A stretch of 32,001 nt of DNA from an uncultured Bacteroidales bacterium (lineage in GTDB: Bacteria; Bacteroidota; Bacteroidia; Bacteroidales; F082). The notes beneath the pieces are model-generated. The model searched no databases, was not told the origin of the DNA, and saw only the letters and a list, made by a program, of their open reading frames with translations. The stretch is from assembly GCA_900318265.1 (NCBI GenBank), contig ONKA01000002.1:142818-174818 (forward strand), given 5' to 3'. The translations under genes and the position numbers were made by a program. Below, one piece after another: positions 1-32,001 of this stretch; positions within the stretch are counted from its first letter, which is position 1; every line of letters begins with the position of its first letter.

Positions 1-1926
1 GAAGGTCTTGGGATTGGCAACCAACGCGTCGGTGGCGATGTCTTTCTCGTCGAATCGCATGGAGACGTCGGTGAAGACCATGTATTGGCTGTCGGCATTG
101 CATTCGATGAAGTTGCCCAAGAGATTGTCGGGCACCACGCCGCTTTCTATCAACGAGGCCGCCTCGTAATCGGCATCCAACAGGTCCTTGAAATCGTAGA
201 ACATCATTGGGTCCAGGCCAAACTGAAGCGCGCCTTTGTCGACTTGCGCGATGGCGTATGCCTTGCGTTCCTCGGTCCAGAAAGCGTTCCAGGCGGCGAT
301 GCGTTGCTCTTGGTCGGCTTGGGTGACGAAGAGTTTGGGGATGATGTCGGTATAGCTATGGACAACGTCTTGGCTCTTCAGCGAGTCGAGCAGGAACATA
401 AGCGACTTGTCGGCCTCCAGCGCTTCGTCAATGTCGGTGGAGACGGTGGCGAAATACAGGTGGTAGAAGCCGTCGTTGTTCTTGGCGTTATATAGGCCTT
501 CGGCTTCGATTTCCTCAGGCGAATTAAAGTCGAGGTTGCGGAGGTCGCTGTCGAATTTCACCTTGGGTGAGAAAATGATGCCAACCACCACGATGACCGC
601 TATTAGAATCAGGAACCACGGCTTTTTATCGAAGGGCAAGTTGTTGAGCCGCGAGATGCGCCTGAATGTCTTGCTGTTGCTGTCGGCCTTGATGGAAGGC
701 AGGAAATGCGGCAAGAAAATGAGGGCGAACAAGGTGCTGCCCAACAAGGCGAAGGAGGCGAACAGACCGAAGTCGCGGAGCAAGTCGCTGTCGGTGAAGA
801 GCAGGCTGCAGAAGGCACCTACCGTGGTGATGCATCCCAAGAAAACGGGTGTGGACTCGTCTCTCAGCAGTTTTTCAGGGTCGCCGACAAAGAAGTGGTG
901 GATGAGTACATGCAAGGTGTAGCTGATGGCCACGCCGAGCACGATGGCGCCCAAGCCCAATGCCATGAGCGACATCTCGCCTTTGATCCAAAAGATGCAT
1001 GCCAATGAGAAGGCTGTGCCGTAAAGGATGGGCAGCAAGAGTTTCCAAATGAATGGGAAACTTCTGAAGCACAAGCCAATAAGCAGCAGAATCAATACCA
1101 TGGAGATACCCACAGTTACAATGAGGTCGGAACGTATGCGACCTGCGTTGGAGACGCTGCCCATGGGGTCGCCATGTGCGTGAACTTTCACGTCGGGGTG
1201 ACTGGCATTAAACTCTTGCAGGGCTTGCGAGAGCATTTTGGAGAAACGGGTGGCGGATTGGGAGTCCAGGGAGCGGAAACTGGGTGCCAAAAAGGCCAAG
1301 GCCACGGTACTGTCGGGGCAGAAGAGGTGATCGTCGATGAGGTTGAATCCGCCTACCGCGCCTTGCAACACATTGCCTAGCACCACGTTGCGCAGGTTGA
1401 GCGGGTCGTACATGATGGCTTGGGTGATGTCGCCCGTCTCGTCTTCCATCATCTGTTCATAGTTGACCCACATCTGTTTCTCGATGGCCTCTGGCTCAAG
1501 GGCTTTCTCGAAGTCTTGGTAGGCAGCGGTGTCGATGAAAGAGGGGATATGCTCCAACACGAAATCCAGTGCGTTGATAGCGGTTTCGGGTTCCATTTTG
1601 TAAAGCACATTGCCGATGTAATGGCTCGTCGAATCTTTTTTGTACAGTAAATCGATGAACTCATCCGTCCGCTCGGCCAAGAGGTCGGGCGACAAGTGCT
1701 CATCGGTCGAGGTCACTTGAATATAGATCTTGTCCTTGAGTTGGATGGAACCAAAGGCTAGTTGGCTCTCGACGTTCGAAGAGGGTAGGAGTTTCGAGAT
1801 GTCCTCCTCAAAATGGAGTCGCAGGCCGAAAAACAGGAAAACCAAAGTGGTGACAACCATGATTAGATACATCAGTATCTTGTGGTTGCGGAAAAAATGG
1901 TATAAAGGGAGAAATACTATGTGCAT
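1..1926 (-). CDS. RND/MMPL-family predicted exporter (partial, 3' end outside window)
   Basis: This is the N-terminal 642 codons of a large inner-membrane transporter; the reading frame is still open at base 1. One membrane segment (about residues 17-35) is followed by a periplasmic domain of roughly 225 residues. A block of hydrophobic helices starts near residue 265 and includes glycine-rich stretches such as LGLGAIVLGVAISY. Another helix near residue 440 (LILIAVIVVVGIIF) leads into a second periplasmic domain. This TM1-loop-TM2-6-TM7-loop plan is that of RND/MMPL exporters (COG4258 type), which usually move lipids or polyketide-like products. I chose the ATG at 1924-1926 because it includes the cytoplasmic stretch before TM1 and lies 11 bases after the upstream thioesterase stop; an in-frame ATG at residue 23 would cut into TM1. 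It is probably co-transcribed with the thioesterase. The substrate is unknown. Confidence 0.82.
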   Translation of the reverse strand, partial: MHIVFLPLYHFFRNHKILMYLIMVVTTLVFLFFGLRLHFEEDISKLLPSSNVESQLAFGSIQLKDKIYIQVTSTDEHLSPDLLAERTDEFIDLLYKKDSTSHYIGNVLYKMEPETAINALDFVLEHIPSFIDTAAYQDFEKALEPEAIEKQMWVNYEQMMEDETGDITQAIMYDPLNLRNVVLGNVLQGAVGGFNLIDDHLFCPDSTVALAFLAPSFRSLDSQSATRFSKMLSQALQEFNASHPDVKVHAHGDPMGSVSNAGRIRSDLIVTVGISMVLILLLIGLCFRSFPFIWKLLLPILYGTAFSLACIFWIKGEMSLMALGLGAIVLGVAISYTLHVLIHHFFVGDPEKLLRDESTPVFLGCITTVGAFCSLLFTDSDLLRDFGLFASFALLGSTLFALIFLPHFLPSIKADSNSKTFRRISRLNNLPFDKKPWFLILIAVIVVVGIIFSPKVKFDSDLRNLDFNSPEEIEAEGLYNAKNNDGFYHLYFATVSTDIDEALEADKSLMFLLDSLKSQDVVHSYTDIIPKLFVTQADQEQRIAAWNAFWTEERKAYAIAQVDKGALQFGLDPMMFYDFKDLLDADYEAASLIESGVVPDNLLGNFIECNADSQYMVFTDVSMRFDEKDIATDALVANPKTF

Positions 1927-1937
1927 TGGGAAAGGGG

Positions 1938-2351
1938 TTATTCTGAAAGGCGATTCATTAGAGTGCTGTATAACTCGGGTAGGCGCTTGGAGATGGCTAC
2001 CGGGCGACCATTTTCGATGAAGCAGTGTGCACTGTGTCCGATACAGACCAATTTGCCGTTGGAACGCATCGTGTATTCAAATTCAAACTTCATCTCGCTC
2101 ATCTTGCTGATTTTCACCTCAATGTCGATGATATCCTTGAAGGTGGTAGGGTGCTTGTATTCGCATGAGATCGAGACCACGGGGGAGAAGACGTTCTCCG
2201 CCTCGATCTTCTCGAAGCCGAATCCCAGCTGGTCGAGCCAGTCGACACGTGCCTCTTCCATGAAACGGACATAGTTGGAGTGATGTGTCACGCCCATGCG
2301 GTCGCACTCGTAATATTTTACTTCGTGTTTGTATGTGTTCATCGTGGTCAT
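1938..2351 (-). CDS. Acyl-CoA thioesterase, 4HBT hotdog family (YbgC/FadM-like)
   Basis: This 137-residue hotdog-fold protein begins with the family signature YYECDRMGVTHHSNYVRFME near residues 13-32, where YbgC-type enzymes have YxDTDxxGVxxHxNYxxxxE. The acidic residue in ECD and the conserved HSNY are the expected active-site region. Such enzymes hydrolyse acyl-CoA or acyl-ACP thioesters in the cytoplasm as tetramers. The length is normal. Two starts are possible (ATG at 2351 or 2342); AAGG lies immediately before the first and at usable distance from the second. It is the first gene of a two-gene minus-strand unit with the exporter and is preceded by a TATTTTTG promoter element. The pairing with an exporter suggests handling of a specialised acyl product rather than housekeeping beta-oxidation, but that is inference. 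Confidence 0.85.
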   Translation of the reverse strand: MTTMNTYKHEVKYYECDRMGVTHHSNYVRFMEEARVDWLDQLGFGFEKIEAENVFSPVVSISCEYKHPTTFKDIIDIEVKISKMSEMKFEFEYTMRSNGKLVCIGHSAHCFIENGRPVAISKRLPELYSTLMNRLSE

Positions 2352-2369
2352 ACCTTAATTTAGAAGCGG

Positions 2370-2377
2370 CAAAAATA
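2370..2377 (-). promoter_or_regulatory. Bacteroidota -7 promoter element for the thioesterase-exporter unit
   Basis: On the minus strand this reads TATTTTTG, followed by CC, matching the Bacteroidota -7 consensus TAnnTTTG. It lies 18 bases upstream of the thioesterase ATG. No clear -33 TTTG was found. Confidence 0.6.
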
Positions 2378-2418
2378 GGGAAAAACACGAAATCTATGAT
2401 TCAGTTTGTAGGATTTTG

Positions 2419-2426
2419 TATTTTTG
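2419..2426 (+). promoter_or_regulatory. Bacteroidota -7 promoter element for the SDR gene
   Basis: The element reads TATTTTTG, followed by C, matching TAnnTTTG. Its last base is only 8 bases before the SDR ATG at 2435, so the transcript would have almost no 5' leader. It diverges from the thioesterase promoter 41 bases away. Confidence 0.6.
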
Positions 2427-2434
2427 CGACTATT

Positions 2435-3271
2435 ATGAAGCAGGTAAAGGTAATTCTCATTACAGGTGCCAGCAGTGGCATCGGCTTTGATGCGGCAAAG
2501 ATTTTGGCGCAACAAGGGTATAAAGTCTATGCTGCCGCCCGTAGGGTGGAGCTGATGGAACCTTTGAAGGCCGATGGCGTTCACGTCATTAGGATGGACG
2601 TCACCGATGAGGCTTCTATGCAACAAGGCGTGGAAGCCGTCATTCAAGCCGAGGGTCGTATCGACGTGTTGGTCAATAATGCGGGCTACGGCTTCTTTGG
2701 CGCCATCGAGACCGTGCCGCTTGAGGAGGCGCGTCGTCAGGTAGAGGTGAATGTCTTCGGCTTGGCGCGACTCACCCAGCTGGTACTGCCTTATATGCGC
2801 CGACAGGGGAGTGGCCGCATCGTCAACACCTCTTCCATCGCTGGCAAGATGGTGTTTTACATGGGAGGCTGGTACAACGTGACGAAATACTCCGTTGAGG
2901 CATTCAGCGATGCCCTGCGTATGGAGATGAAGCCTTTCGGCATCGACGTGGTGATGATTGAACCGGGTGCCATCAAGACTGACTGGGGCATCATCGCGGC
3001 AAAGCATCTGAAGGAGTCGACGGCGGGAACGGCATACGAAGTTGTAGGTTCGCAATGGGCCGAAAACATGGATTGGTTCTATAAGACCAACCTGCTTTCG
3101 AAGCCGTCGATCATCGCCAAGGCCATCAGCCGTGCCGTCAACAGCCGTCATCCCAAGGCACGTTATTGCAAAGGACGTTTCTCCATCATCGGAAGGTTGG
3201 CCAACGCCCTCATGCCTGCCCGATGGTGGGATGCCATGATGCGGCAAGGCGGGAAGATTAAAGTGAAATAA
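2435..3271 (+). CDS. Short-chain dehydrogenase/reductase (classical SDR)
   Basis: This 278-residue NAD(P)-dependent oxidoreductase has the Rossmann motif TGASSGIG at residues 10-17 and NNAG at 81-84. The catalytic serine is in NTSS (133-134), and YxxxK (Y147, K151) lies in the YNVTKYSVEAF helix. ARR after the second beta strand (35-37) is compatible with NADPH preference. The start was set at the ATG in MKQVKVILITGASSGIG because the Rossmann strand begins at once; the frame stays open upstream but runs through the promoter element. Related proteins include retinol-dehydrogenase-like and sepiapterin-reductase-like SDRs; the substrate cannot be read from sequence. It lies 32 bases upstream of the nitroreductase with no terminator between them, so the two may be co-transcribed. 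Confidence 0.88.
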   Translation: MKQVKVILITGASSGIGFDAAKILAQQGYKVYAAARRVELMEPLKADGVHVIRMDVTDEASMQQGVEAVIQAEGRIDVLVNNAGYGFFGAIETVPLEEARRQVEVNVFGLARLTQLVLPYMRRQGSGRIVNTSSIAGKMVFYMGGWYNVTKYSVEAFSDALRMEMKPFGIDVVMIEPGAIKTDWGIIAAKHLKESTAGTAYEVVGSQWAENMDWFYKTNLLSKPSIIAKAISRAVNSRHPKARYCKGRFSIIGRLANALMPARWWDAMMRQGGKIKVK

Positions 3272-3303
3272 AGTGATTAGGTAGATCTTATAATACAGTT
3301 TTT

Positions 3304-3945
3304 ATGAAAAACACTCCTACAACCTTTGGAGTGCTCGCTTTGGCACTCCTCGCAGCTGTCATTATGACGGGCTGCAACTGCAACAATCAACCGACTGCTG
3401 TGGCTGAAAAGACCGACAATGGTAAAATTGCCATGGAAACCATCATGACGCGCACCAGCATCCGCTCGTTCACCGACCGTCAAGTCTCGTCCGACACCAT
3501 CGAGATGCTGCTTCGCGCAGGCATGGCTGCTCCTACAGCCGTCAACAAGCAACCTTGGCATTTCGTTGCCATCACCGACCCAGCTATCATGGATTCTTTG
3601 GGTGGCAATGGCCGCCAAAGCCAGATGTGGAAGGAATCTACCTTGGCTATCGCGGTCTGTGGTGACATGGAGAAGGCTATGGAAGGCCCGGCACAAGCAT
3701 TCTGGGTCCAAGACTGCTCGGCCGCTACCGAAAACATCCTCTTGGCCGCCCACGCCCTTGGCCTCGGCGCCGTGTGGACGGGCTGCTATCCTATGGTGGA
3801 CCGCATGACCAACGTCAGCCAGGTGCTGAACCTGCCCGACAACCTCGTCCCACTTTGCGTCATCGTGATGGGCTATCCCAACGAAAGCCCCGAGCCGAAA
3901 GACAAGTGGAAACCCGAGAATGTGACTTACAACAGATTTGAGTAA
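3304..3945 (+). CDS. Nitroreductase-family flavoprotein with lipoprotein signal
   Basis: This 213-residue protein has an N-terminal lipoprotein signal, with a hydrophobic segment (residues 8-22) ending in the lipobox IMTGC; Cys24 is the predicted lipidated residue. From about residue 42 it is a nitroreductase-fold FMN enzyme. RTSIRSF (50-56) and AAPTAVNKQPWHF fit the FMN-binding region, and GLGAVWTGCYP fits the C-terminal FMN-contact segment. Family members transfer hydride from NAD(P)H to nitroaromatics, quinones or flavins. Export to an envelope site is unusual because the usual electron donor is cytoplasmic. No sorting signal for outer versus inner membrane was assigned. A strong hairpin terminator follows the stop codon. 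Confidence 0.85.
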   Translation: MKNTPTTFGVLALALLAAVIMTGCNCNNQPTAVAEKTDNGKIAMETIMTRTSIRSFTDRQVSSDTIEMLLRAGMAAPTAVNKQPWHFVAITDPAIMDSLGGNGRQSQMWKESTLAIAVCGDMEKAMEGPAQAFWVQDCSAATENILLAAHALGLGAVWTGCYPMVDRMTNVSQVLNLPDNLVPLCVIVMGYPNESPEPKDKWKPENVTYNRFE

Positions 3946-3948
3946 ATG

Positions 3949-3983
3949 AAAACTGCCGCACCTGATGATGCGGCAGTTTTTTT
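3949..3983. terminator. Bidirectional rho-independent terminator
   Basis: A 9-bp GC-rich stem (ACTGCCGCA at 3952-3960 with its complement at 3969-3977) has an 8-base loop. It is flanked by an A run on the left and a T run on the right, so it can end transcription from both convergent genes: the nitroreductase (+) and the C69 peptidase (-). The T run overlaps the peptidase stop codon. Confidence 0.85.
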
Positions 3984-5679
3984 ATCTCTCTCTTCGTTCG
4001 ATGACCTTCTTCAGTTTGTAGCGGTCACCAGTGGATTTGCCGACAGCATCAATGAATTGTTGGTCATAGCCGGGTGTTTGGTATCCCCAGCGTTGGAAAT
4101 TACCTTCCTTGTCTACACGCTTCACTACTTGGTCGTTGTATTTTACAATGAGGTATTTTGCCAACTTGTCCCAACGCTGCATCATCTTGTCTGCATAGGC
4201 GATGCTTTTGTTGTTGAGATAGCTGCGACGGTCGGCGGGCATCATCTTTTCGATGGCGGTAAGCACGCCTTCCTGGTCGGCAAAATAGTAGTCTTCTAGT
4301 TCGTTTTGCGCTTGGCGCAAGTCACCAATCATCATGGAATAGCGCGGGTAGACCATGTTGGCCACCCAGTTGTTCATCCAGAAGGCCGACTTGTCGCTGA
4401 ATTCGTTGCGCAGGTTGTTCTCGGGACGGAAGCAGTCGGGCACTTGGGTGATGCAGCAATAGAGCGGCACGTATGCTACCATGTTGGCATCGTCGCAGTT
4501 GAACCATGTGACGCCGCCCACGTCGTTGGGGAGCCACGAACGCATCTGGCAGGTCATGGTGAAACCGCTTTGCTGCGTGGCGATGGGGCGCTCTCGATAA
4601 TAGGGGATGCTGTCGCTATCCTTGAAGTGCATGGGCAAAGGACGGATGGGCATGCCCCAAGGGCCGGCGGTCATGTCGGAAGTCATGTCCAAAGGCGTAC
4701 CTTCAAAATGGTCACGCATGTCGTTCTGCAAATCGCGCAACGACAAGGGTTTGTCAGGCTTGATCCAAAGCGGCAGATGGTCGCAAACATCAAACTCTCC
4801 GTTGATGTAGGGCAGGTATTTGTCCATCTCTGCATGGTCGTAGTGATGGCGGAAGAAACTCCACACGCGGGCATCGGCATAGCGCACATTCTCGAAGTCG
4901 ATGGGGCAGTAGGCGTCGCGGAAGGAAAAGTCCTCGTCCTTGCCACTGAAGAAACCTTGTTCCTTGGCAAAACTGATGACATCGGCGGCATAGACGCATT
5001 CAATCTCCGGGTTGTTGATCTTTTTTAGGTTCTTGCTGCTGATGCTGTTATTGGAGCCCTTCTCCAAAGGGAACTGGCGGATGCGGCTCAAGTTGGCGTG
5101 GGCGCAGATGCAGTCGTCGGGAATGCGCAGGGCTACCCAAACAGCTCCCTTGCGGCCGGGACCCTTTCCGATGATTTCCATGATCCAGGCCTCGTTGGGG
5201 TCGCAGATGGTGAGGGTCTCGCCGCTGCTGTTGTAACCGTATTCTTCGACGAGTTCTGCCATGCAACGGATGGCTTCGCGTGCGGTGGAGCAACGCTGCA
5301 GGGCAAGGCGCATTAAAGAGAAATAGTCGAGCAAGCCTTCCTGGTTGACGAGCTCCAAACGGCCGTCGAAGGTGGTCTCCACGATGGTCACTTGTTTTTC
5401 GTTCATCAGGCCGACAACGTTATATGTGTAAGGCACTTGTTTTACGTATTGCCCCTCGTGCGAAGGCCCCCAGCCGTGAATCTCGATCAATTCGCCAGGC
5501 TCGTGTTGTCCGGAAGGACTATAAAACAGCGATCCGGAGAAGCCGAATCCATCACAATTGTAGGTACACATCACGCTGCCATCGGTGCTGGCATTCTTGC
5601 CTACGATGAGGTTGGTACAGGCCCACGCGGGAATCACGCAGAGGGCTAATATTAGCGCAAAAAGTAGCTTTTTCATCAT
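3982..5679 (-). CDS. Secreted C69-family dipeptidase (PepD-like Ntn hydrolase)
   Basis: This 565-residue peptidase has a signal peptide (MMKKLLFALILALCVIPAWA) followed directly by CTNLIVGKNASTDGS. In family C69 the cysteine exposed after N-terminal processing is the catalytic nucleophile, here Cys21. The following TN and the GKxAStDGS segment are the usual family signature, and later blocks such as WGPSHEGQY and NEKQVTIVETTF also fit. Members hydrolyse dipeptides, and the signal peptide places this one in the periplasm or outside. The cysteine could be mistaken for a lipobox, but the C69 motif explains it better. The gene is monocistronic, divergent from the barrel-protein gene and convergent with the nitroreductase, with a terminator between. 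Confidence 0.9.
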   Translation of the reverse strand: MMKKLLFALILALCVIPAWACTNLIVGKNASTDGSVMCTYNCDGFGFSGSLFYSPSGQHEPGELIEIHGWGPSHEGQYVKQVPYTYNVVGLMNEKQVTIVETTFDGRLELVNQEGLLDYFSLMRLALQRCSTAREAIRCMAELVEEYGYNSSGETLTICDPNEAWIMEIIGKGPGRKGAVWVALRIPDDCICAHANLSRIRQFPLEKGSNNSISSKNLKKINNPEIECVYAADVISFAKEQGFFSGKDEDFSFRDAYCPIDFENVRYADARVWSFFRHHYDHAEMDKYLPYINGEFDVCDHLPLWIKPDKPLSLRDLQNDMRDHFEGTPLDMTSDMTAGPWGMPIRPLPMHFKDSDSIPYYRERPIATQQSGFTMTCQMRSWLPNDVGGVTWFNCDDANMVAYVPLYCCITQVPDCFRPENNLRNEFSDKSAFWMNNWVANMVYPRYSMMIGDLRQAQNELEDYYFADQEGVLTAIEKMMPADRRSYLNNKSIAYADKMMQRWDKLAKYLIVKYNDQVVKRVDKEGNFQRWGYQTPGYDQQFIDAVGKSTGDRYKLKKVIERRER

Positions 5680-5715
5680 TTGAAATGGTATAATTATTGT
5701 TTAAAATAAGTCTTG

Positions 5716-5723
5716 CAAAGGTA
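5716..5723 (-). promoter_or_regulatory. -7 promoter element for the C69 peptidase
   Basis: On the minus strand this is TACCTTTG followed by C, matching TAnnTTTG. It lies 36 bases upstream of the peptidase ATG and only 9 bases from the opposite-facing element at 5733, so the two promoters almost overlap. Confidence 0.65.
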
Positions 5724-5732
5724 CATTTTTTT

Positions 5733-5740
5733 TACCTTTG
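5733..5740 (+). promoter_or_regulatory. -7 promoter element for the outer-membrane barrel protein
   Basis: TACCTTTG followed by C, 19 bases before the ATG at 5760. A possible weak -33 element (CTTG, 5712-5715) overlaps the divergent promoter. Confidence 0.65.
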
Positions 5741-5759
5741 CAACTTAAAAATTACAGCG

Positions 5760-8396
5760 ATGAAGAAAACATTTTCACTGAGAGCATTGTTCTCTCTGCT
5801 ATTGGTTATTTCGACTATATTGTGTGTTGCCCAACCTCCCGGTGGTGGCGGAGGACGTCCTCCAGGAGGCAGACCTCCGGGGGGCAGACCTCCTTTCGGT
5901 GGCGGTGACCGTCAATGGGGTCAGACCGAAGGCAACATGCCTACCGTGAAACAGAAGAAGAAAGTGCGCGAAGGTGATACTTTCCAGGTGGTGGGCGTGC
6001 TTCGCGATGCCAAGACGGGTGAGTATATGCCATACGTCAATGTGGCCGTTCTCGATTCTGTCGACATGGAACTGGTCAAAGGCGGCATCAGCAACTTGGA
6101 TGGCGTTTTTGAGCTCAATGGCGTGCCACAAGGTTCGTTCGTGCTGCGCGTTTCGGCCATTGGCTACGAGAGCTATATGCATCATTTCAAGGTGACCAAC
6201 AACACCAATCTGGGTACTTTGCGAATCAATCCTGGTGTGACCTCCATCGGTGAGGTCACGGTGGCGGCTGAGCGACCGCTCTATGCCATGGAAGGCGAGA
6301 AGCTGATCTATAACGTCAGCGAGGACCCATCCATTCAGACGGGAACCACCGAAGACGCCTTGCAGAACGCGCCTGGCGTGGAGGTCGACGTGGAAGGTAA
6401 CATCACGCTGCGTGGCGTGTCGAGCGTGGAGATTTGGGTCAACGACAAACCCTCGAAACTCACCGAAGAGAACTTGAAGACCTATCTCCAAACCTTGCCC
6501 GCCAATGCCATTGCTCGCATCGAGACCATCACCAACCCTTCGGCCAAATATGCCACTGACGCAGAAGCCGTCATCAATATCGTGACCTCGGCACACATCA
6601 AGAGCAACCAGTTCGTCAGCTTCGGCGTGAACGGCTCCAACCAGCCTTTTGTCTCACCTTGGGTGAGTTACATGTGGAAGAAGGAGAAGTTGAGTGTCAA
6701 CTTGTTCGCCTCTGGACGTTATAGCAACCGTCTCAACACTACCGACAGTTGGGAGCTGAAACGCGAGGATGCCGCTACCGAGGGATTGTATGACTCTGTT
6801 TGGTACAAGACGACCTCCCAAAAAGAGGACAACCGTAGCATGAGCGGTAATGTCTTCATGAACATTGACTATGAGATTGACTCAACGAGTGACATCTCCT
6901 TCGATGGCGGTGGCTTCTACAATAACAACCGCAGTCTTGGCAGCCGTCGCGAAGAACAGACCTTCTATTTGCAGCCCGATGACAGCATTCTGGCCTACAG
7001 CATGGGCGATACGACCCTTTCGCAATCCGGTTTCGGCCATTTTGGAGCGGATTACACCAAGAAGTTTGACGACAAGGGTCACAACCTTCGCATCGGTTTG
7101 AATGGCAGGTTCAACAAGAATGCTTCCGACTATTACAACAACCGTTTCTATGACGTTTACACCGACTTGGATGAAAACCGATATCTTTTGAGTAAGCAGA
7201 ATGGTTATGGGTTTAATCTTGATGCGCGCTACAACCGTCCTTACAATGAAGATGGGGAGCTTAGCTATGGTTTGCGTGTCGACAATCAGCTGAGTAACAG
7301 CGACTATAATCGTTATTATTCCAATGATGGCGGTATCACTTATGATAGCATAGATATACTACGCACTTACCATTTCAAAGGCGCTGAAACGGGTGTCAAC
7401 GGCGATGTCAACTGGACGCATCGTTGGGGTGGTTTCACTTTGAGCACGGGTTTGGGCATTGGTGGTGACCGTATTGGCTACAACTACCAGAGTGAAATGC
7501 CGTTTGCCGACGACAGCACCTTGTATTTCCTCAATGTACGTCCTTCCATCCACCTGACCTATCGTACGGAGTCGATGCACAACTGGAAACTCAACTATTC
7601 GATGCGTATGTCGCACCCGGGAGAAGACCAAATCAGCACCTTCCGCAGGTATGGCGACGACAGCTATTCGACGGGTAATCCCCTCGGACTCAAAAACGCT
7701 TATACCCATAATGTGGAAGCTGGCTGGCAGAAGTTCTTCGAGCGTTTCGGCAACATAGGCCTCGAAGCCTACGGTCGTTGGAGCACCAACGAGATCAGCA
7801 GGCTGACCGATGCCGAATATGATGACTATCTGGATCGTATCGTCAGCTATTCGGTGCCTTATAACATGGGTACCTCATGGCGTTACGGTACTTCGCTCAA
7901 TATGACCTACCGTCCGACGGGATTCTTCAACGTGCGCCTTTATGCCAACCTGTATGACTATGGCTATCGCATGGAGTATGACCGTAATGGTGTGCATCAG
8001 ATCGACCAACGCGACAAGTGGTCGTGGAGTGTGCGTGTCAACGCTTGGGCCAAACTCTTTGACCGTTTGCAAGTGACGGCTTCGGCCAACTACAACTCAC
8101 CTACCATCAGCCTGATGAGTGAGCGCAAGGCACGCTATTTCCTCAACATGGGTCTCCGCAGCGACTTCTTCAACCGCCGCTTGTCGGTGTTCGTCAATGT
8201 GCAGGACATCTTCAACTGGGGTGCCAAGATTGGTTCGGGCTCGAGCAATACCAATCCGTACTACCTCAGCGACAGCACCCGCAAGATGCTCAACAGCCGC
8301 TATATTTCGGCAGGCTTCACGTTGCGTTTCGGCAAGCTGGAACTTGAGCGACAAGCCAAGGAAGGCGAGAGCGAGTCGGGCGATAGCTTGGAGTGA
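5760..8396 (+). CDS. TonB-receptor-like outer-membrane beta-barrel protein with carboxypeptidase-regulatory-like domain
   Basis: This 878-residue outer-membrane protein starts at the ATG after the promoter; the open frame upstream runs through the promoter and is not used. A signal peptide (about 1-24, ending CVA) is followed by a proline/glycine stretch of tandem RPPGG units (about 26-49). A carboxypeptidase-regulatory-like beta-sandwich covers about 76-150 (VGVLRDAKTGEYMPYVNVAV, then GYESY). A plug-like domain covers about 165-280 (EDALQNAPGVEVDVEGNITLRG). The rest, rich in alternating aromatic and polar strands, is the barrel and ends in FTLRFGKLEL plus a short acidic tail. This order matches the Bacteroidota outer-membrane beta-barrel family related to SusC and TonB receptors. 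No SusD partner follows, so the substrate is unknown. Confidence 0.87.
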   Translation: MKKTFSLRALFSLLLVISTILCVAQPPGGGGGRPPGGRPPGGRPPFGGGDRQWGQTEGNMPTVKQKKKVREGDTFQVVGVLRDAKTGEYMPYVNVAVLDSVDMELVKGGISNLDGVFELNGVPQGSFVLRVSAIGYESYMHHFKVTNNTNLGTLRINPGVTSIGEVTVAAERPLYAMEGEKLIYNVSEDPSIQTGTTEDALQNAPGVEVDVEGNITLRGVSSVEIWVNDKPSKLTEENLKTYLQTLPANAIARIETITNPSAKYATDAEAVINIVTSAHIKSNQFVSFGVNGSNQPFVSPWVSYMWKKEKLSVNLFASGRYSNRLNTTDSWELKREDAATEGLYDSVWYKTTSQKEDNRSMSGNVFMNIDYEIDSTSDISFDGGGFYNNNRSLGSRREEQTFYLQPDDSILAYSMGDTTLSQSGFGHFGADYTKKFDDKGHNLRIGLNGRFNKNASDYYNNRFYDVYTDLDENRYLLSKQNGYGFNLDARYNRPYNEDGELSYGLRVDNQLSNSDYNRYYSNDGGITYDSIDILRTYHFKGAETGVNGDVNWTHRWGGFTLSTGLGIGGDRIGYNYQSEMPFADDSTLYFLNVRPSIHLTYRTESMHNWKLNYSMRMSHPGEDQISTFRRYGDDSYSTGNPLGLKNAYTHNVEAGWQKFFERFGNIGLEAYGRWSTNEISRLTDAEYDDYLDRIVSYSVPYNMGTSWRYGTSLNMTYRPTGFFNVRLYANLYDYGYRMEYDRNGVHQIDQRDKWSWSVRVNAWAKLFDRLQVTASANYNSPTISLMSERKARYFLNMGLRSDFFNRRLSVFVNVQDIFNWGAKIGSGSSNTNPYYLSDSTRKMLNSRYISAGFTLRFGKLELERQAKEGESESGDSLE

Positions 8397-8412
8397 TTTT
8401 TTATAGCCGGGC

Positions 8413-8433
8413 CTGCAATCGGCCCGATTGCAG
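8413..8433. repeat. REP-like palindrome upstream of the RAYT gene
   Basis: A 10-bp stem with a single-base loop is built on the core TCGGCCCGA (8419-8427). It lies 14 bases before the RAYT start codon. The same core occurs in the palindromes after the gene. No T run follows, so it is not a clear terminator. Confidence 0.65.
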
Positions 8434-8447
8434 AAAAAACAACGAGT

Positions 8448-9068
8448 ATGCCAACGATCGACCCATCTGACAAACGTCAAATGCCTATTTGGCATTGTCG
8501 CGGTAAGTTTCCTCATCGCGAATACAAACCTTTACAGTTCATCACTTATCGTTTGTATGATTCTGTTCCACAAAAGCTCATTGATGCATGGAAGGAAGAA
8601 CTGAAGGTGACGGAAATGACCCTGTCAAATGATCCCAGAGTAGAGATACTTCGTAAACGCATTGACAAATACGAAGATGCGGGGTACGGCCAATGTTTTC
8701 TCAAAGATGAAAGAATTGCTTCAATGGTCATAGAAAACCTTTTCCATTTCAACGGAATCAGATATAATGTCTTGAGGTGGTGCATTATGCCTAATCATGT
8801 ACATGTATTAATTGAAGTCATGGAAGGCTGGACATTAAGTACCATCATGCACGGATGGCGTTCATACACGGCTCATCAAGCCAATAAAATCTTGGAACGT
8901 ACTGGCGTCTTTTGGATGGAAGAATACTTTGATCGTTATATCCGAGATGAGAAACACTTGGAGACTGTCATCAATTACATTGATAACAATCCCGTCAAAG
9001 CAGGATTAGTGGATAAGGCACACAAGTGGCCTTGGTGCAGTCTTGGGCAGCAAGCTGCTCAATTGTAA
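8448..9068 (+). CDS. REP-associated tyrosine transposase (RAYT, Y1/IS200-like HUH nuclease)
   Basis: This 206-residue single-strand DNA transposase domain protein carries the HUH motif in MPNHVHVLIE (H117 and H119). The family's C-terminal block YFDRYIRDEKHLETVINYIDN, then NPVKAGLV, carries the probable nucleophilic tyrosine (Y164 is my candidate). The Y1_Tnp fold and normal length argue for an intact gene. RAYTs are domesticated single-copy relatives of IS200/IS605 transposases that cut and join REP palindromes. Here REP-like palindromes lie on both sides (8413-8433 and 9101-9145), which supports that role. The coding sequence is visibly more A/T-rich than its neighbours, consistent with lateral acquisition. 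It may be transcribed by read-through from the barrel-protein gene 51 bases upstream. Confidence 0.9.
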   Translation: MPTIDPSDKRQMPIWHCRGKFPHREYKPLQFITYRLYDSVPQKLIDAWKEELKVTEMTLSNDPRVEILRKRIDKYEDAGYGQCFLKDERIASMVIENLFHFNGIRYNVLRWCIMPNHVHVLIEVMEGWTLSTIMHGWRSYTAHQANKILERTGVFWMEEYFDRYIRDEKHLETVINYIDNNPVKAGLVDKAHKWPWCSLGQQAAQL

Positions 9069-9100
9069 AATGTTATAAATGTATGATTGGCTGGACAATT

Positions 9101-9145
9101 GTCAGTCGGCCCGACTTGTTTTATCGTCAGTCGGGCCGACTGACG
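9101..9145. repeat. Inverted pair of REP-like palindromes (BIME-like) downstream of RAYT
   Basis: There are two palindromes, AGTCGGCCCGACT (9104-9116) and a 10-bp-stem unit at 9125-9145 with core TCGGGCCGA. They lie in opposite orientation, so 9101-9116 can pair over 16 bp with 9129-9144 around a 12-base loop. The pair lies between the convergent RAYT and M16 genes, so it could also end transcription, although no T run follows. Confidence 0.7.
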
Positions 9146-9160
9146 GCCCAGTAAAAAATA

Positions 9161-12097
9161 TCAATATCCGAAGATCTCCTCAGTGCTCACGCGCTTGACG
9201 GGACCGAGTTGCTGAAGGGCCTTCATGTCAAGTTCCTTCTCGTTGCCGAGGATGACGTAGCGATAAGGTTTGTTGGCCATCTGCTCTTGCTCAAACTTCA
9301 CGATGTCTTGCAGGGTGATGTTCGGCAGGGCGTTGTAGATGCGCTCGTTGATGTCATAGTCGATGCCCTTCATCTGGGCGCTCAACCAAGCATTGATAAG
9401 GCCGAACTTGGTGGTGCGCTGGCTGGCCAGACGCTTCGTCAGAGCCTCCTTGGCGATGCCAAAGGCTTGTTCGCTCTCAGGCATTTCGTTGAGGATTTCC
9501 AGGAAATGATTCACGGCATCCATCATCTTGTCGTTTTGCGTAATGATGTGCGTGAAGAAGTATTCCTTCTGATCCTTATAGCTCGGCTCCATATAGGCTG
9601 CAAAGGCATTGTAAGCCAAGCCGCGAGCCTCACGCATCTCTTGGAAGACGATGGTGTTCATGCCACCACCATAGTATTCATTGAACAAAGCCTTCACGGG
9701 AGCCTCTTCGGGATTCCATTCGCGCTGTTCATTATGGATCATGCGCATGTAGATGTTCTTGGCATCGTAAGGAGCGATGAGGATCTCGTTTTCAGGTGTG
9801 GGCTGCATCTCGTAGTGCTTGCCTTGCGGGACAACCTGCAACTCGGCCACAGTCTGATGGTTCTCAGTGACGGCCTTGGCCATCTCTTCTGCAGTCATGG
9901 GGCCGTAATACAGCACGGTGTGCTCATAGTTCTTGAGGTTCTTCAAGAGGTCGAGCAATTCCTGCGGGTCAAGTTGACGGATTTGATCCGGTGAGAGCTG
10001 GTTGCGCTGCGAATTGTAGGGACCGTAAAGTCCGTACTGCACCAAAGCGTTGAAATTGCGGTTTTGGTTGGCTTTGGCATCCATGCGTGATTTCTCCAAT
10101 TGCTGGATGCACATCTCTGCCACCATCGGGTCGGCTTGGGCGTTCTGCATCACGTTTTCAAGCAGGGCTAAGGCTTCAGGCATGTTCTCGCCAAGGCCAT
10201 TCAAGGTGACGTTGATACTGCGAGCACCTACGTTGATGTAGTAGTTGCAAGCGAGTTTGTAGAACTGTTGCTTTATTTCCTCGTTGCTCATTTGGTCGGT
10301 GCCAAGATATTCAAGGTAATCGGCAGCCACGCCATAGCGGAGGTCGGCCTCGTCGCCAAACTCATAGCGGAAACTCATTGTGAAACGGCCATTCTCTTTG
10401 TTCTGCACATAAATGTAAGGCAGTCCGGCCTCGGTCTTTCCAAATGTCAGGTCTTTCTTGAAGTCGACGAAACGGGGTTGGATGGCAGGTACTTCAGCGT
10501 TTTGCACTCCAGTAACGAAGTCGCTCACGAGGTCACGGTTGGTCGGGATGGGCGTGATGGCTGGCTTGTCGATTTTTTTCTGGTTTTCGTCCACACCTTG
10601 ACGCTTGTAGACCACCACATAGTTGTCGTTGAAGTGCTTTTTGGCGAAGGCCATGATTTGTTCCTTGGTCATGCCTTCCATGCGATTGAGGTATTCCACA
10701 TCTTGTTTCCAAGGTCTCTCAAGGATGAACGAGTTGACAAACATATTGGCGCGAGACTGGTTGCTCTCCAAAGAGTTATAGTAGTTGAGCTTCATATTGT
10801 TGATCACCGAAGGCATTAGGTCGTCCGGAAAATCACCGTTCTTCAGTTTCTCAATTTCAGCCAGCAAGAGGTCTTTGGCCTCTTCGAGGGTTTGCCCAGG
10901 ACGCGGCGAGCCACCAATGAGGAAGCTGGAATAGTCGCGGTTGGTGCTTGAACCGCCCCATGCGTAGAGCATCTGCATCTGTTGGTTGATGTCGAGGTCG
11001 ATGAGACCGGCAGTACCGTTGCTCAACATGGTGCCAATCATCTCAAGCGTATCGGCTTGCATCGAGTTGCCACGGTCGAAACGCCAACCCATCATTAGGT
11101 TCTCGGCTTCGAGGCCATAGATGGTTGTGTCTTTAGGTGAAGTTATGGGCTTCAAAGGGGCAAATTCGGGCTGCTTCACGTCCTCGCCGGGTTGCCAACT
11201 ACCAAAGTACTTGTCGATGATGGCAATGACCTCGTCAGGGTTGAAGTCGCCAGCCATGCAAATGGCAACGTTGTTCGGGCGGTACCACTTGTTGAAGTAG
11301 TTCTTGATGTTGGTGATCGAAGGATTCTTCAGGTGTTCCTGTGTGCCGATGGTGGTCTGTGTGCCATAGGGGTGAGTGGGGAAGAGCAGGGCATTCAGGG
11401 CTTCCCAAACCTTGCGGCTGTCCTGTGCAATGCCGATGTTGTATTCCTCATAAACGGCTTCCAGCTCGGTGTGGAAACCACGGATGACCATGTTTTGGAA
11501 ACGGTCGGCCTGGATCTTGGCCCAGTTGTCGATTTCGTTTGAAGGGATGTTCTCAACGTAGCAGGTCACATCTTCTGAAGTGTAGGCGTTGGTACCTTCT
11601 GCGCCAATGGTCGACATGAGTTTGTCGTATTCGTTGGGGATGAAATACTGGGCGGCCAACTGGCTCACCGAGTCGATTTCATGGTAGGCGATGCGGCGTT
11701 CCTCGGGATCGGTGAGTGTGCGGTATTTTTCATAACGCGCCTCGATGTCGTCCAAGAAAGGCTTCTCAGCCTCGTAGTCGGTGGTGCCGAACTTGTCGGT
11801 ACCCTTAAACATCAGGTGTTCCAGATAGTGCGCCAAACCAGTGGTTTCGGCAGGGTCATTCTTCGAACCCGTACGCACGGCGATGTAGGTCTGGATGCGG
11901 GGCTCTTCATTGTTGACGCTCAGATAGACGGTCAAGCCGTTATCCAAGGTGTAGATTCGGGCTTCGGTAAGGTCGCCCTTCACGGTTTCATACTTGTACT
12001 TGCTGTCGTTTTTCCTTTTACAGCCAACGAGCAGCATGAGCAGTGCCGCAGCAATCAGCAGCACCTTTGTTGAGATGGTTTTGTTTAAAAATCTCAT
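9161..12097 (-). CDS. M16-family (insulinase/pitrilysin-like) zinc peptidase, lipoprotein
   Basis: This 978-residue protein has a lipoprotein signal ending LLVGC (Cys26). The inverted zinc motif HxxEH is HYLEH (H90, E93, H94), preceded by TGLA as in family M16. The glutamate-rich helix TELEAVYEEYN (about 210-220) should supply the third zinc ligand. The length fits a two-half, four-domain clamshell in one chain; the second half (from about residue 530) lacks HxxEH, as expected. Such envelope M16 enzymes degrade unstructured peptides. It is 30 bases downstream of the AlgH-family gene in the same direction, with no promoter or terminator between, so the two are probably an operon. The REP-like pair lies just after its stop. 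Confidence 0.9.
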   Translation of the reverse strand: MRFLNKTISTKVLLIAAALLMLLVGCKRKNDSKYKYETVKGDLTEARIYTLDNGLTVYLSVNNEEPRIQTYIAVRTGSKNDPAETTGLAHYLEHLMFKGTDKFGTTDYEAEKPFLDDIEARYEKYRTLTDPEERRIAYHEIDSVSQLAAQYFIPNEYDKLMSTIGAEGTNAYTSEDVTCYVENIPSNEIDNWAKIQADRFQNMVIRGFHTELEAVYEEYNIGIAQDSRKVWEALNALLFPTHPYGTQTTIGTQEHLKNPSITNIKNYFNKWYRPNNVAICMAGDFNPDEVIAIIDKYFGSWQPGEDVKQPEFAPLKPITSPKDTTIYGLEAENLMMGWRFDRGNSMQADTLEMIGTMLSNGTAGLIDLDINQQMQMLYAWGGSSTNRDYSSFLIGGSPRPGQTLEEAKDLLLAEIEKLKNGDFPDDLMPSVINNMKLNYYNSLESNQSRANMFVNSFILERPWKQDVEYLNRMEGMTKEQIMAFAKKHFNDNYVVVYKRQGVDENQKKIDKPAITPIPTNRDLVSDFVTGVQNAEVPAIQPRFVDFKKDLTFGKTEAGLPYIYVQNKENGRFTMSFRYEFGDEADLRYGVAADYLEYLGTDQMSNEEIKQQFYKLACNYYINVGARSINVTLNGLGENMPEALALLENVMQNAQADPMVAEMCIQQLEKSRMDAKANQNRNFNALVQYGLYGPYNSQRNQLSPDQIRQLDPQELLDLLKNLKNYEHTVLYYGPMTAEEMAKAVTENHQTVAELQVVPQGKHYEMQPTPENEILIAPYDAKNIYMRMIHNEQREWNPEEAPVKALFNEYYGGGMNTIVFQEMREARGLAYNAFAAYMEPSYKDQKEYFFTHIITQNDKMMDAVNHFLEILNEMPESEQAFGIAKEALTKRLASQRTTKFGLINAWLSAQMKGIDYDINERIYNALPNITLQDIVKFEQEQMANKPYRYVILGNEKELDMKALQQLGPVKRVSTEEIFGY

Positions 12098-12127
12098 TTT
12101 AAATAAATTAAGTTGGAAATAATAAAA

Positions 12128-12718
12128 CTAGTTGTCTTGGAAATCTTTTGGAAAATGCTTCCACATAGTGTAGGCGCTTCCCATTTTGTTTACAAAGGTC
12201 TGCCACATCTTCTCGGGTGGTATGTTCAGGTATTCCTCTGTGGTGATGTCGCCGATGAGCCATGAGTTGCGCACCAACTCTCCCACCAACTGTCCGGCAT
12301 CCCAGCCAGAATAACCCAAAAAGAAGCGCACATTGTCCTCGTTGGCAATACCTGTATGGATGAGGGTGGCCAGGGTCTCATGGTCGCCGCCCCAATAGAG
12401 GCCGTCGACGATGGGGTAGGACTCGGGAATCATGTCGCCCAAAGTGTGGATGAAGAAAAGCTGGTCGTCGGCCACGGGACCGCCCAAATATACGGGCGCT
12501 TCGAAGTCGGGGAACTCGTCGACGATATGGTTGACCTGCACATCAAGCCTTTTATTGATGATGATGCCAAAACTGCCTTCCGACTCCACATGGTCGATGA
12601 GCAAGATGACCGACCTCCCAAAGTGGAAATCGTTCATTAAAGGCTCGGAAATCAAGATCTTACCCTGCTTCGGCTCTAATGAATTGCTCCTTATGACGAA
12701 CTTTTCTCCTAAATCCAT
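12128..12718 (-). CDS. YqgE/AlgH family protein (DUF179)
   Basis: This 196-residue cytoplasmic protein has the DUF179 landmarks. They are an N-terminal KILISEPLMNDFHFGRSVIL strand, GIIINKRL, YLGGPV (about 77-82), and FLGYSGWDAGQLVGEL (about 133-148). The biochemical function of the family is not settled; AlgH was first named as an alginate regulator in Pseudomonas. The length is normal. A TAATTTTG promoter element ends 4 bases before the ATG, implying a very short leader or leaderless transcript, unless the true start is the downstream ATG in PLMNDF, which would delete a conserved strand. It leads the two-gene unit with the M16 peptidase and diverges from the murL-murD2 unit. Confidence 0.9.
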   Translation of the reverse strand: MDLGEKFVIRSNSLEPKQGKILISEPLMNDFHFGRSVILLIDHVESEGSFGIIINKRLDVQVNHIVDEFPDFEAPVYLGGPVADDQLFFIHTLGDMIPESYPIVDGLYWGGDHETLATLIHTGIANEDNVRFFLGYSGWDAGQLVGELVRNSWLIGDITTEEYLNIPPEKMWQTFVNKMGSAYTMWKHFPKDFQDN

Positions 12719-12722
12719 TCTG

Positions 12723-12730
12723 CAAAATTA
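12723..12730 (-). promoter_or_regulatory. -7 promoter element for the AlgH-M16 unit
   Basis: The minus-strand sequence TAATTTTG, followed by CA, matches TAnnTTTG. It ends 4 bases before the AlgH start codon, so the transcript may be leaderless. Confidence 0.55.
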
Positions 12731-12762
12731 GGATTTTTGGATGATAGTCGCGTCATAATTCG

Positions 12763-12770
12763 TATTTTTG
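12763..12770 (+). promoter_or_regulatory. -7 promoter element for murL-murD2
   Basis: TATTTTTG, 21 bases before the chosen TTG start at 12792. It overlaps an earlier in-frame TTG (12768), which therefore cannot be the start codon. Confidence 0.6.
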
Positions 12771-12791
12771 TGGCATAAAAACGCGTTTATC

Positions 12792-14162
12792 TTGAAAAGA
12801 ACAGACAATCAATACAAATTCGACGCTCTGCGCAAGGACTTTTCCACTTTCTCTTTTGAAAGTCAGACGGTAAAAAGGGAGAATGGCACCTTGTCGCTGG
12901 CCTTCGATTTCAATCTTGACGACCGCTACCATTTTAGGCCGACACTGGAAGTCCCTGTCAGGCAGTTCTTCGACTGGGACAGCATCCCCGAGGAACAATT
13001 GCAGGCCTTGGCTTTCCAAATCGGAATGACCGAGCTTGTGAGTTATTGGAAAATCGCCTGCCCGAAAAGGGTGGTGGTGAAGCCTTATGCCTTGACTGAG
13101 TCGCAGAAAGCATTTTGGAAAAAGTTGTATTACAATGGGCTGGGTGAGTTTCTGTATTTGAATAGCATCGCGGTTTCGGAAGCGGAGTTGATGGATATTG
13201 AGACGCTGCCCATAGATTCCATGCCATCGCACATCCTGCCTGGGAATGACATGGGCAGCTGGTTTGAAGAAAAGACTCTGGTGCCAATCGGCGGCGGCAA
13301 GGACTCTGTGGTCACGCTGGAATGCCTGCGTAATGTGATGTCTGTCACTCCTTTGATTGTGAATCCTCGTGGCGCTACATTAAACTGCGTGAAGACGGCG
13401 GGTTATAAAGACGATGAGTTCATCGTCATCAACCGCACTCTCGACCCGACCATGTTGAAGCTCAATGCCGAAGGCTATCTGAATGGTCATACGCCGTTCT
13501 CTGCTTTGCTGGCTTTTATCAGTGTTTTGGTGGCATTTGGAAGCAAGTCAAAATACATCGCATTGTCGAATGAGAATAGCGCCAATGAGTCGACGGTGCC
13601 TGGGACGAACATCAACCACCAATACAGCAAGTCCATCGAGTTTGAAAGTGATTTCAGGAACTATGTGGCCGAGAACCTCAGCGAAGAAGTGCAGTATTTC
13701 AGCTTCTTGCGTCCCTTGAGTGAATTGCAGATTGCCAAGCTGTTCTCGCAGTGCGAGGCCTATCATCCGGTATTTCGTAGCTGCAACGTGGGCAGCAAGA
13801 CCGACTCATGGTGCGGTCATTGCCCCAAGTGCCTCTTCACATGGATCATCCTGTCGCCTTTCCTCTCGAGGGAAAAACTTGTCTCCATTTTCGGTAAGGA
13901 CCTGATGGCAGATAGGAGTCTGCAACCTATTTTGGAAGAGTTGAACGGCACTGCTGCCGTGAAACCCTTCGAGTGCGTAGGTACCGTGGAAGAAGTTAGG
14001 GCATGTCTTAAAGCCACATCCGAGGTCCCTGAACCCTCGGATCCTGAGCCTGTCGAAGGAGTCGAAGGGCCGACTGTAGATGAAATACTCTCTCGCTTCA
14101 ACACCAACCATTTCTTGCCTGAAAAGTTTGAACAAATCCTAAAATCCCGTCTCCATGTTTGA
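12792..14162 (+). CDS. murL: MurL-like UDP-MurNAc-L-Ala-L-Glu epimerase
   Basis: This 456-residue protein (from TTG 12792) has a nucleotide-binding PP-loop-like motif VPIGGGKDSVVT (164-175). A later SNENSANES block (259-267) and a metal-site-like CxxCxxC (C341, C344, C347, with C331 nearby) also resemble PP-loop ATPases of the QueC type. MurL, characterised in Xanthomonas, uses ATP to epimerise the terminal L-Glu of UDP-MurNAc-L-Ala-L-Glu to D-Glu. I assign it from remembered family motifs and because the next gene, overlapping by 8 bases, is a MurD-type ligase, which is the known murD2 partnership. The start is uncertain: no ATG is available, and the 5'-most TTG lies in the promoter. Residues 411-427 (EVPEPSDPEPVEGVEGP) come from an inserted palindromic repeat. 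If not MurL, it is an unassigned PP-loop enzyme tied to cell-wall synthesis. Confidence 0.75.
   Translation: MKRTDNQYKFDALRKDFSTFSFESQTVKRENGTLSLAFDFNLDDRYHFRPTLEVPVRQFFDWDSIPEEQLQALAFQIGMTELVSYWKIACPKRVVVKPYALTESQKAFWKKLYYNGLGEFLYLNSIAVSEAELMDIETLPIDSMPSHILPGNDMGSWFEEKTLVPIGGGKDSVVTLECLRNVMSVTPLIVNPRGATLNCVKTAGYKDDEFIVINRTLDPTMLKLNAEGYLNGHTPFSALLAFISVLVAFGSKSKYIALSNENSANESTVPGTNINHQYSKSIEFESDFRNYVAENLSEEVQYFSFLRPLSELQIAKLFSQCEAYHPVFRSCNVGSKTDSWCGHCPKCLFTWIILSPFLSREKLVSIFGKDLMADRSLQPILEELNGTAAVKPFECVGTVEEVRACLKATSEVPEPSDPEPVEGVEGPTVDEILSRFNTNHFLPEKFEQILKSRLHV
14024..14071 (+). repeat. PEPVEG palindromic repeat (partial copy) inside murL
   Basis: This segment contains GGTCCCTGAACC, then CCTGAGCCTGTCGAAGG and a short duplication GTCGAAGGGCC. 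It matches the right arm of the elements at 15229-15287 and 26940-26996. It is read in frame within murL as a proline/glutamate-rich stretch near the C-terminus; the left arm is missing. Confidence 0.7.
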
Positions 14163-15459
14163 CTTGATACTGAATCGATTACGCGGTAAGCGCATTCTCG
14201 TCCTTGGCTTCGGCAGAGAGGGTAAGTCGACCTTGCGTTTCCTGAACAAGTTTCTGTCCGAAGCAGTCGTTGCGGTGGCCGACAAAAACGCAATGGAAGG
14301 CGTTACCCATTCTGGAGAAGGCTATCTTGAGGCTATGTACGACTATGACATTGTCATCAAGACACCAGGCATCTCGCTCAAGGATTTCGACACGAAAGAT
14401 GTGGAGATCACTTCGCAGACCGACCTTTTCCTCAGCCAGTTCCATGCACAGACCATCGGCATCACGGGCACCAAGGGCAAGAGCACGACCACGAGTTTGA
14501 TATACCATCTGCTGAAATCCTCAGGTCGCGATGCCATCCTCACGGGTAACATCGGAATTCCTTGTTTCGACATCATGGAAGACATCCAACCGGGGAGCAT
14601 CGTGGTGTACGAGTTGTCGGCACACCAGCTGGAATATGTGCACAACAGCCCTCGCGTGGGCGTGTTGCTCAACATCTTTGAGGAGCATCTTGACCATTTC
14701 GGCACGATGTCTCGTTATGCAGAAGCAAAACTCAACATTATGCGCTTTATGGGTGAAGACGACACTGCTGTCATCCATGAGACTCTGATGGAAGAGGCTT
14801 GGAGTATGTTCGTCAACAACATCGTGTTCTCCTTGTTTGACATCGATGATCTGGTCGACCGTACGGCCTTGCCATTGCTTGGCGAGCATAACCTGATGAA
14901 TGTCAAGGCGGCGCTGTTGGCATGTTATGCATACGGGGTGGACATTCGAGAGCTCGTGCCTTATCTTTATACCTTCAAGCCTTTGGAACACCGTTTGGAG
15001 CCTGTGGGCACTTTCGGTGGCGTGACCTTCGTTAACGATAGTATCTCCACCATCCCTCAGGCGGCCATCTCAGCCTGTGAGGCTTTGGGACGTGTCGATT
15101 TTCTATTGCTCGGTGGCTTCGACCGTGGCATCGACTACCAACCTTTGGCAGACTATTTGAAAGGACACCTTGTGCCGCATCTATTGTTTACGGGCAAGGC
15201 AGGAGAGAGGATGAAATCTTTATTTGACGGCGTTTCGACGGGCTCAACGGCCTGTGCTACCAAGGTCCCTGAGCCCGTCGAAGGGCCGGTATTATCACAG
15301 TATTCTTCCATGGAAGAAGCCTTCGCCTACCTCGCTGCCCACGCCAAGCCTGGCGACGTCTGCCTGCTGTCGCCCGCAGCTTCCAGCTACGACCAGTACA
15401 AGAACTTCGAGGAACGCGGAAGAAAATTCAAACATTTGGCAGAGGAATTTGGAAAATAA
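14155..15459 (+). CDS. murD2: MurD2-like UDP-MurNAc-L-Ala--L-Glu ligase (Mur ligase family)
   Basis: This 434-residue Mur ligase has an N-terminal UDP-binding Rossmann domain (LGFGREGKS, 17-25). The ATPase domain has the P-loop GITGTKGKSTT (102-112), YELSAHQLE (152-160), EEHLDHFG (176-183) and the probable carbamylated Lys192. The C-terminal domain has NDSISTIP (294-301) and LSPAASSYDQYKNFEERG. MurD proper usually has NDSKATN, so the NDSxxTxP form and the upstream murL favour MurD2, which adds L-Glu rather than D-Glu to UDP-MurNAc-L-Ala. A standard MurD is the alternative. The ATG overlaps the end of murL by 8 bases, indicating translational coupling. Residues about 360-378 (including KVPEPVEGP) are a repeat insertion in the C-terminal domain. 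A terminator follows. Confidence 0.85.
   Translation: MFDLILNRLRGKRILVLGFGREGKSTLRFLNKFLSEAVVAVADKNAMEGVTHSGEGYLEAMYDYDIVIKTPGISLKDFDTKDVEITSQTDLFLSQFHAQTIGITGTKGKSTTTSLIYHLLKSSGRDAILTGNIGIPCFDIMEDIQPGSIVVYELSAHQLEYVHNSPRVGVLLNIFEEHLDHFGTMSRYAEAKLNIMRFMGEDDTAVIHETLMEEAWSMFVNNIVFSLFDIDDLVDRTALPLLGEHNLMNVKAALLACYAYGVDIRELVPYLYTFKPLEHRLEPVGTFGGVTFVNDSISTIPQAAISACEALGRVDFLLLGGFDRGIDYQPLADYLKGHLVPHLLFTGKAGERMKSLFDGVSTGSTACATKVPEPVEGPVLSQYSSMEEAFAYLAAHAKPGDVCLLSPAASSYDQYKNFEERGRKFKHLAEEFGK
15229..15287. repeat. PEPVEG palindromic repeat (complete copy) inside murD2
   Basis: A 13-bp perfect inverted repeat, TTCGACGGGCTCA (15234-15246) with its complement at 15270-15282, is separated by 23 bases. 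It is inserted in frame and encodes GVSTGSTACATKVPEPVEGP. The same element occurs at 26940-26996 in an intergenic gap. Confidence 0.8.
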
Positions 15460-15461
15460 AC

Positions 15462-15496
15462 AAAAACCCGCTCGGAACTTTCCAAGCGGGTCTTTG
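15462..15496. terminator. Bidirectional terminator between murD2 and M48 gene 1
   Basis: ACCCGCT (15466-15472) pairs with AGCGGGT (15485-15491), and the stem extends through GGA/TCC. On the minus strand the hairpin is followed by TTTTTGTTTATTTT, a good U tract. On the plus strand TCTTTG is weaker. Confidence 0.7.
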
Positions 15497-15499
15497 TTG

Positions 15500-15527
15500 G
15501 TAGAGACGGTGTGCACACCGTCTCTAC
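15500..15527. repeat. Perfect 28-bp palindrome
   Basis: The half-site GTAGAGACGGTGTG is followed directly by its exact reverse complement, with no loop base. It lies between the convergent murD2 and M48 genes next to the terminator. It resembles small dispersed palindromic repeats rather than a protein operator, but only one copy was seen here. Confidence 0.75.
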
Positions 15528-15541
15528 ATGTAGATTTACCA

Positions 15542-16498
15542 TTATGATTTCTTTCCAGCCTTCACCGTCTTTTTGCCAGCGCCAGTGTTTCCGTTGTTGT
15601 TGCCGCTGTTATTGTTATTGTTGTTGGGTTTGACAGTCTGCGGCTTGGTGTTGGTGCCTTGAGGGGTGGTGCCGTTGGGCTTGGTACTGGTCTTCGGCTT
15701 GGTCGTCGTGCCAGGAGTGCTCATCTTGTAGCCAGCAGCTTCGCACATCTGTTTGATGTGTTCGGCACGTTTGTGCGTGTCGGGGTGGGTAGAGAGCAGC
15801 TCGGCGATTTTGCCTTGCTGTCCGCTTTGTCCGCTGAGGCTGATAAGCACATTCAAGGCATGGTACATGGCATAGGGATCCACGCCGTTTTGGATGCAAA
15901 ACTGGAACGCGGTCTCGTCGGCTTGGGTCTCCTGACGGCGCGAGTAGGCGTTTTGGGCCAGCTGTTGTCCCAGGTCACCGAGGAAGCCGGTGGAGAGGGC
16001 CCCTGCTGTGGTGTTGACAGCTGCAATGCCGTATCGGGCAGCCACCACGAGGTAGGCGGCACGATAGGCGTCGCGGACGTCTTTATTAATAAGGTGCCCC
16101 AACTCGTGACCTATGACGGCAAATACCTCGTCGTCGTTCATGGCATCCATCAAGCCAGTGTAGACGCGCACACTGCCATCGCCGCTGGCGAAGGCGTTGA
16201 CCGTGTTGGATTGATACACCTTGTAGTTCAAGTCCAAATTGCTGATGTTGTGGAACCTCGACATGATGCGGCTCAAACGCTGCGTATAGCTGTTGTCGGC
16301 AGGCAAGATGGTGTTTTGTCCATCGGATTCAACCATGTACTGGCTGCACAATTGCTTGACTTGTGCGTCGCTGATGGTCAAGGCCTGAACGGCAGCGGCA
16401 CCTGCGTTGATGGCTGAGTTTTGGTCCACAATTTTCAATGCTGAGCAACTGGTCATCATCATGACGGCCAAGGCTCCAATCAATGCTAATTTCTTCAT
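15542..16498 (-). CDS. M48-family metalloprotease, lipoprotein (paralogue 1, Asn/Thr-rich tail)
   Basis: This 318-residue protein has a lipoprotein signal (MMMTSC, Cys18). The zinc motif is HELGH (H131, E132, H135), and the third ligand is Glu190 in SRRQETQADETA, the usual M48 pattern. NAFASGDGSVRVYTGLMD before the motif is the M48 substrate-cleft block. Related envelope enzymes (BepA/LoiP type) act in outer-membrane protein quality control. The C-terminus (from about 260) is low-complexity, rich in Thr, Lys, Pro and Asn, and is absent from the paralogue at 19941-20801. The start at 16498 was chosen because the signal peptide begins there; upstream in-frame codons overlap the promoter. It is transcribed convergently to murD2. 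Confidence 0.9.
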   Translation of the reverse strand: MKKLALIGALAVMMMTSCSALKIVDQNSAINAGAAAVQALTISDAQVKQLCSQYMVESDGQNTILPADNSYTQRLSRIMSRFHNISNLDLNYKVYQSNTVNAFASGDGSVRVYTGLMDAMNDDEVFAVIGHELGHLINKDVRDAYRAAYLVVAARYGIAAVNTTAGALSTGFLGDLGQQLAQNAYSRRQETQADETAFQFCIQNGVDPYAMYHALNVLISLSGQSGQQGKIAELLSTHPDTHKRAEHIKQMCEAAGYKMSTPGTTTKPKTSTKPNGTTPQGTNTKPQTVKPNNNNNNSGNNNGNTGAGKKTVKAGKKS

Positions 16499-16537
16499 AT
16501 TGAACGGTTTTAATATTGTCCTTTTGTTTCTACTTTG

Positions 16538-16545
16538 CAAAAATA
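16538..16545 (-). promoter_or_regulatory. -7 promoter element for M48 gene 1
   Basis: The minus-strand sequence TATTTTTG, followed by CAAAG, matches TAnnTTTG. It lies 39 bases upstream of the ATG at 16498. Confidence 0.65.
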
Positions 16546-16609
16546 ATGCATAAAGGCGTAATTATTTCAAAAAAAATGCATTTTTTTCTTGCATGTTCCA
16601 AAATTAATG

Positions 16610-16617
16610 TATTTTTG
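16610..16617 (+). promoter_or_regulatory. -7 promoter element for the SPFH unit
   Basis: TATTTTTG followed by CC, 33 bases before the ATG at 16651. A CTTG at 16588-16591 at 18-base spacing may be the -33 element. Confidence 0.6.
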
Positions 16618-16650
16618 CCACATCAAAATAATATCAAAATAATATCACTT

Positions 16651-17592
16651 ATGGAAACTAAAGAATTTGAATTTAAAGGTTTTGCGATGAATGGTTTCGT
16701 CGCATTGTTCATCGAATTTGCCATTATTGGCCTGAGCATTTGGAGCATGGCCGAATTTGTATTGGGTAAGCTCTCTTCACCTTGGTTGTTTGTCGTCGGT
16801 CTCTTGCTGGCCTGTATCTTTCCTATCGGCTTCCGTAAGTTAGAGCCTAACGAGGCCATGGTGATGCTGTTCTTTGGCAAATACAGAGGTACCTTCACCA
16901 AGACAGGTTTTCACTGGATCAATCCTTTCATGACTTCCAAGAAGGTCTCGTTGCGTGCCCGTAACCTCAATCCTGACAACATCAAGGTGAACGACAAGAC
17001 GGGTAACCCCATCATGATTGGTCAGATTTTGGTATGGAAACTGAAGGATACCTACAAGGCCATGTTCGAGATCGACTCTCAGACCATGGCGGGTGGCGGC
17101 TCGGGTACGGCTCCCGTGACGGTCAGCAACCGCATGAAGGCTTTTGAGAGCTTCATCAAGGTGCAGAGCGATGCCGCCTTGCGTGAGGTGGCGGGTATGT
17201 TTGCCTACGACGAGAACGAGGCCGAAGCCGATGAACTGACTCTCCGTGCCGGTGGCAAGGAGATCAATGACGTGCTGTTGGCCAAGCTGAACGAGCGTCT
17301 GGCCATGTCGGGCTTGGAAGTGCTTGAAGCCCGCATCAACTACTTGGCCTATTCGCCTGAGATTGCCGCCGTGATGCTGCGTCGTCAGCAGGCTGCCGCC
17401 ATCATCTCGGCCCGTGAGAAGATTGTGGAAGGCGCTGTGTCGATGGTTAAGATGGCCTTGGACAAGCTGAAGGACGAAGGCGTCGTCGAACTCGACGAGG
17501 AACGCAAGGCCGCCATGGTGAGCAACCTCATGGTGGTGCTCTGCGCGGACGAATCGGCACAGCCGGTGGTGAATACGGGAAGCCTTTATTGA
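16651..17592 (+). CDS. SPFH/band 7 domain membrane protein
   Basis: This 313-residue protein has two N-terminal hydrophobic segments (about residues 11-32 and 38-56). They are followed by an SPFH domain starting RKLEPNEAMVMLFFGKYRGTFTKTGFHWINPF (about 60-91). The repeated RARNLNPDNIKVNDKTGNPIMIG block is typical of prohibitin/stomatin homology domains. A helical region with RRQQAAAIISAREKIVEGAV follows. SPFH proteins assemble large membrane rings and often associate with membrane proteases. The frame is open upstream, but the ATG at 16651 follows the promoter and starts the conserved sequence. It leads a plus-strand run with the DUF3784-like, CPBP protease and RHH genes, and lies between two M48 genes. 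Confidence 0.9.
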   Translation: METKEFEFKGFAMNGFVALFIEFAIIGLSIWSMAEFVLGKLSSPWLFVVGLLLACIFPIGFRKLEPNEAMVMLFFGKYRGTFTKTGFHWINPFMTSKKVSLRARNLNPDNIKVNDKTGNPIMIGQILVWKLKDTYKAMFEIDSQTMAGGGSGTAPVTVSNRMKAFESFIKVQSDAALREVAGMFAYDENEAEADELTLRAGGKEINDVLLAKLNERLAMSGLEVLEARINYLAYSPEIAAVMLRRQQAAAIISAREKIVEGAVSMVKMALDKLKDEGVVELDEERKAAMVSNLMVVLCADESAQPVVNTGSLY

Positions 17593-17620
17593 TAATTGAT
17601 AATTGAGAATTAACAATTGA
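17591..17620 (+). repeat. Low-complexity GATAATT/AACAATT spacer
   Basis: The gap between the SPFH stop and the next ATG is a run of GATAATT, GAGAATT and AACAATT heptamers. No gene or ribosome-binding site is visible. Confidence 0.5.
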
Positions 17621-17621
17621 A

Positions 17622-18404
17622 ATGGAAATCATCGATTATATTAATTTGGGAATAGGCTTGCTTCTGATTGTGTCAGGCTTGCTGTGCTACCGTTATCCGA
17701 ATCTGATTAATCCTTACGGGGGTATGTCGCCAGAGCGGAAAGCCTTGGTCGACATTGAAGGTCTGAAAAAAGTGTTGGCCATCACTTTTGGCATAACGGG
17801 TTTCCTGTTGATTGTCACAGCTGCGCTCTCCATGACCAAAGTCATTGGCGAGATGACGAGCGTGTATGTGATGATTGCACTGGCGATGGCCATGATGGTG
17901 CCTTTGTTTATCGCCATGGGGAAATACAACGGCTTTGGTCGTGATAAAGAAAACCGCCTTCCCAATGATGTCAAACAGTGGGAGAAAAAGAAAAACAAGA
18001 TAACCATCTGGTCTGTGGTAATCATTACTTTATTATCCTTGGCTTTGATTCCGATTCTCTTCTTCTGGGGCAACAAAGGTCCCAAGTATGACATTTCAAG
18101 CGAATGCATCAAGGTGAAGGGAGGGGGATACCACGCTACGATTCCTGTTGCCGACATCACCTCCGACAGCGTTTGGGAACAATGGCCCGGTATTGCCATA
18201 CGCACCAACGGCATGTCGACTAATAAGGCGAACTTGGGTCATTTCCGTTTGAAGAATGGCGAGGACTGCATGCTGTTCATCCATAAAGAAGGAGGCCCAT
18301 TGCTCGAACTGCGCACGGCTGACGGCGGATTGTTTTACCTCAACTGCGCTACGAAGGAGGAGACCTTGGAGATGATTGAAAAAGTGAAAGAAGCAATAAA
18401 CTAG
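17622..18404 (+). CDS. DUF3784-like membrane protein with C-terminal PH-like domain
   Basis: This 260-residue protein has four predicted membrane segments at about residues 7-23, 50-70, 77-95 and 125-145. The first half (NLGIGLLLIVSGLLCYRYP ... LINPYGGMSPERKALVD) resembles DUF3784-type proteins. The C-terminal 110 residues (KYDISSECIKVKGGGYHATIPVADITSD ... ELRTADGGLFYLNCATKEETLEMIEKV) look like a bacterial PH domain. The function is unknown. It starts 29 bases after the SPFH gene and is probably co-transcribed, suggesting a partner of that ring. Family assignment is by pattern only. Confidence 0.75.
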   Translation: MEIIDYINLGIGLLLIVSGLLCYRYPNLINPYGGMSPERKALVDIEGLKKVLAITFGITGFLLIVTAALSMTKVIGEMTSVYVMIALAMAMMVPLFIAMGKYNGFGRDKENRLPNDVKQWEKKKNKITIWSVVIITLLSLALIPILFFWGNKGPKYDISSECIKVKGGGYHATIPVADITSDSVWEQWPGIAIRTNGMSTNKANLGHFRLKNGEDCMLFIHKEGGPLLELRTADGGLFYLNCATKEETLEMIEKVKEAIN

Positions 18405-18411
18405 AGGCTTT

Positions 18412-18494
18412 TATAACCATGACCACTGACCATGACCATGACCCGTTTCACCCTGGGCGGGATGGTCAGGGTCTGTGGTCAGGGTCAGGGTTAA
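18412..18494. repeat. GACC-type long palindromic repeat, copy 1
   Basis: An imperfect palindrome of about 80 bases. The left arm repeats ACCATGACCACTGACC and the right arm repeats GGTCAGGGTCAGGG. It fills the gap between the DUF3784-like and CPBP genes. Copies 2 and 3 lie at 19455-19529 and 19836-19913. Confidence 0.75.
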
Positions 18495-18533
18495 AGACAC
18501 GAAGTCTCATACCATAAGTAAAACGAATAAACT

Positions 18534-19574
18534 ATGAAAAAAGCAATCAGATACTCAATCATTGTCTGCCTCTTCAGCTGGGCCATGTTTGCTGTGGTCC
18601 ACTGGGGCTTCGGCATTGGAGCGGACACCCCCACGGGGCTCATGGTCTTCTCCACGGTGTATATGTTTTTCCCGCTTATCACGGCCCTTGTGCTGCAAGC
18701 CATCGACAAGGAGAAATTCAACCACACGGGTTTGGTCAACTTCAAGGTGAGATGGTCGTGGGTGGTGGCTTGGCTGTTGCCGGTGGTGATGGTTTTCCTT
18801 TGTATCCTCATCAACGGCATGATGCCCGGTGTGTCGTTGGAATACAATTCCGAACAGCTGATCAACCAATATCATGTGCCCGAAGACCAACAAGAAATGG
18901 TGCGCGAGCAAATGGGACAGATGCCTGCCTATCTGATGATGATCATCACGCTTGTCAGCGGTCTGGCTGCAGGCGCCACTGTCAATGCCATCGCTGCCTT
19001 TGGTGAGGAATACGGCTGGCGCAACTACCTCGTCGGCGCCTTGCGCGAGGTGAAGTTCTGGAAGGCCGCCTTGTTTATCGGCATCGTGTGGGGCATCTGG
19101 CATTTCCCGCTCATCCTGATGGGACACAACTATCCCAATGAGCCACGCTGGGGTGTGCTGCTGATGGTGGTGATGTGTATCCTGTTGGGCATCATAGAAT
19201 TGTATTTCGTGCTGAAAACCAAGTCGATGATTGTCGCGGCCATCATGCATGGCACGTTTAACGCCGTTGCAGGTATGACCATCTATTTCACCTTGGGCGG
19301 CAACGACTTCCTAAACGGTATGACAGGCCTGTCTGGCTTCATCACCATGGCGGTGACTATCCTGTGCATCTGGGTTTATGACAAGTTTATTTCCAAGGAC
19401 AACATCCTCTCGATGACCTTGGGTGAGTCGATTGGACGCGGTATACAAGACAATGTGACCATGACCACTGACCATGACCAGCTTCGTGTAGAGCAGGGTG
19501 ATCAGGGTCAGCGGTTAGGATCAGGGTCGCCAATCGATTTCCATGGTCCCGCGTCAAAGGAAGAAAGGGATTGA
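18534..19574 (+). CDS. CPBP-family intramembrane metalloprotease (CAAX/Abi type)
   Basis: This 346-residue polytopic membrane protein has the three CPBP motifs. These are EEYGWR (E158, E159, R163), VWGIWHFP (H190) and HGTFN (H239, N243), which form the intramembrane glutamate/histidine catalytic site. Members include CAAX prenyl proteases, MroQ and bacteriocin self-immunity proteases. About seven or eight hydrophobic helices are visible. The conserved domain ends near residue 290. Residues about 307-331 (NVTMTTDHDQLRVEQGDQGQ and onward) are encoded by a copy of the GACC palindromic repeat, so the tail is probably not ancestral. It precedes the RHH gene by two bases and may be co-transcribed with the SPFH unit. 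Confidence 0.9.
   Translation: MKKAIRYSIIVCLFSWAMFAVVHWGFGIGADTPTGLMVFSTVYMFFPLITALVLQAIDKEKFNHTGLVNFKVRWSWVVAWLLPVVMVFLCILINGMMPGVSLEYNSEQLINQYHVPEDQQEMVREQMGQMPAYLMMIITLVSGLAAGATVNAIAAFGEEYGWRNYLVGALREVKFWKAALFIGIVWGIWHFPLILMGHNYPNEPRWGVLLMVVMCILLGIIELYFVLKTKSMIVAAIMHGTFNAVAGMTIYFTLGGNDFLNGMTGLSGFITMAVTILCIWVYDKFISKDNILSMTLGESIGRGIQDNVTMTTDHDQLRVEQGDQGQRLGSGSPIDFHGPASKEERD
19455..19529. repeat. GACC-type long palindromic repeat, copy 2 (inside the CPBP gene)
   Basis: The left arm has GACCATGACCACTGACC and the right arm CAGGGTGATCAGGGTCAGCG, matching copies 1 and 3. It is translated as the C-terminal tail of the CPBP protease. Confidence 0.75.
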
Positions 19575-19576
19575 CG

Positions 19577-19750
19577 ATGGCAAAGGAAAAGGAAAATAGC
19601 GCGAATACCAAGACCTTTCTGCTCCGCGTCGATGCCGAGACGATGGAGGCGGTGGAGAAGTGGGCTGCCGACGAGTTCCGCTCCGTCAACGGGCAGCTGC
19701 AGTGGATTATCGCCGAGGCGTTGAAGAAGAGTGGGAGGAAGAAGAAATAG
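19577..19750 (+). CDS. Small Arc-like ribbon-helix-helix DNA-binding protein
   Basis: This 57-residue protein (MAKEKENSANTKTFLLRVDA, then ETMEAVEKWAADEFRSVNGQLQWIIAEALKKSGRKKK) has the Arc/MetJ pattern. The beta strand TFLLRVD is followed by helix ETMEAVEKWAADE and helix NGQLQWIIAEAL. Such proteins bind DNA as dimers and often act as autorepressors or antitoxin-like regulators. The start codon is two bases after the CPBP stop, with AAAGG 9 bases upstream. It is below the size at which gene finders are reliable, but composition, a ribosome-binding site and the clear fold support it. No toxin partner is seen. Confidence 0.8.
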   Translation: MAKEKENSANTKTFLLRVDAETMEAVEKWAADEFRSVNGQLQWIIAEALKKSGRKKK

Positions 19751-19774
19751 TTTAGAGTTTAGAGTTTAGAGTTA
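19750..19774 (+). repeat. Tandem heptamer GTTTAGA
   Basis: Three full tandem copies of GTTTAGA plus a partial copy overlap the last base of the RHH stop codon. No function is evident. Confidence 0.6.
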
Positions 19775-19835
19775 GTCGCCCATGGCATTTCAACGTTGGA
19801 TAGTAGGTTGACGGGAAAAGCGGGCGAAAAAAGAA

Positions 19836-19913
19836 ATGACCCTAACCATTGACCTTGACCATTCTACCCTAGGTAATAAGGGTTATGGTCAGGGTCAGCA
19901 GTCAGGGTCAAAG
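19836..19913. repeat. GACC-type long palindromic repeat, copy 3
   Basis: The left arm ATGACCCTAACCATTGACC pairs imperfectly with the right arm GGTCAGGGTCAGCAGTCAGG. On the minus strand, just after the stop of M48 gene 2, the hairpin is followed by TTTCTTTTTTCG, so this copy may also act as that gene's terminator. Confidence 0.7.
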
Positions 19914-19940
19914 GCTTTTTGTCAGTAAGTTTGTCTGAGC

Positions 19941-20801
19941 TTATTCGTCTAAGATGTGTCCGTCCTTCTCGGCCATTTCCTTGATGTGCTTGATGCGCTT
20001 CATCGTGTCGGGGTGCGACGAGAACATGTTGGCGAAGCCGCTCTTCTTTCCCGCCTGATTATCGCTCACCGAATCCAGTTTTTCCAGTGCGTGGTACATG
20101 GCGTAGGGGTCGACGTTGTTGGCGATACAGAATCTGTAGGCCGCTTCGTCGGCTTTATTCTCCTGGTGGCGCGAGTAGGCGTTGTTGGCCAGCTCGTCGC
20201 TGAGGTCGCCGAGGAAACCCATGGAGATGGCGTTAGCTCTTTCGCCGAACGAGGCGATGCCGTAGCGGGCGGCCACTACGAGGTAGGCGGTGCGATAGGC
20301 GTCGCGCACGTCGTGGTTGTTGAGGTGACCCAGCTCGTGGCCGATGACGGCAAACAGTTCGTCGTCGTCCATGAGGTCCATGAGGCCACTGTAGACACGC
20401 ACGCTGCCGTCGCCGCTGGCAAAGGCGTTGACCGTGCTTTCATCGTCGTAGACGGCATAGTTCAGTCTCATGCTACCCAAGTTCTTGAACCTGGCCATGA
20501 CCCTGCCGAGGCGCTTCGTGTAGGGGTCGTCATCGGGAAGAATGATGTTGGTGGTGTCCATCTCCATCATGTGTTCTTCGCAGAGGGCAATGATTTCGTT
20601 GTTGCTGATGGTGAGGGCAGAGGCCAGTGAACTGGCGGCTGCGGCCACGGCGTCGGGATCGGCGTTGGTCCTCATCGTGATTTGTTCCGTGACGTTCTCA
20701 GTGATGACGTTGGCGATTTCGCTGCCAGCCAGGTTGTTAATCGTATCGCAACTACTCAACACAGCGGCCATCAATAAGAGGAAGAATAAAGTTTTTTTCA
20801 T
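19941..20801 (-). CDS. M48-family metalloprotease, lipoprotein (paralogue 2)
   Basis: This 286-residue protein has a lipoprotein signal (VLSSC, Cys18). HELGH (H155, E156, H159) and Glu214 in SRHQENKADEAA form the zinc site. NAFASGDGSVRVYSGLMD is nearly identical to the block in the protein at 15542-16498, and most of the core matches, so the two are paralogues. This copy has a longer N-terminal linker and no Asn/Thr-rich tail. A role in envelope proteolysis or outer-membrane protein quality control follows from the family. It has its own TATTTTTG promoter and is transcribed towards the SPFH-CPBP-RHH run. Confidence 0.9.
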   Translation of the reverse strand: MKKTLFFLLLMAAVLSSCDTINNLAGSEIANVITENVTEQITMRTNADPDAVAAAASSLASALTISNNEIIALCEEHMMEMDTTNIILPDDDPYTKRLGRVMARFKNLGSMRLNYAVYDDESTVNAFASGDGSVRVYSGLMDLMDDDELFAVIGHELGHLNNHDVRDAYRTAYLVVAARYGIASFGERANAISMGFLGDLSDELANNAYSRHQENKADEAAYRFCIANNVDPYAMYHALEKLDSVSDNQAGKKSGFANMFSSHPDTMKRIKHIKEMAEKDGHILDE

Positions 20802-20844
20802 TGTTTATTGTTTTAGTTTGACATTTCAAATTGGTTTGACCCTG

Positions 20845-20852
20845 CAAAAATA
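20845..20852 (-). promoter_or_regulatory. -7 promoter element for M48 gene 2
   Basis: The minus-strand sequence TATTTTTG, followed by CAGGG, lies 43 bases upstream of the ATG at 20801. Confidence 0.65.
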
Positions 20853-21106
20853 TGATTTATTTTGAAAAACCGTATGGTTTGAATGCAAAAATAGTACCAA
20901 AATGTTCTTTTGTAAAAAATGATTAATTAATAATAGGATTTGTTGACCGCAAAGATAGATTTCTTATCTATATTGGTCGTGTTTTGATGTGGCATTATAG
21001 TTTATTGTACACGATCAATCGTGTTCGAGTAGAGGGCAATTAACAGAAAAAAGACAAGGCACCAAAAAAACAACAACTTATCGTGTTGTAATTCAAAACT
21101 TTTTCC
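20853..21106 (+). other. A/T-rich intergenic region upstream of rpsA, with a short inverted repeat
   Basis: No gene is visible here. The motif TCGTGTT appears three times (near 20978, 21019 and 21080). One copy is part of ACACGAT-CA-ATCGTGT (21009-21024), a 7-bp inverted repeat about 83 bases upstream of the rpsA -7 element. It could be an operator, but nothing identifies a regulator. Confidence 0.4.
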
Positions 21107-21114
21107 TATTTTTG
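21107..21114 (+). promoter_or_regulatory. -7 promoter element for rpsA
   Basis: TATTTTTG followed by CAG. A GTTG at 21085-21088 at 18-base spacing may be the -33 element. The implied leader before the ATG at 21244 is about 120 bases, the longest in this window. Confidence 0.65.
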
Positions 21115-21120
21115 CAGCCC

Positions 21121-21243
21121 AATTGAAGCCGCGGTCCAGATTGGTTGTAAAATCAGCGGTTTGAGTTGAAAATCAAAAGTTTAACCTCCTCGTTGGCGGT
21201 TTTCTGGAACGCTTGCGGGTACAATTTCAAATCAATTATTACA
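21121..21243 (+). promoter_or_regulatory. Long 5' leader of rpsA
   Basis: This region would be transcribed but not translated. It contains AACCTCCTCG (about 21182-21191), which carries the anti-Shine-Dalgarno-like CCTCCT, and ends in an A/T-rich stretch before the ATG with no Shine-Dalgarno. S1 autoregulation through its leader is known in Escherichia coli; whether it applies here is inference. Confidence 0.35.
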
Positions 21244-23148
21244 ATGGCAGAAAACGAAAACATCATCAACGAAGCCATGCCGGTAGAAGAAAAGGCCGTT
21301 GAAGAAACCCCAGTCATGGAAGCCCCCGCTAAGAAGGCTCCTAAAGCTCCGAAGCAGAAACCCGTTCCCGCCGAGGATTTCGACTGGACCTCATCTCACA
21401 AGAAGTTCGACAACTACTCAGCTGACGAACGCGCCAAGCTCGAAGAGAAGTATGCTGGCACTATGAACCAAATCGCTGACCACGAGGTCATCGAAGGCAC
21501 GGTGGTCGCTATCACCGAGCGCGAGGTCGTGGTCAACATCGGCTTCAAGTCGGATGGTGTTATCCCTGTTGCTGAATTCCGTACCAACCCCAACCTGAAG
21601 GTGGGCGACAAGGTGGAAGTCTACGTTGAGAACCAAGAAGGTCCCAACGGCCAACTCATCCTTTCCCACAAGAAGGCTCAGCTGCTCAAGTCGTGGGATC
21701 GCGTCAACGAGGCCTACGAAAGCGGCGAGATCGTCAACGGTTATGTCAAGAGCCGTACCAAGGGTGGCCTCATCGTCGAAGTGTTCGGCCTCGAAGCCTT
21801 CCTGCCTGGCAGCCAAATCGACGTTAAGCCGATTCGTGACTACGACGTGTTTGTTGACAGCGTGATGGAATTCAAAGTCGTGAAGATCAACCAAGAGTTC
21901 AAGAACGTGGTTGTGTCTCACAAAGCCCTCATCGAGGACGAACTCGAAGCCCAGAAGGCCGAGATCATCAGCAAGCTCGAGAAGGGTCAGATCCTCGAAG
22001 GCGTGGTCAAGAACATCACCAGCTACGGTGTGTTCATCGACCTCGGTGGCGTCGACGGTCTCATCCACATCACCGACCTCAGCTGGGGCCGCATCACGCA
22101 CCCCGAAGAGGTGGTCAAGTTGGACGAGAAGATCAAGGTCGTCATCCTCGACTTCGACGACAACAAGAAACGTATTGCCTTGGGTCTCAAGCAGCTCACT
22201 CCTCATCCGTGGGATGCTCTCGATGAGAACCTCAAGGTGGGCGACACTGTCAAGGGTAAGGTCGTCGTCATTGCCGACTACGGTGCGTTCGTTGAGATCG
22301 CTCCTGGCGTTGAAGGCCTCATCCACGTGTCCGAGATGTCATGGAGCCAACACCTCCGCAGCGCTCAGGACTTCCTGAAGGTGGGCGACGAGGTGGAAGC
22401 CAAGGTCTTGACCCTCGACCGCGAGGAGCGCAAGATGAGCCTCGGCATGAAGCAGTTGATGCCCGACCCGTGGGCCAACATCACCGACCGCTATCCGATT
22501 GGTTCGAAGCACACCGCCACCGTGCGTAACTTCACCAACTTCGGTATCTTCGTCGAACTCGAAGAAGGCGTCGATGGTCTGATCCACATTAGCGACCTCA
22601 GCTGGTCGAAGAAGATCAAGCACCCGGCCGAATTCACCAAGGTTGGCGAGACCATCGATGTCGTCGTTCTCGACGTCGACCAGGAGAACCGCCGCCTCAG
22701 CCTCGGCCACAAGCAACTCGAAGAGAATCCTTGGGATGTGTTTGAAACCGTCTTCACCGTCGGTTCCATGCACCAAGGCACCGTCATCAGCGCTAACGAC
22801 AAGGGCGCCGTGGTCAGCCTGCCTTACGGCGTGGAAGGCTTCTGCCCCAGCCGCTACATGAAGAAGGAAGACGGCACCAACGCCAAGGTTGACGACACCC
22901 TCGAGTTCAAGGTCCTTGAGTTCAACAAGGAAAGCAAGAAGATCATTCTCGCCCTGCCTAAGGTAGAGGAAGAGAAGGAAGTCAAGAGCGCAGAGGAAAA
23001 GGCCGCCGACAAGGCCGCCAAGCAAGCCAAGCGTACTGTGAAGCAAATCAATGACAACATTGAGCACAGCACCCTCGGTGACCTCGAAGTCCTGGCTGGT
23101 CTGAAGGAAAACCTTGAGAAGCAAGAGAAAGCTCAACAAGGCGAATAA
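21244..23148 (+). CDS. rpsA: 30S ribosomal protein S1
   Basis: This 634-residue protein has six S1 RNA-binding repeats, at about residues 82-150, 165-230, 250-320, 335-405, 420-492 and 505-575. The clearest signatures are GVFIDLGGVDGLIHITDLSW, GAFVEIAPGVEGLIHVSEMSW and GIFVELEEGVDGLIHISDLSW in repeats 3-5. The N-terminal 50 residues are an acidic, alanine/proline/lysine extension, and the C-terminal 60 are a charged coiled tail. S1 binds mRNA on the small ribosomal subunit, which matters in Bacteroidota because most genes lack a Shine-Dalgarno. The start is the ATG of MAENEN, just before the acidic extension; the open frame upstream is leader. Codon usage is strongly biased, as expected for a highly expressed gene. 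A terminator follows. Confidence 0.95.
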   Translation: MAENENIINEAMPVEEKAVEETPVMEAPAKKAPKAPKQKPVPAEDFDWTSSHKKFDNYSADERAKLEEKYAGTMNQIADHEVIEGTVVAITEREVVVNIGFKSDGVIPVAEFRTNPNLKVGDKVEVYVENQEGPNGQLILSHKKAQLLKSWDRVNEAYESGEIVNGYVKSRTKGGLIVEVFGLEAFLPGSQIDVKPIRDYDVFVDSVMEFKVVKINQEFKNVVVSHKALIEDELEAQKAEIISKLEKGQILEGVVKNITSYGVFIDLGGVDGLIHITDLSWGRITHPEEVVKLDEKIKVVILDFDDNKKRIALGLKQLTPHPWDALDENLKVGDTVKGKVVVIADYGAFVEIAPGVEGLIHVSEMSWSQHLRSAQDFLKVGDEVEAKVLTLDREERKMSLGMKQLMPDPWANITDRYPIGSKHTATVRNFTNFGIFVELEEGVDGLIHISDLSWSKKIKHPAEFTKVGETIDVVVLDVDQENRRLSLGHKQLEENPWDVFETVFTVGSMHQGTVISANDKGAVVSLPYGVEGFCPSRYMKKEDGTNAKVDDTLEFKVLEFNKESKKIILALPKVEEEKEVKSAEEKAADKAAKQAKRTVKQINDNIEHSTLGDLEVLAGLKENLEKQEKAQQGE

Positions 23149-23170
23149 TCCCTTCACTTGCTGAAAGCAA

Positions 23171-23207
23171 AACGGCCGCTCTCACCTGAGGGCGGCCGTT
23201 TCTTTTG
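23171..23207. terminator. Terminator after rpsA, usable in both directions
   Basis: AACGGCCGC (23171-23179) pairs with GCGGCCGTT (23192-23200); CTC/GAG extends the stem around the loop ACCT. TCTTTT follows on the plus strand. On the minus strand TTTTGCTTT follows, so it can also stop the hydrogenase-regulator operon. Confidence 0.85.
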
Positions 23208-23220
23208 TGCCATTTTCACT

Positions 23221-24600
23221 TTATTTCTTCTTCACATAATCGTTCATCTTCGCCTTTCCCCAAATCACCTCCATGATCTTGAGCGACTCCTGCACGTCCA
23301 TGTTGCCACGGGCTTCGAGGTTACGCTGGATGAAGACGCAGTCGGTCAGTTCGGCATTGTCGCAAACGATGTCTCGGGCCAAGGCATCACAGGTGGGTGC
23401 GCCACAGATGCCACAGTCGGTCTGAGGTAGACGGGCACGGTATTCGTCGATCTTCTTCATCTTCTCCAAGGCCACGGCGATGTTGTCGTCCAGGACGAGC
23501 ATGGAACGCGGATGGATATCGCCGACCTTCATGTGGCGCATCAAGTAGTTGCGCTCTTCCTCCAACTCGTGGTCTTTGGTCTGTTCGCCCTTACGCTCGC
23601 GGTCGGCGATTTTACGGGCGCGACCGAACACACGCTCGCAGATGAGGAAACGGTTGTCGCAGGTGAGGATGCCTCCGGGACAGCTCTGGTCGCAGGCGCG
23701 CAGCTCAAGGAAGTCAACGTCTTCAATCTCCTCGTTTTCCACTTTTTCTAGGAACTCGATGACATTGTGGATCTCATCAATGGAGTAGGAGTGATGGGCA
23801 TCAGAGAGACGACGCTCACCATTGGTCAATGATGTCAGCACGCCATCGGCTGAGAGCTGCGATACGGGAAGTTTCTGTTCCTTGTAGCCATGGCCTTGCT
23901 TCTTGATTTCGTGGTACACACGGTTGTAAAGCGAGTCCATGTTGATGACGCCGTCGACCAATGACTTCTCTTCGCCAACGGGGTTCTTCACGGCGGCGAT
24001 CTTGGCTGCACATGGCGTGATGTAGAAGATGCCGATTTGGTCGTCTTTTACTTCCAATTCCTCTTTGATCTTTCGGCGGATATACATAGCCGTTATGTCG
24101 AGCGGTGCGCGCAAGGGGATGAGGTTTTCGGTCAGGCCGGGGAACTTCACCTGGATGAGACGCACGATGGCCGGACAGAAGGTCGAGATGAGTGGCCTGA
24201 TGTCGGGATTCTCGGCGGCATATTTGTTTTTGGCTGCTGTGTAGATGGGTATGGAAGACTCGGTCTCCAACACATGGGTGAAGCCCAGATCCTTGAGGAT
24301 GCCGTAGATGCGCGACACGGTGATGTCGTTCGGGAACTGGCCCATAAAGACGGCAGGCACCAAGGCGACTCGGATGGGGAAGTTGAAGATGTTCTCGAAG
24401 TCGTCTTGCTCAATGTAGATGGAACGAGTGGGACACACCTTAAAGCAATTGCCGCAGTCGATACAACGATCGGGTATCAGGACGGCCTTGCCATCGCGCA
24501 CACGCAATGCCTCTGTTGGGCAGATCTTCATGCAACGCGAGCAGCCGATACAGGTGTCTTCGTCTATCTTTAAGGCGTGGAAGAACGGAGTCTTTTCCAT
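23221..24600 (-). CDS. Sensory-type [FeFe]-hydrogenase-like iron-sulfur protein
   Basis: This 459-residue protein starts with two 4Fe-4S ferredoxin motifs (C17-C20-C23-C27 and C46-C49-C52-C56). A hydrogenase large-subunit-like domain follows, with degenerate H-cluster motifs. L1 is STFCP (C142), L2 is TPCAAK (C197) and L3 is RACDQSCPGG (C303, C307), so all four cluster cysteines are kept. The proton-transfer cysteine of canonical TSCCP is Phe141. A C-terminal four-cysteine iron-sulfur domain (TDCGICGAPTC, C396, C399, C404, plus C413 or C421) completes it. This layout resembles sensory (HydS-like) rather than catalytic hydrogenases. It is the last gene of the regulator operon and lies near the structural hydrogenase genes. 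H2 or redox sensing is inferred. Confidence 0.85.
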   Translation of the reverse strand: MEKTPFFHALKIDEDTCIGCSRCMKICPTEALRVRDGKAVLIPDRCIDCGNCFKVCPTRSIYIEQDDFENIFNFPIRVALVPAVFMGQFPNDITVSRIYGILKDLGFTHVLETESSIPIYTAAKNKYAAENPDIRPLISTFCPAIVRLIQVKFPGLTENLIPLRAPLDITAMYIRRKIKEELEVKDDQIGIFYITPCAAKIAAVKNPVGEEKSLVDGVINMDSLYNRVYHEIKKQGHGYKEQKLPVSQLSADGVLTSLTNGERRLSDAHHSYSIDEIHNVIEFLEKVENEEIEDVDFLELRACDQSCPGGILTCDNRFLICERVFGRARKIADRERKGEQTKDHELEEERNYLMRHMKVGDIHPRSMLVLDDNIAVALEKMKKIDEYRARLPQTDCGICGAPTCDALARDIVCDNAELTDCVFIQRNLEARGNMDVQESLKIMEVIWGKAKMNDYVKKK

Positions 24601-24680
24601 AGTTTTCAGTTGTTAGTTGTTCAGTTGTTCAGTTAGGCATGTCATCCCAGCGAAGGCTTGTGGGAGAGCGGGGATCTATG
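24601..24680. repeat. Tandem TTGTTCAG run and GTCATCCC-type repeat
   Basis: The gap between the RsbW-like and hydrogenase-like genes holds tandem copies of GTTGTTCA (24608-24636). After it comes GTCATCCCAGCGAAGGC (24641-24657), with a partial complement GCGGGGATC (24668-24676), like the common dispersed repeats with that sequence. Confidence 0.5.
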
Positions 24681-24689
24681 CCGGCTTGT

Positions 24690-25103
24690 TCAGGTAAAAT
24701 TCACTTCCATCTCGACGGTGGTGCCAACGCCCACAGTGGAGGTCACATTCAATTTGTCGACATTCTTCTGGATGTTCGGCAGACCCATGCCTGCGCCGAA
24801 GCCCATGTTGCGCACCTCGGGCGAGGCGGTGGAGTTGCCTTCCTGCATGGCCCAGTCGATGTCGGGGATACCAGGACCGGTGTCAACCACCTTCAAGGTG
24901 ATTTTGTCGGGTTCGATGTCGGCGTAGATAGTGCCACCGTAGGCGTGAGCTATAGCGTTGACCTCGGCCTCGTATAAGGCGACGACCACCCGCTTGATGA
25001 TCTGTGGGCTGACGTTGAGCTGCTTCAAGGTCTTCTTGATGGAGCTCGATGCGGCTCCCGCGTTGACGAAGTCCGCTTCATATACTTGGTATTCTAAGTG
25101 CAT
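24690..25103 (-). CDS. RsbW-like anti-sigma-type HATPase (serine kinase family)
   Basis: This 137-residue single-domain GHKL ATPase has the N box ALYEAEVNAIAHAYGG (about 42-57), the G1 box VVDTGPGIPD and the G2 box GFGAGMGLPNI. It matches HATPase_c_2 proteins such as RsbW and SpoIIAB, which phosphorylate STAS-domain anti-anti-sigma factors on serine. No STAS protein or sigma factor is present in the window, so its partner may be one of its operon neighbours. The ATG at 25103 was chosen because the domain begins there; the open frame upstream overlaps the DRTGG gene. The spacing to that gene is 22 bases. Confidence 0.85.
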   Translation of the reverse strand: MHLEYQVYEADFVNAGAASSSIKKTLKQLNVSPQIIKRVVVALYEAEVNAIAHAYGGTIYADIEPDKITLKVVDTGPGIPDIDWAMQEGNSTASPEVRNMGFGAGMGLPNIQKNVDKLNVTSTVGVGTTVEMEVNFT

Positions 25104-25125
25104 GGCATGGTGTTTTGGTTTGACA

Positions 25126-25470
25126 TCAGAAAATGGGTAGCATACCCGCCTTGAAGAGCAGTCCGCAGGCCTTGAACATGGAGTAGTCACATTCCATGAC
25201 CACCATGCCTTCATCCTCGGCCTCTTCGATCATCTCCTCGGTGGCTTTCTTGCGCCTGACGAGGACGATGATGTCGAGGTTGCCCATCTCGCAGGTCCGG
25301 ATGGTCTGCATGTTGCTGAGACCCGTCAGGATGACGGGGTTGTAGTCGCCGAGGGTGAGCACGTCGCTCATCAGGTCGGAGGCGAAGGCGGTCTCGTGTT
25401 CTTCGTCCAAACGGACTTCGCCGCAACGCACCGTGGCGTTCAAAAGTTCAGATATTTCTCTGAGTTTCAT
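25126..25470 (-). CDS. DRTGG-domain protein (paralogue 2)
   Basis: This 114-residue protein resembles the DRTGG domain found beside CBS domains and in phosphotransacetylase-type proteins. It begins MKLREISELLNATVRCGE, has ASDLMSDVLTLGDYNPVILTGLSNMQTIRTCEMGNLD in the middle, and ends ECDYSMFKACGLLFKAGM. The SDLMSDVL motif and overall layout match the gene at 27000-27335, so the two are paralogues in one operon. DRTGG domains are thought to bind ligands or nucleotides; the ligand here is unknown. The start is the ATG at 25470, since the preceding frame lies in a repeat. Confidence 0.75.
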   Translation of the reverse strand: MKLREISELLNATVRCGEVRLDEEHETAFASDLMSDVLTLGDYNPVILTGLSNMQTIRTCEMGNLDIIVLVRRKKATEEMIEEAEDEGMVVMECDYSMFKACGLLFKAGMLPIF

Positions 25471-25485
25471 CTTGTTAATTATTAT

Positions 25486-25602
25486 GGGATTGCTTCGCAA
25501 GAAATCTTTCAAAATCCGTTTAAAATCTTAAATAATCAATTTCTATTTTGGAAGATTTTTCATTTCTATTTTTGATTGATTTCTTGGCCGAAGGCCAATC
25601 CC
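25486..25602. repeat. MITE-like 117-bp element with terminal inverted repeats
   Basis: The left end GGGATTGCTTCGCAAGAAAT (25486-25505) and the right end (25578-25602), read as reverse complement, share GGGATTG-CTTCG-CAAGAAATC with two 2-base differences in length. Each end can fold on itself, and the middle is A/T-rich with a direct repeat TTTCTATTTT. It fills the gap between the HATPase stop and the second DRTGG start. No transposase is inside, so any mobilisation would be in trans. Confidence 0.6.
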
Positions 25603-25603
25603 G

Positions 25604-26152
25604 TTAATCATTATAATGTATTTCTTCCAAATTCTCCTGAATCATCTCCTTCAGGTATTTCATGATGCTGACGTCGTTCATCGACATGCCGTCAAGGGCT
25701 TCCTTGATCTCGTCGGTATCGAAGACGAACTCGCCATCATCGGTGATGTGCTTGTAGATGAAATGGATGTCCTCGTGGGCAGCAAAGAGCATCACCAGCG
25801 AGCCGGCCAAGTCGCCCATAGGCGGACGGTCGAGATGGTCGTGCTGGAACCAGAAGTTGAGCACGGTGCCTTTGCCGACCTCGCTTTCAATATTCATGCC
25901 TCCTCCCGCGTTCTCGGTGTTCATCTTGATGAGGGGCAGTCCGAGTCCGACTTTACGCGTAGTGCGTGAGGTCGTCCAGGGATCGGTCACCTTGGCCAAA
26001 AACTCGGGCGTCATGCCCTTGCCGTTGTCCTTGATGGTGAAGGCGTATATGTTGTCTTTCAGGCTGTCACGAATGGTCAGCTCGACGAGGGTGGAGTTGG
26101 CCGCCGTCGAGTTTTCCATCAGGTCGTAAACGTGCATTGATAGTTCTTTCAT
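25604..26152 (-). CDS. HATPase-domain protein (sensor-kinase-like ATPase without a DHp domain)
   Basis: This 182-residue protein has a GHKL ATPase core: N box HVYDLMENSTAANS (7-20), G1 box IKDNGKGMT (40-48), G2-like TTRKVGLGLPLIK (64-76) and GKGT (93-96). There is no phosphoacceptor-histidine helix and no membrane segment, so it is a soluble ATP-binding module and not a full histidine kinase. The C-terminal 80 residues (HEDIHFIYKHITDDGEFVFDTDEIKEAL) are helical and not assigned. Its ATG overlaps the PHP stop by 4 bases, giving translational coupling. It may phosphorylate or bind another product of this operon. Confidence 0.82.
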   Translation of the reverse strand: MKELSMHVYDLMENSTAANSTLVELTIRDSLKDNIYAFTIKDNGKGMTPEFLAKVTDPWTTSRTTRKVGLGLPLIKMNTENAGGGMNIESEVGKGTVLNFWFQHDHLDRPPMGDLAGSLVMLFAAHEDIHFIYKHITDDGEFVFDTDEIKEALDGMSMNDVSIMKYLKEMIQENLEEIHYND

Positions 26153-26925
26153 CCGAATAAGAGTTGTAGTTTTTCTTTGGGTTCAGTGTCGATATAGCGT
26201 CCGTCCTCGCCGTGAAGCGTCTTGCGGAACTCGTCGAAGGTCTTGTCGTACATGTGAAGCACACAATGCACCTCGCCGATGATATGCAGGAAATGTGCGT
26301 CGCTGCTCTTGGTGAAGTTGAATTTCTTCAGGTAGGCATATTTCTTCAAAAAGTCGGGCTTGGTGACATGTTTCGAGATCTCCAAAGCATCGGCCTTGAG
26401 ATCGGGTGGAATGAAGCCCAACTGACTGATGAGGCTGCTCGCCGGCTTGTTGACATGTGCCGGGACAAACAGTCCACCGATTTCATGCACCACATCATAA
26501 AGTTGGTCCAAATCGGCATCCAATGCGCTCCACAGCAGCCATTCCTCTTCGCCCACCACTTCCTCGTTCTCGTCAACGATGAGTTGATAGCCGAACTTTT
26601 CCTCGTCAAGAGGAATGTGGGGGAGGTGAGCGTCGAGAAACTCCTGGAACTTGTCCAACTGCTCGTCGTTCTCGAAGTAGGCGAGGGCATGGGCTTCTTC
26701 CTGCGTGGTGATTTCGACGCCGCCGATGACGAGGATGCCGTTCTCGCGGCCGATCTTTTGCGTCACCTTCACCTGACGGGTGGTGTTGTGGTCGCAGATG
26801 GCGATGACATCCAAATGGAGCTTCTTGGCCTGCTCAACGATGGCTGAGGGACTCATATAGAGGTCGCCGCACGGCGAGAGCACCGTGTGCATGTGGAGGT
26901 CGGCTCTATATGATTGGAGTTCCAT
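26149..26925 (-). CDS. PHP-domain phosphoesterase
   Basis: This 258-residue protein has all the PHP metal-binding motifs. They are ADLHMHTVLSPCGD (H11, H13, D21), AICDHNT (D45, H46), GGVEITT (E71) with EEAHA (H79), VPAHVNKP (H157) and SSDAH (D209, H211). PHP enzymes hydrolyse phosphate esters such as histidinol phosphate, nucleotides or pAp, using two or three metal ions. In an operon with kinase-like ATPases it may remove a phosphate or destroy a nucleotide signal. The start at 26925 was chosen because residue 8 begins the first PHP strand. It overlaps the HATPase gene by 4 bases and is separated from the upstream DRTGG gene by a palindromic repeat. Confidence 0.85.
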   Translation of the reverse strand: MELQSYRADLHMHTVLSPCGDLYMSPSAIVEQAKKLHLDVIAICDHNTTRQVKVTQKIGRENGILVIGGVEITTQEEAHALAYFENDEQLDKFQEFLDAHLPHIPLDEEKFGYQLIVDENEEVVGEEEWLLWSALDADLDQLYDVVHEIGGLFVPAHVNKPASSLISQLGFIPPDLKADALEISKHVTKPDFLKKYAYLKKFNFTKSSDAHFLHIIGEVHCVLHMYDKTFDEFRKTLHGEDGRYIDTEPKEKLQLLFG

Positions 26926-26939
26926 AAAATATGGTCGGC

Positions 26940-26996
26940 GTTTCGACGGGCTCAACGACCTTAGCTTTTGCAGGTCCCTGAGCCTGTCGAAGGGCC
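26940..26996. repeat. PEPVEG palindromic repeat, intergenic copy
   Basis: TTCGACGGGCTCA (26942-26954) faces TGAGCCTGTCGAA (26979-26991), the same element as in murD2 with one mismatch in the arms. It fills the gap between the DRTGG stop and the PHP start and is not translated there. Confidence 0.75.
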
Positions 26997-26999
26997 GTT

Positions 27000-27335
27000 T
27001 TATTCGTGTAGCAAGTTATACACCAATCCAGCAATCTCATACGTCGGCAACGAGGTCTGCAGGATAGGCAGATCCTCGTCGTTGCTCTGCTCGATGGTCT
27101 CGTCGTTGGGGACGAGGTTCTTCACCAAGATGATGCAGGCCAGTTCCTTCAGCGAGGCCACGGCCATCACGTTTTTGTGGGTCTGCAGCGTGATCCAGAT
27201 GTTGCCTTCCATGGCATTGCCCATCACGTCGCTCAAAAGGTCACTGATGTAGCAGCCATCGATCTCTCTGTCAAGGCCGTTAGCGCCCGACAATACTTTG
27301 AGGTTGAGTTTCTCAACTAATTCCTGTACTTTCAT
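27000..27335 (-). CDS. DRTGG-domain protein (paralogue 1)
   Basis: This 111-residue cytoplasmic protein begins MKVQELVEKLNLKVLSG. It contains CYISDLLSDVMGNAMEGNIWITLQTHKNVMAVASLKELACIILV, which matches the DRTGG family pattern and the SDLLSDVM motif of the operon's second DRTGG gene. No catalytic residues are evident; the domain probably binds a small ligand. It is the first gene of the six-gene regulator operon and has a TAAATTTG promoter element 43 bases upstream. Confidence 0.8.
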   Translation of the reverse strand: MKVQELVEKLNLKVLSGANGLDREIDGCYISDLLSDVMGNAMEGNIWITLQTHKNVMAVASLKELACIILVKNLVPNDETIEQSNDEDLPILQTSLPTYEIAGLVYNLLHE

Positions 27336-27377
27336 TGTTTATCGTTTTTGATCTTTTGTTCTTTCAATAAAGGACTG

Positions 27378-27385
27378 CAAATTTA
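27378..27385 (-). promoter_or_regulatory. -7 promoter element for the hydrogenase-regulator operon
   Basis: The minus-strand sequence TAAATTTG, followed by CAG, is the same as the -7 element of the structural hydrogenase operon (30368-30375). Many A residues surround it; the -33 element is not clear. Confidence 0.65.
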
Positions 27386-27401
27386 GCAATTTATTTGTAC
27401 A

Positions 27402-27434
27402 TAAAGAAAAATCGCACTCCGAAAAGTGCGATTT
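27402..27434 (-). terminator. Rho-independent terminator of the subtilase gene
   Basis: AAATCGCACT (27409-27418) pairs with AGTGCGATTT (27425-27434) around a 6-base loop. On the minus strand, a T-rich run (TTTTTCTTT) follows, so it stops transcription before the DRTGG promoter. Confidence 0.82.
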
Positions 27435-27461
27435 ATTCCAAAACCTATTTGTCAGGCTGTA

Positions 27462-29702
27462 TTACGGCGTGACTTCAAGTTCGATGCCTACACTCCAATG
27501 AGACGGACTGATGTAACATTCACCATCCGGATGAATGAGGTCGTCAGTGTCTTTGCAGACAGGCGACAGGCGATAGCTGCCGTAAATGCCGATGTTGAGC
27601 ATGTTTTGGATGCTGTAGCTAATGCGTGTGAAGGCACCATATTCAAAGAGATTCATTATTTTGGCATTGTAATAGGTCGTGATCTTCTTTGAATAGTCGT
27701 TGTCTGAGATGTGCTGGCCAATATCATCGGTAATGTAGGTCTTGTCGGTGATGCGTACACGGCGTGTGATGTTGATGCCACCATAGCCACCGAGGTCCCA
27801 GTTGATGCCCCACAAGCGGATGGCGACGCGTTGCAACAATTCGCCTCGCAGTTGCATGTTTCTTAACATGACTTGATCATGGAAGGGGTGGATGTCGCTG
27901 TCCTTGTCGTTGCGCACGAAACGGTTCCAATCCAAACCGAGACCCATACCTATTTTATATGACTTGCCATACATCCAGCGGCGACCAAAGGCGAAATGAC
28001 GGCTGAAACCGTTCCATGTGGCATTGGGCAAGTTGTAGTCGTATTGGAAGTAGAGCGTATTCTGCCATCCTTCCTCTTTCACTTTTTTGAAGGTGCCGTT
28101 CTGGCTGTTTCTGTATTGGGTCAGCAGGTTGATGTCGCCACCGTTGCCCGAGATGGGGCAGGCGTCGTAGAAACCGTTGTAGCTGACATTGAGTTTCTTG
28201 CCTTGGCCTAAGTCCTTGTTATTCAGCTTGATGCCTGTTGAGTCGGGGTGCACCTTATAATAACCCAGCAACACGCCGTCAGTGCCTTCCACGTTGATGA
28301 AAACATCCTGGTTTTCAATGACCTTCGGGACGACAATCTTCACGCCGTCTTTTTCTTGCACGAGGTTGAAGGAACGCTCGGCGGGTTTCAGGTCACCAGT
28401 GAAATAGGCAGCTTGGGGCACGCCGTAGCCAAAGGCATAATCATAATAAGGATAGAGGTCGCAAGATTTCAGAATCTCAGCCTTCATCTGAAGGGCGGTT
28501 AAGTCACGCTTGGTCTGCCATGCGCAGGCGCAGAAACCCGCCGTCAGGGGACTGGCAAACGAAGTGCCAAAGGCTGAGGTGAAGCCACCGCTGGGGTCGG
28601 CTACATGGGCTTCGCCGAAGGCCACCACATCGGGTTTGCGTCGTTTGTCGGCCGTTGGTCCATAGGAACTGAAAGAAATGTGGCGATAATCCTTTAGGTT
28701 GGCATCGATGCCGCCCACGCAGATAACATTTTCGGCGTCGGCGGGGGTGATGATGGTCATCCAACGGCTGTCGTCGCCCTCGTTGCCGGCGGAGTTGCAG
28801 ATCAGAATGCCCTTCTCGACGGCTTTGTTAGCGGCTTTGGCCACGTAGGAATTGCCGTCCATATCTTTGGTCCAGTGACGATCCTTGCCATAACCCAACG
28901 AGCTGTTGATGATGTCGGCACCGTTCTTGTCGGCCCATTCGGCACCTTGTGCCCACCACACTTCTTCTTTAAAAGGTTCCGGGTCGATTTCGGTGCGCGC
29001 CAGGAGAAACTCGGCGCCTGTGGCCAGACCGAGCTTCTGACCTTCCTCATTGATGCCAGCGATGCAGCTCAACACCATGGTGCCGTGGGTGCTCCAGCCG
29101 TAGACGTCCTCCTTCTTGTTGGGGAAGTTGTAGGTCTTGATAATCTGATGGTTATCGCGAAGATGTTGGAAAGCGGGGTGGGTGTTCACCTTCGGGAAGC
29201 CACCATCCATGACGCAGATGCGCATGCCCTTGCCGTCGATGCCTTTGTCGATGAAATGCTGACCGCCGAAACGCTTGAGTTGGTCGGTGAGGATGTCTTT
29301 GTCGTTGTCTTCAATTTCCTTGAACCCAGTCTCGACGCTGGTCACCGTTCCGTTGGAAACGATTTCCTGCACGCGGGCCACGAAAGGCAGTTGGGCAATC
29401 AAAGCGGCATTGTCGTCGGTGGCTTCGATGCCAATAGCGTTGAGCCAGCGCGACTCACCGAAGACCTCGGTGGAGTAAGAGCCTACCGTGCCGACATAAC
29501 TGTCGTTCAGCGGGTAGTTGCTGATGTCGTAAAGGTCGGCGCCGCATTGCTGGTAGCGTTCAATGGCCTTGGCGTCAAAGTAGGAATAGGGGTCGAATTG
29601 GGTGTTGCTTTTGTCGGTGAAGAACACCCAGAAACACTTGTCTTGTGCCATAGCCACGCTGGAAATCAAGGCAAAAATGGCAATGAATAAATTTTTTCTC
29701 AT
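27462..29702 (-). CDS. Secreted S8 subtilisin-like protease with C-terminal beta-barrel-like domain
   Basis: This 746-residue protein has a signal peptide (MRKNLFIAIFALISSVAMAQ). The S8 catalytic triad is Asp166 (CVMDGGFP), His206 (STHGTMV) and Ser381 (GTSFASP), with the oxyanion Asn307 in SAGNEG. Residues about 20-140 form a prodomain-like region (FWVFFTDKSNTQFDPYSYFDAKAIERY) typical of Bacteroidota S8 proteins. Residues about 440-540 may be a beta-sandwich. The last 200 residues (from NTLYFQYDYNLP) are rich in alternating aromatic and polar strands (GLDWNRF, LWGINWDLGGYGGINI, GIYGSYRL, WSVGIELEVTP), like an outer-membrane barrel. This would give a surface-anchored protease. The start follows the promoter; an upstream in-frame ATG overlaps it. 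Confidence 0.85.
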   Translation of the reverse strand: MRKNLFIAIFALISSVAMAQDKCFWVFFTDKSNTQFDPYSYFDAKAIERYQQCGADLYDISNYPLNDSYVGTVGSYSTEVFGESRWLNAIGIEATDDNAALIAQLPFVARVQEIVSNGTVTSVETGFKEIEDNDKDILTDQLKRFGGQHFIDKGIDGKGMRICVMDGGFPKVNTHPAFQHLRDNHQIIKTYNFPNKKEDVYGWSTHGTMVLSCIAGINEEGQKLGLATGAEFLLARTEIDPEPFKEEVWWAQGAEWADKNGADIINSSLGYGKDRHWTKDMDGNSYVAKAANKAVEKGILICNSAGNEGDDSRWMTIITPADAENVICVGGIDANLKDYRHISFSSYGPTADKRRKPDVVAFGEAHVADPSGGFTSAFGTSFASPLTAGFCACAWQTKRDLTALQMKAEILKSCDLYPYYDYAFGYGVPQAAYFTGDLKPAERSFNLVQEKDGVKIVVPKVIENQDVFINVEGTDGVLLGYYKVHPDSTGIKLNNKDLGQGKKLNVSYNGFYDACPISGNGGDINLLTQYRNSQNGTFKKVKEEGWQNTLYFQYDYNLPNATWNGFSRHFAFGRRWMYGKSYKIGMGLGLDWNRFVRNDKDSDIHPFHDQVMLRNMQLRGELLQRVAIRLWGINWDLGGYGGINITRRVRITDKTYITDDIGQHISDNDYSKKITTYYNAKIMNLFEYGAFTRISYSIQNMLNIGIYGSYRLSPVCKDTDDLIHPDGECYISPSHWSVGIELEVTP

Positions 29703-29720
29703 AAAAATTGAAATTTGGTG

Positions 29721-29728
29721 CAAAGGTA
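29721..29728 (-). promoter_or_regulatory. -7 promoter element for the subtilase gene
   Basis: The minus-strand sequence TACCTTTG, followed by CACC, lies 18 bases before the ATG at 29702. It excludes the in-frame ATG at 29723 as the start. Confidence 0.65.
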
Positions 29729-29741
29729 TGGTTTTATTTTC

Positions 29742-29749
29742 TACTTTTG
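29742..29749 (+). promoter_or_regulatory. -7 promoter element for the TerB-like gene
   Basis: TACTTTTG followed by TGCC, 28 bases before the ATG at 29778. It diverges from the subtilase promoter with 13 bases between the two boxes. Confidence 0.6.
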
Positions 29750-29777
29750 TGCCATAATCGGATAAAACTATACAACT

Positions 29778-30113
29778 ATGGAAAACCTTACCAAAGAAAA
29801 GTTTGAGATTTTCATGATGCTTTGCGCGTCGGGCATCGATGGCAACATTTCCATGAAAGAGTTGGAACGCATCTGCATGCAGTTCGACGAAAAAATTTAT
29901 AACGAGGTCTTCGAGTCTTGGAAGTCAATGTCCAGCCCGGCATGGCTGAGTTTCTTCAAGGAGCATAAGGACGAGTTTTTGAAAACCCAAGAGGACAAGG
30001 TGGCTTTTATGGCCGACATCAACGACATCGTCGCTGCCGAGGAAGGCGAGGTCAACCTCAAAGAGCAGAACTTCATGAAGGTGCTCGAAATGCTGATCAA
30101 CGACGAGCTTTAA
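29778..30113 (+). CDS. Small acidic TerB-like helical protein
   Basis: This 111-residue protein is acidic and apparently all-helical. SGIDGNISMKELERI (18-32) and ADINDIVAAEEGEVNLKEQNFMKVLEML (about 80-107) resemble the repeated acidic-glycine motifs of TerB-fold proteins, in which aspartates may bind metal. The family assignment is by pattern only. It lies alone between the subtilase and the hydrogenase operon and has its own promoter. Its function is unknown; no tellurite-resistance partners are present. Confidence 0.65.
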   Translation: MENLTKEKFEIFMMLCASGIDGNISMKELERICMQFDEKIYNEVFESWKSMSSPAWLSFFKEHKDEFLKTQEDKVAFMADINDIVAAEEGEVNLKEQNFMKVLEMLINDEL

Positions 30114-30135
30114 TAGTTTCGTCAGTTTGTTGCAT

Positions 30136-30208
30136 TGGCTTTAAAAAGCATGTCATTTCAACGCTTGTTTATGAAGCTGTTGAATGTAAATCATGCTTTT
30201 TAAAGCCA
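30136..30208. repeat. Long hairpin-forming inverted repeat
   Basis: TGGCTTTAAAAAGCATG (30136-30152) is exactly complementary to 30192-30208 (17 bp). Inside, TTCAAC/GTTGAA and GCTT/AAGC pair further, giving a 73-base near-continuous hairpin. No T run follows. The rest of the 30114-30457 gap is A/T-rich and holds an operator-like inverted repeat and the hydrogenase promoter. Confidence 0.75.
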
Positions 30209-30236
30209 TTGTTATTTGCAAAAACTCCAGTTTTCT

Positions 30237-30257
30237 AAATTAGAACGATTCTAATTT
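30237..30257. promoter_or_regulatory. Operator-like inverted repeat upstream of the hydrogenase operon
   Basis: AAATTAGAA and TTCTAATTT flank the 3 bases CGA, a 9-bp perfect inverted repeat. The core TTAGAACGATTCTAA is close to the 7-1-7 pattern of PerR/Fur boxes. It lies about 110 bases upstream of the hydrogenase -7 element, far for simple repression. The regulator is unknown. Confidence 0.4.
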
Positions 30258-30343
30258 ACAATCAAGCTTGTTTTTTGGTTTTTAACCACCTAAAAAACAG
30301 GCAAATGCAAAAGCGAAAAAACGGTAAAAATCTTTCGCGATTA

Positions 30344-30375
30344 TTTGGAATGAGCACTTATTTTCCCTAAATTTG
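30344..30375 (+). promoter_or_regulatory. Promoter of the structural hydrogenase operon (-33 TTTG, -7 TAAATTTG)
   Basis: TTTG (30344-30347) is followed after 20 bases by TAAATTTG (30368-30375), the best full match to the Bacteroidota consensus in the window. The leader then has a CAAGAGG-TGTGT-CCTCTTG hairpin (30386-30404). Confidence 0.75.
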
Positions 30376-30457
30376 CAGCGTTTTTCAAGAGGTGTGTCCT
30401 CTTGGAAGGCAAATGTGAGAAATCAACTCAATAAATAACCATAAAAATAATCATTCT

Positions 30458-30847
30458 ATGGCAAAAGTTAAGTCTTTAGCAGAACTGAAAGCTATGAGAG
30501 AGAAGCTTCAGTCCACCCTTGACCTTCGCGAGAAGAGCAACGATCCCGACTCTTTGGTGCAAATTAAGGTCGCAATGGCTACCTGCGGTATCGCCGCCGG
30601 TGCAAAACAAGTTATGGAACACATGATGGAGAAGGCCGACGAGCTGAAGCTCGGCATCGTCTTCACCCAGACCGGCTGCATGGGCTACTGCCACGCCGAG
30701 CCGACCATCGAGGTGAAGTGCCCTGGCAAGGACCCGATCGTCTTCGGTCATGTCGACAACAACCGCGCTGACGAAATCCTCACCAAGTATGTGATGAACA
30801 ACGAAATGGTGGAAGGCGTCATTCCCGTGAACTACGAAACTATCTAA
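30458..30847 (+). CDS. 2Fe-2S ferredoxin-like (thioredoxin-fold) subunit of [FeFe]-hydrogenase
   Basis: This 129-residue protein contains ATCGIAAGA (C43) and QTGCMGYC (C74, C78), the pattern of short NuoE-like thioredoxin-fold 2Fe-2S proteins found in trimeric [FeFe]-hydrogenase operons. Cys88 in EVKCPGKDP may be a fourth ligand. It lacks the helical N-terminal domain of full NuoE/HydC. It probably passes electrons within a HydABC-type complex that couples NADH and reduced ferredoxin oxidation to H2 formation. It is the first gene of the operon and is followed 23 bases later by the NuoF-like subunit. There is no Shine-Dalgarno; the ATG follows an A/T-rich leader. Confidence 0.85.
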   Translation: MAKVKSLAELKAMREKLQSTLDLREKSNDPDSLVQIKVAMATCGIAAGAKQVMEHMMEKADELKLGIVFTQTGCMGYCHAEPTIEVKCPGKDPIVFGHVDNNRADEILTKYVMNNEMVEGVIPVNYETI

Positions 30848-30858
30848 TAATTTAATTC

Positions 30859-30863
30859 GGAGG
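30859..30863 (+). promoter_or_regulatory. Strong Shine-Dalgarno (GGAGG) for hydB
   Basis: GGAGG lies 7 bases before the ATG at 30871. Most other genes here have no such site, so it is unusual and fixes this start codon. Confidence 0.7.
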
Positions 30864-30870
30864 AATTTAT

Positions 30871-32001
30871 ATGGCAAAAATCAAGATGCACGTGCTGGTC
30901 TGCGGTGGTACAGGCTGCCAGGCTTCGGCAAGTGCTCAAATCATCAAGAACTTCGAGGACATCCTTGCCGCGAAGGGCTTGCAGGATGAAGTTCAGGTGG
31001 TCAGAACGGGTTGCTTCGGCTTCTGCGAGAAGGGCCCCATCGTCAAGATCATGCCTGACAACACTTTCTACACTCAGGTGAAGCCTGAAGACGTCGAGAA
31101 GATCGTGAACGAGCACATCATCAAGGGCCGTAAGGTCACCGACCTGCTCTACATGGATCCCGAGAACAAGGAACACGTTGCCGACTCGAAGCACATGGGC
31201 TTCTATCGTAAGCAACTCCGTATCGCCCTGCGTAACTGCGGTTTCATCAACCCCGAAAACATCGACGAGTGCATCTCGCGTGGTGGTTATGAAGCTCTGG
31301 GTAAGGTGCTGTCCGAGATGACTCCCCAACAGGTGGTCGACGAAGTCACCAAGTCAGGCCTCCGCGGCCGTGGCGGTGCTGGTTTCCCCACCGGCGTGAA
31401 ATGGGGTCTCTGCGCCAAGAACAAGTGCGATGAGATGTACGTCATCTGCAACGCCGACGAAGGCGACCCGGGTGCGTTCATGGACCGTTCCATCATGGAA
31501 GGTGACCCGCACAGCATCGTCGAGGCTATGGCCATCTGCGGCTATGCCATCGGCGCCACTCATGGTTTGGTTTACATCCGTGCTGAATACCCGCTGGCTA
31601 TCCACCGTCTGCAAGTCGCCATCGCCCAGGCCCGCGAATACGGTCTGCTCGGTAAAGACATCCTCGGCTCGGGCTTCGATTTCGATATCGAGCTCCGCTA
31701 CGGTGCCGGCGCTTTCGTCTGCGGTGAAGAGACCGCTCTGATCCACTCGATGGAAGGCAAGCGTGGTGAACCTACGCTGAAGCCCCCGTTCCCGGCTGTC
31801 AGCGGCTACATGGCCAAGCCCTCCAACGTGAACAACGTGGAGACCTTCGCCAATGTGCCGATCATCATCACCAAGGGTGCCGACTGGTTTGCCAGCATCG
31901 GCTCCGAGAAGTCGAAGGGCACGAAGGTGTTCGCTCTGGCCGGTCAGATCAACAACGTCGGTCTGATTGAGGTCCCGATGGGCACCACGCTGCGCGACAT
32001 C
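30871..32001 (+). CDS. hydB: HydB: NuoF-like flavoprotein subunit of [FeFe]-hydrogenase (partial, 3' end outside window)
   Basis: The first 377 residues of a NuoF-type subunit are visible, and the frame is open at the window end. Residues 1-90 form a thioredoxin-fold 2Fe-2S domain (C11, C16, C48, C52, in VCGGTGC and RTGCFGFC). This N-terminal fusion is typical of HydB in trimeric [FeFe]-hydrogenases and NADP-reducing hydrogenase subunits. The FMN/NADH region has RGRGGAGFPTGVKW (165-178) and NADEGDPGAFMDR (194-206). GAGAFVCGEETALIHSMEG and PSNVNNVETFANVP follow. The missing C-terminus should carry the 4Fe-4S sites. It transfers electrons between NADH and the complex. hydA is expected downstream. 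Confidence 0.9.
   Translation, partial: MAKIKMHVLVCGGTGCQASASAQIIKNFEDILAAKGLQDEVQVVRTGCFGFCEKGPIVKIMPDNTFYTQVKPEDVEKIVNEHIIKGRKVTDLLYMDPENKEHVADSKHMGFYRKQLRIALRNCGFINPENIDECISRGGYEALGKVLSEMTPQQVVDEVTKSGLRGRGGAGFPTGVKWGLCAKNKCDEMYVICNADEGDPGAFMDRSIMEGDPHSIVEAMAICGYAIGATHGLVYIRAEYPLAIHRLQVAIAQAREYGLLGKDILGSGFDFDIELRYGAGAFVCGEETALIHSMEGKRGEPTLKPPFPAVSGYMAKPSNVNNVETFANVPIIITKGADWFASIGSEKSKGTKVFALAGQINNVGLIEVPMGTTLRDI

Follow-up and report, generated by a model that had tools for sequence, protein, structure and literature searches.

The six minus-strand genes at positions 23,221 to 27,335 may well form a redox control module that serves enzymes balancing electrons between ferredoxin and NAD(H), a reading to which we give slightly less than even chances. 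The module consists of two separable triads, DRTGG2-RsbW-HydS and DRTGG1-PHP-HATP, each containing one DRTGG protein and one GHKL ATPase, and H2 is one possible input. The window, that is, the whole analysed stretch of 32,001 nucleotides from an uncultured Bacteroidales bacterium, ends where its contig ends, cutting hydB. It contains the following features:

27000..27335, minus strand: DRTGG1, DRTGG-domain protein, 111 aa, triad 2 (PF07085, E 9e-8, over the cut-off)
26149..26925, minus strand: PHP-domain metallophosphoesterase, 258 aa, ATG at 26925, triad 2 (PF02811, E 4e-9)
25604..26152, minus strand: HATP, soluble GHKL ATPase, 182 aa, triad 2 (PF02518, HATPase_c, E 2e-13)
25126..25470, minus strand: DRTGG2, DRTGG1 paralogue, 114 aa, triad 1 (Pfam DRTGG, E 0.03)
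24690..25103, minus strand: RsbW/SpoIIAB-like GHKL ATPase, 137 aa, ATG at 25103, triad 1 (PF13581, HATPase_c_2, E 1e-13)
23221..24600, minus strand: HydS, similar to group D (M2e)-type sensory [FeFe]-hydrogenases, 459 aa (PF02906, Fe_hyd_lg_C, E 2e-24, and PF04060, FeS)
30458..30847, plus strand: HydD-type 2Fe-2S subunit, opens the divergent hyd operon (2Fe-2S thioredoxin-like matches, weak and under their cut-offs)
30871..32001, plus strand: hydB, 3' part missing at the contig end (tblastn to relatives, e.g., 72–97% identity over 376–377 residues)
27378..27385, minus strand: TAAATTTG, possible -7 element 5' of DRTGG1 (count not higher than expected by chance)
30368..30375, plus strand: TAAATTTG, possible -7 element 5' of the hyd operon (count not higher than expected by chance)

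All six genes are genuine and form a single minus-strand array, with intergenic gaps of 74, -4, 133, 22, and 89 bases in the order DRTGG1-PHP-HATP-DRTGG2-RsbW-HydS. These coordinates agree with the earlier note, which had described the six-gene set and the 4-base overlap of PHP and HATP; among the relatives, 28 of the 62 PHP-HATP pairs that adjoin show the same overlap. The structural hyd operon, likewise placed 3.1 kb from the array, starts at 30458 and is divergent, with a subtilase gene and a 111-aa ORF in between, and relatives of its HydD-type gene lie directly 5' of HydB in 122 pairs. Of the proposal that both operons share a -7 element, only the occurrence stood: TAAATTTG is present 5' of both, but its two matches against 0.94 expected (at least two in 28 of 100 shuffles) are at chance level and provide no evidence of co-regulation. 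With 23 matches in the window where 11.85 would be expected, the looser TAnnTTTG looks like an element in general use across this genome, and finding TAAATTTG at both operons is uninformative.

A neighbourhood survey of 186 non-redundant HATP loci (pair counts refer to 172 relative loci, duplicates included) confirmed the postulated conservation of the six-gene linkage: the set is complete at 102 loci, 84 of which keep the order DRTGG2-RsbW-FeS-DRTGG1-PHP-HATP. The triads also come apart. DRTGG2, RsbW, and HydS were found together in 11 of 16 stretches from genomes with HATP elsewhere. Among further neighbours, a Rex gene adjoins the module at three loci (L028, L029, and L055), and at another (L090) the module is flanked by a HisKA kinase and a response regulator (best model CpdR, below cut-off).

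Judged by its residues, HydS has the architecture of group D (M2e) putative sensory [FeFe]-hydrogenases, a known sensor type. The N-terminal 4Fe-4S cysteines (C17, C20, C23, C27, C46, C49, C52, and C56) are present in the window protein and in 114 of 116 relatives, while the H-cluster cysteines (C142, C197, C303, and C307), aligned with the HydA chains of 8a6t and 7p5h, and a C-terminal Cx2Cx4Cx16C motif (C396, C399, C404, and C421) are kept in all 116. The proton-relay cysteine, C299 of CpI, corresponds to HydS position 141, which is F in the window, most commonly A across the family, and C in none of the 116 relatives; the sensor-type changes suspected earlier are thus borne out. The Pfam scan found no PAS domain in the window HydS, and no NCBIfam hydrogenase model scored over its cut-off for this protein or for HydS of locus L113. 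Excerpts of PMC8163306 and PMC3561251 describe the group D sensor TamHydS with the same features (two N-terminal 4Fe-4S clusters, H-cluster cysteines, loss of C299, the C-terminal Cx2Cx4Cx16C, and no PAS domain), encoded near a bifurcating hydABC and a histidine-kinase-like ATPase. The window HydS differs in having F at residue 141 and in belonging to a six-gene module of separable triads with two DRTGG proteins and a PHP protein, which also accompanies Rnf, AOR/TrsS, and other partners.

In the first triad, DRTGG2 scores 14.6 bits against the Pfam DRTGG gathering score of 25.2 (E 0.03), and its relative at locus L055 exceeds this threshold with 39.6 bits. The two DRTGG paralogues each match the other's locus (tblastn, locus L014; 27% identity, E 8e-5 and 3e-10). 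The L055 protein is a natural fusion of DRTGG2 and the RsbW-like kinase, the only module-family fusion among 193 loci. Its modelled DRTGG domain matches 2ioj (Pfam DRTGG) with a target TM-score of 0.83, and its kinase part has the fold of SpoIIAB (1l0o/1til, target TM-score about 0.8); as the AlphaFold model of the fusion reaches a pTM of 0.58, it gives no fixed DRTGG2-RsbW arrangement. The best NCBIfam model for the RsbW-like protein is anti-sigma F (E 1e-17), with TIGR01925 at 63.9 bits, below its cut-off of 135. E45, N49, D74, G76, G78, G103, G105, and G107 are kept in at least 97% of 106 rows; E45 and N49 align with the E-x3-N box of SpoIIAB, and together with the glycines we take them to be the catalytic E, the Mg-binding N of the N-box, and the G1 and G2 glycines. 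The set resembles the RsbW/RsbV and SpoIIAB/SpoIIAA systems in this kinase fold and box, the small partner gene adjoining, and the presence of a phosphoesterase. However, Pfam finds no STAS domain, PP2C, or sigma factor in the six window proteins, so the partner-switch analogy is drawn from one fusion, adjacency, and fold, and DRTGG and PHP would replace STAS and PP2C. Nor does Pfam find HisKA, HPt, or receiver domains among the six, in line with the expectation of a set without a classical two-component protein.

In the second triad, DRTGG1 passes the same Pfam gathering score with 32.3 bits, a DRTGG gene lies immediately 5' of PHP in 118 pairs, and D32, S35, and T49 of DRTGG1 are conserved in at least 97% of 116 rows. 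The DRTGG proteins share a DRTGG-type fold or family match with the CBS-DRTGG pyrophosphatase region and the N-terminal domain of HPr kinase, but are free-standing, 111–114 aa long, and without catalytic domains. PHP keeps H11, H13, D45, H46, E71, H79, H157, D209, and H211, presumably the metal-binding set of its family, in at least 97% of 127 rows. HATP (model pLDDT 89, pTM 0.86) carries a C-terminal extension of about 75 aa and conserves D10, N14, D42, G44, G46, R66, G69, and G71 in at least 97% of 170 rows. It is probably the 'HydE' kind of gene from the Acetobacterium woodii hyd cluster, distinct from the maturase HydE. Excerpts of PMC3315566 describe that protein as a soluble ATPase of histidine-kinase type whose gene belongs to the hyd operon; it lies outside the active enzyme and may serve assembly or signalling. 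It is one gene there and one of six here, and the two may be orthologous.

This ATPase could alternatively belong to an assembly set, in which it would act as a GHKL chaperone-like protein that builds or inserts clusters in HydBCD or RnfC, while the remaining proteins would check cluster status. The position of HATP, mostly inside the hyd operon, with HydD (122) or RnfC (12) as the next gene in 134 of 186 loci, fits such a role, as do the A. woodii precedent and the fold matches, which include MutL and gyrase B besides histidine kinases. At 30 of the 186 loci, HATP accompanies HydABC (hydCDBA) with no more than one further component of the module, which would suit an assembly factor equally. 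Nevertheless, an assembly role leaves several components unexplained: the two DRTGG proteins, the SpoIIAB-like kinase, whose catalytic box is intact, and an H-domain sensor that lacks its proton-relay cysteine. Moreover, of the 177 HydF-positive Bacteroidales genomes, 90 gave no HATP match. We consider the assembly set fairly unlikely.

The range of partner enzymes bears on what the module serves. HydABC accompanies 60 of the 102 complete sets and HydABC with Rnf another three (HydA at 63 loci); HydB without HydA was seen at 12, HydB with Rnf but without HydA at six, Rnf at six (in one case, L022, upstream on the other strand), an AOR/TrsS aldehyde-oxidoreductase cluster at three, and no partner at 12. 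Sets without the HydS sensor lie 5' of Rnf (L137 and L138) and, once, 5' of an acyl-CoA dehydrogenase and EtfB pair. Over all 186 loci, 33 showed no partner enzyme, including 29 of the 60 loci treated as Bacteroidales, which counts against the control-module reading. On a quick tree of HydS with 87 classified rows, at least five changes of partner are needed.

A rival close to the proposal of the earlier note, which had the iron-sulfur protein sense H2 or ferredoxin state, reads the set as a sensor of H2 for the hydrogenase only, with HydS carrying a full H-cluster and the ATPases relaying its state to hyd expression. The group D architecture and the predominance of HydABC among complete sets favour this view, and TamHydS can take up an H-cluster and has been proposed to sense, as excerpts of PMC8163306 report. 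The expected co-occurrence with hydrogenase capability was also found: it is strong in Bacteroidales, where HydF is present in 87 of 98 genomes with HATP versus 90 of 177 without it (odds ratio 7.6), and the odds ratio in the Clostridia-type class is 2.8. Specificity for H2 or hydABC did not survive, however, as 15 of the 102 complete sets stand with Rnf, HydB-Rnf, or AOR/TrsS, with HydA absent at the locus (L022 included), and one genome (G142; module L113 on a 2.45 Mb contig) has HydS and Rnf with no HydF match at E 1e-60. The position of CpI K358 is R in 13 of 44 HydS proteins without HydA at the locus versus none of 72 with it, a pattern that reduces to only about three changes, one of them K to Q, with a non-significant sign test. 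The H2-only sensor is unlikely, and the other partners favour ferredoxin/NAD(H) redox as the signal or target shared by all. Least probable is a nucleotide messenger, an adenine-nucleotide ligand made by one ATPase, degraded by PHP, and read by the DRTGG proteins: PHP matches CehA/McbA, TrlF, RNase RNM, and nucleoside-bisphosphate phosphatase models and the 5'-3' exoribonuclease structure 7ug9, the DRTGG fold resembles the CBS-DRTGG regulatory region of a pyrophosphatase (3l31), and a CBS pair is fused to RsbW at L101, but the PHP family matches are all below curated cut-offs, the set has no known nucleotide synthetase, and the known GHKL proteins of this type are kinases or ATPases.

Under the preferred reading of a redox control module, the state of HydS would shift with reduced ferredoxin and, where an H-cluster is installed, also with H2, and would be passed to the RsbW-like kinase. 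In place of a STAS antagonist, the target of this kinase would be DRTGG2, whose gene usually lies next to that of the kinase and is in one case fused to it. DRTGG1, PHP, and HATP would form a second arm; the GHKL kinases may phosphorylate the DRTGG proteins, with PHP as the phosphatase that resets them, and HATP, encoded in the hyd operon or 5' of rnfC, would act on the HydBCD or Rnf machinery. Such a scheme would need neither a sigma factor nor a response regulator, and its output could be enzyme activity, assembly, or transcription. Taken as a whole, this would be a previously undescribed signalling scheme, with two GHKL kinases acting on two DRTGG proteins, a PHP reset, and a hydrogenase-derived sensor, that sets the activity or level of whichever electron-bifurcating or ferredoxin:NAD complex is in use (HydABC, HydCDB-Rnf, Rnf, acyl-CoA dehydrogenase-Etf, or AOR/TrsS), with H2 as only one input; in this full form we regard it as doubtful.

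The HydS sensor type and an adjoining kinase-like ATPase have already been published, as excerpts of PMC8163306, PMC3561251, and PMC3315566 indicate. In Vallitalea guaymasensis, a sensory hydrogenase and a histidine kinase lie directly beside rnf, according to the part of PMC6163223 available; that is one genome, read as group C1 sensing H2 and likened here by description only, whereas our survey found 12 HATP-RnfC junctions and 12 complete Rnf sets without HydA seen (L022 included). No description of the six-gene module, its triads, or its partner range was found in the full-text literature among the matches listed.

The signal output route of group D sensory hydrogenases is posed as an open question in the excerpted text of PMC8163306, and a 2026 study, in the portion available, reports that the C-terminal group D cluster is not reduced by H2 (PMC13104023), which speaks against the redox state of this cluster as the route. 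The module names likely HydS partners: a SpoIIAB-like kinase with its DRTGG protein, plus PHP, a DRTGG protein, and HATP. HATP was found in 134 of 253 genomes in the Clostridia-type class and in 98 of the 275 from Bacteroidales, so that anaerobes, rumen species included, would have a general layer of redox control that has so far been overlooked. That the module moves between HydABC, Rnf, and further enzymes of ferredoxin/NAD(H) metabolism points to a single logic of electron balance, with what would be consequences for the yields of H2, acetate, and ethanol. How anaerobes sense and adjust electron flow is now open to test through a conserved, unstudied module.

The six genes of the module lie together on the minus strand of the window, with intergenic gaps of 74, -4, 133, 22 and 89 bases. 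Family scans upheld the assignments made in the earlier note, recovering DRTGG, PHP, HATPase_c, HATPase_c_2 and Fe_hyd_lg_C with a C-terminal FeS motif; the HATPase_c_2 protein was nearest to SpoIIAB/RsbW anti-sigma models. DRTGG2 of the window fell below the Pfam threshold; its relative at locus L055 (L-numbers denote annotated loci around relatives of HATP, the soluble GHKL ATPase) scored above it, and the modelled L055 domain matched the Pfam-DRTGG structure 2ioj in a fold search. The features of the window are as follows.

23221-27335, minus strand: module of DRTGG1, PHP, HATP, DRTGG2, RsbW and the iron-sulfur protein HydS
29778-30113: ORF of 111 aa preceding the hyd operon; a Pfam scan to E 0.5 gave no match
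30133-30211: inverted repeat with 20-nt arms (95% complementary) separated by 39 nt, located between this ORF and the hyd operon
14043-14059, 15268-15284 and 26977-26993: three copies of the repeat CCTGAGCCTGTCGAAGG with at most 3 mismatches (0.11 expected), the third between DRTGG1 and PHP

The structural hyd operon is divergent and starts 3.1 kb from the module, with hydB cut by the contig end. A -7 element, TAAATTTG, had been proposed to be shared by module and operon; its count was no higher than chance, and it was rejected as evidence of co-regulation.

The HATP alignment was used to scan a genome collection (best 80 of 241 relatives kept), which together with further fetched stretches gave 193 annotated loci, or 186 after 7 duplicates were dropped. 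Eighty stretches were picked rather than drawn at random (28 HydF-negative, 12 near RnfC and 40 mainly high-scoring or on long contigs). Loci were divided by hand into Bacteroidales and others, L033 being placed with Bacteroidales by guess. The proposal that the six genes travel together was borne out by this neighbourhood survey: the full set was found at 102 of the 186 loci, HATP accompanied by two or more of RsbW, FeS, PHP and DRTGG at 36, and HATP with at most one of these four kinds at 48. Among full sets, the order DRTGG2-RsbW-FeS-DRTGG1-PHP-HATP predominated (84/102); the window's own order, DRTGG1-PHP-HATP-DRTGG2-RsbW-FeS, occurred in 10, HATP was opposed by the other five genes on the opposite strand in 7, and the remaining one carries the L055 fusion. 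Adjacent core genes often overlap, the overlap of PHP with HATP, for instance, measuring 4 bases in 28 of 62 pairs.

Close HATP relatives were present in 20 of 24 genomes of the window's genus, the window's own counted, with two copies in genome G020; other genomes of the order had HATP in 5 of 16 cases, at 41-49% identity. At E 1e-20, a single match was found in 132/134 Clostridia-type and 98/98 Bacteroidales HATP-positive genomes.

Co-occurrence with hydrogenase, a check suggested in the earlier note, was positive in both large samples, in tests that ignore the relatedness of genomes. In Bacteroidales (n = 275), HATP was found in 98 genomes, the maturase HydF in 177 and both in 87 (odds ratio 7.6, p 6e-11). 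In a Clostridia-type class (253 genomes, completeness filter of 90 requested), HATP, HydF and RnfC were found in 134, 172 and 192 genomes; HydF was present in 105/134 HATP-positive versus 67/119 HATP-negative genomes (odds ratio 2.8, p 2e-4), and RnfC, of the ferredoxin:NAD complex Rnf, in 115/134 versus 77/119 (odds ratio 3.3, p 1e-4). The Bacteroidia class sample (n = 256) held 4 HATP and 5 HydF genomes, with both in 2, including the window's own.

HydF absence was rejected as proof of hydrogenase-free modules, as HydA lies at the locus in many HydF-negative genomes. Of the 29 Clostridia-type genomes with HATP and no HydF, 17 carry at the locus a HydA that has the H-cluster motifs, which makes gaps in assembly the probable cause of many such absences. 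Among the Bacteroidales, 3 of 10 fetched cases (L191, L193, L197) had HydA at the locus; the eleventh HydF-negative genome, G026, has HydA elsewhere, with neither HydF nor HydG over the cut-off. The cases left are L113, L188-L190 and L112/L120/L124. Judged by the HydF search, the clearest hydrogenase-poor candidates are genome G142, where module and Rnf share a 2.45 Mb contig (L113), and L188-L190, three Bacteroidales from a single family that carry the full module and gave no match for HydF.

Partners were counted on both strands up to 12 genes from HATP, and since some contigs end inside this range, some will be hidden; the shares describe the chosen locus set, not frequencies in nature.

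Partners seen at the 102 full sets
HydA: 63, of which 3 also with Rnf
HydB without HydA: 12, including the window (cut by the contig end)
HydB and Rnf without HydA: 6
Rnf: 6 (one of them, L022, with its Rnf genes upstream on the opposite strand)
AOR/TrsS cluster: 3
No partner seen: 12

Across all 186 loci, HydA was seen at 110 and no partner at 33, and the gene directly after HATP was HydD at 122, RnfC at 12 and an acyl-CoA dehydrogenase at 1. Sensor-less sets precede Rnf in L137 and L138, and an acyl-CoA dehydrogenase with EtfB in L063. The L063 neighbour had been read by eye as Bcd, a name replaced after a model scan in which its best model, the acryloyl-CoA reductase AcrC, stayed below the cut-off and EtfB exceeded its own. 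A quick HydS tree (87 rows, L022 left out) required a minimum of 5 changes among HydA-, Rnf- and AOR-linked states. Rex adjoins the module in three loci.

A module acting purely as an H2 sensor would suit the many loci with HydA, but a scope of H2 and hydrogenase alone appears too narrow, given modules with Rnf, with HydB and Rnf without HydA, with AOR/TrsS and, in a sensor-less set, with acyl-CoA dehydrogenase-EtfB. What most of these partners share, in our interpretation, is ferredoxin and NAD(H) rather than H2.

Several neighbourhoods deserve separate mention. An unexpected partner is the DVU_1553-1556-like TrsS/molybdopterin aldehyde oxidoreductase cluster that follows the six-gene set in L112 (886-8945), L120 and L124; its assignment rests on NCBIfam for L112 and for one L120 gene, and on similarity for the remainder. 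In L095, L123 and L140-L145, HydC-HATP-HydD-HydB is followed by rnf genes with no HydA, making a HydCDB-Rnf supercomplex or electron path possible. A family of proteins of about 300 aa occurs near the module in 17 loci (L049, L063, L112, L115, L117, L120, L122, L134, L138, L139, L146, L147, L163, L165, L168, L171, L187); the L146 member, the sole one scanned with Pfam, has a SPOR domain.

HydS of the window combines an H-domain with two 4Fe-4S motifs at its N-terminus and a Cx2Cx4Cx16C motif at its C-terminus. The four H-cluster ligand cysteines are kept in 116/116 relatives, and the proton-relay position (window 141, CpI C299) holds cysteine in 0/116, as aligned with two solved HydA chains. 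An excerpt of PMC8163306 describes group D (M2e), the putative sensory class, with the same architecture and no PAS domain. HydS agrees with group D in every architectural feature tested and is a putative member of that class; none of the curated NCBIfam hydrogenase models reached its cut-off for HydS. Loss of the bridging cysteine in the L3 motif was ruled out, the alignment showing C303 and C307 kept. One of 57 rows in the first FeS set had S at a ligand position with C just before it; this row, the HydA fragment L068_1_1434, was excluded from the later selection.

At the same loci, the structural HydA proteins retain the M353-, K358-, E361- and M497-type residues (CpI numbering); HydS is mostly altered at these positions, K358 being the exception. 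Arginine replaces K358 in 13 HydS, all among the 44 without HydA at the locus. We do not take this to prove that modules lacking HydA are insensitive to H2, because the tree holds only about 3 changes, one of them K to Q, and a sign test was not significant; we treat it as a hint only. In structural HydA, the residue aligned with HydS ligand C142 is S in 89/105 rows (TSCSP type) and the preceding residue is C in 105/105, either being a candidate cluster ligand.

The module falls into two separable triads, DRTGG2-RsbW-HydS and DRTGG1-PHP-HATP. Among 16 sensor candidates fetched from genomes with HATP apart from the sensor, DRTGG2-RsbW-FeS stood together in 11, RsbW-FeS in 1, DRTGG-FeS in 1 and FeS without either in 3. 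In genome G075, HATP precedes rnfC (L085) and the other five genes accompany hydCDBA (L219). A natural fusion of DRTGG2 to RsbW occurs in L055 and is the sole one joining module families in 193 loci; in L101, RsbW is fused to a CBS pair. These observations suggest that DRTGG2 and RsbW may work as a single unit, in which DRTGG could be replaced by a CBS sensor of the adenine-nucleotide type. Given the low pTM of the L055 fusion model (0.58), we claim no DRTGG2-RsbW interface from it. L081 was left uncounted as a fusion, its N-terminal part not being DRTGG-like and probably belonging to the next frame.

The L101 fusion lies on a Bipolaricaulota contig (4571-11648) with HydC- and HydB-like genes, PHP, HATP and a NuoG/HdrA-like frame named by eye; HydS was absent at the locus, and neither HydF nor group A HydA exceeded the cut-off in that genome. 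On a Nitrospirae contig (L090, 2232-5882), RsbW-DRTGG-PHP-HATP is flanked by a HisKA histidine kinase and a response regulator, with HydS absent at the locus.

For the mechanism we propose a partner switch in which the DRTGG proteins would stand in place of STAS and PHP in place of PP2C. RsbW keeps the SpoIIAB E-x3-N box and glycine boxes, and its modelled fold is SpoIIAB-like. HATP keeps D10-x3-N14 and glycine boxes; its fold search matched a kinase, MutL, gyrase and Grp94, and the C-terminal extension had no evident relative. D32, S35 and T49 are kept at 97% or more in both DRTGG families (116 and 89 rows), which makes them candidate phosphorylation or ligand sites. The metal residues of PHP are conserved, and protein phosphatases are known among PHP enzymes (CpsB/YwqE type), so a PP2C-like role as the protein phosphatase of the switch is possible. 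A nucleotide messenger system is a rival of low probability. The genes could also be an assembly set: for the A. woodii ATPase named HydE, an excerpt of PMC3315566 allows an assembly or signalling role.

Excerpts of earlier work place sensors of group D close to bifurcating hydrogenases and to kinase-like genes (PMC8163306, PMC3561251), report one Rnf case (PMC6163223), state that H2 does not reduce the C-terminal cluster (PMC13104023), mention hisK outside the NiFe-Hyd holoenzyme (PMC9304861), report HATPase_c on group C1 enzymes (PMC11406978) and list a five-gene C. bescii hyd unit as a Rex target (PMC6391272). Among the matches listed from open PMC titles and abstracts, none described the PHP and DRTGG genes, the two triads or the range of partners, and the one DRTGG-hydrogenase match concerns another gene.

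Overall, the module around a known sensor type is real and widespread, and its function is predicted. It points to candidate signalling partners for group D sensors, where the literature acknowledges a gap, and its association with a changing set of ferredoxin/NAD(H) enzymes is of interest too.
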